This document shows, one piece after another, positions 1-64,000 of a stretch of 64,000 bases of DNA. This DNA is from Muriicola sp. Z0-33. Its GTDB lineage: Bacteria; Bacteroidota; Bacteroidia; Flavobacteriales; Flavobacteriaceae. Location of the stretch: positions 124,001 through 188,000 of the forward strand of contig NZ_JAFMPW010000004.1 of assembly GCF_026126425.1 (NCBI RefSeq), in the 5' to 3' direction. How positions within the stretch are numbered: the first letter of the stretch is position 1; the number at the start of each line of letters is the position of its first letter. A program made the position numbers and the translations under genes. The notes beneath the pieces were generated by a model. The model had not been told where the DNA came from, searched no databases, and saw only the letters and a program-made list of their open reading frames with translations.

Positions 1-908
1 TGCCTCCCACAATAGAAAGTTATATTCTTATCAATCTTAGCTCGCCTTAACCAATTTGTAAGGTTCTTTTTAATAGCAACCTCACTAAGAAATTTGTTTT
101 TGTGTTTTAAGTCAAAGATCAATCCTTCGGAAGGCTCCCCGGCTAAACCTAAAGCCGAAGCACTTAACTTAATGTTAATTTCACTATTAGTCTTTACCCG
201 ATCAATTACCAAACGGTTATTTATGATATTCTTCCAGGCGAGTTTTTTAAATTCTGCATAGCCAAGTCCAGTATAGCAAGCAAACAAAAATGCCCGCTTT
301 ACCTCATCATTGCCGCATCTAGTTTTTTTCAATATGGCAATTTCATCTTCCGTCAATACTTGTTTTGTTAATGTAGCTTCTGCCTTCTTGTTATTACTTT
401 CCCACCTTACATTTTTGTAAATGCCTTCTTTTATATAGCCTTCTTTTTGGGCATGAATAAGTACCTTCTTAAACCGCTTCCAATAGCTGTATGGGGTTTC
501 TCCATTCAATCCTGCTTCATGAAGTAGATAATGCCTAAATTTTTCAATATGGAGTTGGTTAAGGCTGCTAATTGCCAGTTTAGGCTTCTGAAGATATTGC
601 CGGAATTTATTAAGGGCATTTTTAATACTCCTTACATCTTTTTGTTTGTAGTTATCAATATAATTATCAAAGTACTGTGCTACGGTAATTTTCTTTTTAT
701 GCTTAGGTACAAAATGAGTTCCTTCACTTTCAATTTCTAATGCCCTTTGCGCTCTTATTGTTTCAGCTAACGCCTTCTTTTGGATTCTATCATCACCTTT
801 TTCTACAGAATGCAGCCATTCATAACTTCTATTACCATTGTGGTAAATATCCAGATAATATCTTTTACCACCTTTAGAAAGGCTTCTTTCTCTTAATTTT
901 ACACCCAT
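1..908 (-). CDS. Tyrosine recombinase (integrase), C-terminus cut by window edge
   Basis: This is a phage/transposon-type tyrosine recombinase that would cut and rejoin DNA at attachment sites. The ATG at 908 starts MGVKLRERSLSKGGKRYYLD, followed by a helical SAM-like core-binding domain (about residues 70-175) and the start of the catalytic domain (from about 185). The box I region reads CYTGLGYAEFKKLAW, so Gly216 stands where most members have the catalytic arginine. Some Bacteroidota integrases such as IntDOT also lack this residue. The box II start (YCGR) is visible at the very edge; the catalytic tyrosine lies outside the window. It is transcribed leftwards, away from the STAND gene, so the element it belongs to may extend to the left. 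The family call is secure; activity and target site are unknown. Confidence 0.9.
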   Translation of the reverse strand, partial: MGVKLRERSLSKGGKRYYLDIYHNGNRSYEWLHSVEKGDDRIQKKALAETIRAQRALEIESEGTHFVPKHKKKITVAQYFDNYIDNYKQKDVRSIKNALNKFRQYLQKPKLAISSLNQLHIEKFRHYLLHEAGLNGETPYSYWKRFKKVLIHAQKEGYIKEGIYKNVRWESNNKKAEATLTKQVLTEDEIAILKKTRCGNDEVKRAFLFACYTGLGYAEFKKLAWKNIINNRLVIDRVKTNSEINIKLSASALGLAGEPSEGLIFDLKHKNKFLSEVAIKKNLTNWLRRAKIDKNITFYCGR

Positions 909-1291
909 AAATATTTCCCTTGTTATAATACCGCTATAAATAGACTACTTAAAAGCCAGTAACATTATAGTAACAGTATTAGTAACAAATATAAGAAAAT
1001 AAAAGAAATGAAAGATGAGGTTTTGAAGTCTTAACTATTTGATTATCTTTAACTTTAGATAACATTTTATTTCCTTTGTTATCAAGGTTTTGTACCCGCC
1101 TCGAGTACTTAAGCCATACATATCTTATTGATTTATAGGGCTTTATTATTAGCAATGCTAAATTCTTCCCGACATTTTAGCAATTAAAATGAATGGTCAT
1201 CAAGGCAACGGTTTCAGTTTTCTTAAATACTGTACTTTGTCCTAAGAATGCTAATCAGCAAATAGTAAACCATTAAGTTCCATTATTAAGT
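909..1291. other. Intergenic region, no gene seen
   Basis: This AT-rich gap lies between the recombinase start and the end of the STAND gene, both on the minus strand. I found no credible ORF, RNA gene or clear terminator. It must hold the promoter of the recombinase, but no convincing match to the Bacteroidota consensus (TTG, then TAnnTTTG) stands out. An attachment site could be here but cannot be recognised without the other junction. Confidence 0.5.
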
Positions 1292-4200
1292 TTATAAATC
1301 AATTAAAAATTCTAAGTAATTATCATAGTCTATATTACAATTCACTTTACAGGAGCGATTCCTATCCAAAAAGGAATTCAATTCAATTAGATGTTCTTCA
1401 TAGATTTCCTTCTCAACGCTTAGGGAAATAAGGCTGGTAAGATTTACAATACTATTTATACTTTTAAGGCCAGAATTATCTCCTAGGGTCAGGGAAGTGA
1501 GGTTGGTTAACTTTTCAATACCTTCTAAACTGGTAAGACTATCATTATTATCAAGGGTCAGGGAAGTGAGGTTGGTTAACTTTTCAATGCCATCCAAACT
1601 GGTAAGGCCATAATTACGTTCAAGGGTCAAGGAAGTAAGACCATTTAACCCTTCAAGACCTTCTAAACTGGCAAGGCCAGAATTACCTTCAAGGATCAGG
1701 GAAGTAAGGTTGGTCAACTTTTCAAGACCTTCTAAACTGGCAAGGCCAGAATTACCTTCAAGGATCAGGGAAGTAAGGTTGGTCAACTTTTCAATGCCAT
1801 CCAAACTGGCCAGGCCAGAATTACCTTCAAGGGTCAGGGAAGTAAGGTTAGTTAACTTTTCAATGCCATCCAAACTGGCAAGGCCAGAATTACCTTCAAG
1901 GGTCAGGGAAGTGAGGTTGGTTAACTTTTTAAGACGTTCTAAACTGGTAAGACTATTATTATTAAAAAGAGTCAACGAAGTAAGGCCATTTAACCTTTCA
2001 AGTCCTTCTAAACTGGTAAGGCCAGAATTACCTCCGAGGGTCAGGGAAGTGAGGTTGGTTAGCTTTTCAATGCCATCCAAACTGGTAAGTCTATTATTAT
2101 TAAATAGAGTCAATGAAGTAAGACCAGTCAGATTTTCAATTCCCTTTAGGCTCCTAAGAGAGTAATTATTTTTTAATGCCAGGGTATTAAGCGATTTAAT
2201 ATCATTAAGTGACTTCAAATTATTTATTCCATTAACAGAAGTAACTGTTAATTCAGAAAGTGATGAAAGTTGTTCTATACCTGTTAAACGGTGTAATTTG
2301 TAATTATTTAAAATGGCCAAGTAATTAAGACTAGTTAACTTTTCAATACCATCTAAACTGGTAAGGCCTGAATTACCTTCAAGGGTCAGGGAAGTAAGGT
2401 TGGTTAATTTTTTAATACCTTCTAAACTGGCAAGACTATCATTATTATCAAGGGTCAGGGAAGTGAGGTTGGTTAACTTTTCAATGCCATCCAAACTGGT
2501 AACGCTATAATTACGTTCAAGAGTCAAGGTGGTAAGGCCATTTAACCTTTCAAGACCTTCTAAACTGGCAAGGCCAGAATTACGTTCAAGGGTCAGGGAG
2601 GTAAGACCATTTAACCTTTCAAGACCTTCTAAACTGGCAAGGCCAGAATTACGTTCAAGGGTCAGGGAAGTAAGCTTGGGTAAGTTTTTAAGACCTTCTA
2701 AACTGGCAAGACTATCATTATTATCAAGGGTCAGGGAAGTAAGGTTGGGTAAGTTTTTAAGACCTTCTAAACTGGCAAGACCAATATTATTATCAAGGGT
2801 CAGGGAAGTGAGGTTGGTTAACTTTTCAATACCTTCTAAACTGGTAAGACTATTATTTTCAATAATCGTTACCGTATCAATTCTAATATTGTTTTTAAAA
2901 CCATTTAAAAAATCAAGATTTCCCTTTACACTGGATAGTATCGATAGATGATTCAAATTTTCGAATAAATTTAGATTACCCCGCAAAACCGATTCCGTAA
3001 AAGGGGATACAGTTACAGTTTTAATTGAATCAAGATTTCTTCCATATCTTAAAAATTCAAAATATAAGCTCTTATCAACTAAAGATTCAATATCACTTAT
3101 GAATTCCTTTTTTTGCCTATTTAAAACTGCAAAACTTATGGTATAAAATAGTATTATACTCAAGAATATAATTATCCCAGTACCTCTATAAATTTTACTG
3201 TTTAAGGTTTTTTTAGCTTGTAATAAAAAAGTGTCAATTTCCTCATTGCAAAGATCGGGATTACTAGTGGACCACTTCCTGGCTCTTGCCAATTGTTTCC
3301 TTCCATACAGCAGTCGTTCCTCTCCTTTTTTAAACGCAGCAATATCCAGAATTATCCTTTTCTTCTGTTCCAGTGCTTCTCTCCTTTCATCTATCCAGCC
3401 TTTTAGTCGATCCCATTTGCGTATTAATACTTCATGGATTATACTCACGTTTATGGAAGTATCTTTACTTTCAAAAACATGTATAAGACGACTTTTTTCA
3501 CTCACTAGGACCTCAAATATTTCGGTAATGATATGCTCCGGATACATTTTCAAAATAGAATACAAATCAGTCTTTAATACCGTTCTTTTAACATCTAAGA
3601 GATTCTCATTGACTTCCACAAGATTCACAAAAATGCTTTTTAGAATAGCCTCTTTTACTTTATCCCTTCCATGATTCGTTATTCTCTTGACGACTTGTTC
3701 CGCATGGGTTTCTATAATACCAGCAATACCTTTCCCTTCAGAAATTTGACTAAATTCTGTTGTACTTATGAGTCGATCCGCTATGGATTCTTGATTCCAG
3801 ATACGTTGCAGGGTAAATTGTAATATGGATAAAGAGCCTTCTACTTCTTTAATCTGATTGGTAATTTCATTCACTAATTCTTTTTCAATGACCACACCAT
3901 TTTTAAGAGCAGGCCTGGTAATAATTTCTTCCATACTCTGTTGCCAATTGGGGGCATGCACTTTATAGTCAAGGCTGCTTATTGGAAAAATGATCTGATG
4001 GTTTTTTACAAAGTCAAAATTGGCCAGTTGGGAAAGGAAATCACTCCGAAATGTTGTGATCACAACAATACCTGAAACCGTTCTTTCAGGATCAACAACT
4101 TCTTCCAAAAAATCAAAAAGCTGTTTTCTTTCTTCCAGACCTTCGGGAGAATTGCATTGGGTGATCACTTCTTCGAACTGGTCGAAAAATAGAATTAATT

Positions 4201-5011
4201 TAGCTGTCCTTGTTGCATTAGACAATACTTCTTCATCAGAAATACCCACTAGCTTCAATTGGTATTTAAGGTTGGTAAAAGGTTCACTTCCCGGAGTAAT
4301 TATGATTTGTAAATGATCTGAAAAACCTAGTTCTTCCCTTTTTTTAAGTCTATAGAGTAGTCCTGCACGAACAAACGAGCTTTTCCCCGTCCCAGAGTTT
4401 CCAATCACGGATATATTGGAAGGGCCACTTTTTGTAATTATCTTTTTTAAACAATCTTCCAGTTCCTGATCCCGCCCAAAGAAATAACCCCCGTCTTCTA
4501 CCTCAAAAGAGGCAAGCCCTTTATAGGGGTTCTTATTATTGATAGGTGACTCAGATGCAAAAGGGATCAGGCATTCAAAAAGAATATTCTTGAGCTCAGT
4601 AAGATCTTTGAAGGTGTGTATGGGTCTTCCATCAAACTTCCCCAATAACTCATTGTGTTTGGTTTTATTGTCAATTATCGCCTCATCAAAAGACTCCAGA
4701 CGCAAACAGAAGATGTATTTGTCATTGGCCAGGGCTGTATCTAATTCTATTTCGGTATAGGTTCTTTCTTCATCTGGAGGAAATGAACCTGTTCTATTGC
4801 CAAGAATAATGATATAAATGTCACTGCTTTGGACGGCTTCAACACAATCATCTACAAAAGGTGCATAGGTTCCATCGTCGAACATCCTTTCCATGATCTC
4901 ACTCAACTCAAAATTATTCTTGAGCTGATTTTGAAAAAGATTGATTAATTCGAACCTGAAATCCTTTAGATCCCTAAATGTAGAGGATATGTAGACCTTC
5001 CATTTTGGCAT
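1292..5011 (-). CDS. DUF4062-STAND NTPase-TM-leucine-rich repeat protein
   Basis: This is a 1239-residue NLR-like protein. Residues 4-110 match DUF4062 (VYISSTFRDLKDFR motif), the domain that also starts animal NWD1 and TEP1. A STAND P-loop NTPase of the nSTAND1 type follows: NPYKGLASFE entry motif at 161, Walker A GNSGTGKSS at 204-212, Walker B KLILFFDQFEE around 271-281, and a winged-helix-like motif IIHEVLIRKWDRLKGW at 524-539. A single hydrophobic segment spans 609-631, then about 20 leucine-rich repeats of 23 residues run from about 710 to 1195. The known logic of the family is ligand sensing by the repeats, NTP-driven assembly, then activation of the N-terminal domain. An antiphage or conflict role is inferred. 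Charges on both sides of the membrane segment leave topology open. It sits next to integrase remnants in an accessory region. Confidence 0.85.
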   Translation of the reverse strand: MPKWKVYISSTFRDLKDFRFELINLFQNQLKNNFELSEIMERMFDDGTYAPFVDDCVEAVQSSDIYIIILGNRTGSFPPDEERTYTEIELDTALANDKYIFCLRLESFDEAIIDNKTKHNELLGKFDGRPIHTFKDLTELKNILFECLIPFASESPINNKNPYKGLASFEVEDGGYFFGRDQELEDCLKKIITKSGPSNISVIGNSGTGKSSFVRAGLLYRLKKREELGFSDHLQIIITPGSEPFTNLKYQLKLVGISDEEVLSNATRTAKLILFFDQFEEVITQCNSPEGLEERKQLFDFLEEVVDPERTVSGIVVITTFRSDFLSQLANFDFVKNHQIIFPISSLDYKVHAPNWQQSMEEIITRPALKNGVVIEKELVNEITNQIKEVEGSLSILQFTLQRIWNQESIADRLISTTEFSQISEGKGIAGIIETHAEQVVKRITNHGRDKVKEAILKSIFVNLVEVNENLLDVKRTVLKTDLYSILKMYPEHIITEIFEVLVSEKSRLIHVFESKDTSINVSIIHEVLIRKWDRLKGWIDERREALEQKKRIILDIAAFKKGEERLLYGRKQLARARKWSTSNPDLCNEEIDTFLLQAKKTLNSKIYRGTGIIIFLSIILFYTISFAVLNRQKKEFISDIESLVDKSLYFEFLRYGRNLDSIKTVTVSPFTESVLRGNLNLFENLNHLSILSSVKGNLDFLNGFKNNIRIDTVTIIENNSLTSLEGIEKLTNLTSLTLDNNIGLASLEGLKNLPNLTSLTLDNNDSLASLEGLKNLPKLTSLTLERNSGLASLEGLERLNGLTSLTLERNSGLASLEGLERLNGLTTLTLERNYSVTSLDGIEKLTNLTSLTLDNNDSLASLEGIKKLTNLTSLTLEGNSGLTSLDGIEKLTSLNYLAILNNYKLHRLTGIEQLSSLSELTVTSVNGINNLKSLNDIKSLNTLALKNNYSLRSLKGIENLTGLTSLTLFNNNRLTSLDGIEKLTNLTSLTLGGNSGLTSLEGLERLNGLTSLTLFNNNSLTSLERLKKLTNLTSLTLEGNSGLASLDGIEKLTNLTSLTLEGNSGLASLDGIEKLTNLTSLILEGNSGLASLEGLEKLTNLTSLILEGNSGLASLEGLEGLNGLTSLTLERNYGLTSLDGIEKLTNLTSLTLDNNDSLTSLEGIEKLTNLTSLTLGDNSGLKSINSIVNLTSLISLSVEKEIYEEHLIELNSFLDRNRSCKVNCNIDYDNYLEFLIDL
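1430..2855 (-). repeat. Tandem 69-bp repeats encoding 23-residue LRRs
   Basis: About 20 tandem units encode the pattern NLTSLTLEGNSGLASLDGIEKLT. Many adjacent units differ by only one to a few bases; for example units 14 and 15 in the protein are identical in amino-acid sequence. Two or three diverged units in the middle (about 2170-2340) split the array into two homogeneous blocks. Such DNA-level similarity points to recent unit duplication or gene conversion, and copy number is likely to vary between strains. Variation concentrates at the two residues after the consensus Asn (for example NNIG, NNDS, RNSG, RNYS, GNSG). Confidence 0.9.
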
Positions 5012-5167
5012 GAAGCATTATTTTTTTGTTAGTTATCCCTTATATAATTATCAAAAGGCCTCCGAAATCAATTGGCATTACACCCGCCAATTGAAGAAGC
5101 CGTTTCATACTGTGAACTCTAAATGAGTTTACTCCTTTACTTAGCCTTAAACTTTTCTTTTCATCAT

Positions 5168-5368
5168 TTAATTCCTTAACCATTGTCCCCCAAGGTACTG
5201 ATGAAGTTGTTCATTCTGCGAATTGGCCTCATTCCAATTATTGATCTGTAAGGCTATGAAAATAACAATCACCACCAATACAATCTCCCCAATAGCATAC
5301 TTCATGTATTTCAAAGGCTTGTTGTCATCGGCTAGTTTCTTGTGGATTTTTCTAAAGAAGTTGATCAT
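5168..5368 (-). pseudogene. Truncated DUF6090-family membrane protein
   Basis: This is the first 50 or so residues of a DUF6090-type protein: cytoplasmic start MINFFRKIHKKLADDNKPLK, then one membrane helix ending in ALQINNWNEA. The frame then leaves the family and stops after 66 residues, where the paralogue at 18544-19290 runs for 248. I chose the ATG at 5368 because homology to the paralogue as a protein family starts there, although an open frame continues upstream to 5542. It is very probably a dead fragment. The segment with its leader is duplicated near 19.2 kb. Confidence 0.7.
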
Positions 5369-5618
5369 GGAAGGATGGCTGGTTATACCATTAAATATAG
5401 GAATTAATAAAGGATCCTTTATAATTTGATTTTCTTTATCAACATGATCCAGTGGGCACTCGCGAGGCCAAGGGCCGAGTAATTCCGGCCGGTAAGTTTT
5501 CTTACTGTTCATTTTCTTTGCTTGCCCAGGGCCGATAAACATAAGTAAAGTATCCGTTTTTTGAGGAGCCAGCTGCAGAGTAGGTCAGCCGCATCATCTC
5601 GCCCAAAATTTAAATGCT
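5221..5618 (-). repeat. Duplicated DUF6090 5' segment and leader, copy A
   Basis: This stretch matches 19143-19541 in the same orientation over the start of the DUF6090 gene and about 250 bp of upstream leader, with scattered substitutions and small indels. After 5618 copy A carries about 100 bp not found in copy B, then similarity resumes briefly near 5719 (aactgctatttcagg against aactgttatttctgg at 19542). The pair forms a direct repeat about 13.9 kb apart that brackets most of the accessory genes. Confidence 0.8.
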
Positions 5619-5916
5619 ACACCGTACCATCTAAATTTATGGCGTCTCCAGGGTTTCAATAATTCTTAACGCCAAGGTTCACTACACTACGGAAAAAGAA
5701 TTCCTTAATTAAAATATTAACTGCTATTTCAGGAAATCTTTCGGACTTAGTTTGTTTTCAAAATGCTGGAGTGAGGACTCAGGGTGACATTATAATCCAT
5801 AAGAAAATTTTATTGTCGATACTTTCATATGAAAACTTGTTGTAGCTCATTCTATTAGCCTAGGTTTGTTAGTCGACCCCCGTATTCTGTTTTCCGTGAA
5901 TCAGTCTTAGTTTTGA
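5619..5916. other. Intergenic region, no gene seen
   Basis: No credible coding sequence is visible. The first 100 bp are the stretch missing from the second copy of the DUF6090 leader; similarity to that leader resumes for about 25 bp near 5719. The remainder has frequent stops in all frames and no recognisable terminator or RNA gene. Confidence 0.4.
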
Positions 5917-6687
5917 TTATGCCGTTCTTTTTTCAATTGCATCATATTTCCGACCTTTGACCATTTCATTTATACCGGCGATTTGACATAATTCTTTGAT
6001 ATACTTATTGAAGTTTTGAATGGCTATGGGTTTAGGTAAGCCTTTCTCTAAAATCTCTCGGGTTTTATCAAGGATGGGAATTGTTACTTTCTTACCAGTT
6101 TTTTGTTGTGTGAGTTCAATAACATCTAAGCCATTTCTCGAAACAAAATTAGTTTCTCTTAAATTCAAAAGATCACTTCCGCGTTGCCCAAGGTTACATC
6201 CTAATAGGAGCCATCTACGGGCATTTCTATGCGCTTCACTTATCAACTCAGCTTCTTCGATACTTTGAAGCTCCTGCTTAAACCCTTCAATGAATAGAAG
6301 ATAGTATTGGTCTAAACTTATCGAATCATAAGGTAATGAAACGAGTATATCATATTCTAGATTCACAAATGAAGTTCTGACAGCCTTAAAAGTGTTGTTC
6401 TTTTCTGTTATAAAGAGCGTTTTAATTCTAAGACCATCTTCAATGGTATCAGTTTCCCAAATTTCTGATCCTGGCATATAAAATGTTACAGTGGAATCTA
6501 TTTCATATTCATACCATTCAAGGTCCTGCCCGAACATGACTGAGAAAGACATTAAAGTAATTATGGGTAGTAATATGAATGTCCAGCGTTTGCCTTTAAC
6601 AAATGGTCGATTTTTAAACTTTAGGTTGGTAATGGAAAAGAGTTCATTACAGGAAAAAAAAATATTACTAAAACCCCAATACCTCAT
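5917..6687 (-). pseudogene. Chimera: truncated secreted protein fused to recombinase fragment
   Basis: One open frame joins two unrelated pieces. Residues 31-54 look like a signal peptide ending MFGQ, and up to about 146 the sequence is an unrecognised secreted protein (IDSTVTFYMPGSEIWETD). From about residue 148 it is the first half of a Bacteroidota tyrosine recombinase catalytic domain: NARRWLLLGCNLGQRGSDLL with the box I arginine at 169, then QQKTGKKVTIPI. It stops after RKYDAIEKRTA, before the box II H/Y-x-x-R and the nucleophile tyrosine, so it cannot recombine DNA. Both parents are truncated, so I read it as an accidental in-frame deletion or insertion scar rather than a working gene. 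Expression and export of the fusion cannot be excluded. Confidence 0.75.
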
Positions 6688-7147
6688 TATTTGGTTATTT
6701 GAATACTGATAATTCGATTATAGATGGGGGTATTTAAAGGTAAAGAAAATATATTGGCGTTTAACTTAACCAAACCATAAGGATGGGTAAGTAGACGATT
6801 AATACGGAGTGAGGACCAAAGTTTTATAAAATATCCGCCAGCTATTTCCCTGACTACATTACTGGCCTTGCCGCGAAGTTAATTTAGGCGTTTTTTGAAC
6901 ACCTCATAGTGTCCATGTCAACCGAGCTCGACTGCGTAGATAAAACCCCAGTCTGTTTTGCTCAAATAGAGGGAAAGATCATTAATATCTACCCTTCTTT
7001 ATTATTAACGAATAATTATACTCTTAAACCACCAGCAGTAGGTTTTTTAACATTTTTTTGTTTTCTTAGCATTCACCCCAATTCCATCCTTTCCTGTCTT
7101 GGTAATTCAGTTCCCCATTGAATTAGAATTTGTCAAACCAACCATTT
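6688..7147. other. Intergenic region with a gene remnant
   Basis: This gap separates the chimeric pseudogene (leftward) from the surface lipoprotein (rightward). The only recognisable content is the remnant at 6883-6962. The rest has no credible ORF. The promoter of the lipoprotein gene should lie in the last 150 bp, but no clear consensus could be assigned. Confidence 0.4.
6883..6962 (-). pseudogene. Remnant of small conserved protein, copy 1
   Basis: Read on the minus strand this encodes KTDWGFIYAVELG, a stop codon, then HGHYEVFKKRL. The intact-looking counterpart at 10327-10405 encodes KTDWGFIYEVEHTGHIHYEVFKKRL. The roughly 80-bp match with an internal stop shows a decayed second copy of the gene at 10248-10481. 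The two copies are in direct orientation on either side of the lipoprotein gene. Confidence 0.75.
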
Positions 7148-10100
7148 ATGAAAACCATAAAAGGAATATCTATTGTCCTGTTCTCCATACTATTTCTTAT
7201 TACCTGCTCCAAAGGTGATGGAGAATCAGGAAATACAGATCAACCAGAAACCTTTAATCTAAATATATCTATTGAACCTTTTGGAGTAGCTGAGATTACC
7301 CCAGATAAAAAAGTATTCAATAAAGGTGAGATAGTCCAGGTTCGGGTTAATTCAATAACAGATAAATATGAGTTTGAAAATTGGTCGGGCGATACTTCAG
7401 GCAATTCCAATCAGGTTTCTGTTAAAATGGACTCGAATAAGGATATTACGGCGCATTTTTCCCGTATTTTTCAGACCCTTGATTTAGAGTCAGATGCCGC
7501 AAGTGAAGAAGAAGTAATTCTGGATACTGCCACTTACCAAGTCATCATTAATAAGGATGTTATTGGATCTAAATCCCTAAATATTGGAGATGTCATAACA
7601 GCCGATACATATCTTAGAAAAATAACGGAAATAAACGAATCTGAGTCGGAGCTATTTCTTGAAACGGAATTTGTTTCCATGGAAGAAGCTTTTGATAAAA
7701 TTGATCTAGAAATATCAGAAGAATTGGTTTTAGATGAAACTTCTAATGAGTCTGGCAAATGGGGCGGCATTGGCATTTTATCTCAAAAGGAGTCCAAAGG
7801 TCCTATTAAATTAACTATAAGTCCTCCAATCGAAGTTGTTCCCGGCGTTGAACTGACAGGATCTTATGAGTTTTCTATTACACCCAATATTAAAATTGAT
7901 AAACCCCTTTTCAAACCAATAAAAGAAATCAACTTCTCCTATAATATTAATTCCAAAACAACATTAACAGCTTCATTTCAGGCTTCAAATAGTATAGGCG
8001 GTGAAGTTCAAGTTGGAAATGATATAGTATTTCAACCTATAGTAACTGCTATTGCAGGTATCCCTGTTTACATTCAACCAATTGTTAAATTGTATGCGGG
8101 GGTAGAAGCTAGTTTGACAACTGATATTCAGACGAGTTATGTGCACGAACTAATTACCACCAATACACATCGATATTATAATGGTGAATGGACTACAACT
8201 AAAGAAAAGTCAGAAAATGCCTCCTTTGATAAACCTGAATTAGAAAATACCCTTGAGTCAAAGATTTATTTGAAGCCAGAGTTGATCTTCAAGTTGTACA
8301 ATTTGGTTGGTCCTTTTGTAGATCTGGAATTAGGAGCTGGTGCAGAGGTTGCAATGGTGGATTGTGTAACATGGAATACTTATGGGTACATTGAAATGGG
8401 TGCCGGATTTAAGATGAAAATACTCAACCGACAATTTGATGTAGACTGGGATATTTTCTCTCTTGAACAAGTATTAAATTCTGGCGAGCTAGGATGTTCA
8501 GATTCCGGAGATGGTACTGACGATGGGACCGGTGACGGAACAGGTGATGGATCTGGAGATGGCTCCGGTGATGAAACTGGAGATGGGACAGGTGATGGGA
8601 GTGGAGATGGTACAGGTGATGGCGCCGGAGATGGTACAGATGGCGTCGGAGATGGGACTGGAGGAAATAGCGGGAATAATCTGGACCTTGACGAAGATGG
8701 CATAGACAATGAATATGATTGGTGTCCTGATACCCCCAGTGGAGAAAATGTTGACTCCAATGGATGTGCATTAAGCCAAAAAACTTGGGTAGAAGATGAG
8801 GCTTTTGAACATTATCTAGAGACTCACAGCATTAATGCAATTTATGCAACGGCTGTTGATTTAGGTTCCCCAGACTCCATGGGTGATGGAATCATAGGAA
8901 ATAATTTAGTAAGGACCTCCAAAGTTAAGATCGTTGAAAGATTGAATGTAAGTAAGCAAGAGCTTAATGATCCAAATATAACTATTCGTGATTTGACGGG
9001 AATTGAAGCTTTTGTAGCCCTAAGAACATTAGAAGCTAATGACAATGAATTGACAAGTATAGACCTTGGTAATAATATTAATCTAGACGCACTGGAAATA
9101 ATTAATAATAATCTTTCAACTATTGATTTAAGCAATAATGTAGCGCTAAGAGGGGTTGATTTGAGCAATAATAGTTTAACTACTCTAGATATATATAACA
9201 ATCCAATTCTTGAGGCAGTACGTATAGACCATAATAACATAAGCTCTTTAGACTTCTCGAGTAACCCAAGCATTCAAAGAGTATATTTCAGCTCTAATCG
9301 TGTTTTGAATTTCGTGGCCACCTCTTCAATGAACACCATTGTTGGCCAAAGTAATGAGCTAGAAGCTATGGACTTATCAAATGCGACAAGTTTGCTAAGG
9401 TTGGATGTAAGAAACAATAGGTTGACCTCACTCGACATTTCTGCTGCTCACCCCACAGCGGGAACTGTAGCATTAAATAACAATTTAACCTGTGTACAAG
9501 TAAATCAGGAACAACTTGAGTTAGCGGAGAATAATGGATATGGAAATTTTGCTCTAGATCCTGGAGTATTAGTTTCCCTTGATTGTAATAACTCGTCTGA
9601 TCCTGACCAAGATGGGGATGGTGTTTTAAATGAGAATGATCTATGTCCTGGAACCCAAATTGGCACCTCTGTTGATATAAATGGCTGTCCAATAAATACT
9701 TCTACAAATCTTCTTACAAATGGCAGTGCAGATCAGGGCACTCAGAATTGGATAGTATTTGGAGATTCTGGCACAGAATCATACTCTGGTCAAAATGTAT
9801 TTTTCACCAAAGATATAGTGGACAATGCTTCATATCTATTTCAAGATGTTCTAATAGGAAGTGGAAATCAGAGTAAATACATTCTTTTAATTGGTAATTT
9901 ATGGGTTGAAGACGAAGTGTCAGGTTCAATAACTAGACATCCTTCGCTATATGGATACCAAATGTCAGGAGACACATTTATAGAGGCATATATGCAAGGT
10001 CAGGATTTGTGGCACGATGCCCCAGCAGGAATATGGCAAGAAAGAAGCGGCATATACGAGATACTCCCTAATGTGGATAGAATACGCTTATTCTTATCAC

Positions 10101-10234
10101 AGCAAGCACAAGTCGGAGACGATCCTGATGGCACAAAAGCTTTATATGATGATGTTGAAATTCGAATTTTTAACTCATTAGAAGAGGCTATAAATTATAG
10201 GGATAATATCTATAATCCTTCAATTCAGAATTAG
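7148..10234 (+). CDS. Large modular surface lipoprotein with InlB-like, TSP3 and LRR parts
   Basis: The ATG at 7148 gives a 1028-residue protein with a lipoprotein signal peptide and lipobox FLITC (Cys20); an upstream TTG at 7130 is less likely. Residues about 37-105 resemble the divergent InlB B-repeat (EPFGVAEITPDKKVFNKGE, then FENWSGD). A middle beta-rich domain of unknown type follows, then a Gly-Asp linker (about 453-506), a thrombospondin type 3-like calcium motif (DLDEDGIDNEYDWCPD), short leucine-rich repeats (about 617-757), a second TSP3-like motif (DPDQDGDGVLNENDLCP, about 817) and a C-terminal jelly-roll-like domain. The order suggests an outer-membrane-anchored binding or adhesion protein. 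No enzyme motif is seen. The gene is flanked by two copies of a gene remnant, which suggests it arrived by insertion or duplication. Confidence 0.75.
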   Translation: MKTIKGISIVLFSILFLITCSKGDGESGNTDQPETFNLNISIEPFGVAEITPDKKVFNKGEIVQVRVNSITDKYEFENWSGDTSGNSNQVSVKMDSNKDITAHFSRIFQTLDLESDAASEEEVILDTATYQVIINKDVIGSKSLNIGDVITADTYLRKITEINESESELFLETEFVSMEEAFDKIDLEISEELVLDETSNESGKWGGIGILSQKESKGPIKLTISPPIEVVPGVELTGSYEFSITPNIKIDKPLFKPIKEINFSYNINSKTTLTASFQASNSIGGEVQVGNDIVFQPIVTAIAGIPVYIQPIVKLYAGVEASLTTDIQTSYVHELITTNTHRYYNGEWTTTKEKSENASFDKPELENTLESKIYLKPELIFKLYNLVGPFVDLELGAGAEVAMVDCVTWNTYGYIEMGAGFKMKILNRQFDVDWDIFSLEQVLNSGELGCSDSGDGTDDGTGDGTGDGSGDGSGDETGDGTGDGSGDGTGDGAGDGTDGVGDGTGGNSGNNLDLDEDGIDNEYDWCPDTPSGENVDSNGCALSQKTWVEDEAFEHYLETHSINAIYATAVDLGSPDSMGDGIIGNNLVRTSKVKIVERLNVSKQELNDPNITIRDLTGIEAFVALRTLEANDNELTSIDLGNNINLDALEIINNNLSTIDLSNNVALRGVDLSNNSLTTLDIYNNPILEAVRIDHNNISSLDFSSNPSIQRVYFSSNRVLNFVATSSMNTIVGQSNELEAMDLSNATSLLRLDVRNNRLTSLDISAAHPTAGTVALNNNLTCVQVNQEQLELAENNGYGNFALDPGVLVSLDCNNSSDPDQDGDGVLNENDLCPGTQIGTSVDINGCPINTSTNLLTNGSADQGTQNWIVFGDSGTESYSGQNVFFTKDIVDNASYLFQDVLIGSGNQSKYILLIGNLWVEDEVSGSITRHPSLYGYQMSGDTFIEAYMQGQDLWHDAPAGIWQERSGIYEILPNVDRIRLFLSQQAQVGDDPDGTKALYDDVEIRIFNSLEEAINYRDNIYNPSIQN
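8507..8667 (+). repeat. Gly-Asp-rich low-complexity tandem repeat
   Basis: Short units of 6 and 12 bp (ggagatgg-acaggtgat type) encode about 50 residues of GDGTGDGSGDG. It forms a flexible, acidic, probably calcium-binding linker inside the lipoprotein, just before the first TSP3-like motif. Open frames on the opposite strand here (Pro/Ser or His-rich) are artefacts of the repeat. Confidence 0.85.
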
Positions 10235-10247
10235 GTCATTAACTAAA

Positions 10248-10481
10248 TCATAAGACATAAGTAATACTCCAATCCCAAATACCAAAGGCTTTATCTGTTG
10301 GATAACTGACGTTGCCAAAACGGCGATTTAGGCGTTTTTTGAACACTTCGTAGTGTATGTGTCCAGTGTGCTCGACTTCGTAGATAAATCCCCAGTCTGT
10401 CTTGCTAATTTTGGCGAAAATGTAGCCTCTAAGATCAAGACCAATTTCTCTTTGTCCCTTTAAAACTCCAACTGCATCCAC
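10248..10481 (-). CDS. Small conserved hypothetical protein, possibly a remnant
   Basis: This 77-residue frame contains GFIYEVEHTGHIHYEVFKKRLNRRFGNVSYPT-type sequence ending DKAFGIWDWSITYVL. I believe such short proteins with SYP-x-x-KAFGIWAW tails occur in Bacteroidota, but no function is known to me. It may lack its proper N terminus, since it overlaps the end of the nuclease fragment at 10460. A decayed partial copy lies at 6883-6962. No signal peptide or membrane segment is visible. Confidence 0.5.
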   Translation of the reverse strand: MDAVGVLKGQREIGLDLRGYIFAKISKTDWGFIYEVEHTGHIHYEVFKKRLNRRFGNVSYPTDKAFGIWDWSITYVL

Positions 10482-10690
10482 AAAGGTCTATGATCAGAAA
10501 TGTAATACCTTAAATAAGCCCGAAAATCTTTACCAGACATATTGTTCCATAAATCTGGAAATATCTTGGTATCAAAATCAAATAAGCCGTGTTTTACGAT
10601 TTTGGATTTAATTGATGGTAGAAATGCTATTTGGTCGTACATTTTGTCATCTGTTAAAGAACTAAAAGAAGAACCAAAAAAGTACTTCAA
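10460..10690 (-). pseudogene. C-terminal fragment of endonuclease/exonuclease/phosphatase protein
   Basis: The 76-residue frame ends RAYLRYYISDHRPLWMQLEF. The SDHRPLW motif carries the conserved Asp-His pair of the EEP (DNase I/AP endonuclease-like) fold, and DDKMYDQIAFLP resembles the preceding strand. A full EEP domain needs about 250 residues, so the N-terminal two thirds are missing; stops lie just upstream. It sits directly downstream of a strong terminator, which also argues against expression. Confidence 0.7.
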
Positions 10691-10711
10691 CGAACTTAGG
10701 CATCAGCCAAT

Positions 10712-10741
10712 AAAAAAGCCCCTCGTTCAAGGGGCTTTTTT
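10712..10741. terminator. Bidirectional Rho-independent terminator
   Basis: A 12-bp perfect stem (aaaaaagcccct / aggggctttttt) with a 6-nt loop is flanked by A and T runs, so it can work on both strands. On the minus strand it follows the sorting-domain fragment ending at 10743 by one base; on the plus strand it would stop read-through from the lipoprotein gene. Confidence 0.9.
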
Positions 10742-10742
10742 T

Positions 10743-11012
10743 CTATTTTCTGACCACTAAGGGTACTTTGCCTACAACACCCGTATCATTGATAACACTC
10801 ATATAATATACCCCAGCCGGTAATTCGGTGGTAGTCATGATATAAGTGTCTCCCTTAGACAATTCTGGTGTGCTTTGGTTCACCAGGACTCTTCCCTGAA
10901 CATCGTGAATCATAATACCCTGGATGGCCACATCCGGATTCTCCATGGAAACCGTTACTTTGCTGATCGCAGGATTCGGATATAATATCAGGTTGCCAAT
11001 GCCTGACCATAT
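10743..11012 (-). pseudogene. C-terminal sorting domain of a type IX secreted protein, truncated
   Basis: The minus-strand frame opens after a stop at 11013-11015 and reads WSGIGNLILYPNPAISKVTV, then DVQGRVLVNQ, TTELPAGVYYMSVI and a basic end VVRK. This is the classic type A C-terminal sorting domain of the type IX secretion system (YPNP start, LPAGVYY). The rest of the secreted protein is gone. A strong terminator follows immediately, as expected for the true 3' end of a gene. An ATG at 10946 exists but lies inside the domain. Confidence 0.8.
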
Positions 11013-11179
11013 TTAAAAGCGACCGTACCGATTATCTCGTCCTTTTCAATATCCCATTTAACCTCAAAATAGAACTGCTCTATAGCATAGAGAACAAACT
11101 TTATATTGCCGTTGGTATAAATATCAAGGAACTTGCCTTTGGCAAATACGGTATCCCATTGCTCATCTTCTGAAAGCAT
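10988..11179 (-). CDS. Small hypothetical protein, probably truncated
   Basis: A 63-residue frame (AKGKFLDIYTNGNIKFVLYA, then FYFEVKWDIEKDEIIGTVAF, ending FKYGQALAT) resembles small cytosolic Bacteroidota proteins of about 70 residues that I cannot name. Its end overlaps the sorting-domain fragment in another frame, so its own C terminus was probably lost at the junction near 11000. No domain or motif is recognised. Confidence 0.35.
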   Translation of the reverse strand: MLSEDEQWDTVFAKGKFLDIYTNGNIKFVLYAIEQFYFEVKWDIEKDEIIGTVAFKYGQALAT

Positions 11180-11315
11180 TGTATTGATAGAGAGTAATGA
11201 TAAATCTTATTATTTTTTTACATCTTGTAAATTAAGGATAAGGTTTTAGAGGTATCTATAATACAGGGATAAAATAGTATCTTCATGTACTTTCTTAACA
11301 CTAGATATAAAATAT

Positions 11316-12938
11316 ATGGAACTAATCACCATAGCCCTTGAATTAGTTGTCATTACTATTTCAGAGAACAAGGAGGTGCCTGATGTAGATTCAGCTCCTA
11401 ACAACTTTGTTTCCGATTCTGTAAGATGGATTTATACATGGTTGGAAAGAGGAGAATATGTTGGACTCATTACGAAGTTAGAAGAGGAACCCGATTCTCC
11501 TAATCTTAGAGAAGAGTTAAGGTTGGCTATGATCAAAAGGGCAGAAGCAGTTACACGATTTACGCAGGAACTAGAGTGGTGGATTAAAGAATCTAAAAAG
11601 CCAAATCCTAAAATAAGGATGACACAATCAGGTGTTTTAATATTTGAAGACACAAATATTAAAGCACAAAGAGATAATATTTCTAAGGATATAATAAGCA
11701 AAGGAAATATTCAAATTGGCAGCAATTATAATTTAGGGGATTTTGGTATAGTTGGATCGGATGGTCCGGAAGGATCCAATAAATCGAGGAGCATAATTAA
11801 AATGCAAGGCAATAGGATTGAAGACCAACAGAGGGAATCAGTGGATTCTCTAACGACAGGTAATGGTCTAAAAACTAATTCCAAGAGTAAAAATATTGGT
11901 GAGCAGTCAAATGCAAAAAAATTCACAACAATTGATGTATTCTATGCTACTGATAGAAAAAAAACGGGGCATTCAAAACCTACTAAGAAATATGGTGGGG
12001 AGAGAAATAACTTAGCAGATAGTAATCAAGAACCTCTTCAATATGGCATTTGTAAAGTTAGTATCCCATCAAATCATGAGGTAGGGAAAATAGAAGCTCC
12101 TAAATGGTGGAAATTCGAATTTACTTCTAATCCTGAAAAACATATTGTCTTGAAAAAAGTACAAGAGAGTTCAAAAGATACATTTTTTCATGAAATGAAT
12201 GTGGCCATTCAATCCAGGAAAAAGGAAGAAGCTTTTGTATTTGTTCATGGATATAATGTGACATTCGCAGAGGCCGCAAAACGTACCGCACAAATTGCCT
12301 TTGATCTTAATTTCAATGGCGCACCAATTATGTACAGTTGGCCCTCTAATGGATTAATGGCTTCGTATACAATGGATGAAGCAAATATCGAATGGACCCA
12401 ACCCCATTTACAAAATTTCCTGAATGACATTATGCATAAATCAACTGCCAAGACTATCCATTTAATTGCCCACAGCATGGGCAATCGAGCCTTAACCAGA
12501 GCGTTTGCTGATTTAAGCAATAACCATAAGAAAGTGGTAAGTAAGAAATTTAAAAAAGTAATTTTGACAGCTCCGGACATAGATGCAGATGTATTCAAAA
12601 ATCAAATTGCTCCCGCAATGCTTAAATCCAAATCTCATATAACCTTATATGCCTCTTCAAATGACTTAGCACTCATAGCCTCGAAGAAAGTTCATGGCTA
12701 TCCTCGTGCAGGTGATTCAGGAGAGAAATTATTAGTGCTTAAGGGGATTGAAACTATTGATGCTTCAGACGTCAATACAGGACTTCTCGGACATTCATAC
12801 TTCGCAGAAAGTTTAGATATTATAACCGATATTTTCAAAATAATACACGAAGGAGTTCAAGCTTCTGAGAGGAAAGACTTAACGATAAAATCAGATGACC
12901 GGGGGGATTATTGGATAGTTCCAGGTAAAACTGTATAA
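11316..12938 (+). CDS. DUF900-type alpha/beta hydrolase with extra N-terminal module
   Basis: This 540-residue protein has a C-terminal alpha/beta hydrolase domain (about 205-510) of the DUF900 esterase/lipase-like group: DVFYATDR start, oxyanion motif FVHGYN (309-314), nucleophile elbow AHSMGN with Ser387, acid APDIDADVF (Asp421 or 423) and catalytic His493 in GHSYF. Residues 1-110 are a mostly helical module (YTWLERGEYVG, then LRLAMIKRAEAVTRF), followed by a low-complexity linker with ISKGNIQIGSNYNLGD. In predicted NTPase-based conflict systems, enzymes are often tethered through small N-terminal adaptor domains, and the convergent neighbour is a TIR-WD40 protein; a role as an effector is inference. 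No signal peptide is seen. The substrate is unknown. Confidence 0.75.
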   Translation: MELITIALELVVITISENKEVPDVDSAPNNFVSDSVRWIYTWLERGEYVGLITKLEEEPDSPNLREELRLAMIKRAEAVTRFTQELEWWIKESKKPNPKIRMTQSGVLIFEDTNIKAQRDNISKDIISKGNIQIGSNYNLGDFGIVGSDGPEGSNKSRSIIKMQGNRIEDQQRESVDSLTTGNGLKTNSKSKNIGEQSNAKKFTTIDVFYATDRKKTGHSKPTKKYGGERNNLADSNQEPLQYGICKVSIPSNHEVGKIEAPKWWKFEFTSNPEKHIVLKKVQESSKDTFFHEMNVAIQSRKKEEAFVFVHGYNVTFAEAAKRTAQIAFDLNFNGAPIMYSWPSNGLMASYTMDEANIEWTQPHLQNFLNDIMHKSTAKTIHLIAHSMGNRALTRAFADLSNNHKKVVSKKFKKVILTAPDIDADVFKNQIAPAMLKSKSHITLYASSNDLALIASKKVHGYPRAGDSGEKLLVLKGIETIDASDVNTGLLGHSYFAESLDIITDIFKIIHEGVQASERKDLTIKSDDRGDYWIVPGKTV

Positions 12939-13137
12939 CCTCTTCCCTTACATGCATCCTTTGAGACGAAATTAATCACATTTGTTTTTTGATAAACACT
13001 GGATTAATCTTTAAATAAATTCTTATATGCCCGTTGAATTATCAGAATTGTCACTTATTGGTTTCACTTCTTGGCCTTTTTAATTGGTAAATAATGATTA
13101 AATTTTACATCATTTTAAAAGACTTAATTAGTCAACA

Positions 13138-15789
13138 CTAATTATTTTTTATCTTATACTTCAGTTTCTGAGCGCTGGACAAGGGCGCAATCTTGTTATT
13201 TTTTAGAAAATCTTCCATAGGCTTGACTACCTGGTATAAACGGGCAGTTCCCTTTCCAGTGTTTCCATCTCCAGAGCCACTAATAATTGTTCCGTTAGTA
13301 GAGAATGCCACAGCAAATATTGCTTCGTTATGACCCATAAATTCTTGTAATATATTTCCATTCAAATCCCGTAATCGCGTATAGGATAATGAGCCAATTA
13401 ATATTGAATTTCCATTTGGTGAAAAAGCTAAAGAAGTAACTGGATCATTAGAATTAATTATTTCACGCACATCATCAGTATTCAAATCCCATAAATTCAC
13501 AATCCCATCGTATGAACATGTTAGAATTGAATTACCATCTGGGGAAAATATAGCGAATTCAATCGGCATACTATGATAATGCGTAATCCCTTGTTTCAAT
13601 TCTCCACCAATGTCCCATAAACGTACCGAAGTTTCAGAAACGGTTAATATCTTGTTTCCCTCAGTTGCAAAAGCTACTCCTCGGACTACACCCTCATGGT
13701 TTGCAAATTCTCGAATCAGTCCACCGTTCCAATCCCATAATCTAGCTGTTAGATCCGAATGACCAGTGAGAATGGTTTTTCGATCGGGTGAAAAAGCCAT
13801 GGCAGAAATTGAATCTTTGGTAACTTTAAATTCTTTTATAACATCTCCATTTAAATCCCATATTTTGGCCGTATTATCCAAGGAGCCCGTTATAATATTT
13901 TTGCCATCTTGTGAAAAAGCTGCTGAAATCACCCAACCATTATGACCCTCATATTTTTGAAGTAAATTGCCTTCTAAATCCCATAAACGAGCAGTGCGGT
14001 CTCTTGACCCAGTTAGAATAGTCGCTCCATCTCGTGAAAAGGCTAAAGAAGAGATAAAATCATTGTGACCAGAAAACTCCTGAAGTAAATCTTTTTTCAA
14101 TTCCCATAAGCGCGAAGTCATGTCGTGAGACCCGGTAAGAATGAAATTTCCAATGGGAGCAAAAGCGACGGATGAAATTGGAGCTGTATGCCCCTTAAAC
14201 TCTTGTAGTAGTTCACCTTTCAAATTCCACAAACGTGCTGTCCTATCTATTGAACCCGTAAGAATACTGTCTCCTTCCCTTGAAAAGGTTACTGAAGTGA
14301 CATTGTCCGTGTGTCCTTCAAATTTACGTATCAAATTGCCATTTAAATCCCATAAGCTGGCTATTTTCTCAGAAGAACCTACTAATATTTTTTTTCCATC
14401 TGGTGAAAAAGATACATCCCAAATCGCATTGGAATGACTTCCAATTTTTCGCATCCATTGTCCATTTAATTCCCACAAGTAGACTTCATTGAACAATGTT
14501 CCAATTAATATTTTATCCCCCTCTGGTGAAAAAGCAACTGACATAATTTGCCCAGAATGACTAATATAAAACGGTAATAAATTTTCTAGAGACGAAGATG
14601 GCCAAATTTCATTTCCATTCAAATCCCACAATCTTGCTGTAGCATCGTCAGATCCGGTTAGTATTTTAGTCCCATCTGGTGAAAATACTGCCGAACGTAC
14701 AGCGGCAGAATGCCCTACAAATTCTTGAATGGATTCTCCATTTAATTTCCACAATCTTGCTGTGCTGTCCTGGGAAGCTGTAAGAATCTTGTCTCCTTGT
14801 GATGAGAAAGCCACGGAAGATATTGGACCGGTATGCCCTTTAAAAATTTGAATCAATTTTCCGTTTAAATCCCATAAATGAGCATCATTTTCCAATGATC
14901 CCGTTAAGATGTTTTGGCCATCTGGCGAAAAGGCTACCGACTGAATAAAATTTGTTTCTTTTGAGACAATGTTATAAAAATTATTTTCCCGATATATTTT
15001 AAGGGCGTCTCTATAAGGATCGTCTGAATTATTTATTTTCATTGCATTTTCTGCTAATCTCAAGGCCAGCGTTGGATCCTCATACTTTTGCCTGTTGACT
15101 TCTGAATTGAGATAATTAGCTTCGGCCTCTTTGCGATTACTCTCTGCACGTTTATAAAATATAAACGTAGCGATTAGGAGAAAGCAAAGTGAAATAAAGA
15201 TGGTATTTCTAAGAACCATCATTTTGCGATGTGTTGTAACTTCTTCACTTGCCAAGTCATTAGGTGTCTTATTGTGTAGTTTAGCCGCTACCTTTAGTAC
15301 CTCCTTATTAAAAATGGGATTATTTAAAGATAAGTCTTCTTCTGTTTTGGATTGGCGGAGGTCAATATAAAATGGTTCTAATTTAAACTTATCATCAAGT
15401 ACTGGAGGTAGTGAATTATTATCTGGATTTTGATAACAATTATTTGCGTTATCCCAAATCATTTCGCCTTCAGTCAATGCTATTAAAATAGTTTTGACAG
15501 CTTTATCTTTAGGTTTATGTTCTAGCCAGTATTCAACTTCTTTATTTACCCATTCTGACTTTTCCGACTGAGGTGATGCTAAAAGTATAAGGTATTCAGA
15601 CTGGTCTAACGCCTTGGTAATGTTGTCCCAGAGATGAGGAGAAGCTGAAAGACTGGATTCATCTCTAAAAATTTCAAGGTTTCGCTTTTTGTACCAGGGT
15701 TTGGCAAACTTTTGCAATGCAGTCTGTAGCGCTGGCGCAAACTTATTATCCGCTTCGTGAGAGTATGAAATGAAAGCATTGTACTTCAT
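13138..15789 (-). CDS. TIR domain-TM-WD40 repeat protein
   Basis: This 883-residue protein starts with a TIR domain (KYNAFISYSHEAD, residues 1-145) that keeps the Glu84 in SEWVNKE expected of NAD-cleaving TIR domains. One membrane helix spans about 195-213. A charged helical stretch and the segment DPTLALRLAENAMKI (238-252) follow, as seen between the membrane segment and propeller in many STAND/WD40 proteins. From about 280 to 865 there are 14 WD40 repeats (pattern VAFSPDGxxILTGSxDxTARLWDLNG), enough for two seven-bladed propellers. There is no NTPase domain. TIR proteins of this kind sense a trigger and deplete NAD or make a nucleotide signal, often in phage defence; here that role is inferred. 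It converges with the hydrolase gene. Confidence 0.88.
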   Translation of the reverse strand: MKYNAFISYSHEADNKFAPALQTALQKFAKPWYKKRNLEIFRDESSLSASPHLWDNITKALDQSEYLILLASPQSEKSEWVNKEVEYWLEHKPKDKAVKTILIALTEGEMIWDNANNCYQNPDNNSLPPVLDDKFKLEPFYIDLRQSKTEEDLSLNNPIFNKEVLKVAAKLHNKTPNDLASEEVTTHRKMMVLRNTIFISLCFLLIATFIFYKRAESNRKEAEANYLNSEVNRQKYEDPTLALRLAENAMKINNSDDPYRDALKIYRENNFYNIVSKETNFIQSVAFSPDGQNILTGSLENDAHLWDLNGKLIQIFKGHTGPISSVAFSSQGDKILTASQDSTARLWKLNGESIQEFVGHSAAVRSAVFSPDGTKILTGSDDATARLWDLNGNEIWPSSSLENLLPFYISHSGQIMSVAFSPEGDKILIGTLFNEVYLWELNGQWMRKIGSHSNAIWDVSFSPDGKKILVGSSEKIASLWDLNGNLIRKFEGHTDNVTSVTFSREGDSILTGSIDRTARLWNLKGELLQEFKGHTAPISSVAFAPIGNFILTGSHDMTSRLWELKKDLLQEFSGHNDFISSLAFSRDGATILTGSRDRTARLWDLEGNLLQKYEGHNGWVISAAFSQDGKNIITGSLDNTAKIWDLNGDVIKEFKVTKDSISAMAFSPDRKTILTGHSDLTARLWDWNGGLIREFANHEGVVRGVAFATEGNKILTVSETSVRLWDIGGELKQGITHYHSMPIEFAIFSPDGNSILTCSYDGIVNLWDLNTDDVREIINSNDPVTSLAFSPNGNSILIGSLSYTRLRDLNGNILQEFMGHNEAIFAVAFSTNGTIISGSGDGNTGKGTARLYQVVKPMEDFLKNNKIAPLSSAQKLKYKIKNN

Positions 15790-16247
15790 AATAAATCATG
15801 TCGACCTTTGATATGTCTCTTATAGTCCGTACATCAATTTACTGATATTATTTCACATGATGAATGTCTCGTTTATTATTAGAAACAATAGTCGATTATA
15901 AAAAGTATTATTTTCAACTTGGATTGAGAGTTAATGATTATTTAAAAGAGAAAGTGAAATCGCCAAAGGCATAGTTTCTTGTATACTCAGGAGTCAACTT
16001 CATCCAATCTGTACTTTGTTCGCATCATGTTTAATTTATTTTTGATTTCGTTCTAACGGAGACTCAGCGACGAAGGAGCTAATTCTTGTACGCTGGGTTT
16101 TTCACTAAATACCCAATTAGTAGCTGCCACTGAATTTAATTAAGAGGATTTTTCCTATATTCCAAAAGCAAGCCTAAAGGTTAGAATTGATCTTTTTACA
16201 CTTGAATCAGATTTTTATTTCTAATCACAATTTAATATTCTTTACCA
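15790..16247. other. Divergent intergenic region, no gene seen
   Basis: This 458-bp gap lies between the divergently transcribed TIR-WD40 gene and the gene at 16248. It should contain two promoters, but no strong consensus was identified. No ORF longer than a few dozen codons and no RNA gene was recognised. Confidence 0.45.
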
Positions 16248-16979
16248 ATGAGTGGATTAGCGAAAAGTTTTCAAAAGGCAATTAAAAGAGAATTAGGAAC
16301 CAATGCGGCCTGGTTACCTGTTTCCAATACATTGAAAATAGGGGATTACGGATTTTTTGAAGACGGGGTTTTCAGATCTATAGGGAATATCACGGACAAA
16401 TATCCCGGTATTGAGCTTAAGATTGCTATTGGATCTCCCACCAAAATCAATTTCACTTCAGAGGGGACAAAAACCTTTAAACTAGACGCCGGTGGTAATA
16501 CTACCAATTCCTTTGAGGCCTTAGGGGAAGCAAATGCGTCGCTTAAATTTGCTTTTAACAAAAGTGATTCTGTGGTTGTCAAAGCCAGTGAAGTTGGGGT
16601 AGATCAACTCCAGAATATAGAAAGTGTAGCTAATGTGCTGGCATCAAAATCTGACTGGAAAAACAAATTCAAGGTGGTCTCTGCGGCTTATACGGCAAAA
16701 AACTGCCTTATTGTCTGCGCAAGGGAAGCCGGAACAGAGTTTGCCATAAATGCCAATGCTAATATTTTAAAGGAAATTGACGCAGGTAAAGTCAACGGTT
16801 CAATTGAAACAACCTCCTCTAACAACAGTACCTTTGAATCAATCGGCGAAACCGGGGTGATTGCCATCAGACTTTTTAAGCTGAATATCTTCAATCAGTT
16901 ACGCATGCGCGGCCCTGCCTCCACAGCCAGTGTGGAAATTCAGGAAATCTTCGATATGGATCCAGAAGATGATTTTTAA
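16248..16979 (+). CDS. Unrecognised 243-residue protein
   Basis: I do not recognise the family with certainty. The protein begins MSGLAKSFQKAIKRELGTNA, an amphipathic helix, then WLPVSNTL and IGDYGFFEDGVFRSIGNI, followed by alternating beta-like segments and a short acidic tail (DMDPEDDF). There is no signal peptide or obvious membrane helix. The middle has an Ala/Ser/Thr-rich beta pattern, which together with the short C-terminal tail loosely recalls small pore-forming folds such as bacterial gasdermins, but no diagnostic motif or N-terminal acylation cysteine is visible, so this is speculation. Its place beside TIR-WD40 and STAND-LRR genes suggests it may belong to the same accessory defence set. 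Confidence 0.6.
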   Translation: MSGLAKSFQKAIKRELGTNAAWLPVSNTLKIGDYGFFEDGVFRSIGNITDKYPGIELKIAIGSPTKINFTSEGTKTFKLDAGGNTTNSFEALGEANASLKFAFNKSDSVVVKASEVGVDQLQNIESVANVLASKSDWKNKFKVVSAAYTAKNCLIVCAREAGTEFAINANANILKEIDAGKVNGSIETTSSNNSTFESIGETGVIAIRLFKLNIFNQLRMRGPASTASVEIQEIFDMDPEDDF

Positions 16980-17033
16980 AAAACAAGAAGATTAGAGCAT
17001 TGAAATTTAAAGGTAAAATTTAGCTGATGTAAG

Positions 17034-17060
17034 TCGCTCGTTTTTTTGTCAAAAAAGCGA
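17034..17060. other. Stem-loop after the 16248 gene
   Basis: The sequence tcgct-cg-ttttt pairs with aaaaaagcga across a short loop, giving a 10-bp stem with a 2-nt bulge. It lies between two convergent genes, but no T-run follows on either strand beyond the stem itself, so termination is only possible. Confidence 0.35.
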
Positions 17061-17137
17061 AACGCAACCTGAGGCAATGCTATTTCTGGGAATCCTCCCG
17101 GCAATATCCGGGAAAAATCCCATTCTCCATAAAACAC

Positions 17138-18454
17138 CTAACCCTCCCACAATTGCCAGGGTGCTCTGTATTCTGGTTTTATGTAGGCATTGGCTTCAGG
17201 GTCGTTTGATATTATTCCCTTTACATCATCCCAATTCAGCTTTTTCGCCGTTCGGTAGGCGATATTCCCTAAATGGGCCACCAGAGCAGCATTTCTTCCC
17301 ATTTCAATGGTACAATTGGGATCCTTCCGATTCTTGATACATTCCAGGAAATTCTTGGTGTGGGCATCCAGGCCGCTGGCCCTGCTCTTTCGAGGGGGTA
17401 ACACTTCGGTGAGGTATTTACCATCATGTTGCAATGGTAACACTTTCCAGCTGGCCCTGTTGATGGCTAAAATGCCATTCTCACCAATAAAAGCCACTCC
17501 GGGCTCCCCAGATTCTTCTAAGTATGGGGAGGTACCCATGCCCATAAATTGTTCCCAAATAAAGCTGAAATCCCCAAAATCATAGACCGTAGTTAAGGTA
17601 TCCGGTGTCTCCGCTGCATTGTTTGGAAAAGCAATTTTGCCGCCAATGGCTACTACAGATTTAGGCGCAGTGGCATTCATGCCAAGTAAAACCATATCCA
17701 GCATATGCACGCCCCAGTCGGTCATTAGACCCCCTGCATAATCCCAGAAATACCTAAAAGTACCATGAAACCTATTTTTATTAAAAGGTCTTTTTGGTGC
17801 CGGCCCCAGCCATCTGTCGTAATCCACTCCCTGGGGAGCTTCGGCATCGGCCACCACATCAAAACCGCGACCGTAATTTACATTGGCCCAGGCTTTCACC
17901 TGCCGTATCTTACCCAGGGCACCGGAATCTAAATATTCAAAGGCCGCATGCCAGTGGGGGTCGCTTCTTTGCCATTGCCCTACCTGCACTACCCTCTTGT
18001 ACTTGCGTACTGCTTTTACCATTAAATCTGCCTCGTGAATACTATTGGCTATTGGTTTCTCTACATATACATCTTTCCCTGCGGCACAGGCCTCTATCAT
18101 CTGAATACAGTGCCAATGATCCGGAGTACCTATAAAGACGGCATCCAAATCTTTAATTTTTAAAAATTTGCGATGGTCATTAAACGTTTTGGGCCGTTGA
18201 CCAGATTTAGATTCTATTTCCTTTGCACGTTTTTCTAACAAATCGCTGTCCACATCACAAAGTGCAATGCATGCTGTTCCCTTGTTTTTAAGAAAAGAAC
18301 TAAGGTTGGCCCACCCCATTCCTCTTACTCCAATAAGACCTACATTGACAATATCCTTATCTTTTATTGAATTCTGAGCCGAAACCTGACTCAGAGGAAC
18401 GGCTGTGGCAAGGGAGGCGGCACTTACATTTTTAATGAATTTTCTTCTGCTCAT
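17138..18454 (-). CDS. Gfo/Idh/MocA family oxidoreductase, exported
   Basis: From the ATG at 18454 (MSRRKFIKNVSAAS) the 438-residue protein has a twin-arginine-like signal peptide, then a Rossmann fold (VNVGLIGVRGMGWANL) and the family signature VYVEKPIANS, followed by the GFO/IDH C-terminal domain (QVGQWQRSDPHW). Such secreted dehydrogenases oxidise or reduce sugars and sugar derivatives with tightly bound NAD(P). The upstream ATG at 18520 would bury the signal peptide and is rejected. It has no same-strand partner close by except the DUF6090 gene upstream, so its substrate is not indicated; a link to the sugar locus at 24-37 kb is possible. Confidence 0.85.
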   Translation of the reverse strand: MSRRKFIKNVSAASLATAVPLSQVSAQNSIKDKDIVNVGLIGVRGMGWANLSSFLKNKGTACIALCDVDSDLLEKRAKEIESKSGQRPKTFNDHRKFLKIKDLDAVFIGTPDHWHCIQMIEACAAGKDVYVEKPIANSIHEADLMVKAVRKYKRVVQVGQWQRSDPHWHAAFEYLDSGALGKIRQVKAWANVNYGRGFDVVADAEAPQGVDYDRWLGPAPKRPFNKNRFHGTFRYFWDYAGGLMTDWGVHMLDMVLLGMNATAPKSVVAIGGKIAFPNNAAETPDTLTTVYDFGDFSFIWEQFMGMGTSPYLEESGEPGVAFIGENGILAINRASWKVLPLQHDGKYLTEVLPPRKSRASGLDAHTKNFLECIKNRKDPNCTIEMGRNAALVAHLGNIAYRTAKKLNWDDVKGIISNDPEANAYIKPEYRAPWQLWEG

Positions 18455-18543
18455 CTGAACAATTTTGTTTTTTAAATTACGGTTTTTCGAACAATTATCA
18501 TGGGATCTTGATAAAAACAAAAAGCTACTGTTTAAGGCGGCTG

Positions 18544-19290
18544 CTATTTCAGTATTTCATTTTCAAGGATGGCCTTTATCTGCTTTGTATTCTTGTGCAA
18601 TTCTATACACCTGCTCAATAAATCAGTATTAATAGTTCTGATGCCAATCACCACATTTAGATACACCCGATCCCTAAGAAGGCCTTCATAATCTGATGGC
18701 TCAACATTCTTCTTAAACTCATCAAATCTTGGTTCATTTAATAAAAAATTGGATAAGGTTAAATAAGACCGGATTGAGGGCCTTTGCGTATTAATAACAT
18801 ATTCAACCAGGTCGCCCTCCAACTCTTTGAAGTCTCTTATTTTTGAAGGATAAGAGGTAAGCAGCTTTTTAAGGGAATCATTGGTAATTAGCTCCAATTG
18901 GGTTCCCAGCACAGAAGTTAAGGCGCCGTCAATAACTTTGGTCTTAATAAAACCTGTACTTATTACATCGTTCTTCATAGCATCGGTTAATCCCTTGTCT
19001 ATCTGCCCGGCATGTTCTAAAACCATATTATATCTTTCAATTAATATGGGAATATCTACCAGGGATTTCTCCAGAGATTCCAGATTGGCATCAAAATCTT
19101 CCGCCAGACTAACAAGTATTTGGTTTTCGCTTTTCCTGGCTTTCCTGGCCTCATTCCAGTTGTTAATCTGTAAAGCAATTAATATCCCAATCACCACCAG
19201 CAGTATCTCCCCAATAGCATACCTTATATATTTTACAGGTTTGTTATCGTCTAAGAGTTGCCTGCGGATTTTTCTAAAGAAGTTGATCAT
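18544..19290 (-). CDS. DUF6090-family membrane protein
   Basis: This is a 248-residue protein starting MINFFRKIRRQLLDDNKPVK, with one membrane helix (about 25-42, ending ALQINNWNEAR) and a long helical C-terminal domain. The family is common and often multicopy in Flavobacteriaceae; its function is unknown. I chose the ATG at 19290; an open frame runs upstream to 19407 but that part is the leader that is duplicated at 5.4-5.6 kb. The truncated paralogue at 5168-5368 shares the first 50 residues. It lies 89 bp upstream of the Gfo/Idh gene on the same strand. Confidence 0.8.
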   Translation of the reverse strand: MINFFRKIRRQLLDDNKPVKYIRYAIGEILLVVIGILIALQINNWNEARKARKSENQILVSLAEDFDANLESLEKSLVDIPILIERYNMVLEHAGQIDKGLTDAMKNDVISTGFIKTKVIDGALTSVLGTQLELITNDSLKKLLTSYPSKIRDFKELEGDLVEYVINTQRPSIRSYLTLSNFLLNEPRFDEFKKNVEPSDYEGLLRDRVYLNVVIGIRTINTDLLSRCIELHKNTKQIKAILENEILK

Positions 19291-19541
19291 GGAAAGGAAG
19301 TGGCTGGTTATACCATTAAATATAGGAATTATTAAAGGACTCCATGTAATATGTTTTTCTTTATCAACATGTTCTAGTGTGAACTCACGGCCCTCGGAGC
19401 TGGACAAATCTCGCTAAAGCTATTTGCTTCTTATTCCTTTTTGTTTCCCCAGGGCCGACAAACATAAGTAAAGTATACGTTTTTTGAGGAGCCAGCTGCA
19501 GAGCTGGCCAGCCGCATCATCTCGCCCAAAATTTAAATGCT
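19143..19541 (-). repeat. Duplicated DUF6090 5' segment and leader, copy B
   Basis: This is the counterpart of 5221-5618 in the same orientation. The leader contains a perfect 6-bp inverted repeat, ccagct-gcag-agctgg (19492-19507), which is damaged in copy A. The two copies bracket about 13.5 kb of mostly accessory genes. Confidence 0.8.
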
Positions 19542-19674
19542 AACTGTTATTTCTGGTAATCCTTCGAAAAGAGTTGAGTAAAAAGATTTTTCATTACATT
19601 TATTTAAAAGATTCTGGCGGAGCACCCCACGCATACCTGAATTATTTCACCTACCAACGACCAAATACTCAGTT

Positions 19675-22212
19675 ATGAAAAAATATTTCCTGCTAATATT
19701 ATCTGTCCTTCTAATCTGCAGCGCAAAAGCACAACCCAAAAAAGACAATCTGGCTGTTAAATTAGATACCCTAACTCTAGATAAAAAGTTTTATTTCGAA
19801 ATCAGTGAAATTATAAAACTACGAAATCAACTTAGTGCCATTCCATTTGCTAAAATAGATTGCAATTGCGAACAAGTTGATTTCCCCAACCTGGAATTAC
19901 ACCACGCCTACTTATACAATTTTCAGGAGGATCTGGTTCAATATGAAAGCCTTTTAATGAAGGCCATTGATCTGTCTAAATCAAATTGGAATCAAAACCT
20001 CAAGCAAACTATAGCAAATGAAGACTTAAAAAATAGAATACAAAACAGATTAATAATTAAAGATGGTATTGCTCAATTCTCTTCCATAATCCTGGATGTT
20101 GCATCTATGAAGACATTCGCAGAGTCTTTTAAAGGGCCTATACCCCCAAATTTCATCAACAGGCTGCATTCACTTATAAATGTGATGGATGCAATGCTAA
20201 ATATGCTGAATATAACTGTTAAAGTTATATTACAAGATGGTGGAACCGATGCTATTACTGAAGCTACTGGAGATGAAAATTGGTCTAACTTCTATTCAGC
20301 AATGAAAGCAGCTATTGATGCCTTGGAGCAAAAGATTTTAGCTCATAAAGAAATTGTACGGGCAGCACAAGCAGGGCAATTTGTGGATATAAGTCAGTAT
20401 AAGATTAATTTATTAGGTGCAATCGCTTCGGTATTGCATATATGGGCCAGTAATGAACGCCAAAGAATGAAGAAAGCCATTAGCGATTTAGATGAAGCCC
20501 TTATTGCAAATCAAAGTATAATTAATCAGGATTACCAGCGATATATTTTGAAACGCAGATTATACGATCAAATAATCTTATTAAAAACAGAAATACAAAG
20601 ACATATTACAAATTCATCTACTTTTTGTGAGGCAATTATGGTCAAACGGTATAGAGAACCCAGAGAAGATATTATAGATGAAGCACGCACATTTGGGTTA
20701 GGATTAAATTACTATAAGAATTTAATCACCCAAGAAGATTATATCCAAAAATTAACCGACTCTAAAGTTCCATCTGTAGATTGTAATGCAAGATTATATA
20801 ATATTGCTATCCATGATGGTGTTGGCAAAAGATATCCGGCTGAGATTCAAATAAAAGACAACCCATTAAATAGACCCAAAAAAGTCTTATACGAAGGCAA
20901 GGCTGATGACAATTTAGCAATTAAACTATTTCCAGGTTATTATGATGTAGATATAATTGAAGATGAAACAACAGATAAAGTTTTTATTTCAAATACCACC
21001 AAAATTTTTGGAGTAAATGGAAATGAAAAAACACATAGGATAGACCCAATTTCCAAAGAGAAAATTGGTTTAGTTGTTGTTGAGCCATTTGGTAGAGTTC
21101 AGTTAGAGGTAGTTGATAGCAATGGAGATCCGCATGATTTTGGATATAACTTTGATTTGATAACAGTTGAACAGAATATGACAATAGCAACTTCTCTGGT
21201 AAATGGCAGGAGGTTAAACATGATAGAATTGGATTTGCCCGCTAATAAAAGGCTCGATTTATCATTGGATTATGGCCTAAGAGGTAAAAATGATAAAGGT
21301 ATTACTATATCTAAAACCCAAATCAATAAATTACGCTATGTGTATGATAATGATAATTTTACCAAAGATGAGGAGAATTCTTTTAAAAAAGAGAATCTAC
21401 CTTCCATAGAAGCAACTGACGAAATTAACCTGCCTATCCCGGGAATATGGAGAGGAAGTTGGGGGGAAATGAATTTGCTTGCCAATGATGGCGAGCGCAA
21501 TTCTTATGGCGGGTCCTACCCAAGTAGGTTTTCTAAGAATAAAAGGGGATATTTTAAATTATATCATAAAGACAAAAGATGGCAAGGTGAATGGGGTGAG
21601 AAAGCATTAGATCGAAAAGGGAATTTGCATAATATTGAAGTGTCAAGAAATCGCAAACATATTTCTGGCTTATACAGCGTAAATCGGGATGGAGGAAAAG
21701 GATTTAAGGAGAATGTTATTTTCAGATGGCATTTGAGTGGAGAACAACCAACCAAGACATTAGTAATAGAGGATATTGCTGACAATAAAAAGACCAATAC
21801 TGTAACCAATTCATCAAAGGTAGTTAAGATCCCGAATGGTTGGGTGGAAGGTGTATTATATAACTCTAATGACGGATCTTGTGATGACAAAGGAAGATCT
21901 CTGGTCTTCATGCACCATAAAAATGACATCCTTAACTTAAGTACGGGCATAATTAGTGAAAATGTAATAGTCGCTCCCGGTGAAAAACTAGAAGTTGCCG
22001 TACCCGCAGGAAGTGTTTGGTTAAGGGCTTTTCGCACTGCAGGAGATTCAAATGCTAAGGAATCAGGTACAGGTGTTGCTTTCGCAAGAATGGAAGCGTC
22101 AAATGGATGGTGGTTTGGAACTGGTTGTGGTGATGGTAGCCGGTTTCCAACTAATTGTTATGATGGGAATAGTAATGACGGAAATAATGAATCTTGTGAA
22201 ACAACTTATTGA
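19675..22212 (+). CDS. Secreted multidomain protein with shared C-terminal domain
   Basis: This 845-residue protein starts with a signal peptide (MKKYFLLILSVLLICSAKAQ). Residues about 25-360 are mainly helical with no recognised family. A beta-rich stretch (about 375-560) follows, then a Trp/Gly-rich module (about 588-695: IPGIWRGSWGEM, RWQGEWGEKA) of the kind seen in beta-barrel W-G domains. The last 125 residues (from GWVEGVLYNSNDGS) match the C terminus of the protein at 23035-24066, with IVAPGEKLEVA and a Cys/Gly/Asn-rich tail. No enzyme motif is seen. No standard type IX sorting domain ends the protein. The shared C-terminal domain could be a binding or export module, which is inference. 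Confidence 0.7.
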   Translation: MKKYFLLILSVLLICSAKAQPKKDNLAVKLDTLTLDKKFYFEISEIIKLRNQLSAIPFAKIDCNCEQVDFPNLELHHAYLYNFQEDLVQYESLLMKAIDLSKSNWNQNLKQTIANEDLKNRIQNRLIIKDGIAQFSSIILDVASMKTFAESFKGPIPPNFINRLHSLINVMDAMLNMLNITVKVILQDGGTDAITEATGDENWSNFYSAMKAAIDALEQKILAHKEIVRAAQAGQFVDISQYKINLLGAIASVLHIWASNERQRMKKAISDLDEALIANQSIINQDYQRYILKRRLYDQIILLKTEIQRHITNSSTFCEAIMVKRYREPREDIIDEARTFGLGLNYYKNLITQEDYIQKLTDSKVPSVDCNARLYNIAIHDGVGKRYPAEIQIKDNPLNRPKKVLYEGKADDNLAIKLFPGYYDVDIIEDETTDKVFISNTTKIFGVNGNEKTHRIDPISKEKIGLVVVEPFGRVQLEVVDSNGDPHDFGYNFDLITVEQNMTIATSLVNGRRLNMIELDLPANKRLDLSLDYGLRGKNDKGITISKTQINKLRYVYDNDNFTKDEENSFKKENLPSIEATDEINLPIPGIWRGSWGEMNLLANDGERNSYGGSYPSRFSKNKRGYFKLYHKDKRWQGEWGEKALDRKGNLHNIEVSRNRKHISGLYSVNRDGGKGFKENVIFRWHLSGEQPTKTLVIEDIADNKKTNTVTNSSKVVKIPNGWVEGVLYNSNDGSCDDKGRSLVFMHHKNDILNLSTGIISENVIVAPGEKLEVAVPAGSVWLRAFRTAGDSNAKESGTGVAFARMEASNGWWFGTGCGDGSRFPTNCYDGNSNDGNNESCETTY

Positions 22213-22244
22213 CTAAGATAGTATTAGACAATAAGATATTTATG

Positions 22245-22877
22245 CTATAAATCTCTCAGCTGTTCTATTATGCCCATTATTTCAGGAGTATTTAGCTGAT
22301 CCTCAGTAATTAATTCATTCCAAAAATAATACCCATTTTTGTCTTTGGCATAGCAACCAATTCCTTTAATTGTTATAAAAGTGTCATAATCTACACCATC
22401 CAATATTCTAGCCCTTCCATCATAGATGTTGTTTTTGTCTTTTGCATAGCAATCACCTAGTACCTCAAATGAAGTTGCATCAGCCGCTTCTAGTATCCAA
22501 AAGTTACCTCCATCCGCCATTGTGAAATGGGTGTAAATATGATGTTTGTCTTTGTAAAATGTACTGCCTAGATATTTGAAAGTTGTGGTATCTATGCTTG
22601 CATTAAGTGTCTTCCCATCGCAGCAAAGCTCCGTGATAAATCTGTTACTCAGGTTCCCCTGTACATCTTTTGTTTCTGTTTTGAAAGCAAGAGTTCCATT
22701 TTCGGAAAGCCAAAGACCACAATCTAATTTTTTCCAATTCAAGACCCCTAAACTGTCTGGTGACCCATTATGAATTACGGTAGATTCAATAATTCTATTC
22801 TTGCACCCACAGCTCGTTTGGCCGACTAAAATGACTGTGCCTACTGCAATCAGAAGATGCTTTATTTTAAATAACAT
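22245..22877 (-). CDS. DKNYY-family lipoprotein
   Basis: The ATG at 22877 gives a 210-residue protein with a lipoprotein signal (lipobox QTSC). The body has repeats of the DKNYY type: YKDKHHIYTHF, YAKDKNNIYDGRA and YAKDKNGYYFW, each following a stretch about value and age of a quantity (LEAADATSFEVLGD). The family is found in secreted and outer-membrane-associated proteins of unknown function. It is inserted on the opposite strand between the two secreted genes that share a C-terminal domain. The upstream ATG at 22922 is rejected because it adds residues before the signal peptide. Confidence 0.75.
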   Translation of the reverse strand: MLFKIKHLLIAVGTVILVGQTSCGCKNRIIESTVIHNGSPDSLGVLNWKKLDCGLWLSENGTLAFKTETKDVQGNLSNRFITELCCDGKTLNASIDTTTFKYLGSTFYKDKHHIYTHFTMADGGNFWILEAADATSFEVLGDCYAKDKNNIYDGRARILDGVDYDTFITIKGIGCYAKDKNGYYFWNELITEDQLNTPEIMGIIEQLRDL

Positions 22878-23034
22878 GGTGAGATAGAGAAAACATAAAT
22901 TATGCCAAAGTGAATATTTCAAATAATTGAAAACAATGTATTTTAAGATATTATTAATTAAATTGAATGTATTCTAATGGTATTCCCACCCACAATTGAA
23001 TTGCTTAAATAATTATTCACCTAATATTTCGGTT

Positions 23035-24066
23035 ATGAAAAAATACGCTCTGATCTTTATTCTCTTTTTTACAACAGCTTTTGTGTCTGCCCAGTTCACC
23101 AAGACAATCACTTTAAAAAATGGAGGCACCGAGATAATTACAAAAACTACGGATCAAAGACTCAGAACGGTTTACACTTGTGAGTACGCTGATAAGTATG
23201 GTAGGTTAATAGGGAAAAGAATCTTTCGAAAAGACCTTCTAAACAATTGGGAACATGATGAAATAATAAAAAGTTCAAAAAACAAGACAGAGTTTATAAT
23301 GTTCGAGAAATTTCATATAAATGAGAAAGGAGAGATTACCAGCTGGAAAAAATATGATCGAAACGGAAAACTCTACCTAACTTATAATCGCAACTCAAAA
23401 GGTGTTCTCGTAGGTAAAAATGTAAATCCAAATATTCCAGTAGATGATGAGCATAATTATTACGGTCCCGGCGAAATCAATGATAAAATCGACACTGCAT
23501 TTAGGAGGGCTATGCACAAATGGTTTGAAAATCTTAGAAAGGATATTGATCCACCAGCATTCCCAGATAGGAACGATATTCGTAAAAAGGAACAAGCAAA
23601 AAAAGAAAAGGCTGCAAAAACAGGTAAAAATGGTGAAAGTAATTCATCTAAGGGAATGAAAATGGCTCAAGGCTGGGTTGAAGGCACACTTCACAATTCT
23701 AATAATTCAGGGGATTCAAACTGTGATTATAAAGACAAATATTTAATATTTATGAACCAGGGGGGTGAATTTATTAATTTGAGCAATGGAAAAACCAGTG
23801 AATCAGTAATTGTTGCTCCTGGTGAAAAATTAAACGTAGCAACCTCCTCAGATGGAGCTTTTATTAGAGTTTTTACGGCCAATTCGACAACTAATGCCAA
23901 AGCGAGAGGTCAGGGCATTTCATTCAGTAAAATAGATGTATTGTATGATGGCTGGTGGTATACCGCCGGATGCTGGGATGGAAATGGCGATGCAACCAGA
24001 TGTGATAATGGAAAGGGACAAAAACCGGGTGGTGGTAATTGTAAAACTTTGGGGCAGGGGTATTAG
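23035..24066 (+). CDS. Secreted protein sharing C-terminal domain with 19675 gene
   Basis: The ATG at 23035 gives 343 residues with a signal peptide (MKKYALIFILFFTTAFVSAQ). Residues 25-150 have YADKYGRLIGKRIF and YDRNGKLYLTYNR patterns similar to MORN-like beta repeats. A Lys-rich linker (KKEQAKKEKAAKTGKNGE, about 182-200) leads into the C-terminal domain (from GWVEGTLHNSNNSG, about 209), homologous to residues 719-845 of the 19675 gene. Shared positions include VEG, NSN, VIVAPGEKL, WW and a Cys-containing Gly/Asn tail. It reads as the second member of a small paralogous surface-protein set. Function is unknown. Confidence 0.7.
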   Translation: MKKYALIFILFFTTAFVSAQFTKTITLKNGGTEIITKTTDQRLRTVYTCEYADKYGRLIGKRIFRKDLLNNWEHDEIIKSSKNKTEFIMFEKFHINEKGEITSWKKYDRNGKLYLTYNRNSKGVLVGKNVNPNIPVDDEHNYYGPGEINDKIDTAFRRAMHKWFENLRKDIDPPAFPDRNDIRKKEQAKKEKAAKTGKNGESNSSKGMKMAQGWVEGTLHNSNNSGDSNCDYKDKYLIFMNQGGEFINLSNGKTSESVIVAPGEKLNVATSSDGAFIRVFTANSTTNAKARGQGISFSKIDVLYDGWWYTAGCWDGNGDATRCDNGKGQKPGGGNCKTLGQGY

Positions 24067-24148
24067 CCCAGCAATTGAGCAACTATTTATCTAACCATAT
24101 ACCATGTAAAATTTTGTTTAAGTAAGTACAGGGTATTTATGAATGCCT

Positions 24149-25186
24149 TTAAAATTGCGGAGCATTTTCCTTTACTATGATTTCCACAGGGATTTGCAGA
24201 TTGAGAGCAGATGCATCCTCTTTGGTCAGAAAATTAAACAAGCCCTTTATAGCAGCATAGCCCTGATAATCTGGCTTTTGATTAATCAGAAAATCAATCT
24301 CATCCCGCTGCAAACACATTAAATTTCTCTCATTTAAATCAAAACCAACAACAAAGGCATTGCGCACATCATGGCTCATAAGCAACCGCGGAATCAGGTG
24401 CGCTCTGGAATTGGTCACAAATATCCCTTTGGGGGCATCTTTCTTTAATTTTTCTATCATTTCCCCCACAAACACAGGGGCAACATCCACCGCGTGTTGA
24501 ATAGATTGAATACTTACCTTTTGGTTGATCGATTTAAAAAATGCCCTGAATCCATCTTCCCTTTGCTGTCCGCTGGCATGCACCCCTTTGTCATTGATAA
24601 TGTTTACGATAAAATAATCGCCTTCGCTACCCACCAGTCCATGCAGCAATCTTCCGGCTACCCTACCTGCATTATGCGAATTTTGACGGATGAAATTTGC
24701 AGGGCCGTCCAGGGCAATTTCCGTATCCAAAAAAACAACCGGGATGTCTTTGGCTTTAGCCAGTTGCTGTAATTCATTACTCTCCTTCTTAAAAAAGGGG
24801 ACAGTTACCAGAGCGTCATAATCCTCAGCGAAAATTTCATGACCCCTGGCAGCAAAAGAAGTGGAATTTAAAAAAGAATAAAAGTCGACCTCTACACCCA
24901 TTTCACTGAGCTCTTCAACGGCCTTTAATATGCCTTCTTTTGGAAGTCTCCAATAGTTCCATTGCTGTGTATTATTCTCCCTGGGAATTAAAACCGCCAT
25001 CCGTATTTTTTTAACCGAGGCCAACTTAAGCCGGCTTGCCGAAGTATTCTTAACATAGCCGGTCTCCTCAATAATTTTAAGGACCCTTTTTTCGGTTTCC
25101 TTGGCTACCCCGGATCTTTTATGCAATACCCTGTCTACGGTACCAATAGATACATTTGCCAATTTTGCTATTCGTTTAATTCCCAT
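24149..25186 (-). CDS. LacI-family transcriptional regulator
   Basis: This 345-residue regulator has an N-terminal LacI helix-turn-helix (IKRIAKLANVSIGTVDRVLH) and a periplasmic-binding-protein-like effector domain (about 60-345; RMAVLIPRENNT, VVFLDTEI, FVVGFDLNE). It is the last gene of the leftward DUF1080/Gfo-Idh operon, 45 bp after the preceding gene. The perfect palindrome at 29780-29793, at the head of both divergent operons, is the obvious candidate operator. The effector is probably a sugar or uronate intermediate of the locus. It may repress its own operon as well as the uronate operon. Confidence 0.92.
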   Translation of the reverse strand: MGIKRIAKLANVSIGTVDRVLHKRSGVAKETEKRVLKIIEETGYVKNTSASRLKLASVKKIRMAVLIPRENNTQQWNYWRLPKEGILKAVEELSEMGVEVDFYSFLNSTSFAARGHEIFAEDYDALVTVPFFKKESNELQQLAKAKDIPVVFLDTEIALDGPANFIRQNSHNAGRVAGRLLHGLVGSEGDYFIVNIINDKGVHASGQQREDGFRAFFKSINQKVSIQSIQHAVDVAPVFVGEMIEKLKKDAPKGIFVTNSRAHLIPRLLMSHDVRNAFVVGFDLNERNLMCLQRDEIDFLINQKPDYQGYAAIKGLFNFLTKEDASALNLQIPVEIIVKENAPQF

Positions 25187-25231
25187 ATCTGAATTAAAAA
25201 TCTAACTATTTAGACAGTCTGATAGATAATA

Positions 25232-25837
25232 CTACAGGCGCTTAACGCGTATATCTTTGAACTGTATAGACATCTCGCGATTGGGATGAAGCTGCAGTCC
25301 GATTGGGCCTTTTAAATTGGCATCTTTAAGGGTGTAGCTCATCACTTCCTTGCCATTTAACCAAACTTTATAAGAATTTCCCTTTGCCATAGCCTTAATG
25401 GTATTCCACTGATCCCATTTCAATAGCTCTGCAATGCCATTGGCCTCTACCGGATAACCCATTTTTGGCACATAGGGCGATGCGGTCATATCTCGTTTCA
25501 GAGATCCTGATTCCCCAATCTGAATCTGGGGGTTTTTTTCGTCATCACCCCGCATAAAAATCCCGGAATCAACTGTACCCTCCCCAAACTTAAAGTCTAA
25601 TTGCACTACAAAATCGTTGTATTCCTCTTTGGTCCAAAGTATAGACCCCAACTGGTCAGGATCGCTTTTAGCCCAAAGTGCTCCTGCCTCCATGCTCCAC
25701 CAAATATTATTTTCAGGCAGCTGCCAGTGCTCAAAACTATCCCCATCAAAAATTGTCTCCATTTTACCTGCGGATGCCTGGGCCATAGCAGATGACGTAC
25801 ACCCCAAAATACAGATTACCAAAATAATACGTTTCAT
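25232..25837 (-). CDS. DUF1080 protein (3-keto-disaccharide hydrolase family)
   Basis: From the ATG at 25837 this is a 201-residue exported protein (signal peptide ending SSAMAQ) with one DUF1080 domain: ETIFDGDSFEHWQ start, DFVVQLDFKFGEGTVDSGIFMRG core, and IGLQLHPNREMSIQFKDIRVK end. The fold is a laminin-G/concanavalin-like beta sandwich; characterised members act on 3-keto-glycosides. It follows the DUF6807 gene by 22 bp in the leftward operon. The ATG at 25918 would overlap the previous gene and is rejected. Confidence 0.85.
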   Translation of the reverse strand: MKRIILVICILGCTSSAMAQASAGKMETIFDGDSFEHWQLPENNIWWSMEAGALWAKSDPDQLGSILWTKEEYNDFVVQLDFKFGEGTVDSGIFMRGDDEKNPQIQIGESGSLKRDMTASPYVPKMGYPVEANGIAELLKWDQWNTIKAMAKGNSYKVWLNGKEVMSYTLKDANLKGPIGLQLHPNREMSIQFKDIRVKRL

Positions 25838-25859
25838 TTTCAAAGTTTTTACGTTGCTC

Positions 25860-26942
25860 CTACTGATTAAATGATTTAAAAAACTGATCAATTTCATCCC
25901 CCGATAATTCGGAGCCATTGTGCACTAGTATCCGGTACTTAAAAATGGTAGATGCTCCTTTCTTTAATTTGAAATTTAAGTTTTCCCTGCCTTCAGAAAA
26001 AATTGCCTGCCCTAAGGGGTTTGCAGCAAAAAGTCCATACCCTCTGGCATGCCAGTAAGTAGGAAAGCCCACATTCTTGTTGTGATCAATAATGGTAATT
26101 GAAACCGTTTCGGCATCCATACTCCCTTGGAGCTTTACCCATTTATTCCTGCTTCCCCAGACCTCATTACCCCTTAGACCTTCACTCCCCAGATAATCGC
26201 CGTTTACCCCTTCATTGCTTAAAACCTTAACCGTTGTGACATTGCCTTCTGCATCGGTATAAACTGCAGCCTGGTCAGAAGGAAGTTCCAGTTCCCGGGT
26301 AACACGTATGGCTATCATACCTTCTTTGTTATCTTTAAAATCTACCTCCTGCAGTGCCTTTAAAGTGGTTATTCTGTCTATGTATCTGGTATTTCCCGTT
26401 TCATTAAAAACATACTGTGTTGTTTCCTCCAAAAGATCAACACTATCAAGAGAACGCCAGAGTGCTTTAGTGGTAAGCATCCCTTCGTCCTCATTCTGGT
26501 CTACTATTTCCTGGTGGAAAATAGTACCGTATTTATGTTTTTCTTCCGTTGGAATGGCATATGAATTATTCCAGAAATCCAAACCATTAACATCCCCATA
26601 ATTCAACCATAAACCAACATGATGAGGATGATCTATACGCTCATTAGGCCTTGGCTGATAAGGAAAACCCCTGGTGACCGTCTTTCCACTCTTGGTGAGA
26701 ATTGGGTACAATATAGGTTTAGGGGTTTGGCCATCATATACATAATTGGTAAACAGTTCGCCATTGATTTTTACGGCTACTTTCTTACTGGCAGGGTCAT
26801 GGACGAAAGCAATCCTGGGACTAAGATCTTTTTGGTTTTCAATAGCGATTTCACTTTCGGATGCCGCTTTCTTGTCTTTGCAAGAAACGGTAAGCAGTAG
26901 AACCACTAAACAACTATATATTAAATTTCGCAACATCTTCAA
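25860..26942 (-). CDS. DUF6807 (PmoA-like) lipoprotein
   Basis: This 360-residue lipoprotein (lipobox LTVSC, Cys21) has a DUF6807 domain: RIAFVHDPASKKVAVKINGE, the motif RPNERIDHPHHVGLWLNYGDVNG, and FPTYWHARGYGLFAANPLG. The conserved DHPHH/GLW motif is typical of the family often annotated PmoA and found beside DUF1080 and Gfo/Idh genes in Bacteroidota and Planctomycetota. A role in periplasmic sugar processing is inferred from this association. It is 5 bp from the preceding Gfo/Idh gene. Confidence 0.82.
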   Translation of the reverse strand: MKMLRNLIYSCLVVLLLTVSCKDKKAASESEIAIENQKDLSPRIAFVHDPASKKVAVKINGELFTNYVYDGQTPKPILYPILTKSGKTVTRGFPYQPRPNERIDHPHHVGLWLNYGDVNGLDFWNNSYAIPTEEKHKYGTIFHQEIVDQNEDEGMLTTKALWRSLDSVDLLEETTQYVFNETGNTRYIDRITTLKALQEVDFKDNKEGMIAIRVTRELELPSDQAAVYTDAEGNVTTVKVLSNEGVNGDYLGSEGLRGNEVWGSRNKWVKLQGSMDAETVSITIIDHNKNVGFPTYWHARGYGLFAANPLGQAIFSEGRENLNFKLKKGASTIFKYRILVHNGSELSGDEIDQFFKSFNQ

Positions 26943-26947
26943 CTTTA

Positions 26948-28306
26948 TTAATATTGAAATACTTTTCCGCCCGCCAGCACATCTTGTGTTGTCTCATCAA
27001 AGGTTGCTTTTAATCCGGTCCTAAGTGCTGCCGTGGTCATGATGTTAGCAATAGAATGGTTATATCCTGCTTCTACCGGACCATTTGTAGTATTGCGACT
27101 TCTGACACATTCCATCCAATTCAGCATATGCAATGAGGTCATGTTATCTGCCCCCGTATTTGCAGAGGTAACCACTTTTGGGGCATTCTCAGACAAATTA
27201 AACGCTGCCAATCTATTGGGTTGCATATCCATTGCGCTTGCAAACCGTTCCGTGAGCCCTCCATTATCACTAACTTTATTGGTATCCAGGTTTAACTCCC
27301 CGCCATTGGAATAATAAATTTCTTTGGTGCCACCGGCCGAATTGGTAAATCTTGAAGAATAAGTTACCTGAAAACCCGAACTCATATCATCTGCCGGGCC
27401 GTAATCGAATACCGCAGACATGGTATCGAAGTTTTTGCGACCGTCTTTCCATAGGTATATCCCTCCATTGGCCGCTACACTTCTGGGATGATTCAGGCCA
27501 GAAAACCAGTGAACAGTATCTATTTGGTGAGACATCCATTGGCCAGGGATTCCGGAAGAATACGGCCAGAATAACCTATATTCCAAATATTTTCTGGGGT
27601 CCCAGGCAGCCGGAGGCCGGTTCATCTGATACCGTTTCCAATCCGTATCCGATTCTCTGATTTCGCTTGTTAATTTAGGCAGGCGCCATCTTCCGGGCTG
27701 GTTCACATTCCAGGTCATTTCCACCATTACAATATCTCCAAACTTACCAGATTTAATAAACTCATCTGCCGCATGGTAATTGGCCCCACTCCTTCTCTGA
27801 GATCCAATTTGAAATACAATCCCCGAATCTTTTACCGCCTTTAAGCCTACCCGGGCATCAGCCATCGTTTCTGCAAAAGGCTTTTCGCAATACACATCTT
27901 TTTTTGCAGTAGCGGCCTGTACCGTATGCAAGGCATGCTGAAAATCTGCTGTTGAAATGATGACGGCATCAATCTTATCCCGGGCATACATTTCTTCGTT
28001 ATTTTCCCATTGTTTTATTTTGTTACCAGTGGTTTCCTTAATAAAGGCTGCACCTTCATCTCTACGACGATTCCAAATATCTGAAACCCCGACAATTTCA
28101 AAATTCTGCTTTTCTGAATGTCCGTTAAATGCAGGTATTAGCGCTCCTTTTGCACGATTGGAAAACCCGGATATCCCAACACGTACACGATCATTTGAAC
28201 CCAATATTTTCCTGTAACTACTAGCACTCATAGCATTTGCACCTAATACGATTCCGCCAGATGCCAAAGCCGATTTCTTAATAAAACTGCGTCTGTTTTT
28301 GCCCAT
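26948..28306 (-). CDS. Gfo/Idh/MocA family oxidoreductase, Tat-exported
   Basis: This 452-residue protein begins MGKNRRSFIKKSALASGG, a twin-arginine signal. The Rossmann motif RVGISGFSNRAKGALIP is followed by the signature VYCEKPFAET (about 140) and the C-terminal substrate domain (QIGSQRRSGANYH, FWPYSSGIPGQWMSHQID). Such enzymes can oxidise a sugar hydroxyl, for example C3, to the keto form that DUF1080 proteins then cleave. Its position between a double-DUF1080 gene (10 bp) and the DUF6807 gene fits this scheme. The exact sugar is not shown by the sequence. Confidence 0.88.
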   Translation of the reverse strand: MGKNRRSFIKKSALASGGIVLGANAMSASSYRKILGSNDRVRVGISGFSNRAKGALIPAFNGHSEKQNFEIVGVSDIWNRRRDEGAAFIKETTGNKIKQWENNEEMYARDKIDAVIISTADFQHALHTVQAATAKKDVYCEKPFAETMADARVGLKAVKDSGIVFQIGSQRRSGANYHAADEFIKSGKFGDIVMVEMTWNVNQPGRWRLPKLTSEIRESDTDWKRYQMNRPPAAWDPRKYLEYRLFWPYSSGIPGQWMSHQIDTVHWFSGLNHPRSVAANGGIYLWKDGRKNFDTMSAVFDYGPADDMSSGFQVTYSSRFTNSAGGTKEIYYSNGGELNLDTNKVSDNGGLTERFASAMDMQPNRLAAFNLSENAPKVVTSANTGADNMTSLHMLNWMECVRSRNTTNGPVEAGYNHSIANIMTTAALRTGLKATFDETTQDVLAGGKVFQY

Positions 28307-28316
28307 GATAATTAGT

Positions 28317-29690
28317 TTAAAATTCCCTTATTTTAATATTTTTAAAAGATACTTCATCCCCATGATCCTGGAGTAAAATCAGGCCCTGAGGCAGCCGTCC
28401 AAAATTCTCCCATTTTTCGTATTTGCTCTTCTCTACCAGCGCTTTGAAAATCTGACTAAACCTGTTGAACTCTACCACTTTTACCTGATTCAGCCAGTGT
28501 TCTACATGTCCATCCCTAACCACTATGCGTGCGTTGTTCCATTTGCCTACTCCTTTAAAATTTTTCCCTCTGGAACTATCATCATTTTCGGCCCTGATTA
28601 AATCGTACAAGGAGCCTACTGTCCTGTTTCCGTTCTTTCCCATTTTTGCATCTGGGTGTTTTTTGTCGTCCAACACCTGAAACTCTAAGCCAATTGCAGA
28701 ACCTTCGCCTTTATTAAGTTCGGCATCCACAAAATACTTAATACCACTATTGGCTCCTTCAGTTATTCTAAAATCAACACTCAGCTCAAAATTGCTGAAG
28801 GCACCCGTAGTGACAATATCTCCCCCATTTCTAGATTCGTACCCCCCGGAAGACAATACGGTAAGCAATCCGTCATTTATTTCCCATCCTTTCTCCGGGA
28901 ATTTATCGAGTTTTGCACCTCTCCAACCCTGAGTAGATGTACCATCCCACAACAAGCGCCAGCCTTTCCTAGTTTCATTATCGGTCAGCCTGTTCTTTAA
29001 ATAACTTATTTCCGGAACTTCCGTGTCTGGCTGTTTTCTGGAACCTTCCAGATTTGTAGTGCTGATTTTTATATTTTTCCACTTCACAATTTTACCTTCT
29101 AAGCTTTCATCATGAATACTGTGTACCTGAAAGGCAATAAAGCCCTCAGCGGTTGTATCATCTACCAAATTGGCACATTGTACATCATTGATCCATGTAC
29201 GAATAGAGGAACCTACGGCCTCAATTCTGTAATGGTTCCACTGACCAGGCTTAAATGCATTCTGGCCTTTAGGGTTTCTGGACAATGGATAAAGCCAGCC
29301 ACTTCTTGCTTCATCATATACCCCCCCGGCCCATTTTCTGTCGCTTGTTTCTATTTCACATTGGTAGCCGTGCACCCTCCCATCCATATATTCTGGAATA
29401 CTAAGGCTTCTGAATTGCACGCCGGAGTTTAATCCGTTCTCAACAAATACATCAAACTCCAATATAAAATCCCCATAGGTATTTTTTGTAGCCATAAAAC
29501 TGTTAGGAGTACCAAGTTTTGATGTTCCGATTAATTGTCCATCCTTTATTTCATAAGAAGCGTCCCCGTTGAGTTGCTGAAAGTTGGAAAGGTCTTTACC
29601 GTTAAACAACATTTCCCAGTTTTCCTGGGCAGTAACTGCGCAACTCCCTATAAGAAATAGCGCTAAAAACTGTATTTTAATTTTCTTCAT
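28317..29690 (-). CDS. Secreted protein with two DUF1080 domains
   Basis: The 457-residue protein has a signal peptide ([22 protein letters not shown]) and two DUF1080 domains in tandem: residues about 24-210 ([27 protein letters not shown]) and about 240-457 ([46 protein letters not shown]). Family members cleave 3-keto-glycosides. The tandem arrangement suggests avidity or two related active sites. It is the first gene of the leftward operon; its promoter shares the 182-bp gap with the uxaC operon and the palindromic operator. Confidence 0.87.
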
Positions 29691-29779
29691 AATTATATTA
29701 AATCTGTGTGCAAAAACTTGCTGGTTTATATCAATTGGTGCCCGTATATGTGAGTACCAACGAATTTAATAAATTATTC

Positions 29780-29793
29780 CGTTAACGTTAACG
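29780..29793. promoter_or_regulatory. Perfect 14-bp palindrome, candidate LacI-family operator
   Basis: The sequence cgttaacgttaacg is a perfect palindrome with the central CG typical of LacI-family sites. It lies between the divergent double-DUF1080 and uxaC genes, 80 bp before uxaC. The LacI-family gene is in the same locus, so this is most likely its operator. A weak promoter-like TATCTTG lies about 20 bp further towards uxaC, so binding would block it. Confidence 0.75.
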
Positions 29794-29872
29794 TTATCTA
29801 AAATTTATTTTTATCTTGTAGCTTAAGGTAGGAAGTGAAAAAAACAACCATCAGGCATAATCCAGCTATACA

Positions 29873-31282
29873 ATGGGCAAAAAAAGCACATTCATTCATG
29901 ATGATTTTTTATTAAATAACAAGTATGCGAAAACGCTATATCATGACCATGCGGCCAATATGCCGATTATAGATTATCACAACCATCTGCCCCCTGAAGA
30001 AATAGCGGAAAATAAGATCTTTAACAACATCACCGAGATATGGATCAATGGAGACCATTACAAATGGAGGGCCATGCGGACTTTGGGGATAGATGAAAAA
30101 TACATTACCGGGAATGCCAGTGATTTTGAAAAGTTTCAAAAATGGGCACATACAGTGCCCCATACCATGAGAAACCCATTATATCATTGGACCCACCTGG
30201 AGTTGAAGAGGTATTTTGGAATTTCAGATGCATTAAATACTCAAAGTGCCGAAGCCATTTATCGTGAAACTTCAGAAAAATTAAACAGCCCCGAATTTAG
30301 CTGTCAAAATTTGCTGACCAAAATGAATGTTGAAGTGCTGTGTACCACTGAAGACCCTACAGACACTTTGGAACACCACAGGAAAATTGCTAAGAGCAAT
30401 TTTAAAACCAAAGTAGGTACGGCCTTCAGGCCAGATAAAGCCATTTTTATCGGGGCGGCATCCTATAACGATTACCTGGACAAATTAGAAGACGTTACTG
30501 GCATTACAATTAGCTCTTATAACGACCTGTGCGAGGCCCTTAGAAATAGAATTATCTTCTTTAACGAAAATGGATGCAGCTTATCAGATCATGGGCTGGA
30601 GCATTTGTATGCGGAAGATTTTACGGCATCTGAAATAAAGTCGATTTTTAAGAGAAAGAGAAGCAATCAAAAAATAAGTACTGTAGAAGTGGCAAAGTTT
30701 CAGAGTGCCATGCTCCTTTTCCTTTCAGAGACCTACCACGAATTTAGCTGGGTACAGCAATATCATTTAGGAGCCTTAAGAAATAACAATAGCAGAATGC
30801 ACCAGCTTCTTGGGCCAGATACCGGCTGGGATTCTATAGGCGATTTCTCCCAGGCCAGGAAACTATCCACATTTCTAAATAAATTAGACAGTAAAAATGT
30901 ACTTCCCAAAACCATAATTTACAACCTAAACCCTGCTGACAATGAAGTAATGGCAGCTATGATTGGGAACTTTAATGATGGTAGTATAAAGGGTAAAGTC
31001 CAGTTTGGATCTGCCTGGTGGTTTTTAGACCAGAAAGATGGGATGACCCAACAATTAAATGCACTTTCTAATATTGGTCTTATCAGCTGTTTTATTGGTA
31101 TGCTAACAGATTCACGAAGTTTTCTTTCTTATCCACGACATGAATATTTCAGGCGTATTCTTTGTAATTTGTTCGGCACTGATATAGAGAACGGAGAATT
31201 ACCTGACGACATGGACTGGATTGGCCAAATAATAGAAGACATTTGTTATTACAACGCAAAAGACTATTTTAATTATCAATAA
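29873..31282 (+). CDS. uxaC: Uronate isomerase
   Basis: This 469-residue protein matches glucuronate/galacturonate isomerase (amidohydrolase-fold family), which converts D-glucuronate to D-fructuronate or D-galacturonate to D-tagaturonate. Diagnostic parts are the metal-binding IIDYHNHLPPEEIAENK near residue 32, WINGDHYKWRAMR, CTTEDPTDTLEHH and the C-terminal RSFLSYPRHEYFRRILCN. Length and start agree with the family. It is the first gene of the rightward operon, followed after 43 bp by the TRAP transporter genes, which points to import and catabolism of a uronic acid. Confidence 0.96.
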   Translation: MGKKSTFIHDDFLLNNKYAKTLYHDHAANMPIIDYHNHLPPEEIAENKIFNNITEIWINGDHYKWRAMRTLGIDEKYITGNASDFEKFQKWAHTVPHTMRNPLYHWTHLELKRYFGISDALNTQSAEAIYRETSEKLNSPEFSCQNLLTKMNVEVLCTTEDPTDTLEHHRKIAKSNFKTKVGTAFRPDKAIFIGAASYNDYLDKLEDVTGITISSYNDLCEALRNRIIFFNENGCSLSDHGLEHLYAEDFTASEIKSIFKRKRSNQKISTVEVAKFQSAMLLFLSETYHEFSWVQQYHLGALRNNNSRMHQLLGPDTGWDSIGDFSQARKLSTFLNKLDSKNVLPKTIIYNLNPADNEVMAAMIGNFNDGSIKGKVQFGSAWWFLDQKDGMTQQLNALSNIGLISCFIGMLTDSRSFLSYPRHEYFRRILCNLFGTDIENGELPDDMDWIGQIIEDICYYNAKDYFNYQ

Positions 31283-31325
31283 GCCACTGTCCGACCTTAA
31301 CTTAAAAGATGCAAAGCATACATTA

Positions 31326-32330
31326 ATGAAGTATTTAACTCAACAGAAATGGTTACTACGGGTTTTTTCATTTGCCCTGATAGCCCTTACTTCCTTAATG
31401 ATATTGTCTTGTTCCGCCAACAAAAACAGAAAGACGCTTTATTTTGCACATTCACTTCCCACTTCACATCCTGTTCACAAGGGGATTCTGATTATGCAAG
31501 AGGCCCTTCTTAAAAATTCCGGTGGGAAATTGCAGATCAAAGTATTTCCGGATGGGCAGTTGGGTTCGGAAAGAGAAACCCTGGAACTATTGCAGATAGG
31601 AAGTATAGCCATGACCAAGGTAAGCGCCTCAGCCCTGTCTAATTTTGCGCCGGAATATCAGGTGCTGGTTATCCCTTACTTGTTTCGGGATAGTGAACAC
31701 CTTTTTAAAAACCTTGAAGGCGATGTAGGCCAACAACTACTGGCAAGTGGTACTGAATATCTCTTGCGTGGAATCTGTTTCTACGATGCGGGTGCAAGGA
31801 GTTTTTATACCAAAGACAGACCGGTAAATTCTCCTGATGATCTTGCCGGATTAAAGTTAAGAGTACAAAACGATCAAATGTCTGTGGATATGGCCAATAC
31901 CCTGGGCGCTGCAGCCACCCCTATGGCCTTTGGAGAACTCTATACTGCCTTGCAACAAAATGTGGTGGACGGGGCAGAAAATAACATTCCATCATTCGTA
32001 AGCTCCAACCATTTTGAAGTATGCAAGTACTACATTTTTGATGAGCATACCATGGTCCCGGATGTAGTGGTGATCGGAACAAAATTCTGGAACCAATTAT
32101 CAGATGAGGAAAAGGGTTGGCTAGACGATTCGGCCAAACAGAGTGTTGCCAAACAAAAGCAGTTCTGGAAAGAAACCGTGGTTGAAAATATGAAGATGCT
32201 CAAAGAAAAAGGAGTAGAATTTATCTATCCGCAGAAAGCACCCTTTATTAAAAAGTCGAAACCCATTATGGAGAAGTTGCTAATGCATCCCGACTTAAAA
32301 CCAATTATAGATCAAATAAACGCTAACTAA
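31326..32330 (+). CDS. dctP: TRAP transporter substrate-binding protein DctP
   Basis: The 334-residue lipoprotein (lipobox ILSC, Cys29) has the DctP fold: TLYFAHSLPTSHPVHKG start, the central LAGLKLRVQND with the arginine that binds the substrate carboxylate, and the MAFGELYTALQQNVVDGAENN signature. In this context it should bind a uronate. Its stop overlaps the next start by one base, so the three TRAP genes are translationally linked. Confidence 0.95.
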   Translation: MKYLTQQKWLLRVFSFALIALTSLMILSCSANKNRKTLYFAHSLPTSHPVHKGILIMQEALLKNSGGKLQIKVFPDGQLGSERETLELLQIGSIAMTKVSASALSNFAPEYQVLVIPYLFRDSEHLFKNLEGDVGQQLLASGTEYLLRGICFYDAGARSFYTKDRPVNSPDDLAGLKLRVQNDQMSVDMANTLGAAATPMAFGELYTALQQNVVDGAENNIPSFVSSNHFEVCKYYIFDEHTMVPDVVVIGTKFWNQLSDEEKGWLDDSAKQSVAKQKQFWKETVVENMKMLKEKGVEFIYPQKAPFIKKSKPIMEKLLMHPDLKPIIDQINAN

Positions 32331-32800
32331 TGGAAAAAATCTATACTTCCTTAAACAAGACCATAGAAACCCTCCTGGTGATCATTTTCTCTTTGCTGGT
32401 TATAGACGTAGTATGGCAGGTAGTGTCTCGCTATGTTGTGGGCCAGTCTAGCTCTTTTACTGAGGAGTTTGCCCGGTTTTCGTTAATATGGTTAACTGTG
32501 CTGGGTGCGGCCTACATTAACGGAAGTAAAGACGGGCATCTGTCTATGGATTTTCTGTTGTCAAAACTCCCGGCAGCAAAGAAAGTAAGACGACAAAAAG
32601 TAATCCAGGTCTTAATGGCCTTATTTGCATTGATTATTATGGTTCTGGGAGGTGGTAATTTGGTATACACCACATTAACACTTGGCCAGATCTCCTCCGC
32701 CCTGCAAATTCCCCTGGGATTTGTGTACGCCATTGTACCCATTTCGGGTATGATGATCATATTTTTTTCAATTTACAATATCAGGAAACTAAACTTTTAA
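32330..32800 (+). CDS. dctQ: TRAP transporter small membrane subunit DctQ
   Basis: This 156-residue protein has four predicted membrane helices and typical DctQ features (WQVVSRYVVGQSSSFTEEFARFSLIWLTVLGAA). It pairs with the large subunit to form the uptake channel driven by a sodium gradient. It starts within the last base of dctP and is followed by dctM after one base. Confidence 0.94.
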   Translation: MEKIYTSLNKTIETLLVIIFSLLVIDVVWQVVSRYVVGQSSSFTEEFARFSLIWLTVLGAAYINGSKDGHLSMDFLLSKLPAAKKVRRQKVIQVLMALFALIIMVLGGGNLVYTTLTLGQISSALQIPLGFVYAIVPISGMMIIFFSIYNIRKLNF

Positions 32801-32801
32801 G

Positions 32802-34112
32802 ATGAGTATTGAAACAATAAGCATTCTAGTTCTTTTTCTGAGTTTCATCGGGCTGTTGGCCTATGGGGTTCCTGTTGCCTATGCCATTGGCATTTCTACG
32901 ACATTGACTTTAATAATAAATATTGCCTTTTTACCAGCCACAACCACAGCTGCTCAACGGATGACTACCGGCATTGATAATTTTGCCTTACTGGCTATCC
33001 CCTTCTTTATTTTAGCCGGGGAGATTATGAATACCGGAGGTATCGCCAAAAGGTTGATAGATTTTGCCAAATCACTTATAGGCAGCCTCCCAGGCGGACT
33101 CGCATTTGTGAATATCATTGCCGCCATGCTCTTTGGCGCCATTTCAGGGTCGGCAGTGGCCGCAGCATCGGCCATAGGAAGTACCCTGACAGATAAAATG
33201 GAGAAAGAAGGCTATCCCAGGGAATTCAGTGCAGCAGTAAATATTAGTTCCTCAACCACGGGTTTGTTAATACCTCCCAGCAATGTACTGATCATTTTTG
33301 CATTAGCCAGTGGGGGAACGGCCTCCGTTGCGGCACTTTTTGTAGCTGGTTATGTTCCGGGAATATTAGTAGGGCTTGCACTGATGATTATGGTCTACGT
33401 ATATGCTAAGCGAATGAAATTGCCCAAAGCCCCAAGGGTAGGATTTAAAAAACTATTTCTGGATTTCAGAAGAGCAATACTGAGTTTAACCCTCCTGATA
33501 ATTGTAGTAGGCGGTATTGTAGTCGGAGTATTTACAGCCACCGAAGCGGCCGCCATTGCCGTGGTCTATGCCGTAATCCTGGGATTTGTACATAAAGAAC
33601 TTAAATTCAGTGATTTTAAACCCTTATTACTGCGCAGTGCAAAAACAACGGCTATAGTTATGTTTCTTATTGCCACCTCTATGGCCATGTCATGGATGTT
33701 TTCTTTTGAAGGTATCCCACAATTGCTAACCTCAGCCTTATTAGAGAATGTGAGTAATCCAATTTTAATATTCCTGATGATCAATATTATTTTGCTCATA
33801 GTGGGTACTTTTATGGATATGACCCCCGCTGTATTGATTTTTACCCCCATTTTTCTCCCGGTAGCTATTGCATTGGGGATGCATCCTGTGCAGTTTGGGA
33901 TGATCATTGTTCTAAACTTGTGTATAGGAGTCTGTACCCCGCCGGTGGGCACCTTGCTCTTTGTAGGGAGCGGTGTGGCTAAAGTTCCTGTAACCAGGGT
34001 AATTAAGCCACTGTTGCCTTTACTTGCCGTAATGACCCTGGTACTGTTGATCATCACCTATTTCCCGGAGCTTTCATTGTGGTTGCCAAGGGTATTTGGA
34101 CTAATTGATTAA
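32802..34112 (+). CDS. dctM: TRAP transporter large permease subunit DctM
   Basis: This 436-residue, multi-helix protein has the DctM signatures (GAISGSAVAAASAIGSTL, SSTTGLLIPPSNVLIIF, FMDMTPAVLIFTPIFLPVA, NLCIGVCTPPVGT). It forms the transport channel with DctQ. The next gene starts 7 bp after its stop, so it belongs to the uronate operon. Confidence 0.95.
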   Translation: MSIETISILVLFLSFIGLLAYGVPVAYAIGISTTLTLIINIAFLPATTTAAQRMTTGIDNFALLAIPFFILAGEIMNTGGIAKRLIDFAKSLIGSLPGGLAFVNIIAAMLFGAISGSAVAAASAIGSTLTDKMEKEGYPREFSAAVNISSSTTGLLIPPSNVLIIFALASGGTASVAALFVAGYVPGILVGLALMIMVYVYAKRMKLPKAPRVGFKKLFLDFRRAILSLTLLIIVVGGIVVGVFTATEAAAIAVVYAVILGFVHKELKFSDFKPLLLRSAKTTAIVMFLIATSMAMSWMFSFEGIPQLLTSALLENVSNPILIFLMINIILLIVGTFMDMTPAVLIFTPIFLPVAIALGMHPVQFGMIIVLNLCIGVCTPPVGTLLFVGSGVAKVPVTRVIKPLLPLLAVMTLVLLIITYFPELSLWLPRVFGLID

Positions 34113-34119
34113 AAGGAAG

Positions 34120-35133
34120 ATGAAGTATATAGTATGTAAAGAACCCGGAACTTTCTTGTTAGAAGAAAAAGGTCTCCCTCAACGTAAAGAAGGGGAAGCA
34201 TTGCTCCGCATTACAAAAATAGGCATTTGCGGAACAGACCTTCATGCCTACCAGGGCAACCAGTCCTTTTTTACCTATCCCAGAATATTAGGTCATGAAC
34301 TGGCGGCGGAAATAATAGAAATAGGAGATAATCCACAGGGGCTGAAGGTGGGAGAAAAGGTAATAATTATGCCTTATCTAAGTTGTGGAAAATGCATAGC
34401 CTGTAGAAACGAAAAAACCAATTGCTGTACAGATATAGCTGTTTTGGGTGTACATACAGACGGTGGAATGCAGGAGATCATCAGCCTGCCTACCGATATA
34501 CTGCTACCTTCAGGAAAGTTAACAGATAAGGAGATTGCCATTGTAGAACCCCTGGCCATTGGAGCGCATAGCCTTAGAAGGGCACAACTTATAAAAGGAG
34601 AATCTGTATTAGTGGTAGGTTGCGGCCCTATTGGTTTGGGAATTATAAAATTGGCACAGCTTGATGGGGCCAATGTCATTGCTATGGATGTTAGCAGGCA
34701 GCGTCTGGAGTACACCAAATCTGCTTTTGGAGTCAGACATCTTGTTAATGCTTTGGAAAATCCATTAGAAACACTTCTTGCGTGCAATGACAATGAACTC
34801 CCTACCCTGGTAATAGATGCCACAGGGAATAAGCAGGCCCTGGAATCCGGGGTGCAATACATGGCTCACGGGGGCAGGTATGTACTGGTAGGCCATCATA
34901 AAGGAGACCTGAGTTTTAATCATCCTTTTATTCATAGCAGGGAAACCACCCTGATGTGTAGTAGAAATGCCACAATAGAAGACATGTTAAGGGTAAAAGA
35001 GGTGTTGGAAGGTGGCGAGTTCCCTACTGAGGCCTATATCACCCATGAGGTACCTTTTGAACAAATGATCAAGAACTTTGATTCCTGGTTACAACCGGAG
35101 ACTGGCGTTGTAAAGGCGATGCTAAGTTTATAA
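34120..35133 (+). CDS. Zinc-dependent alcohol dehydrogenase (sugar-acid/polyol type)
   Basis: From the ATG at 34120 the 337-residue protein is a medium-chain zinc dehydrogenase: catalytic zinc region IGICGTDLHAYQG and GHELAAEI, structural zinc cluster CGKCIACRNEKTNCC, and NAD fold VLVVGCGPIGLGIIKLA. Members of this group oxidise L-galactonate, L-gulonate, sorbitol or threonine. Being last in the uxaC-TRAP operon, it likely acts on a uronate-derived sugar acid, for example reducing fructuronate or tagaturonate. No classical uxaB, uxuA or uxuB gene is visible, so this enzyme may replace one. A TTG start at 34105 is less likely. Confidence 0.85.
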   Translation: MKYIVCKEPGTFLLEEKGLPQRKEGEALLRITKIGICGTDLHAYQGNQSFFTYPRILGHELAAEIIEIGDNPQGLKVGEKVIIMPYLSCGKCIACRNEKTNCCTDIAVLGVHTDGGMQEIISLPTDILLPSGKLTDKEIAIVEPLAIGAHSLRRAQLIKGESVLVVGCGPIGLGIIKLAQLDGANVIAMDVSRQRLEYTKSAFGVRHLVNALENPLETLLACNDNELPTLVIDATGNKQALESGVQYMAHGGRYVLVGHHKGDLSFNHPFIHSRETTLMCSRNATIEDMLRVKEVLEGGEFPTEAYITHEVPFEQMIKNFDSWLQPETGVVKAMLSL

Positions 35134-35345
35134 ATGGTTCTGTTTACTACAAAATGGAAGTCACCGGATGAATTGTGGGCCCTATGACTGGTAAGCCTTA
35201 GAAGCCAGATACCCTGCATTATTTTTTACTTATTCATCCCTTAACATACCCTCCTTCACCTATATGTTTAAGAAGTTTACCGCTCAAGTTTATCCATGAA
35301 GTGTCGTTTAATCCGATTAAGAACAGTAAAATCCTTATAAAACCC

Positions 35346-35476
35346 TGCTCTTAGAGCATGGTGAAACCCTATTCTCTCCGATAAACTGCAGCTAATTTCG
35401 GTAAAGTGATTTTGCCCTATTCGACGTTTATCGGACATTTTTTGCACTTTAACCCAGAATTTGTCAGTTACCGAAA
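35346..35476 (+). ncRNA. Candidate structured RNA element with interleaved stems
   Basis: The two long stems have order A-B-A'-B' (tccgataaac ... tttcggtaa ... gtttatcgga ... ttaccgaaa), the arrangement of a pseudoknot, preceded by a small 5-bp hairpin. A competing pairing, taaagtg (35402-35408) with cacttta (35445-35451), overlaps stem B and could form a switch. No known riboswitch class was recognised. The strand is assigned from the gene downstream. Confidence 0.3.
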
Positions 35477-35522
35477 AATAAAGGGTTTTGAACGGTTTAC
35501 AACCCGCCAGGATACGCTGAAC

Positions 35523-35547
35523 TGCGTTTTTATTATATAAAAACGCA
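35523..35547 (+). promoter_or_regulatory. Perfect 11-bp hairpin just upstream of a start codon
   Basis: The sequence tgcgtttttat - tat - ataaaaacgca forms a perfect stem with a 3-nt loop. It ends 4 bp before the ATG at 35552, so it would occlude the ribosome landing site if transcribed, or act as an operator if bound by protein. Confidence 0.7.
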
Positions 35548-35551
35548 AGTC

Positions 35552-35785
35552 ATGAAAACGCTTATAACTTTAATTTTTGTTCTTCTTATCGGATTCGCTG
35601 CACAGGCTCAGGATACTACAACTGAAGTTAAGGTTGCTACTATAGAAATGGGTATTGTAACCGATACTAACGAAGAAGTTAAAGAAACTACTACTGAAGT
35701 TGCTCGTTTGTATAAGAGAAGTAATTCTAGAGTAAAGAAAGCGCTTTCTTTTACTACTAAAAGAAACAAGGCTAAATTGGCTTAA
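35552..35785 (+). CDS. Small secreted basic peptide of unknown function
   Basis: This is a 77-residue protein with a clear signal peptide (MKTLITLIFVLLIGFAAQAQ). The mature part begins acidic and Thr/Val-rich with two TTEV motifs (DTTTEVKVAT and KETTTEVARL) and ends strongly basic (RLYKRSNSRVKKAL, TKRNKAKLA). No family is recognised. The precise hairpin ahead of the start and the signal peptide support it as a real, regulated gene. The bipolar charge pattern could suit cell-surface or nucleic-acid binding, which is speculation. Confidence 0.65.
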   Translation: MKTLITLIFVLLIGFAAQAQDTTTEVKVATIEMGIVTDTNEEVKETTTEVARLYKRSNSRVKKALSFTTKRNKAKLA

Positions 35786-35865
35786 AATAACCTTTTCACT
35801 GTTTATTGGGCTGCGCTACACAAAAGATTAAACTTACTTCACCCATTGTTTAACTCAGGAACAAT

Positions 35866-36333
35866 TTATCCCGCCAACTTTTCTTGTGCGGGTTTTTGAT
35901 AGAAACTACCTCCAATGACAAATGCAGCGGAAATAATCATCAGGTTCTTGATTATATATTGTCCCTCCATGGTAGGCATTAAATAGTTGCCGTTCTGAAA
36001 TGTAGTCTCCGGCAGGAAGATCAGGGGCAAAAAGGTACCAAACATTTGTAAGAACAATAAAGGAATAGCAATCCTGGTGGTGATTTTAGACAAAAAACAC
36101 AATCCTATAACCATTTCCCACCACCCGATCAGATTTAGCCATACCTCAGGTTCAATAAAAGGCAGCCAGGCCACAGTTGCTTTTAACAGCGGTTCGGCAG
36201 GGGATACCCCCAAAGGCTTCAGGATACCAAACCAAAAGAAAATTATAGCAAAGGAAAAGCGAATGGCAGGTATACCCCAACGGTTCATATATCCGGCTAC
36301 AATTTGATCTATTTTATAGTAGTCTAATTTCAT
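35866..36333 (-). CDS. DoxX/DUF417-like membrane protein
   Basis: From the ATG at 36333 this is a 155-residue protein with four predicted membrane helices. RFSFAIIFFWFGILKPLGVSP, WWEMVIGLCFL and the C-terminal GQYIIKNLMIISAAFVIGG fit the DoxX/DUF417 superfamily of small integral membrane proteins linked to redox or stress functions. It stands alone, convergent with the small-peptide gene. The upstream ATG at 36354 adds seven residues and is less likely. Confidence 0.75.
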   Translation of the reverse strand: MKLDYYKIDQIVAGYMNRWGIPAIRFSFAIIFFWFGILKPLGVSPAEPLLKATVAWLPFIEPEVWLNLIGWWEMVIGLCFLSKITTRIAIPLLFLQMFGTFLPLIFLPETTFQNGNYLMPTMEGQYIIKNLMIISAAFVIGGSFYQKPAQEKLAG

Positions 36334-36479
36334 ATCAAATGTTTCTGGGACCAAATTAAGCTATCGCCAACAATTATTAAAGTTTTAAACCATTCTCATC
36401 GATAGGTTGGGGCAAAAACATCCAATGTCTAGGTAAGTACTTTTTTTTATACCTTATCCATAAATTTAAGATCTTAGAT

Positions 36480-37121
36480 ATGAAAGCTTTACTGAAATCC
36501 TTATTCTCATTAATTTTCTGCTTAACTGTATTGGTTACTTCCAGTGCTCAGGAGACCTCAGAATGGGTACCCCTGTTCGATGGCAAGAGCCTGGATGGTT
36601 GGAAAGTAGGTGAAAACGCCGACACCTTTTCGGTGGTGGACGGACAGATTAAGGTGGCTGGTCCCAGGGCCCATTTATTTTATGTGGGAGCCGTGGAAGA
36701 GCACAATTTCAGAAACTTTGAATTCAAAGCAAAGGTGATGACCAAACCCGGGGCCAACTCAGGGATCTACTTCCACACTGAATATCAGGAAGATGGGTGG
36801 CCATCATATGGGTACGAAGTACAGGTGAATAATTCTCAACAAGATTGGAAACGAACAGGGAGTTTATACGGCATTGTAGATGTTAAGGAAAATTATGCCA
36901 CAGATAACGAATGGTACACAGAATACATAAAAGTTAAAGACAACCGCGTCATAGTTAAAATTAATGATGTAGTTACGGTAGACTACACCCAACCAGAACA
37001 GCCAAAAAGAGGTGATGGTGATAAACATAGAATTCTCCGGGGAGGCACATTTGCCTTACAGGGGCACGATCCTGGAAGCGTGGTGTTCTACAAAGATATT
37101 ATGGTAAGACCCATTAAATAA
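36480..37121 (+). CDS. Secreted DUF1080 protein
   Basis: The 213-residue protein has a signal peptide (ending TSSAQ) and one DUF1080 domain: WVPLFDGKSLDGWKVG, KPGANSGIYFHTEYQEDGWP, GYEVQVNNSQQDWKRTGSLYG and ILRGGTFALQGHDPGSVVFYKDI. It belongs to the 3-keto-glycoside-cleaving family, the fourth DUF1080 domain in the window. It is monocistronic, outside the LacI-controlled operon, so it may have a different substrate or control. Confidence 0.85.
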   Translation: MKALLKSLFSLIFCLTVLVTSSAQETSEWVPLFDGKSLDGWKVGENADTFSVVDGQIKVAGPRAHLFYVGAVEEHNFRNFEFKAKVMTKPGANSGIYFHTEYQEDGWPSYGYEVQVNNSQQDWKRTGSLYGIVDVKENYATDNEWYTEYIKVKDNRVIVKINDVVTVDYTQPEQPKRGDGDKHRILRGGTFALQGHDPGSVVFYKDIMVRPIK

Positions 37122-37345
37122 TTGGCTCTAAATCTTATCTCCGAAATGTTATCGTTTTATTCATAATTATACAGTTCAGCTTATTGATCTTTAAGCTGGT
37201 AAGTCCGTGGTATATTTTGAAATTATCAGGATCCATTTAAGCCATACGTACTCCTTTTTAAGGATTTAAGCATTTCTTCTCCTTTACTAGCCTGCTTTCA
37301 TTTTATCTGTTATCTTAGAAGACCTAATAAAAATCCGGAAGTGCT

Positions 37346-39157
37346 ATGGCTAGGCAGTATATCGATATTGATACCCTCAAATTTTTACTTTATAATGTGC
37401 ATAACCTCCAGGAAGTTTTAGATCAGGCCCGTTTTAAGGACTATGATCTAGGATCTGTGGAACTTTTTATAAATGCCACCAAAGATTTTTCGGATAAGGA
37501 ACTCTACCCATACTTCCAGGAAATGGACGCCCATGCTGCCTATTTTGAGGATGGAGAAATTATAGTACACCCCCAGGTGAGAGAATATATGAAAAAGGGT
37601 GGAGAAATGGGCCTTATTGCTGCTCTCTTTGATTATGAAGTTGGCGGCCTGCAAATGCCAAGTATGGTAGTTACCGCAGCAACATATTTACAGGAGACAG
37701 CAAATAACCATTTGCCCGGATATATTGGACTCACCCTGGGTGCTGCTGAATTAATTGTGCATTTTGGTAATGAGGATTTAAAGGAAACTTTTGTTCCAAA
37801 AATGCTGACAGGTGCCTGGGGCGGAACCATGTGCCTTACAGAGCCTCAGGCGGGAAGCTCCCTGTCAGATATAGTAACCACTGCGGAACCCGATGGCGAC
37901 AGCTATAAAATTTCCGGTCAAAAGATATTTATTTCCGGTGGGGATTACCAGGGGGTAGAAAACATTGTACACCTGGTTCTGGCCCGGATAAAAGGTGCCC
38001 CGGCAGGAACCAAAGGAATTTCATTATTCGTAGTCCCCAAGAACAGATCCGATGACCAGGGAAATCTTATTTCCAACGATGTGGCCACCCTGGGAGATTT
38101 TCAAAAAATGGGTCAAAAAGGGTATTGCACTACTCATTTATCTTTTGGTGATAAAAACGATTGTGAAGGATGGTTGGTAGGGGAAGCCAATCTTGGATTA
38201 AAATATATGTTCATGATGATGAACGGAGCCCGTATTGGAGTGGGGCGCGGTGCAGCGGCAATTGCCATGGCTGCTTATCAGGCTTCTCTCGCCTATGCAA
38301 AAGAAAGGCCTCAAGGTAGAAGTCTTACCTCTAGTGGTAAAAAGGATGTTTCACAAGAACAAACCCTTATTATTAACCATCCCGACGTAAAGCGAATGCT
38401 GCTTTTACAAAAGGTGATATCCGAAGGTGCCTTGAGTCTGGTACTTCTTTCATCCAAATACCAAGACCTTTCAGTTACACATCCCGACGCCGAAGTAAGA
38501 GAAAAATATCACAACTTATTAGAAATGCTTACCCCAATTGCCAAAACCTATCCTTCAGAAATGGGATCTGTTTCTGTCAGTAACGGGCTTCAGGTACTTG
38601 GTGGCTATGGTTTTTGCTCCGACTTTATTCTACAGCAATATCACAGGGATATTCGCATTTTCCCAATATATGAAGGGACAACAGGAATTCAGTCTCTGGA
38701 TCTGTTGGGAAGGAAAGTTACCATGAATAATGGTATTGGCTTACAATTATTATCCGCAGAAATAATGGATACTATTAAGCAAGCATCTGCCCATGAGGAG
38801 CTTGCGTCTTACGCCAAAACCCTGGGAAACAAACTGGAATTGGTACAGCAAGTGCTTAAATTTCTTATTCCCTTTGCACAAAAAGGCAACTATGAACGCT
38901 TCCTTTCAGACGCTACGGTATTTATGGAATTCTTTGGCAACATAATTATTGGTTGGCTTTGGTTAGATATGGCCGTAAATGCGAAAAATGCCCTGAAAGC
39001 AGAAGACAATAAATATCCAAGGGATTTTTATCTCAGTAAAATACACGCCATGAAGTTTTACTATAAATACGAGCTGTCAAAAACCTCGGCCCTGGCAGAA
39101 ATATTGCTTAATGAAGAAGTCCTTACCATTGATAGGGACCATAAAATATTCAACTAA
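37346..39157 (+). CDS. Acyl-CoA dehydrogenase, long (DmdC-like) type
   Basis: This 603-residue flavoenzyme has the N-terminal, middle (GGTMCLTEPQAGSSLSDI, ISGQKIFISGGD) and C-terminal ACAD domains plus the extra C-terminal domain of the roughly 600-residue subgroup that includes 3-methylmercaptopropionyl-CoA dehydrogenase (DmdC). The catalytic base Glu is in IYEGTTGIQSLDLLGRK (about residue 443). It introduces an alpha-beta double bond into an acyl-CoA. It heads a co-directional cluster of fatty-acid-type genes; the SDR gene follows after 41 bp. Whether it serves DMSP, fatty acids or another acid cannot be told from the sequence. Confidence 0.85.
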   Translation: MARQYIDIDTLKFLLYNVHNLQEVLDQARFKDYDLGSVELFINATKDFSDKELYPYFQEMDAHAAYFEDGEIIVHPQVREYMKKGGEMGLIAALFDYEVGGLQMPSMVVTAATYLQETANNHLPGYIGLTLGAAELIVHFGNEDLKETFVPKMLTGAWGGTMCLTEPQAGSSLSDIVTTAEPDGDSYKISGQKIFISGGDYQGVENIVHLVLARIKGAPAGTKGISLFVVPKNRSDDQGNLISNDVATLGDFQKMGQKGYCTTHLSFGDKNDCEGWLVGEANLGLKYMFMMMNGARIGVGRGAAAIAMAAYQASLAYAKERPQGRSLTSSGKKDVSQEQTLIINHPDVKRMLLLQKVISEGALSLVLLSSKYQDLSVTHPDAEVREKYHNLLEMLTPIAKTYPSEMGSVSVSNGLQVLGGYGFCSDFILQQYHRDIRIFPIYEGTTGIQSLDLLGRKVTMNNGIGLQLLSAEIMDTIKQASAHEELASYAKTLGNKLELVQQVLKFLIPFAQKGNYERFLSDATVFMEFFGNIIIGWLWLDMAVNAKNALKAEDNKYPRDFYLSKIHAMKFYYKYELSKTSALAEILLNEEVLTIDRDHKIFN

Positions 39158-39198
39158 GTTAAGTGTATCCCTTTTTATAAAATTCATTCGACAAAACT

Positions 39199-39975
39199 AT
39201 GAGTACCATTACATCCAGATTTAATTTAAACGGCAAAGTGGCCATCATTACAGGCTCTAGCAAGGGAATTGGTAAGTCTATTGCCAGGGGTCTTGCAGAA
39301 AATGGGGCAAAAGTAGTGATCAGCAGCAGAAAGCAAGAGGCAGTTGATGCAGTAGCGGCAGAGTTTAAAAATGCCGGTTTAGAAGCCACCGGCATTCAGT
39401 GCCATATTGGTGATGCTGAGCAACGTAAGAGATTAATTGATAAAACTCTGGAAACCTATGGGAGCATAGACATCCTGGTAAACAATGCTGCCATAAACCC
39501 TTATTACGGCCCCTTAGAAGGTTCTGACGAGTTGGTTTTTGACAAGATCATGGAGGTAAATGTTAAGGCCCCCTGGATACTTTCCAATCTTGCATTACCC
39601 CATATGAAGCAACAAGGCGCGGGTAGTATTATTAATATATCCTCAGTAGAAGGGTTGCGGCCTGGATTTGGGTTGGGCTTATACAGCGCTACCAAATCGG
39701 CTCTGATCATGCTAACCAAAAATCAGGCTAAAGAATGGGGCCGCCACGGAGTTAGAGCTAATGTAATTTGCCCCGGGCTTATAAAGACAAAATTTAGTGA
39801 AGGGCTTTGGGCTGATGAAAATTTGGTAAACAGATTTACCAAGGCGCTGCCACTACAAAGAATTGCAGCCCCGGAAGAAATGGCCGGATTGGTCATGCTC
39901 CTGGCCTCGGAAGCCGGTTCTTACATGACTGGCGGAGTCTATACTGCAGACGGAGGGTATATGGTTGCCGGATAA
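39199..39975 (+). CDS. Short-chain dehydrogenase/reductase (DHRS4-like)
   Basis: This is a 258-residue classical SDR: cofactor motif TGSSKGIGKSIA, NNAA, catalytic Ser in NISSVEG, and YSATK (Tyr/Lys pair), ending in the tetramer tail YTADGGYMVAG. Similar proteins reduce carbonyls or oxidise secondary alcohols with NADP(H). In this cluster it may act on a hydroxy- or ketoacyl-CoA. It lies 27 bp before the next acyl-CoA dehydrogenase. Confidence 0.88.
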   Translation: MSTITSRFNLNGKVAIITGSSKGIGKSIARGLAENGAKVVISSRKQEAVDAVAAEFKNAGLEATGIQCHIGDAEQRKRLIDKTLETYGSIDILVNNAAINPYYGPLEGSDELVFDKIMEVNVKAPWILSNLALPHMKQQGAGSIINISSVEGLRPGFGLGLYSATKSALIMLTKNQAKEWGRHGVRANVICPGLIKTKFSEGLWADENLVNRFTKALPLQRIAAPEEMAGLVMLLASEAGSYMTGGVYTADGGYMVAG

Positions 39976-40002
39976 TGCAATGATTAAGTAAACGAAAAGA
40001 AT

Positions 40003-41214
40003 ATGAATTTTGATTATAGTGAGAAGTCGATTCAACTACAGCAAAGACTGAAGAGTTTTATCGCTGCACATATAGCCCCGGTGGAGGAAGAAGTAAATGC
40101 ATTCCACCACAATCCTGAGAACGCCTGGACCAAATGGCCCGGCCTCGAAAGTTTAAAAGAGAAAGCAAAAGATGCGGGATTATGGAACCTATTTCTTCCC
40201 AAAAACTATGGGGAACTCAGCCCCGGGCTCTCCAATCTGGAATACGCACCTCTTGCTGAAATAATGGGTAGAATACTCTGGTGTTCAGAAATTTTTAATT
40301 GCAGTCCACCAGATACCGGGAATATGGAAGTGCTTGCCAAATATGGTAGCCCACAACAGCAAAAAGATTGGTTGCAACCCCTGATGCAGGGCACTATTCG
40401 CTCTGCATTTTTGATGACAGAACCCCAGGTGGCTTCTTCCGATGCCACCAATATTGAAACTGCTATCGTTGCAGATGGGGATGAGTATGTAATTACGGGT
40501 AGAAAATGGTGGTCTTCGGGCGCTATGGACCCCCATTGTAAAATCTGCATAGTAATGGGCAAAACAGATTTTACCGCTCAAAGACACCTGCAACAAAGTA
40601 TGATTTTAGTACCTATGGACACCCCTGGTCTTAAGGTAGTAAGACCGCTTAGCGTTTTTGGTTACAACGACTCCCCGGAGGGCCATGCGGAAATAATATT
40701 AGACCAGGTACGCGTACCTAAATCTAACCTCCTCCTTACTGAAGGCAAAGGTTTTGAAATTGCTCAGGGGAGACTGGGGCCAGGTAGGATTCATCACTGT
40801 ATGCGATTAATTGGGATGGCACAACGTTCGCTCGAACTAATGTCTGTACGCGCCTCAGAGCGCAGTCCGTTTGGCAGAACCCTGGACACCTACAGCAGTA
40901 TTCGCCAGGAAATTGCAAATTCTGCCTGTGAAATTCAGCAGGCCAGACTATTGGTACTATCTGCTGCAGATAAAATGGATAAGGTGGGTAATAAAGAAGC
41001 CAAAGATCTTATTGCCATGATTAAAATAGTTGCCCCAAATATGGCCTTAAGGGTTATAGACAGGGCCATACAAATTATGGGCGGTAAGGGAGTCAGTGGT
41101 GACACCCCCCTGGCCCATTTTTATGCTTCGGCCAGAACCTTGCGCCTGGCAGATGGCCCGGATGAAGTTCATTTGAGTCAGTTAGGCAAAAACACTATTA
41201 AAAAGTATTTATAA
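40003..41214 (+). CDS. Acyl-CoA dehydrogenase, ACAD10/ACAD11-like
   Basis: This 403-residue ACAD has the [20 protein letters not shown] and [20 protein letters not shown] signatures of the ACAD10/11 and LvaC group. In place of the usual Tyr-Glu-Gly-Thr catalytic loop it reads [15 protein letters not shown], a form seen in this subgroup. ACAD11-type enzymes help convert 4-hydroxyacyl-CoA, after phosphorylation, to an enoyl-CoA. The gene 8 bp downstream is an APH-type kinase, the other half of the animal fusion protein, which strongly supports this assignment. Confidence 0.85.
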
Positions 41215-41222
41215 GTTTGGCC

Positions 41223-42302
41223 ATGGCTTCAAAAGATCTTACCAGGACTGTGCTCGAAGGAGAAGAACTTCAGGAAGAAAACCTGAAGCAGTATTTGTTG
41301 GAGCATCAATTAATCGATGCAACAAGCAGCCCAATTGAAGTACATCAATTTTACAATGGCTATTCTAATCTGACCTACCTGTTAAAAATTGAAAATAAAG
41401 AATATGTACTTCGAAGACCCCCGTTTTCTGCCCCCAAAAGGGGACATGATATGGGAAGAGAATTTAAGGTATTAGACAATTTAAAAGGCGTTTTTGATAA
41501 GTCCCCAAAAGTATTTGTCCATTGTGAAGACAAGGACATAATTGGTGCACCTTTCTATATTATGGAAAAAGTGGAAGGCATAATTTTAACGGCAAATGAG
41601 GCCGCCAAACTTAAAATTACTCCATCAGAATTTATAACCATTTCAGATACCTGGTTAGATACTTTTGTAGCATTACATCAGCTCGACTATGAGGCAGCCC
41701 GCCTTGGCGATCTGGGCAAACCTCAGGGATATGTAGCACGGCAAGTAACCAATTGGGGCAGGCAATACCTTGCTGCTGCAACCGAAGATGTTACCGCAGC
41801 TCACAAGGTAATGGCCTGGATGGAAGAACATCAACCAAAAGCCTATCAGTACAGTCTTATTCACAACGACTTTAAGTACGACAATATCGTTTTTACCGAT
41901 AACCAATGGGGTAAGGTTGCCGCCATCCTGGATTGGGAAATGTGTACCCTGGGAGATCCGCTCATGGACCTGGGTACCTCTCTGGGGTATTGGATCACCA
42001 GCGATGATGCCGATTTTGTAAAACACGGTCTCCCCTCCCCTACCATGATGCCAGGCAATCCGTCAAGAACAGAGATTGTACATCAATATGCACTTAAGAG
42101 TGGAAGAAACGTAGATCACCTGACATTCTATTTTGCCTATGGCCTTTTTAAAATCGCCGTGATTGCACAGCAAATTTATTACCGATATAAACACGGGCAT
42201 ACCAGCGACAAGCGATTTGCAAATTTGAACAAAACAGCGGCCCTATGTTGCCAAACCGCCTGGCAGGCAATTCAAAAAAATAAAATAGACGACTTGTACT
42301 AA
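41223..42302 (+). CDS. APH-type phosphotransferase, ACAD10/11 N-terminal half-like
   Basis: From the ATG at 41223 this 359-residue protein has the aminoglycoside-phosphotransferase-like kinase fold: FYNGYSNLTYLLKI loop, catalytic motif LIHNDFKYDNIVF and metal motif ILDWEMCTLGDPLMDLG. In the lva pathway and in animal ACAD10/11 this kinase phosphorylates the 4-hydroxy group of a 4-hydroxyacyl-CoA, preparing it for the paired dehydrogenase. The immediate adjacency (8 bp) to the ACAD11-like gene supports the same role here. A TTG at 41217 would add two residues and is not preferred. Confidence 0.85.
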   Translation: MASKDLTRTVLEGEELQEENLKQYLLEHQLIDATSSPIEVHQFYNGYSNLTYLLKIENKEYVLRRPPFSAPKRGHDMGREFKVLDNLKGVFDKSPKVFVHCEDKDIIGAPFYIMEKVEGIILTANEAAKLKITPSEFITISDTWLDTFVALHQLDYEAARLGDLGKPQGYVARQVTNWGRQYLAAATEDVTAAHKVMAWMEEHQPKAYQYSLIHNDFKYDNIVFTDNQWGKVAAILDWEMCTLGDPLMDLGTSLGYWITSDDADFVKHGLPSPTMMPGNPSRTEIVHQYALKSGRNVDHLTFYFAYGLFKIAVIAQQIYYRYKHGHTSDKRFANLNKTAALCCQTAWQAIQKNKIDDLY

Positions 42303-42376
42303 TGATCATAATAAATAACATGATAATTAACCCTTTAAGTAGCTCATATAGCTCTAAAAAAGTTAAGGCCTGACAT

Positions 42377-43135
42377 ATGGAATTAAATAATAAAGTCATT
42401 ATTGTCAGTGGAGCAGGGAGCGGTATTGGAGCGGCCACTGCTAAACTATTATCTGCCCAGGGAGCAAAAGTTATAGCATCAGATATAGACCTGTCCAAGG
42501 TAGAAGCGGTAGTTAATGAAATAACAAAATCTGGTGGCCAGGCCTGGGCGAAACAAACAGATGTTACTCAATTCACGGAAGTAGCAGCGCTGGTTTCCGA
42601 AACAGTAGCAGATCATAACCAAATAGACGTTATGGTAAATAATGCCGGAATTGGCGGAGAGCACCAGAGAAAAACTGCAGAACACACCAACGAAGATTGG
42701 CATAATGTAATTGCCGTAAACCAGACAGGTGTATTCTATTGCATGAAAACGGCATTACAGCAAATGATGAAACAGGGTTATGGAAATATTATCAATATAG
42801 CCTCCCTGGCTGGTCTAAAGCCATCGGGATACAACCTGTCTTACAGTGCCAGCAAATTTGCCGTAGTGGGAATGACCAAATCTGCTGCATTAGAATATGG
42901 GCGCAAGAATATTAGAATCAATGCAATTTGTCCGGGATATACACAATCTCCACTTTTAGATAAGCTAATAGGTAACAAGCCTGAAATGGGCGATACATTA
43001 AAAAAACTGATCCCAATGGACAGGTTTGGGGAAGCTTCAGAAATTGCGGAGGCTATTGCCTGGTTGGCTTCAGATAAAACCAAATATATCACCGGCCAGA
43101 CTATTATTCTGGATGGGGGAACATCATTAATTTAG
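42377..43135 (+). CDS. Short-chain dehydrogenase/reductase
   Basis: This is a 252-residue classical SDR: SGAGSGIGAATAKLL cofactor loop, NNAG, NIASLAG, YSASK active-site pair and the C-terminal TGQTIILDGG. It starts 74 bp after the kinase gene. It probably handles a hydroxyl/keto conversion on an acyl-CoA in this cluster; the lva pathway uses an SDR (LvaD) to reduce 4-keto acyl-CoA. Exact substrate is unknown. Confidence 0.87.
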   Translation: MELNNKVIIVSGAGSGIGAATAKLLSAQGAKVIASDIDLSKVEAVVNEITKSGGQAWAKQTDVTQFTEVAALVSETVADHNQIDVMVNNAGIGGEHQRKTAEHTNEDWHNVIAVNQTGVFYCMKTALQQMMKQGYGNIINIASLAGLKPSGYNLSYSASKFAVVGMTKSAALEYGRKNIRINAICPGYTQSPLLDKLIGNKPEMGDTLKKLIPMDRFGEASEIAEAIAWLASDKTKYITGQTIILDGGTSLI

Positions 43136-43154
43136 TTGAACAATAGTAGAAGAG

Positions 43155-43940
43155 ATGAACACATTACAACTTACCAGAAGACAGGATTATATCATCGTAC
43201 AGATGCATCGCGGGAAGGTCAATGCCATCAATTACGAAATGGTCCAGGAACTTCGCCAGGTAATTAAGGATATAGAGAATGATCCAGCTATAAAAGGTGC
43301 TATCCTGAGCGGTCAGCCACATTATTTTTCTGCAGGTTTGGATTTAATCGAATTAATCCGCTATGATCATACCCAGATCAATGATTTTTTTGAGGCCTTT
43401 GGTAGCCTGTACCTGGAACTTGTACAGTTTTCTAAACCGCTAATAGCAGCAATAACCGGCCATTCTCCGGCAGGAGGATGTGTTTTGGCCGTAACTTGTG
43501 ATAACAGATTTATGGCCACAGGAGATCAATATCGTATTGGCCTCAACGAGGTCGCCGTAAATATTCAGATTTCTCAAAATCTAACAGAAGCTTATGCATT
43601 TTGGATGGGTGAAGGCCTGGCCAGCAGGTATATCCTGGAAGGGAAATTACTAACTGCTTCGGAGGCCCTCTCCGCAGGACTCGTAGATGAATTGCTGCCA
43701 TTAGAAGAAGTGTTGAGTGCAGCAGAGAACAAGATGCAGCATTATCTTAAAGCAGATACTCAAATATGGCGCAATACCAAAAACAAACTCAGAAAACACT
43801 GGTTGGATAAACTGGATTTAGATGCCAAAAATTCCCTGAAAGAAGCAGCTACTTTGTGGTGGAAACCAGAAATAAGAACCAAATTGGAAGCATATGTAGA
43901 AAGTTTTTCGAATAAAAATAAAGCTGCTAAACAAAAATAA
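43155..43940 (+). CDS. Enoyl-CoA hydratase/isomerase family protein
   Basis: The 261-residue crotonase-fold protein has the oxyanion segment GQPHYFSAGLDLIELI and ITGHSPAGGCVLAVTCDNRFMA, with Glu in RIGLNEVAVNI where enoyl-CoA delta isomerases carry their base. The first glutamate of true hydratases is not obvious, so a delta3-delta2 isomerase role is preferred. It is 19 bp after the SDR gene and 3 bp before the next reductase, so clearly part of the operon. Confidence 0.83.
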   Translation: MNTLQLTRRQDYIIVQMHRGKVNAINYEMVQELRQVIKDIENDPAIKGAILSGQPHYFSAGLDLIELIRYDHTQINDFFEAFGSLYLELVQFSKPLIAAITGHSPAGGCVLAVTCDNRFMATGDQYRIGLNEVAVNIQISQNLTEAYAFWMGEGLASRYILEGKLLTASEALSAGLVDELLPLEEVLSAAENKMQHYLKADTQIWRNTKNKLRKHWLDKLDLDAKNSLKEAATLWWKPEIRTKLEAYVESFSNKNKAAKQK

Positions 43941-43943
43941 ATT

Positions 43944-44948
43944 ATGAATAAGCAACTCCTATTTGTTAAAAGACCAGTGGGCGAAGCAGATGCTTCGACA
44001 TGGTCATTAGTAAGTAACCCTATTCCAGAAATTAAAGAAGGTGAAATATTAATTCGACAGCATTATATTTCTCTGGACCCGGCCATGAGAGGGTGGATGA
44101 ATAATGTCAGGTCTTACATTGCCCCAATGGAAATAGGTTCTGTAATGCGGGCTGGTTCTGTAGGGGAGGTAATAGATTCAAAGAACCATCCGAAATTTAA
44201 AGTTGGCGATTTCGTCTCTGGTAATGGCGGTGTACAGCAATATACCGTGTCCGATGGCAAAGGTTATTACCAGGTAGATCCAAAGTTAGCACCCCTTCCT
44301 ACTTACATTGGCACCCTTGGTATGCCCGGCATGACCGCCTATTTTGGGATACTGGAAGTGGGTAAAATAAAAGAGGGTGATATCGTAGTAGTCTCGGGTG
44401 CGGCAGGTGCTGTAGGTAGTATTGTAGGGCAGATTGCTAAAATTAAAGGCTGCACTGTAATTGGAATAGCCGGAGGTGCTGATAAATGTAAATATATAGT
44501 GGAAGAACTGGGATTTGATGCAGCTATTGATTATAAAAATGAAGATGTAAAAAGCAGGCTAAAAGAAGAATGTCCTAAAGGACTGGATGTCTACTTTGAC
44601 AATGTGGGAGGTGAAATTCTTAATATTGCCCTGGGCAGGTTAAGAATGCACGCCAGAGTGGTTATCTGTGGAGCCATCTCACAATACAACAATACCACGG
44701 CGGTAAAAGGCCCGAGCAATTATTTGTCTTTATTGGTAAACCGTGCAAGCATGCAGGGAATGGTGGTTTTTGATTGGGCAGACAGGTATGGCGAAGCAGC
44801 AGCCCAAATGGGCAAATGGATGGCCGAACAAAAACTCAAAAGCAAAGAGGCTGTTTATGATGGGATAGCCAACTTCCCGGAAACGTATACCCGACTGTTT
44901 TCGGGTGAAAAACTAGGCAAGCTCGTGTTAAAAGTAATTGAAGAGTAA
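43944..44948 (+). CDS. NADP-dependent oxidoreductase (CurA/alkenal reductase type)
   Basis: This 334-residue zinc-free MDR enzyme has YISLDPAMRGWMNN, GMPGMTAYFGILEVG and VVVSGAAGAVGSIVGQIAK, typical of prostaglandin/leukotriene reductases and curcumin reductase CurA. It would reduce an alpha-beta-unsaturated carbonyl. It is tightly packed between the isomerase and a second MDR gene (3 bp each side). Confidence 0.9.
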   Translation: MNKQLLFVKRPVGEADASTWSLVSNPIPEIKEGEILIRQHYISLDPAMRGWMNNVRSYIAPMEIGSVMRAGSVGEVIDSKNHPKFKVGDFVSGNGGVQQYTVSDGKGYYQVDPKLAPLPTYIGTLGMPGMTAYFGILEVGKIKEGDIVVVSGAAGAVGSIVGQIAKIKGCTVIGIAGGADKCKYIVEELGFDAAIDYKNEDVKSRLKEECPKGLDVYFDNVGGEILNIALGRLRMHARVVICGAISQYNNTTAVKGPSNYLSLLVNRASMQGMVVFDWADRYGEAAAQMGKWMAEQKLKSKEAVYDGIANFPETYTRLFSGEKLGKLVLKVIEE

Positions 44949-44951
44949 ATT

Positions 44952-45929
44952 ATGAAAGCGATTTTATGTAAAGCTTATGGCCCTCCCTCTTTCTTAGTGC
45001 TGGAAGATTTGGCAAGTCCAAAACCAGGGCCAAAAGAAGTACTGGTGCGGGTAAAAGCCTGTGGGTTGAATTTTCCCGATACTTTGATTATTCAGGGATT
45101 ATATCAATTTAAACCGGAGTTACCATTTACTCCCGGCAGCGATCTGGCGGGTATCGTTATCGCTGTTGGAGATGAAGTAAAACATCTCTCACCTGGTGAT
45201 GAGGTATTTGGTTTTGTGCCGTTTGGGGCTTTGGCCCAGGAAGTAGTGGTTCCTTCCAATGCCTGTTTCCGCAAGCCCAAAAATATGGATTACGCTGTTG
45301 CAGCATCATTTATGATGGCTTATGGCACCTCATTTCACGCCCTTAAAGACCGTGCAAAACTAAAAAATGGTGAAACATTGCTTGTACTTGGAGCTTCAGG
45401 CGGGGTGGGCCTGGCAGCAGTTGAATTAGGGAAACTAATGGGAGCCACGGTTATTGCCGCTGCATCTACAGATGAAAAGTTGGAGTTATGCACATCTTAT
45501 GGTGCAGACCTGACCATCAATTACGAAAAGGAGGATTTAAAAACTACCATTAAAGCACTTACAAAGAACAAAGGAGCAAATGTGATTTATGACCCTGTTG
45601 GAGGTGATTATTCCGAAGCAGCTTTCAGAGGAATAGCCTGGAAGGGCAGGTACCTGGTAGTGGGTTTTGCTGCAGGCAGCATTCCTAAAATGCCATTGAA
45701 TTTACCTTTATTAAAAGGAGCATCCGTCGTTGGGGTCTTCTGGGGTGGTTTTGCCATGCGCCACCCAAAGGCAAATATGGAAAATACACTTACATTAATG
45801 AATTGGTATAAGGAAGGGAAACTTACCCCGCACATCCATAAAAAATATCCCTTGGAGGATACCTCAAAAGCGCTCGAATTTATGATGAAGAGAAAGGCTC
45901 AGGGGAAGTTAGTGGTAGAAATAGAATAG
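44952..45929 (+). CDS. NADPH:quinone oxidoreductase-like MDR enzyme
   Basis: The 325-residue protein belongs to the zinc-free quinone oxidoreductase group: CGLNFPDTLIIQGLYQ, PGSDLAGIVIAVGDEV, LLVLGASGGVGLAAVELGK and DPVGGDYSEAAFR. It probably reduces quinones or enoyl compounds. It follows the CurA-like gene by 3 bp, so both are co-expressed with the acyl-CoA genes. Confidence 0.9.
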   Translation: MKAILCKAYGPPSFLVLEDLASPKPGPKEVLVRVKACGLNFPDTLIIQGLYQFKPELPFTPGSDLAGIVIAVGDEVKHLSPGDEVFGFVPFGALAQEVVVPSNACFRKPKNMDYAVAASFMMAYGTSFHALKDRAKLKNGETLLVLGASGGVGLAAVELGKLMGATVIAAASTDEKLELCTSYGADLTINYEKEDLKTTIKALTKNKGANVIYDPVGGDYSEAAFRGIAWKGRYLVVGFAAGSIPKMPLNLPLLKGASVVGVFWGGFAMRHPKANMENTLTLMNWYKEGKLTPHIHKKYPLEDTSKALEFMMKRKAQGKLVVEIE

Positions 45930-45972
45930 AAATATCTTAAAAAGCTAATGACATAAACACAGTAATTATACT

Positions 45973-46710
45973 ATGAGATTAAAGAACAAAGTAGCGATTG
46001 TCACCGGCGGTGCCCGGGGCATTGGACAGGCAGTATCAGAACTTTTTGCCAAAGAGGGAGCAACAGTTATTATTGTAGATCTTCTGGCTCAGGGCCAGGA
46101 GGTGGCAGACGGCATCAACAATAACAAAGGAACAGCAGAATATCATGCTGTATCAGTGACCGATAGGCCAGCAATAGAGCAACTCTTTAAGCAAGTCAAT
46201 GATCAACACGGTAAAATAGATATCCTGATTAACAATGCAGGGATTACCAGGGACCGTACGCTCGAAAAAATGAGTGAAGAAGAATGGGATGCTGTTATTG
46301 ATGTCAATTTAAAAGGTGTTTTTATTTGCACCCAGGCAGCAGTACCCTATATGAAGAGCAATAAATATGGTAGAATTGTAAGTGCTGCTTCCAATGTAGG
46401 CCTGAGAGGTAATTTTGGACAAACCAATTACGCCGCCACCAAGGCCGGGGTAATAGCAATGTCTAAAACATGGACTGTAGAGTTTGGCAAACACGGTATT
46501 ACGGCCAATGCCATAGCTCCGGGGTTTACGATGACCGATATGGTAAAGAAAATCCCTGAAGAACATTTTGAAACCATCAAGGCAAGTATTCCACTTAAAA
46601 CGGTTGCTCAGCCCATAGATATAGCGTATGGTTATCTTTACCTGGCCTCTGACGAAGCCAAATTTATTTCGGGCATTTGCCTCACCATAGATGGCGGAGT
46701 CTCACGTTAA
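45973..46710 (+). CDS. 3-oxoacyl reductase-type SDR (FabG-like)
   Basis: This 245-residue SDR has TGGARGIGQAVSE, NNAGITRDRTLEKM, the catalytic Ser in SAASNVGLRG, YAATK and IAPGFTMTDM. It is close to FabG and PhaB and would interconvert 3-hydroxyacyl and 3-ketoacyl thioesters. In this cluster oxidation of 3-hydroxyacyl-CoA is the likely direction. It is 10 bp upstream of a MaoC-type hydratase, a common functional pair. Confidence 0.88.
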   Translation: MRLKNKVAIVTGGARGIGQAVSELFAKEGATVIIVDLLAQGQEVADGINNNKGTAEYHAVSVTDRPAIEQLFKQVNDQHGKIDILINNAGITRDRTLEKMSEEEWDAVIDVNLKGVFICTQAAVPYMKSNKYGRIVSAASNVGLRGNFGQTNYAATKAGVIAMSKTWTVEFGKHGITANAIAPGFTMTDMVKKIPEEHFETIKASIPLKTVAQPIDIAYGYLYLASDEAKFISGICLTIDGGVSR

Positions 46711-46720
46711 ATAAGGAATT

Positions 46721-47185
46721 ATGGCTAAGTTAGAATTAGAAAATTTTAAACAGTTTCGCGAATTAGAAGGCAAGTCGCTCCCCTTAGGAGATTGGATGCA
46801 GATTACACAGGAAATGATCAATGACTTTGCCAAAGCCACTACAGATTTTCAATGGATACATACCGATGTGGAAAAAGCCAAAAGGGACTCCCCTTTTAAA
46901 AAGACAATTGCCCATGGTTTTATGTCTGTATCACTAATATCGAAACTCCTGGGAGATGTGCTAAAAGTCAACTCGGTTAAAATGGGAATTAACTACGGCC
47001 TCAATAAAGTGCGGTTTCCGAGTCCGGTTATCGTAGACAGCTTTCTAAGGCTCAATTGTATTGTGCAGTCTATTGAAGAATACAGAGGTAATGGACTTAA
47101 AATTACCTGGCACTGCACGGTAGAAATTAAGGATAGTAAGAAGCCAGCTTGTGTAGCCGAATTCGTTAGCCTGATGTTCGAATAG
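46721..47185 (+). CDS. MaoC-family (R)-specific enoyl-CoA hydratase
   Basis: The 154-residue hot-dog-fold protein carries the hydratase 2 motif: DFQWIHTDVEKAKRDSPF, then IAHGFMSVSLISKL, with the catalytic Asp/His pair. It adds water to trans-2-enoyl-CoA. It completes, with the upstream SDR, a hydration and oxidation step in the pathway. Confidence 0.9.
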   Translation: MAKLELENFKQFRELEGKSLPLGDWMQITQEMINDFAKATTDFQWIHTDVEKAKRDSPFKKTIAHGFMSVSLISKLLGDVLKVNSVKMGINYGLNKVRFPSPVIVDSFLRLNCIVQSIEEYRGNGLKITWHCTVEIKDSKKPACVAEFVSLMFE

Positions 47186-47253
47186 CTATTATTTCGTAAC
47201 CCGGAATTGGAATTATTTTGTAAATTCAGAGGAGATTATCAATAACCAAACCA

Positions 47254-49071
47254 ATGACCAGACTTTTCGACCTCCTTTACAACCAGTTGGAGCAGAACCC
47301 GCTGCAAAAAGCAATAAGTGCCAGGGATGCTTCCGGCCAATGGCAATCCTATAGTACACAAGAACTTGTAGACAGTGCAGAAAAGGCAGCTTCAGGCCTC
47401 GTTAAATTGGGGCTTCAAGCCGGTGATAAAGTAGCCCTTGTAGCTTACAAGAACAGGCCGGAATGGCTTATTATGGATTATGCCATCCAAATGGCTGGTT
47501 TAATTAGTATCCCTATGTACCCCACCATAAGTTCAGGGGAATACGAATATATTCTTAACGAAGCAGAGGTAAAAGTAGCCTTCTGCGGAGGGCTTGATCT
47601 CTTTGATAAGCTATCTGCCGCTCAGATAAATCTACCGGAGCTAAGTCATATATATACCTTCGATAAGAGCCCTGGCAGGCCATTCTGGGAAGATATTTTT
47701 GATACAACACTGCTGAAAGAGGTAGAAAGAATTAAAAATACAATAACAGGAGACAATCTTGTAACCATTATATACACCTCAGGAACAACCGGCCATCCCA
47801 AGGGTGTGATGCTTAAACACAGTAATGTGATGCATGTAGTAGTGGCAACTTCAGAAGTCGTCAATTTAAACCCGGGTGAAAAAGTTCTAAGTTTCCTCCC
47901 AATGTGCCATATTTACGAGCGTGCCGTTTCTTTCGTTTACTGTTATAAGGCAGCATCTGTATACCATTGTGGCACTGATAATCTCAGTGGTCCTGAAGGT
48001 GATTTAGCCAGCGTTAAACCGGTGATTTTTACCACTGTGCCAAGACTACTCGAAAAGATTTACGAAGCAATTTACAACAAGGGCTTGTCTCTTGAAGGTA
48101 GTAAAAGAAAGCTTTTCTTTTGGGCACTCAAGCTAACCGATAATTTTGAAATTGGTCAAAAACGCTCTTTATTGGCCAACATTAAATGGTCTGTTGCAGA
48201 TAAACTGATTTTTAGCAAATGGCGAGCGGCCCTGGGTGGAAACATTCGGATGATTGTTACCGGAGCAGCGCCTTGTCCTTTAAAAATCTTACGGGTTTTT
48301 TGTGCCGCAGGAATTAATATAAAAGAGGCCTATGGCCTGACAGAAACTTCACCTACCCTTACCGGTAATACCATGGAACCAAATGGCACTTTATTAGGAA
48401 CCGTAGGTTATGCCGTCAATGGGGTGGAGCTATTTATAGACAAAAGTTCAGGTAATTACAAAGAAGACGAAGGTGAAATATTGGCTTTTGGGCCAAATGT
48501 AATGGTTGGATACTACAAGAAACCTGAAATCAACGCACGGGTATTCAAAGAAATTGACGGTAAGAAATGGTTCTGTACAGGGGATATAGGCAAAATGGTT
48601 ATTGGCCCGGGTGGCAGAGAATTTCTTAAGATAACAGACAGGAAGAAAGAACTTTTAAAAACTTCCGGAGGCAAATATGTTGCCCCGGCTCCAATTGAAA
48701 ATAGAATTAAAGAAGATTTTCTTATAGAGCAGATGATGGTTATAGGTGACAAACAAAAATTTGTCTCTGCCCTGGTAGTCCCTGCAGAAGAAGCCCTTAA
48801 AAACTGGTGCTTGCATAAAAAGATAGCATGGACTACCCTTAATGAAATGATTCAGAATAAAAAGGTGCTAGCCAAATATCAGAAGGTTTTAGATTCTTAT
48901 AATCCAGAGTTTAATCATATTGAACAAATTAAAAAATTCCGGCTTATTTCCTCTCCCTGGTTACCCGTGCACGAAGATAATTCCGAGGCAGAGTTAACCC
49001 CTACACTAAAACTCAAGAGACGGGTTATACGAGAGAAGTTTAAGGCAGAAATTGCAGAGATGTATACCTGA
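47254..49071 (+). CDS. Long-chain-type acyl-CoA synthetase
   Basis: This 605-residue AMP-forming ligase has the P-loop IIYTSGTTGHPKGVMLKH, the motif EAYGLTETSPTLTGN, the WFCTGDIGKM/DRKKELLKTSGGKYVAP hinge and the C-terminal catalytic lysine region LKLKRRVI. The length and motif set fit long-chain fatty acyl-CoA ligases (FadD/FAA type). It activates the acid on which the upstream enzymes act and ends the cluster. Confidence 0.92.
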   Translation: MTRLFDLLYNQLEQNPLQKAISARDASGQWQSYSTQELVDSAEKAASGLVKLGLQAGDKVALVAYKNRPEWLIMDYAIQMAGLISIPMYPTISSGEYEYILNEAEVKVAFCGGLDLFDKLSAAQINLPELSHIYTFDKSPGRPFWEDIFDTTLLKEVERIKNTITGDNLVTIIYTSGTTGHPKGVMLKHSNVMHVVVATSEVVNLNPGEKVLSFLPMCHIYERAVSFVYCYKAASVYHCGTDNLSGPEGDLASVKPVIFTTVPRLLEKIYEAIYNKGLSLEGSKRKLFFWALKLTDNFEIGQKRSLLANIKWSVADKLIFSKWRAALGGNIRMIVTGAAPCPLKILRVFCAAGINIKEAYGLTETSPTLTGNTMEPNGTLLGTVGYAVNGVELFIDKSSGNYKEDEGEILAFGPNVMVGYYKKPEINARVFKEIDGKKWFCTGDIGKMVIGPGGREFLKITDRKKELLKTSGGKYVAPAPIENRIKEDFLIEQMMVIGDKQKFVSALVVPAEEALKNWCLHKKIAWTTLNEMIQNKKVLAKYQKVLDSYNPEFNHIEQIKKFRLISSPWLPVHEDNSEAELTPTLKLKRRVIREKFKAEIAEMYT

Positions 49072-49186
49072 ATTCAGGCACTGGATGGTTAAAACCCCTG
49101 CTGAATGCTAATTTAATTTATCCTTAACGGGATAAGCATTAAAAATTCCCCCCGTTGTTTACTTTTAATCTTCCATTTGAGATAAA

Positions 49187-49822
49187 ATGAAGAAAAAATA
49201 TCGTTATGCACTCCTGATTACCATTATTACCCCGGTATTAATGGTTTTGCTCTCCAATCTCATTATTGAGTTTTCTGCAGATGGGAAGACCTATAACGAT
49301 ATCGATAGTGTTCCAAAAAATAAAGTTGGCCTTGTTCTGGGTACTTCAAAGAAGCTTTCGAGTGGCCATGCCAATCCTTATTATGCCAACAGAATAAATG
49401 CCACAATTGCCTTATATAAAGCCGGTAAAATAGATTTTGTCCTGGTCAGTGGTGATAATGGGAGTAAATATTATAACGAACCTACCACTTTTAAAAAAGA
49501 TCTTGTTTCCGGGGGCATTCCGGGGGAGAAAATCTTCCTTGACTATGCGGGTTTCCGAACCCTGGATTCTATGGTCAGGGCAAAGGTTATATTTGGATTG
49601 GATAGTGTCACCGTAATTTCGCAGAAATTCCATAACAAACGCGCCATCTTTATTGCTGGTAAAAAAGGCCTGACAGCCATTGGATTCAACGCCGTTGACG
49701 TAAAAGGACAGCAAGGGCGTAAAGTTAAATTTAGAGAATATCTTGCCAGGGTAAAGGTATTTGTAGATTTGGTTCTAAATACCCAGCCAAAATTCTTTGG
49801 CGAAAAAGTGGTAATTGAGTAA
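49187..49822 (+). CDS. SanA/YdcF-like (DUF218) membrane-anchored protein
   Basis: The 211-residue protein has an N-terminal membrane anchor (about 6-26) and a DUF218 domain: KVGLVLGTSKKLSSGHANPYYANRI, IDFVLVSGDNG and RTLDSMVRAK. The arrangement fits SanA (vancomycin high-temperature exclusion protein), linked to envelope integrity. It is monocistronic, between the acyl-CoA cluster and the transporter gene. Confidence 0.88.
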   Translation: MKKKYRYALLITIITPVLMVLLSNLIIEFSADGKTYNDIDSVPKNKVGLVLGTSKKLSSGHANPYYANRINATIALYKAGKIDFVLVSGDNGSKYYNEPTTFKKDLVSGGIPGEKIFLDYAGFRTLDSMVRAKVIFGLDSVTVISQKFHNKRAIFIAGKKGLTAIGFNAVDVKGQQGRKVKFREYLARVKVFVDLVLNTQPKFFGEKVVIE

Positions 49823-49925
49823 TAAGGGAATAAATAATACTAGTTATAGCAATATGGCAGATAAAATGTTCTAAACTCTGGCTAAGAAATAAATTGTTAT
49901 TTTCGGAAATTCAATTTAACCTTCC

Positions 49926-51179
49926 ATGTCGCAACTAAAAACGCTATTAAAAAATCTGGGGCCCGGGTTGCTTTTTGCCAGCATGGCCATAGGAACTTCC
50001 CATCTTGTTCTATCTACTAAAGCCGGAGCTCAATACGGCTGGATTATGGTAATCCCGATTGTTCTGGCCAATATATTTAAATATCCCTTTTTTGAATTTG
50101 GTATCAGATATACCAATGTCACAGGAAAAAGTCTGATTGAGGGGTACTTAAACAGGGGCAAAGGATATTTATGGCTTTACGCGATTATTACATTAGTGAC
50201 GACTTTCACCATTCTCGCTGCCTTGTATGTTGTTACCGCCGGCCTCTTTATAAATCTTTTCGACATTTCCAACATAGGGGTCAGTACTGTTGCTTTGGGG
50301 CTGTTTGTACTTATTAGTACTATCCTTATCATCGGGCGGTACAGGTTTTTGGAAACATCATTGAAATTTGTGGTATCCATTTTGTTTACTGCCCTATTGG
50401 TGACCACCGCACTGGTTGTATTTAAAGGGCAAATTACCCCAGTTGCCAATTTTGAACGTCCCGAAATTTTTAACGAAGTAGGCATTTTGTTCCTAATAGG
50501 TCTTATAGGCTGGATGCCGACTGCGGTAGAAGCCAGTAGTTGGCTGAGTCTTTGGAGCCTGGAGAAATACAAAATCAGCGGCACCAAGCCCTCTTTAAAA
50601 GAGGCACTGCAAGAGTTTAATTCGGGTTATTTTTTAACCGCATTACTGGCGATATTCTTTTTGGTCATAGGTTGGATGACGCTCTATGGATCCAATACCG
50701 AACTAAGTGGTAATGCGACTATTTTTGCCGATCAGGTAGTACAATTATTTACTACACATATAGGAAACTGGGCATACATTTTTATTGCAGTATCGGCTTT
50801 TGCTACTATGTTCAGTACCTGTATGACCGCCCATGATGCAATCGCCAGGGTAAGTCTGGACATTGTGGGGTTGCTTACTCCTAAAGACAAGAACTTTTCC
50901 GGAAGAAGGTTTTATGCCTCGGGAGTTATTATCCTTGCCCTGGTAAATTTTGTGGTACTTTCAGCTTTTGGAGCAAATATGGGGCTATTGGTAGCATTGG
51001 CTACCTTTATTTCCTTTGTATTGGCGCCGGTGGTAGGATTTATGAATCTGAAGAACGTAATGAGTCATGATCTGCCTTCTGCTCTTAGACCAAAAAAGGG
51101 ATTGCAATACCTGACATATGCGGGTATTTTATTCCTTTCGTTTTTTGCCATCTATTACTGCTGGATGGTCCTCTTTTAG
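49926..51179 (+). CDS. Divergent Nramp-family transporter
   Basis: This 417-residue protein has about 11 membrane helices and the overall Nramp pattern (LKNLGPGLLFASMAIGTSHL start, FKYPFFEFGIRYTN, TAHDAIARVSLDIVG). The canonical metal-binding DPGN of helix 1 reads GTSH and the MPH of helix 6 reads MPT (IGWMPTAVEASSWLS). So it is probably not a standard manganese/iron importer; other divergent members move magnesium, aluminium or unknown substrates. No regulator or MntR-like site is seen next to it. Confidence 0.82.
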   Translation: MSQLKTLLKNLGPGLLFASMAIGTSHLVLSTKAGAQYGWIMVIPIVLANIFKYPFFEFGIRYTNVTGKSLIEGYLNRGKGYLWLYAIITLVTTFTILAALYVVTAGLFINLFDISNIGVSTVALGLFVLISTILIIGRYRFLETSLKFVVSILFTALLVTTALVVFKGQITPVANFERPEIFNEVGILFLIGLIGWMPTAVEASSWLSLWSLEKYKISGTKPSLKEALQEFNSGYFLTALLAIFFLVIGWMTLYGSNTELSGNATIFADQVVQLFTTHIGNWAYIFIAVSAFATMFSTCMTAHDAIARVSLDIVGLLTPKDKNFSGRRFYASGVIILALVNFVVLSAFGANMGLLVALATFISFVLAPVVGFMNLKNVMSHDLPSALRPKKGLQYLTYAGILFLSFFAIYYCWMVLF

Positions 51180-51255
51180 TGCATACAATGTTTCATTAAC
51201 AATTGCACACACCTAATTGCTTATTGTTTACTGTTAATTGTTATTTGTTAATTGA

Positions 51256-53166
51256 TTACGGAATAGCATTATCCATTATTTCCGTAACTACCTCCGGATT
51301 TAACAGCGTGCTGATGTCCCCCAGATTATCCGTGTCTTTGCCAGCGATTTTCCTAAGTATCCTTCTCATTATTTTTCCACTTCGGGTTTTGGGAAGTCCG
51401 GATACGAACTGAATTTTATCCAGTTTGGCTATGGGCCCTATCTGTTCTGTAATTTGTTGATTGATCTCTTTCCTTAAATTATCCCTGTCTCTGCTTTCCC
51501 CTATATCTTTTAATATCACAAATCCGTAAAGTGCATTCCCTTTAACATCGTGAGGAAACCCTACTATTGCAGATTCAGCAACTGCAGGATGCTCATTTAT
51601 GGCATCTTCTATTGGCGCTGTGCCCAGATTATGGCCCGAAACAATAATAACATCATCTACCCTTCCGGTGATCCTGTAATAACCAACGGCATCCCTTAGA
51701 GCACCGTCACCTGTAAAATATTTGTTGTCATAGGCAGAAAAATACGTCTCACGATATCTTTTATGGTCTCCCCATATGGTCCTCGCCATTGAGGGCCAGG
51801 GAAACTTAATACACAACCTTCCGCTTACCTGATTGCCCTTTATTTCTTCTCCTTTTTCATCCATCAGTGTCGGTTGTATCCCAATAAATGGCAAGGTGGC
51901 GTAAGTTGGAGTTGTTGGAGTTACGTACGGAATAGGTGAAATCATGACACCTCCGGTTTCCGTTTGCCACCAGGTATCTACAATAGGGCTTTTCCCCTTT
52001 CCAATATTATTATTATACCAGTGCCAGGCTTCCTCGTTAATGGGTTCGCCTACCGTTCCCAGAATTTTCAAGGAAGAGAGATCATGCTTTTCTACATGTT
52101 CCAGTCCTTCTTTTGCCAATGCCCTGATCGCAGTTGGTGCGGTATAGAACTGGTTAACCTTATGCTTATCCACAACTTCCCAAAACCTGCTGTAATCCGG
52201 ATAAGATGGCACCCCTTCGAACATTACTGTAGTGGCTCCATTTGCCAGGGGACCATAAACAATATAAGAATGCCCGGTAATCCAGCCGATATCCGCTGTA
52301 CACCAATAGACATCATTTTCACGATACTGAAAAATATTCTTGAACGTATACGCAGTATATACCATATAACCCCCACAGCTATGTACCATACCCTTGGGTT
52401 TCCCGGTAGAGCCAGAGGTATACAAAATAAATAGCGGGTCTTCTGCATCCATGATCTCTGCATTACAATCAGCATACGCATTATCTAGGAGCGGTTGTAA
52501 CCAAAGATCTCGTCCTTCTTTCATGTTAACAGATCCTCCAGTGCGTTTTACAACTAATACTTTGCTAACTCCGGGGCAATCATCCATAGCAGCATCTACT
52601 ATGGCTTTTAAGTCTAAGGTTTTCCCTCCTCTGTAAGATCCGTCAGAAGTTATTACCAATTTGCAATCACAATCATTAATTCTCGTGGAGAGCGCATTAG
52701 ACGAAAATCCGGCAAATACCACTGAGTGGATAGCGCCTATCCTGGCACAAGCGAGGAGTGCAATGGCCAGTTCAGGGATCATTGGCAAGTAAATACAAAC
52801 CCTGTCTCCTTTACCTACCCCCTGCTCTTTCAGCACATTGGCCATTCTGCTTACTTGCTGGTGCAATTCACGGTAGGTTATATGCTGGGTCTCTTCCTTA
52901 GGGTCATTAGGCTCAAATATTATAGCTGTCTTATTTCCTCTGGTAGGGATATGACGATCCAAACAATTCTCCGTAATGTTTAATTTGGCCCCATCAAACC
53001 ATTTTACTTCAGGTTTTTCAAAATCCCAACTCAGTACGTTATCCCATTTTTTTCTCCAGACAAAATGCTCCTCCGCTATTTCTTCCCAAAATCCTTCTGG
53101 GTCTCTAACAGATTTACGATATACCTGGAAATACTCTTCTAGATGTTTAATGTGGTAATTACTCAT
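51256..53166 (-). CDS. acs: Acetyl-CoA synthetase
   Basis: This 636-residue AMP-forming acetate-CoA ligase has the family start WFDGAKLNITENCLDRH, P-loop YTSGSTGKPKGMVHSCGGY, WWQTETGG, and the acetylatable lysine motif KTRSGKIMRRILRKIA. It activates acetate to acetyl-CoA. It is the last gene of a leftward set with a two-part sodium:solute symporter, which implies acetate or another short acid as the transported solute. Confidence 0.97.
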   Translation of the reverse strand: MSNYHIKHLEEYFQVYRKSVRDPEGFWEEIAEEHFVWRKKWDNVLSWDFEKPEVKWFDGAKLNITENCLDRHIPTRGNKTAIIFEPNDPKEETQHITYRELHQQVSRMANVLKEQGVGKGDRVCIYLPMIPELAIALLACARIGAIHSVVFAGFSSNALSTRINDCDCKLVITSDGSYRGGKTLDLKAIVDAAMDDCPGVSKVLVVKRTGGSVNMKEGRDLWLQPLLDNAYADCNAEIMDAEDPLFILYTSGSTGKPKGMVHSCGGYMVYTAYTFKNIFQYRENDVYWCTADIGWITGHSYIVYGPLANGATTVMFEGVPSYPDYSRFWEVVDKHKVNQFYTAPTAIRALAKEGLEHVEKHDLSSLKILGTVGEPINEEAWHWYNNNIGKGKSPIVDTWWQTETGGVMISPIPYVTPTTPTYATLPFIGIQPTLMDEKGEEIKGNQVSGRLCIKFPWPSMARTIWGDHKRYRETYFSAYDNKYFTGDGALRDAVGYYRITGRVDDVIIVSGHNLGTAPIEDAINEHPAVAESAIVGFPHDVKGNALYGFVILKDIGESRDRDNLRKEINQQITEQIGPIAKLDKIQFVSGLPKTRSGKIMRRILRKIAGKDTDNLGDISTLLNPEVVTEIMDNAIP

Positions 53167-53177
53167 TGCACTGACTT

Positions 53178-54869
53178 TTAATGTGATTGCGCTTTTTCAA
53201 CGCCACTAGGAATTCTGATAGTTTCTACAATCTCCTGCACTTCTTCCGGAGGATCTGGTGTAAATTTCGAAATAAGGATCGAAACTATAAAGTTAAGCAA
53301 CATTGCAACTGTTCCAAAACCTTCAGGCGAAATCCCAAACCACCAATCCTCTTTGCTGCCTCCACCAAACATATCGAACTTAAATTTAAGCATATAGAAT
53401 AGCATAGAAATTATCCCGACCAACATACCCGCGATAGCACCTTCCTTATTCATTCTCTTATTAAAAATCCCCATAATTATGGCCGGAAAGAAAGATGCAG
53501 CTGCCAGGCCAAAGGCCAGGGCCACTGTGGCCGCAACAAAATCCGGAGGGTTAATTCCAAAGTAGCCCGCAACGCAAACTGCAGCAACAGCCGATAACCT
53601 TGCCGCAATTAATTCCCCTCTTTCAGAAATATCCGGTTGAAGCTGCTTCTTTATAAGGTCATGCGAAATAGAGGTAGAAATAACCAATAATAAACCCGCT
53701 GCTGTAGATAAGGCTGCTGCCAATCCGCCTGCCGCAACAAGGGCAATTACCCAATTGGGTAATTTTGCAATCTCAGGATTGGCCAATACCATAATATCGG
53801 CATCAACTGTAAGCTCGTTTTTTTGATCATCCCCCACGTACTGGATAATACCATCCCCATTTTTGTCATTAAATTTTATTAGTCCTGTGGTTTCCCACTT
53901 CGAGAACCAATCTGGCATATCTGCATATTCTTTATTGCTCACAGTCTCAATTAAATTGGTCCTTGCGAAGACGGCAATAGCGGGTGCAGTAGTATAGAGA
54001 ATGGCGATAAATAGCAAGGCATAACCTGCAGATTTCCGAGCATCCTTTACCCTTGGAACTGTAAAAAACCTAACAATAACATGGGGTAAACCAGCGGTCC
54101 CTACCATTAGAGCCGCAGTAATAAAGAAGATATCTATCATTGGTTTGGAGCCGTTGGTGTACTGATCAAACCCCAGATCAGTGGATAAGCCATCCAACTT
54201 GTCTAACAATGAAATACTCTCGCCAACAACATCACTCCCCATCCCCAATTGTGGAACGGGGTTACCGGTCATTTGAATCGATATAAAAATTGCCGGAACC
54301 ATGAAGGCAAAGATCAAGACGCAATACTGGGCTACCTGAGTATAGGTAATACCTTTCATTCCTCCCAAAACTGCATAAAACAGAACGATAATCATCCCTA
54401 TAATTACCCCGGTATTGATGGGCACCTCGAGGAATCTTGAGAATACCAGTCCAACTCCTCGCATCTGACCTGCAACATAAGTAAATGAGACCAGTAAGGC
54501 ACAAATAATCGCAACCGTTCTTGCAACGTTAGAATAGTACCGATCTCCAATAAAATCGGGTACTGTAAATTTTCCAAACTTTCGAAGGTAAGGGGCCAAT
54601 AAAAGTGCCAGTAGCACATAACCGCCGGTCCATCCCATCAGATAAACAGAACCGTCATAGCCACTAAATGAAATAAGACCGGCCATCCCAAGAAAGGAGG
54701 CCGCTGACATCCAATCGGCCGCTGTTGCCAAGCCATTAGCAAGAGGGGGGACCCCACCTCCGGCAACGTAAAAATCTTTAGTAGAACCTGCCCTGGACCA
54801 TATTGCAATGCCTATGTAAAGAGCAAAAGTTATCCCTACAATGACATAAGTCCATGTCTGTACATCCAT
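53178..54869 (-). CDS. Sodium:solute symporter, large subunit (VC_2705 type)
   Basis: The 563-residue protein has about 13 membrane helices with SSS motifs (SAASFLGMAGLISFSGYDGS, YTQVAQYCVLIFAFMVPAIF, AALSTAAGLLLVISTSISHDL). A long extracytoplasmic insertion (about residues 325-365) contains DKNGDGIIQYVGDDQKNE, similar to a calcium-binding loop. With the small DUF4212 partner 28 bp upstream and acs 11 bp downstream it fits the large subunit of the paired symporter family that resembles acetate permease ActP. Confidence 0.9.
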   Translation of the reverse strand: MDVQTWTYVIVGITFALYIGIAIWSRAGSTKDFYVAGGGVPPLANGLATAADWMSAASFLGMAGLISFSGYDGSVYLMGWTGGYVLLALLLAPYLRKFGKFTVPDFIGDRYYSNVARTVAIICALLVSFTYVAGQMRGVGLVFSRFLEVPINTGVIIGMIIVLFYAVLGGMKGITYTQVAQYCVLIFAFMVPAIFISIQMTGNPVPQLGMGSDVVGESISLLDKLDGLSTDLGFDQYTNGSKPMIDIFFITAALMVGTAGLPHVIVRFFTVPRVKDARKSAGYALLFIAILYTTAPAIAVFARTNLIETVSNKEYADMPDWFSKWETTGLIKFNDKNGDGIIQYVGDDQKNELTVDADIMVLANPEIAKLPNWVIALVAAGGLAAALSTAAGLLLVISTSISHDLIKKQLQPDISERGELIAARLSAVAAVCVAGYFGINPPDFVAATVALAFGLAAASFFPAIIMGIFNKRMNKEGAIAGMLVGIISMLFYMLKFKFDMFGGGSKEDWWFGISPEGFGTVAMLLNFIVSILISKFTPDPPEEVQEIVETIRIPSGVEKAQSH

Positions 54870-54897
54870 AATTTATAGTGAGTTTGGTCTGGTCAAC

Positions 54898-55155
54898 CTA
54901 TTTGTCAAAACCATATTTTGAATCCAGCTTGTTCATTAATCGTACGTAGATAAAAATAAGGACTACGAAGACATAAATGGCACCCTGTTGGGCAAACCAA
55001 AATCCTAACTTAAAGCCGCCCAACGGTATTTTATCCAGAGTGTCTTTCAGTAAAATCCCAAAACCATAGGAAACTAAAAACCAAACACCCAGCAAGATAC
55101 CTACATATTGCAAGTTCTTTTTCCAATACTGTTGCGCAATTGATGGTTTATCCAT
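54898..55155 (-). CDS. DUF4212 symporter small subunit
   Basis: This 85-residue protein has two membrane helices and the DUF4212 pattern (WKKNLQYVGILLGVWFLVSYG, then LGFWFAQQGAIYVFVVLIF). The family is the small partner of VC_2705-type sodium:solute symporters, as the next gene confirms. It is the first gene of the acetate uptake and activation set. Confidence 0.93.
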   Translation of the reverse strand: MDKPSIAQQYWKKNLQYVGILLGVWFLVSYGFGILLKDTLDKIPLGGFKLGFWFAQQGAIYVFVVLIFIYVRLMNKLDSKYGFDK

Positions 55156-55224
55156 AGGAAAACAATTTCCTAAATATAAGTAATCTGGGAATCTTATTAG
55201 AAAATGACACTAAAAAGTGTTGAA

Positions 55225-57159
55225 TTAATCGTATAAGAGTTTATAGTTCAGAACAACGATCAGATGGCGTTCATTTTGTTTGTGCAACAATTCCAGACAA
55301 TATACCCCATTAGTGCAGTTATTGGTAATCTTGTCTTCGCCATACCCTATAGCATAAAGAATATTTGATTCGGGCATCCCATTATCTGTCAGGTACTTTT
55401 TAATTGTATTGGCCCTACTCTGAGATATCCGGAAATTTGTTGCGCTACCCCCTCTGCTGTCGGTATGTGCTTCTATTCGTAACTGAAGCTCGGGAAATTT
55501 CGCTACAGCAGCTATGGCCTTATCCAATTCTGTAGCAATTTCAGGAGTCATTTTAGAACTCCCCCGGACAAAAAAGAATTTATTCATCTTTATAACAGTT
55601 TGCCCTTCTCTCTCCTGAACAAGGTCGTCTAACTGATAAAGTTTAACATCCAGGTTATTTGTTTGAAATTTTTCTAAAGCGGCTTCATTATACTCTTGAA
55701 GAAATCCTGAATAGCGCGACTTTGAAATTTCTATTCTTGCATTTGTTCTCCAGGGCACTTCCAGTCTGTATGTTCCGTCATTTGCAGAGTAGGTCTCTTT
55801 GATAAGCTCCCCTTTCTCATCCAATAATTTTACCAATACCTCCGGTATGCCCAAGGTGGAATTGTCATCGGTTATTTCACCGCGGATGACCAGTGTTTTT
55901 AAACCTGGCTTTTTGTCCACCAAAAAGCCATAGATATCATCATTGCCTTTACCACCTTCCCGGTTTGAAGAGAAATACCCAATGAGGCCTTCCTGATCAT
56001 TATTTTTAATAATAAATCCAAACTCGTCTTTTTCAGAGTTTACTACATCGCCCAGGTTTATAGGAATGCTGTAATTGTTATCTGATCCAATTTCAGATTT
56101 ATAAATATCCATGCCTCCAAAACCATAAAAAATATCCGATGAATAAAACAGGCTATTCTCAAATACATAAGGCGATATTTCGTTGGCAGGAGAGTTTATC
56201 CTTGGACCTAAATTAATAGGAGAAGACATTATTTGTCCGTTATTGGTATAAACGAAGTAAATATCTGTTCCCCCCAGGCTATCTTCAAAATTTGCAGCGA
56301 AGTACAATTTACTATTGGCCTCATCGTAAAAAGGATAATAAAAAGAAGTGCTCAGATCTCTTAATAAATAATTGAAATTCCCATTAGTATCAGAGATACC
56401 CAAGGCTAAGGAATTTTTGCCATTTTCGTCAAAAGAGAGATTTCCTTTGTCGGCATTGGAAAGCACATAAAAGACAGAATTGAGTTGCTTTGAGTAATAG
56501 GGTGTAGCAGCATGAAATTTTGTTTTCGGAATACCGGTATAAGGGCTTGGATTAATTATTTGTCCCTGGTTGTCAACATTCCCCACAAAGATGTCCAGAT
56601 AACCTTCTTGTTTGGGCCCGTACTTGGTTTTGGCACTTTGAGGGCGGCCGCTCGAAAAAAGCACCTTATTTTCAAAAAATGCAGTTCCAAAGTCGGCATG
56701 TGGACTATTTGCATTGATATTGAATATGTTGAAATTTAAGGCATCACTATTTTCCGCTTCCATTAAGTCAAAATTAAAAGCAGCGTTTTCTACGAGCTCT
56801 TCAGACAATGAAGTGGTTTTTGTAGCAAGAAACGCTTTGGCCCTATCCCGTCCGGAAGTTCTGGTCATGGCTCCCAGCATTTTACTGAAATGATAATCAG
56901 ACATTGTACTGTCTTTCTTGTATACCTCAAAATATTTCTCTGAAGCCTGCTTAAAATTTCCGGTTTTGAAGAAAGAATCTGCCAGGTTCAGTACTTGCTG
57001 ATTGGTCAACGGGGCCCGATTCATCTCATTGTAATACTCCTTGATAGCTTCCTTGTAGGCATATTCAAAGAAGAGTATATCCGCCTTTGATTTCTTAACC
57101 TGGGCAAAGCCCATGGCAGAAACCAATAAAAAGCCAAGAAGTACATATTTCATTTTCAT
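55225..57159 (-). CDS. OmpA-family protein of a type IX secretion/gliding module
   Basis: The 644-residue protein has a signal peptide (ending MGFAQ), TPR-like helices (about 25-115), a PD40/WD40-like propeller (about 150-405; LFSSGRPQSAK, GGTDIYFVY, GGMDIYKSE), a carboxypeptidase-regulatory-like beta domain (about 420-490) and a C-terminal OmpA peptidoglycan-binding domain (RIEAHTDSRGGSATNFRISQSRA). This order matches PorE-like proteins that accompany PorP/SprF and large sorted proteins. It is 12 bp downstream of the PorP/SprF gene. Confidence 0.9.
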   Translation of the reverse strand: MKMKYVLLGFLLVSAMGFAQVKKSKADILFFEYAYKEAIKEYYNEMNRAPLTNQQVLNLADSFFKTGNFKQASEKYFEVYKKDSTMSDYHFSKMLGAMTRTSGRDRAKAFLATKTTSLSEELVENAAFNFDLMEAENSDALNFNIFNINANSPHADFGTAFFENKVLFSSGRPQSAKTKYGPKQEGYLDIFVGNVDNQGQIINPSPYTGIPKTKFHAATPYYSKQLNSVFYVLSNADKGNLSFDENGKNSLALGISDTNGNFNYLLRDLSTSFYYPFYDEANSKLYFAANFEDSLGGTDIYFVYTNNGQIMSSPINLGPRINSPANEISPYVFENSLFYSSDIFYGFGGMDIYKSEIGSDNNYSIPINLGDVVNSEKDEFGFIIKNNDQEGLIGYFSSNREGGKGNDDIYGFLVDKKPGLKTLVIRGEITDDNSTLGIPEVLVKLLDEKGELIKETYSANDGTYRLEVPWRTNARIEISKSRYSGFLQEYNEAALEKFQTNNLDVKLYQLDDLVQEREGQTVIKMNKFFFVRGSSKMTPEIATELDKAIAAVAKFPELQLRIEAHTDSRGGSATNFRISQSRANTIKKYLTDNGMPESNILYAIGYGEDKITNNCTNGVYCLELLHKQNERHLIVVLNYKLLYD

Positions 57160-57171
57160 GCCATTATATGT

Positions 57172-58173
57172 TTAGAAAAAACGTGGTGTATCAATCTGTT
57201 TTGGTTTGCCTTTTCTACTTTTAGTACTGTCGTCTTTAACGCGCTCTCCTCCTTTACCTAAATAAAATTTAAGAATTACTTCATGCGATCCACTGTTAAA
57301 CTCTCCAAGACCATTGGTGTTATAGTCATAAGAATATCCAATAAAAGTTCCACTAGACACTTGAAAACCAGCCAAACCGCTAACCGCGTTATCAGACCTG
57401 TATGAGGCGCCAATTGTAAATACATCGCTTATCAAAAAATTACCTGAACCGTTTATAGTAACAGGAGCACCTGCAATATAGTTTACCAGGAAGGCCGGCT
57501 TGAATTTTAATCCGTCAGACAGACCAAAAACATATCCACCTATAAAATTAAATTGCAACTTATCATCAACTACCATGGCAACGTCTTCATCGTAAATACC
57601 GTCGGTTAAGAAGTTAGGCACTGATGCCCCAAGGTACCAATCCTGATCATACAGAAACATCCCGGCACCTACTGTGGGATAAAACTTCTTTATCAACTGC
57701 CGGTCTAAAATAGGTTCCCCTGGATTCTCAAAAGTCCCTTTGGAGAAATCCACATTGAGAAAAGACCCACCTCCATCTATACCAAACGACAATTTTGTGC
57801 TTTCAGACAGATTCACCTGAAAGGAATATGCAAGATCTACATAGGTTTGGGTGGTTGGCCCCAACTGATCGCTAATGACATTAAATCCAAGACCATTTCT
57901 TTCATTTGCCATGGGCATATTTACCCCAAATCTAATAGTCCTTGGTGCCCCGGGTATATCTATCCATTGTGCCCTGTAAAGTGCCGAAATATCAGCAGTT
58001 TCTACACTACCAACATAGGCAGGATTAAAACTGCCAATATTATACATATACTGTGTATACTGAGGGTCTCTTTGTGCTTCTACCTTAAAGACCATTGCCA
58101 AGGTAAAGACAAAGAGCAAAAAGCTGATTTTAATATTAGGGCCACTTGTTTTACAAGTCATATAATTTATCAT
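57172..58173 (-). CDS. PorP/SprF family type IX secretion membrane protein
   Basis: The 333-residue protein has a signal peptide (ending KVEAQ) and the family start RDPQYTQYMYNIGSFNPAYVGS, then repeated beta strands of an outer-membrane barrel (LSFGIDGGGSFLNVDF, IGASYRSDNAVSGLAGFQ). PorP/SprF proteins help present or anchor type B sorted partners. Its start overlaps the stop of the giant upstream gene by 4 bp, so the two are co-translated and probably functional partners. Confidence 0.93.
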   Translation of the reverse strand: MINYMTCKTSGPNIKISFLLFVFTLAMVFKVEAQRDPQYTQYMYNIGSFNPAYVGSVETADISALYRAQWIDIPGAPRTIRFGVNMPMANERNGLGFNVISDQLGPTTQTYVDLAYSFQVNLSESTKLSFGIDGGGSFLNVDFSKGTFENPGEPILDRQLIKKFYPTVGAGMFLYDQDWYLGASVPNFLTDGIYDEDVAMVVDDKLQFNFIGGYVFGLSDGLKFKPAFLVNYIAGAPVTINGSGNFLISDVFTIGASYRSDNAVSGLAGFQVSSGTFIGYSYDYNTNGLGEFNSGSHEVILKFYLGKGGERVKDDSTKSRKGKPKQIDTPRFF

Positions 58174-61100
58174 CTTATAAGCTGTACCCAGCCTTTTCGT
58201 ATTTCTGAACCATCACCCAGATCCAGGATATAATAATAAGTTCCTTCCGGTGCATCTTCACTTTTATATCTTCCATCCCATACTCTGTCTTCTAACATAT
58301 TTCTGGCTTCAAAAACAGCATTCCCATATCGGTTAAAAATCTGAAGTGATGTATTGGTAAAGGTTCCTATATCTCTTATAGTGAGGTAATCGTTTGTTCC
58401 ATCATTATTGGGTGAAAACTGGTTAAAAATAAACCCGGGATCAGCCACTGTTGGCAGACTTACTTTTACCTCAACTGTGGAAGTATTGTTATCCAATTTG
58501 TCTTCCGAATCTACAGGGGCAGATCTTACAATTGTAGCCGTATTAATAAATGTACCTTCATTGGGGACATTCACAATAATTTCCAATCTGGCTTCCTGAT
58601 TTCGCATAAGGCTAGGTATAAACCATATTCCGCTTTCTAAATCGTATTCCCCATTATCAGCCTGAAATGTTGGGTTCGTAAAGTTGACCGCATCCAAAAT
58701 ATCACTTACCTCAATATTGGAGATAACATCCTCATCTGAATCAGATTTGTTGGTCACCAGGATGGTAAACATAACCTCATCCCCAACCAATGGGTTTACA
58801 CTGACCGCCGTTTTTTCTATCTCAAGATCTATCCCTTCAGGTCTGTCTATCACCAGATTGACAGTGGAAACATTGTTAGAAGGATTATCATCTCTCGGGG
58901 CAGATTCTATGTATTCAGCAGTATTACTGTAAGTAGCACCTCCTGGAAGAATACCGACGGTAATATCGATATCTGCACTTTGCAAATTGTCTATTTGAAG
59001 AATATCCCAATCTCCTGTCACAGGATCATAGGTTCCGCTTACTGTTTCATGACTAACATACTCAAACTCCGGCTCAAGAAGGTCCCTGATCTTAATTCCA
59101 CGGACAATCCTATCGTCCAAATTGGTTACAGTAATTGTAAATGTCACCTGCTCGCCTACCACTCCATTTTCGTTATCAACAATTTTTGTTACCTGGAGGT
59201 CTATAGGTGTTGCACAATCTGGTGAAGGTCTGGGATCACAAGCATCCAAATGGTCCCATCCATTGTCTATTTCTTCACCATCTGTAAAGCCATCTCCATC
59301 GGTATCACACAGAGCGCTGCTATTATTTGGAATACAAGGATTATTATTGTCGGGATCTAACTGGTCTACCACACCATCACTATCTGTATCAAAATCCAGA
59401 GAATCTAAGGCATCTATAATACCATCACCATCTTCATCCAGCGGATTTTCTACGTCATCTCCCACCTCTGCTCCGTCTTCAATTCCGTCTTCGTCAGAAT
59501 CAGGGTTATTTGGGTCTGTACCCAAATTGGCTTCAGGACCGTCAAATAAGCCATCACCATCGGTATCCACATCGCAATCGTTTACAGAAATTGTTACTGT
59601 AGCAGCAGCGTCTTCACAAGGGGCCTCTGCTATGTTCGTTGTATAAGTAAAGATGTAATTACCATCTGGCAAGCCCTCAAAATTAACAATATTGTCAGCG
59701 TCCGGAACTAAGGTCCCCGAAGGATCCACTGTAACTTCCCAGGCGCCCTGGTCTGCACCCGTCAGTAAATCGTCCAGATCTACCGTAGTTGGTCCGTTTG
59801 TTATATCACTACAAGAAGAAGTATCACTGGGTGTCCCAGCAGTTGGCTGCGGCTTAACTGTGGCTGTTACTGCTTCTCTTTCCGAAGTACAGCCATTAGC
59901 TGTTGCCTCTACCCAAAAAGTGGTAGTAGTCGCAATATTTGGGGTGAATTCAGCAAAACCAGATAGTACAACTGTCCCGGTTTGAGTAGCGAACCATCTA
60001 AAACTCGGCAACTCAGGGCTTCCGGGTATATTTCCTGAAACGGTCAGGGTAGCTGTACCCGGACCACATATGGTATCATCGGTGGTTGCAGTAATCACCG
60101 GTGTTGTATTCTGTGTTATGGTAACCTCCAGACTTGGACTTACACAACTGTTGGCGGCATCATAAAAGAAACCATAGTAAGACCCTGCGTTTGGATTATT
60201 TATCTGTGTATTATTAAGATGATTGAGTGCATCTGCCTGATCAACAGGGTCCGGGTTTAAACTCCATTTGAGTTCGGTACCTGGAGGCGGGACAGAATTG
60301 GTATAATCATTAAGGCTTACGGTTATAAGATCACAAAAAGTGGTAGGAACACCAGCATTAATCACTGGCGGATTGTCTCCTGCAATACAAGGATCGCATT
60401 CCGTCACATTAATAAGTACAGCAACTGATTGATTAATACAGGGAGCAATCGCAGTATTTGTGGTGTAAGTGTACTCGTATACACCCTCTACCCCATTATC
60501 AAAGTTCACTTCATTTCCATTATTCGGATTTTCTGTAGCAGGACCACCTGTTTGAGTCCAATCCCCGTCATCCACGGTACCGGATAACAGATCATCCAAA
60601 TCCACTTTGGTTTCTCCAAAATCCTTATCAATACAGGCATTACCATTAGACGGTGTGCCCGCGGATGGTGTAAAACTCTGAGTTAAGGTCAAAGGGGTAG
60701 ACGGACTCTCACAATCAAATGGGATATCAGAGAAAAAGGCATAATATGTGCCCGTTGTACTGACCGTAGGATTAATATTGAGCCAATCCCCGGTAACTGA
60801 AGGATCCGGGTTGATGCTCCATCTTAGGCCGGCCCCTGCAGGAACCGCACCGCTGTAATACGTATCCAATGCTACCGAAAATGCATCGCAAAATGCGGTA
60901 GGGTTATTATTCAGTACAGGCGCCTGGTCTCCCGCATTACAATCATCGTCAGCAATGGTCACTGTTGCCTCGTTTGTAGCTCCAATGGTAAAAGACGGAT
61001 TGTCTGTACTATCTAGCGTTAAAATAACTGTTTCGTCCCCTTCTGCATCCGGATCATCAATGGGGACCACAAAAATATTCCTATTTACCTGAAGGCCGTT

Positions 61101-61757
61101 ATTTGCAAAAGTCAGAATAACCGCATTGGTCAAAATGTAATCCACACCATCAGCAGCGGTTCCGCTAATTGTATAATTGACGGTAACCGGAGATTGTGTA
61201 TTATTCGGTGCACTAATCGAAATTCTAAATTGCCCTGAATCCGGGCCGGCTTCTGCAGCATCAGGGTCAAAAGGAGGTTCTACAAGACTCAAAGAAACAG
61301 TACCAAAGTCGTTGTCTGTAATATCTATGGATTGTGTGTTGTCATTTACATCAGGAGCAACGGTATAACCTAATCCGCCAGCTATACTGACAATTATAGA
61401 TTCGTCCCCTTCAATCAGGGCATCATCAACTACTCCGGTAATCCCAAGAACGAATTCTGACTCCCCAGTGGCAAATTGAACGGGTATGAATTGATCATAA
61501 TCCGAATTCTCGGTAGCTGTACCGCCGACAATAATATTTACTGTAAAGTCGAATGGAGCAGGAATATCTGTAAGAATACGAAAACTGCCCCCTATGGCTC
61601 CTTGTTCAGCAACCTGATCATCTCCAACTACAATACTGACTTCCGGGAATTGAGCGGTCAGAGTAGCGGTAGATAAGAGTACTACCAATACAACCAGTAC
61701 TTTAGTAATTCTGGTCATAATCCCCATAAAACCATCGAATTTTCTTTTCATTTTCAT
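58170..61757 (-). CDS. Giant type IX secreted protein with Calx-beta, DUF11 and type B sorting domain
   Basis: The 1195-residue protein starts with a signal peptide ending TLTAQ. Two or three Calx-beta domains (about 35-270; VTVNYTISGTAADGVDY), several Ig/PKD-like Cys-containing repeats (about 275-740), TSP3-like calcium motifs (DTDGDGLFDGPEANLGTDP, about 745-860) and two DUF11-type beta domains (about 870-1095) follow. It ends in a type B gliding-motility-associated sorting domain (FNQFSPNNDGTNDYLTIRD, LQIFNRYGNAVFEA). Such proteins act as adhesins at the cell surface. It is the first gene of the operon with PorP/SprF and OmpA partners. Confidence 0.9.
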   Translation of the reverse strand: MKMKRKFDGFMGIMTRITKVLVVLVVLLSTATLTAQFPEVSIVVGDDQVAEQGAIGGSFRILTDIPAPFDFTVNIIVGGTATENSDYDQFIPVQFATGESEFVLGITGVVDDALIEGDESIIVSIAGGLGYTVAPDVNDNTQSIDITDNDFGTVSLSLVEPPFDPDAAEAGPDSGQFRISISAPNNTQSPVTVNYTISGTAADGVDYILTNAVILTFANNGLQVNRNIFVVPIDDPDAEGDETVILTLDSTDNPSFTIGATNEATVTIADDDCNAGDQAPVLNNNPTAFCDAFSVALDTYYSGAVPAGAGLRWSINPDPSVTGDWLNINPTVSTTGTYYAFFSDIPFDCESPSTPLTLTQSFTPSAGTPSNGNACIDKDFGETKVDLDDLLSGTVDDGDWTQTGGPATENPNNGNEVNFDNGVEGVYEYTYTTNTAIAPCINQSVAVLINVTECDPCIAGDNPPVINAGVPTTFCDLITVSLNDYTNSVPPPGTELKWSLNPDPVDQADALNHLNNTQINNPNAGSYYGFFYDAANSCVSPSLEVTITQNTTPVITATTDDTICGPGTATLTVSGNIPGSPELPSFRWFATQTGTVVLSGFAEFTPNIATTTTFWVEATANGCTSEREAVTATVKPQPTAGTPSDTSSCSDITNGPTTVDLDDLLTGADQGAWEVTVDPSGTLVPDADNIVNFEGLPDGNYIFTYTTNIAEAPCEDAAATVTISVNDCDVDTDGDGLFDGPEANLGTDPNNPDSDEDGIEDGAEVGDDVENPLDEDGDGIIDALDSLDFDTDSDGVVDQLDPDNNNPCIPNNSSALCDTDGDGFTDGEEIDNGWDHLDACDPRPSPDCATPIDLQVTKIVDNENGVVGEQVTFTITVTNLDDRIVRGIKIRDLLEPEFEYVSHETVSGTYDPVTGDWDILQIDNLQSADIDITVGILPGGATYSNTAEYIESAPRDDNPSNNVSTVNLVIDRPEGIDLEIEKTAVSVNPLVGDEVMFTILVTNKSDSDEDVISNIEVSDILDAVNFTNPTFQADNGEYDLESGIWFIPSLMRNQEARLEIIVNVPNEGTFINTATIVRSAPVDSEDKLDNNTSTVEVKVSLPTVADPGFIFNQFSPNNDGTNDYLTIRDIGTFTNTSLQIFNRYGNAVFEARNMLEDRVWDGRYKSEDAPEGTYYYILDLGDGSEIRKGWVQLIR

Positions 61758-61830
61758 AGTCTGCCCTTTGAATCAACTCATAAATCAATTCACAGCATGG
61801 TAAGTAGGTTTAATTAAAAAAATGGGGTCT

Positions 61831-61862
61831 CAATATTACTAAAAAACTTCGCATAACCGCAA
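61831..61862 (-). promoter_or_regulatory. Candidate Bacteroidota promoter of the adhesin operon
   Basis: On the minus strand a TTG (61860-61862) is followed after 21 bp by TAATATTG (61831-61838), close to the Bacteroidota consensus TTG / TAnnTTTG. It lies about 75 bp before the start of the giant gene. The match is imperfect, so it is only a candidate. Confidence 0.3.
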
Positions 61863-61922
61863 TAAATAGGGTTAAATATGCCTTTTTCGGCTGAAATGCA
61901 TTAAAATGGGATTTTTGCCTAA

Positions 61923-62804
61923 TTAAAGGGCAGCAGAAGCGGTTTCGGAGTTCGAATTAATCTTTTTAACCAAGCCTTGTAGTACCCTCCCTGGTCCTAC
62001 TTCTGTAAATAAGGTAGCCCCGTCCTTGATCATATTCTCAACACTTTGTGTCCATTTAACCGGAGCGGTCAGCTGTAGAATTAAATTCTCTTTAATTCTA
62101 TTTGCGTCCTCTATGGCGGTGGTACTTACATTCTGATATATTGGGCAAATGGGATTCCCAAATGTGGTGGCTTCAATAGCAGCGGCCAAAACTTCCCTTG
62201 CGGGCTCCATTAATGGAGAGTGAAAGGCCCCACCTACGGGCAATACCAGAGCTCTTCTGGCACCAGCTTCTTTTAGTTTTTCACAAGCCGAGTTCACAGC
62301 TCCCACCTCGCCCGAAATCACTAACTGACCAGGGCAATTATAGTTGGCTGCCACAACAATACCTTCTGTTTCCTGGCAAATTCTCTCTACAACATCGTCT
62401 TCAAGGCCAAGTACTGCCGCCATGGTACTCTGCTGTAATTCACAGGCCTGCTGCATCGCCTGGGCTCTTTGGGATACCAGTCGGAGTCCGTCCTCAAAAT
62501 TTAATGTGTTGTTGGCTACCAAAGCCGAAAACTCCCCTAATGAATGTCCGGCCACCATATCGGGTTTAAAATTATCCCCCATTACCTTGCTCATAATAAC
62601 AGAATGAAGGTAAATGGCTGGCTGTGTCACATTGGTTTGTTTCAATTCATCAGCAGTACCCTCAAACATGGTATCGGTTATGGAAAAACCCAAAATATCA
62701 TTGGCTTCTTCAAATAACTCCTGAGCCATCGGATACTTCTCATAAAGATCTAAGCCCATTCCAACAAATTGAGCCCCCTGGCCCGGAAATATATATGCAT
62801 TCAT
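61923..62804 (-). CDS. fabD: Malonyl-CoA:ACP transacylase
   Basis: The 293-residue enzyme transfers malonyl from CoA to acyl carrier protein in fatty acid synthesis. It shows FPGQGAQFVGMG, the nucleophile motif VAGHSLGEFSALVA (Ser near 92), the arginine in RAQAMQQA and the catalytic His in GGAFHSPLM (near 200). Length and start agree with the family. It lies alone between the adhesin operon and the gamma carbonic anhydrase gene. Confidence 0.96.
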   Translation of the reverse strand: MNAYIFPGQGAQFVGMGLDLYEKYPMAQELFEEANDILGFSITDTMFEGTADELKQTNVTQPAIYLHSVIMSKVMGDNFKPDMVAGHSLGEFSALVANNTLNFEDGLRLVSQRAQAMQQACELQQSTMAAVLGLEDDVVERICQETEGIVVAANYNCPGQLVISGEVGAVNSACEKLKEAGARRALVLPVGGAFHSPLMEPAREVLAAAIEATTFGNPICPIYQNVSTTAIEDANRIKENLILQLTAPVKWTQSVENMIKDGATLFTEVGPGRVLQGLVKKINSNSETASAAL

Positions 62805-62885
62805 CTATTCAATATTTAGTTCGGCTAAAATAGGGAATATTTGGAAGTTCTGAATAGGTGTTTACTGCTTATTGGATTATGCCTC

Positions 62886-63407
62886 TTACTCACTTTCTTC
62901 TTTAAACCATCCGGAATACTTAACATAGCTATTGGCAATCCTATCTATCTCACCCGCACTGAGTTCCGGGCTTACATCTTTGATTTTTTTAGCGGGCATT
63001 CCGGCATAAATTGTTCCTTCCGGTACATGGGTACCTTTAGTAACAACCGCACCAGCGGCTATTATGCTATTACTTTCCACAATACAGTCGTCCATTATTA
63101 TACTGCCCATCCCAACAAGCACATTATCTTTTATGGTACATCCATGTACTATTGCATTATGGCCAATTGAGACATTATTCCCAATAGTGGTTGGAGATTT
63201 TTTATAAGTACAATGTACAACGGCGCCATCCTGCACATTTACTTTATTGCCCATTTTTATGAAGTGAACATCTCCCCTTAGCACTGCATTGAACCAAATA
63301 CTGCACTGATCACCCATAGTAACCTCACCTACAATTGTCGCATTCTCTGCGATAAAGCAATCCTCTCCTATTTTTGGGGTATTCCCGTTTATGGTTTTGA
63401 TAATCAT
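62886..63407 (-). CDS. Gamma carbonic anhydrase family protein (YrdA-like)
   Basis: The 173-residue protein is a left-handed beta-helix of hexapeptide repeats with the family metal-site histidines in DGAVVHCT, SIGHNAIVHG and the GDVHFIKMGNKVNVQDG segment. YrdA/PaaY-type members bind zinc in trimers; some hydrate CO2, others act on CoA esters. There is 31 bp to the upstream regulator gene on the same strand. Confidence 0.93.
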   Translation of the reverse strand: MIIKTINGNTPKIGEDCFIAENATIVGEVTMGDQCSIWFNAVLRGDVHFIKMGNKVNVQDGAVVHCTYKKSPTTIGNNVSIGHNAIVHGCTIKDNVLVGMGSIIMDDCIVESNSIIAAGAVVTKGTHVPEGTIYAGMPAKKIKDVSPELSAGEIDRIANSYVKYSGWFKEESE

Positions 63408-63438
63408 CTATTCCCGTTATTTCTGTTATTGTCCTGAA

Positions 63439-64000
63439 TTATTCAAAATATGACAGCAATTGTTTCTTTTTGGATGCAGACACCAGCAATTCTTTCCCAT
63501 TAGAAATTACCACGCTGCCCCCCTTGCCCTTTTTGTACTTCACTACTTCATTGACATTGACCAAATACGACTTATGGATACGCGCAAAGGTAAAATCGGA
63601 TAGCGCTTCCTCAAAGTACTTAAGTGTTTTACTTACCAACAATTTCTTATTATCCAGGTAAATTTCGGTATAGTTGTCATCTGCTTTGCAAAATAGGATA
63701 TCGGCAACATTGAGCACCTGAAAACCATCTTGTTGAGGCAAGGTAATCTTTCCATCCACCTTCTTTAATTTTGAGCTGAGAATCCTATCTTCCAGGGCAT
63801 CTTCCTTTTCTTTTATTTCTCTTACATAAGAAACCGCCTTTATTAATTCATCAATGTTAATGGGTTTCATCAGATAGTACGCCGCATGGTTATTAAGGGC
63901 CTCCATGGCATATTGATTATAAGCAGTAACAAAGACCGTTTCAAAAGTGCGGTCCGGAAGTTGATCCAAAAAATCAAAGGCATTTCCAAATGGCATTTCC
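63439..64000 (-). CDS. LytTR-family response regulator, N-terminus cut by window edge
   Basis: The visible 185 residues hold the second half of a receiver domain (FETVFVTAYNQYAMEAL, then YYLMKPINIDELI with the conserved Lys-Pro) and a full LytTR DNA-binding domain (about 95-185; ILFCKADDNYTEIYL, FARIHKSYLVNVNEV). The first visible Met is inside the MPxxxAFDFL motif of the receiver, so the true start and phosphoacceptor Asp lie beyond 64000. A LytS-type histidine kinase would be expected nearby to the right. Confidence 0.92.
   Translation of the reverse strand, partial: EMPFGNAFDFLDQLPDRTFETVFVTAYNQYAMEALNNHAAYYLMKPINIDELIKAVSYVREIKEKEDALEDRILSSKLKKVDGKITLPQQDGFQVLNVADILFCKADDNYTEIYLDNKKLLVSKTLKYFEEALSDFTFARIHKSYLVNVNEVVKYKKGKGGSVVISNGKELLVSASKKKQLLSYFE

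What the first reader, a model, noticed from the sequence alone, without database searches (positions are those of the whole stretch)
1292..5011. NLR-like DUF4062-STAND protein with nearly identical leucine-rich repeats
Seen: DUF4062, P-loop STAND core with Walker A and B, a membrane segment, then about 20 LRRs of 23 residues whose 69-bp DNA units are nearly identical, in two homogeneous blocks split by diverged units. Known: STAND proteins with repeat sensors mediate conflict responses, and DUF4062 starts animal NWD1/TEP1. Inference: this is a rapidly diversifying immune-like receptor whose ligand surface can be reshuffled by repeat recombination. The combination of DUF4062, membrane segment and homogeneous LRRs is not one I know as a described defence system.
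Basis: partly seen in the sequence, partly recalled or inferred. Interest (0 to 1): 0.75.

Follow-up and report, generated by a model that had tools for sequence, protein, structure and literature searches.

The report
Membrane-anchored NADase receptor with recombining LRRs
A Flavobacteriaceae genome carries a single-gene, NLR-like receptor predicted to join an NAD-destroying suicide enzyme to a molecular switch, a membrane anchor and a long leucine-rich-repeat sensor whose repeats have been copied and reshuffled since it split from its nearest relative; the enzyme part belongs to a family shown in 2026 to kill phage-infected cells.

Summary
ORF 1292-5011(-), 1239 aa, is DUF4062 (5-93), nSTAND1 NTPase (162-563, E 2e-73), one transmembrane helix (~607-631) and an LRR solenoid with 21 in-register 23-aa units (711-1193). 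"Nearly identical" is somewhat strong: mean unit identity is 70% at DNA level; the homogeneous units match their nearest copy at 86-97%. DUF4062 is now a TIR-like NADase with antiphage activity (Swarozyc; PMC13174449). The catalytic Glu of KpSwz (E97) and human TEP1 (E1008) aligns with E89 here, invariant in 16 homologues. Only two full relatives turned up (Pricia antarctica 65%; genome G189 37-51%). Core synonymous sites are saturated between window and Pricia (pS 0.82), yet array units have nearest-copy pS ~0.11/0.17 and differ in consensus between species, so the arrays turned over independently. Exposed positions vary at about the neutral N/S ratio; positive selection is not shown. All 24 nSTAND1 proteins examined carry a TM helix just after the NTPase, with a positive-inside bias placing the repeats in the periplasm. 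Best reading: a transmembrane STAND receptor whose periplasmic LRR array senses a threat and activates cytosolic NAD+ depletion. New variant of a known kind; function and ligand untested.

The parts
1292..5011 (-). whole gene: DUF4062-nSTAND1-TM-LRR receptor, 1239 aa
   Evidence: ORF; Pfam; full-length relative in Pricia antarctica
4562..5011 (-). DUF4062 / TIR-like NADase domain, res 1-150 (Pfam match 5-93)
   Evidence: Pfam E 2.5e-12; profile hits KpSwz 10wc E 1.7e-24 and human TEP1 TIR 11gz E 1.2e-10
4745..4747 (-). E89, predicted catalytic glutamate (YTEIELD)
   Evidence: invariant in 16 DUF4062 sequences; aligned column holds Ala in the KpSwz E97A chain and E1008 (chain position 115) in TEP1 (numbering by subtraction)
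3323..4528 (-). nSTAND1 NTPase module, res 162-563 (Walker A K210, Walker B D277, winged-helix HE at 526-527)
   Evidence: Pfam E 2e-73; AF2 model matches Orc/Cdc6, NLRP7, Apaf-1 and NB-ARC at VIA Z 13.8-16.6 over res ~155-545
3119..3193 (-). transmembrane helix, res ~607-631
   Evidence: Kyte-Doolittle; same place in 23 other nSTAND1 proteins, positive-inside bias; inside a long predicted helix 590-644
2330..2881 (-). LRR block 1, res 711-894, 8 units of 69 bp
2123..2329 (-). three diverged LRR units, res 895-963
   Evidence: nearest-copy identity 48-64% nt; still LRR in the model
1433..2122 (-). LRR block 2, res 964-1193, 10 units; includes a shifted copy of block 1
   Evidence: 13-unit shift identity 0.85 over 552 bp
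1095..1111 (+). right attachment site (17-bp repeat of the tRNA-Leu 3' end) of an integrated element that ends 181 bp before the gene's stop codon; context, not part of the receptor

Best explanation
A stand-alone, membrane-anchored STAND immune receptor. The C-terminal LRR solenoid lies in the periplasm and binds a phage- or intruder-derived (or damage) ligand. Binding is passed through the single TM helix to the cytosolic nSTAND1 NTPase, which exchanges nucleotide and oligomerises. [quoted passage not shown] The repeat array is renewed by recombination or gene conversion between units, which changes the unit number and the order of unit types and so could change the recognition surface. Shown here by computation: the domains, the conserved catalytic Glu, the P-loop, the TM, and independent array turnover. 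Inferred: NADase activity, oligomerisation, periplasmic sensor, antiphage role, and that repeat change alters specificity.
For: DUF4062 hits KpSwz and TEP1 NADase structures and E89 aligns with their catalytic Glu. DUF4062 proteins are antiphage NADases in the literature (PMC13174449). nSTAND1 module with STAND/AAA+ fold. TM in 24 of 24 nSTAND1 proteins, K+R N-side over C-side in 21, equal in 3, reverse in 0, Wilcoxon p 5e-5. LRR fold. Independent array turnover. Patchy distribution: full architecture in 3 of 397 sampled family genomes and in no further one of 395 at class level. Neighbouring TIR-WD40 and gasdermin-like genes and an integrated element.
Against: No phage, NAD+ or topology experiment exists for this gene. 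For the window protein itself K+R is 3 on both sides of the TM, so its orientation rests on its relatives. Human NWD1, NWD2 and NPHP3, also DUF4062-NACHT, showed no NADase activity in PMC13174449, so a DUF4062 with Glu may be inactive. PADLOC has no strong hit. No excess of nonsynonymous change at exposed sites.
Confidence: 0.5

Rival explanations
1. Same receptor logic, but the sensor is cytosolic: the hydrophobic segment only tethers the protein to the inner face of the membrane, and the LRR detects an intracellular phage protein, as portal does for KpSwz and terminase/portal for Avs.
For: All characterised bacterial STAND defence sensors discussed in the papers read here detect intracellular phage proteins. 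The window's own flanking charges are neutral (3 against 3).
Against: Consistent positive-inside bias across 24 nSTAND1 proteins points to a C-terminus outside the cytosol; one long helix that continues through the segment fits a spanning TM.
Confidence: 0.2
2. A non-immune envelope sensor or regulated cell-death switch (cell-wall or osmotic stress, kin recognition or multicellular behaviour) that uses the same parts; ligand is a host molecule.
For: nSTAND1 proteins are broad and enriched in regulated-death networks of multicellular bacteria (PMC8195603, PMC10907252). Periplasmic placement suits envelope sensing.
Against: Patchy distribution and array turnover fit conflict better than housekeeping; neighbourhood holds other candidate conflict genes.
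Confidence: 0.2
3. The repeat homogeneity has no adaptive meaning: slippage and conversion homogenise any tandem array, and the LRR is a generic structural or adhesive surface.
For: N/S at exposed positions is about 0.6-1.0, not above 1; highly repetitive repeat domains are common in prokaryotic WD40 proteins and read there as young duplications (PMC5587647). The G189 relative has an LRR array without homogeneous units.
Against: Scaffold positions are under strong constraint (N/S 0.09-0.16) while the same five exposed positions vary in both genera, a pattern like the HIC repeats of Podospora NLRs (PMC12222747).
Confidence: 0.3

Closest known systems
Swarozyc (KpSwz), bacterial DUF4062 antiphage NADase (PMC13174449; PDB 10wc, 11cq, 11cv)
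   Same: N-terminal DUF4062 TIR-like domain with the catalytic Glu column conserved
   Different: Swarozyc follows DUF4062 with a helical stalk and a small winged-helix AUX domain that binds phage portal; here there is an nSTAND1 NTPase, a TM helix and LRRs instead
TEP1 / NWD1 (animal DUF4062-NACHT-WD40)
   Same: order effector (DUF4062) - STAND NTPase - repeat sensor; TEP1 TIR is the second-best solved relative of the DUF4062 profile
   Different: NACHT not nSTAND1; WD40 not LRR; no TM after the NTPase is described in the text read
nSTAND1-TM-WD40 proteins of Bacteroidota (e.g. L015 TIR-nSTAND1-TM-WD40 in Pricia, L008, L025, L027)
   Same: nSTAND1 module followed by one TM helix and a repeat sensor
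   Different: effector is TIR, caspase or none identified; sensor is mostly WD40; core identity only 22-27%
Podospora HNWD NLRs with high internal conservation (PMC12222747)
   Same: repeats homogenised within a gene, with variable exposed positions
   Different: fungal NACHT-WD40, proven diversifying selection and allelic recognition; here neither is shown
Bacterial NACHT proteins with LRRs (bona fide bacterial NLRs; Kibby 2023 as cited in PMC12169576)
   Same: STAND NTPase plus LRR in bacteria
   Different: NTPase clade is nSTAND1, effector is DUF4062, TM present

Membership tests
DUF4062 TIR-like NADase family | DUF4062 domain above the curated cut-off | tested here: met
   47.3 bits against cut-off 24.7
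DUF4062 TIR-like NADase family | catalytic Glu (KpSwz E97 / TEP1 E1008) | tested here: met
   E89, invariant in 16 sequences, in the column of the mutated KpSwz residue and of TEP1 chain position 115
DUF4062 TIR-like NADase family | NAD+ hydrolysis | not testable with these tools
   needs enzyme assay
Swarozyc antiphage system | C-terminal winged-helix AUX domain that binds portal | tested here: not met
   phmmer aligns only res 3-103 with KpSwz (second stretch 2.5 bits, not significant); what follows is nSTAND1
Swarozyc antiphage system | phage protection | not testable with these tools
   needs plating
nSTAND1 STAND NTPases | Pfam nSTAND1 module with Walker A and B | tested here: met
   E 2e-73, 248.6 bits against cut-off 27.1
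nSTAND1 STAND NTPases | TM helix about 375-485 aa after the P-loop, as in the Bacteroidota homologues | tested here: met
   24 of 24 proteins
NLR sensu stricto (NACHT or NB-ARC plus LRR) | NACHT or NB-ARC domain | tested here: not met
   no NACHT or NB-ARC family at E <= 0.1; nSTAND1 instead
NLR sensu stricto (NACHT or NB-ARC plus LRR) | C-terminal LRR | tested here: met
   Pfam LRR_4 and others; AF2 solenoid and internalin/Roco LRR matches
Avs / other catalogued defence STANDs | match to a PADLOC model | tested here: not met
   only weak hits, best mad8 E 0.0015
DGR-diversified STAND sensors (PMC10907252) | C-type lectin variable region with reverse transcriptase | tested here: not met
   no lectin domain in the protein; RT not seen among the neighbours scanned

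The most novel reading that the evidence does not exclude
A bacterial receptor that combines the topology of a Toll-like receptor (LRR ectodomain outside the cytoplasm, one TM helix) with the switch of an NLR (STAND NTPase) and a TIR-like NADase output, whose ectodomain is renewed by recombination between LRR units; it would be one member of a large, undescribed class of transmembrane nSTAND1 receptors with periplasmic repeat sensors.
Probability: 0.35. Interest if true: 0.75.

Novelty: new variant of a known kind. Interest (0 to 1): 0.5.

Why it matters
If true, bacteria use NLR-type switches to read threats outside the cytoplasm, with an ectodomain that can be re-assorted by repeat recombination. 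That would extend DUF4062 NADase defence from intracellular portal sensing to a membrane receptor, and make testable whether repeat turnover changes recognition, as in fungal HET-D/E. The positive-inside result suggests that this topology is general for the nSTAND1 proteins of Bacteroidota, which are common and uncharacterised.

Tried and rejected
Positive selection on exposed LRR positions: codon-by-codon minimum-change counts gave N/S per site 0.96 (window) and 0.77 (Pricia) at positions 5,7,8,10,11, p = 1 and 0.55; rejected as unproven. The raw pairwise counts look far more one-sided but reuse the same pairs. Positional homology between the window and Pricia arrays: no offset stands out (0.565-0.623), so unit-by-unit orthology is not detectable. 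Phage-borne copies: no relative in IMG/VR with the core profile; phage and plasmid records match only the nSTAND1 part at 23-31% identity. A donor array elsewhere in the same genome: none, all LRR matches lie in this gene. Other Pricia species: none of three carries the gene. Foldseek and VIA rows for the core model are filled by the AAA+ part, so the DUF4062 fold was tested by sequence profile only. Literature: no paper with 'Swarozyc' as plain text besides the preprint's own spelling, and only two papers with nSTAND1. The preprint's supplementary list of DUF4062 architectures could not be read, so a prior listing of DUF4062-nSTAND1-LRR is not excluded.

Full report
What was checked. Pfam gives DUF4062 (5-93), nSTAND1 (162-563, E 2e-73) and LRRs. 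The window is part of a 4.15-Mb, 49-contig Flavobacteriaceae genome, in which this is the only DUF4062 gene and one of two nSTAND1 genes.

N-terminal domain. DUF4062 was a domain of unknown function until a 2026 preprint showed it to be a TIR-like NADase: bacterial KpSwz ('Swarozyc') protects E. coli by NAD+ depletion after binding phage portal, and human TEP1 is an active NADase (PMC13174449). A profile of 16 DUF4062 sequences that includes the window hits KpSwz (10wc, E 1.7e-24) and TEP1 (11gz, E 1.2e-10). The second Glu of YTEIELD, E89, is invariant in the 16. Its column holds Ala in the KpSwz chain, which is the E97A mutant if chain numbering is shifted by 13, and Glu 115 in the TEP1 chain, which is residue 1008 if the 220-residue chain ends at 1113; both are the catalytic residues named in the preprint. 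The numbering is my subtraction. So the domain has what is needed for NADase activity, but NWD1, NWD2 and NPHP3 were inactive in that preprint, so activity is likely, not shown.

Switch. The nSTAND1 module has Walker A (GNSGTGKSS, K210), Walker B (LILFFD277QFEE) and a winged-helix HE motif (526-527) conserved in the alignment with its relatives. AlphaFold2 (26 sequences, mean pLDDT 83.6) gives a model whose residues ~155-545 align with Orc/Cdc6, NLRP7, Apaf-1 and plant NB-ARC structures at Z 13.8-16.6, the fold expected of STAND ATPases.

Membrane segment. A hydrophobic helix lies at ~607-631, within a long predicted helix 590-644. It is not special to this gene: all 24 nSTAND1 proteins taken from this and other Bacteroidota genomes have a hydrophobic segment 377-484 residues after the P-loop (three of the 24 are DUF4062 proteins; two show a second, weaker segment elsewhere). 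In 21 of 24 the N-terminal flank carries more Lys and Arg than the C-terminal flank, in 3 they are equal, in none fewer (means 6.96 and 3.54, Wilcoxon p 5e-5; the proteins are related, so the p-value is a guide only). By the positive-inside rule the effector and NTPase are cytosolic and the repeats periplasmic. The window protein is one of the three ties. Nine of these relatives were scanned: seven carry WD40 repeats after the TM, one has an N-terminal caspase domain, and one has no other Pfam domain. Pricia also has a TIR-nSTAND1-TM-WD40 protein with near-identical WD40 repeats (L019; TM).

Repeat array. 21 in-register units of 23 residues (LTSLTLxxNxxLxSLxGIxxLxx) occupy 711-1193. AlphaFold2 gives one continuous solenoid, pLDDT 88; nearest solved folds are internalins, Roco LRR and SHOC2. 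Mean unit identity is 70% nt; nearest-copy identity is 86-97% for the 16 homogeneous units. Block 2 is a copy of block 1 shifted by 13 units (85% over 552 bp). Exact shared runs of 58-74 bp occur within and between blocks.

Turnover. The Pricia antarctica relative (65% identical core, full length) has 17 units of its own consensus (LNSLxIYxNEALTSLAGIENLTA). 36 of 38 units are nearest to a unit of their own gene; the two exceptions are diverged central units. Core synonymous sites are saturated between the two genes (pS 0.82), but the nearest-copy pS within arrays is 0.11 and 0.17. The units were therefore copied or converted long after the genes parted. The third relative (G189) keeps DUF4062-nSTAND1-TM-LRR but with irregular, diverged LRRs, and its frame is broken into two overlapping ORFs near residue 222. 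So array homogeneity is not a fixed feature of the family.

Selection. In both arrays variation sits at positions 5,7,8,10,11 of the unit, on or beside the LRR strand face (the face is inferred from LRR geometry, not measured). Counted conservatively, N/S per site there is 0.96 and 0.77, against 0.09 and 0.16 at scaffold positions. This is free or mixed change on a constrained scaffold. It is compatible with recognition but does not prove diversifying selection.

Distribution and context. The full architecture was found in 3 of 397 sampled Flavobacteriaceae genomes, in no further one of 395 at class level, in one of four genomes of Pricia's genus, and in no IMG/VR contig. DUF4062 itself is in 79 of 395 phylum genomes. 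The gene stands alone; neighbours differ in the three genomes. It lies 181 bp outside a 5.3-kb element at tRNA-Leu with a G2P-type replication protein and a tyrosine integrase, bounded by a 17-bp direct repeat. Within 12 kb on the other side lie an integrase remnant, a TIR-WD40 gene and a gasdermin-like gene.

Mechanism and comparison. The best-supported model is a transmembrane STAND receptor: periplasmic LRR sensor, cytosolic nSTAND1 switch, TIR-like NADase output. It works like an NLR and, in topology, like a Toll-like receptor. It is a member of the DUF4062 and nSTAND1 families by tested features; it is not a NACHT/NB-ARC NLR and lacks the AUX domain that defines Swarozyc. Precedents for its evolution are the HIC repeats of Podospora NLRs (PMC12222747) and highly repetitive prokaryotic WD40 proteins (PMC5587647). 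Novelty is in the combination and the topology, not in any single part.

Noticed in passing
L018 (G000:C44:112000-131500) 7767 to window 1111: 5.3-kb integrated element at tRNA-Leu(taa): 17-bp direct repeat CCCGCCTCGAGTACTTA, G2P/Phage_CRI replication protein (L018 9227-10162) and tyrosine integrase (L018 11857-12909); possibly a filamentous-phage-like or mobilisable element.
   Followed up: partly
window 13138-15789 (-): TIR-WD40 protein, 883 aa, 12 WD40 stretches; N-terminus hits TIR effector models of Thoeris, SAVED-TIR and retron-TIR weakly.
   Followed up: no
window 16248-16979 (+): 243-aa protein with sub-threshold matches to bacterial gasdermin (NCBIfam E 2.7e-4, PADLOC E 0.0026), divergent from the TIR-WD40 gene; candidate gasdermin.
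   Followed up: no
window 11316-12938 (+): DUF900 alpha/beta hydrolase with a ~200-aa N-terminal extension that has no Pfam match.
   Followed up: no
window 5917-6687 (-): ORF that joins an unrelated N-terminal part to the C-terminal part of a tyrosine integrase; looks like a remnant of an older element.
   Followed up: no
L019 5492-9994 (-): Pricia antarctica TIR-nSTAND1-TM-WD40 protein, 1500 aa, with near-identical WD40 repeats: a second homogeneous-repeat nSTAND1 receptor in the same genome as the closest relative.
   Followed up: partly
21 Bacteroidota loci L006-L011, L015, L024-L037: Every nSTAND1 protein examined has a TM helix right after the NTPase with a positive-inside bias, which suggests a general class of receptors with periplasmic repeat sensors.
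   Followed up: partly
L017 9043-9046: In genome G189 the relative is split into two ORFs that overlap by 4 bases inside the NTPase, just after the P-loop; broken gene, sequencing error or coupled two-subunit form, not resolved.
   Followed up: no
window 7130-10234 (+): 1034-aa lipoprotein-like protein with Asp/Gly-rich 12/24-bp repeats and a short, different LRR stretch.
   Followed up: no
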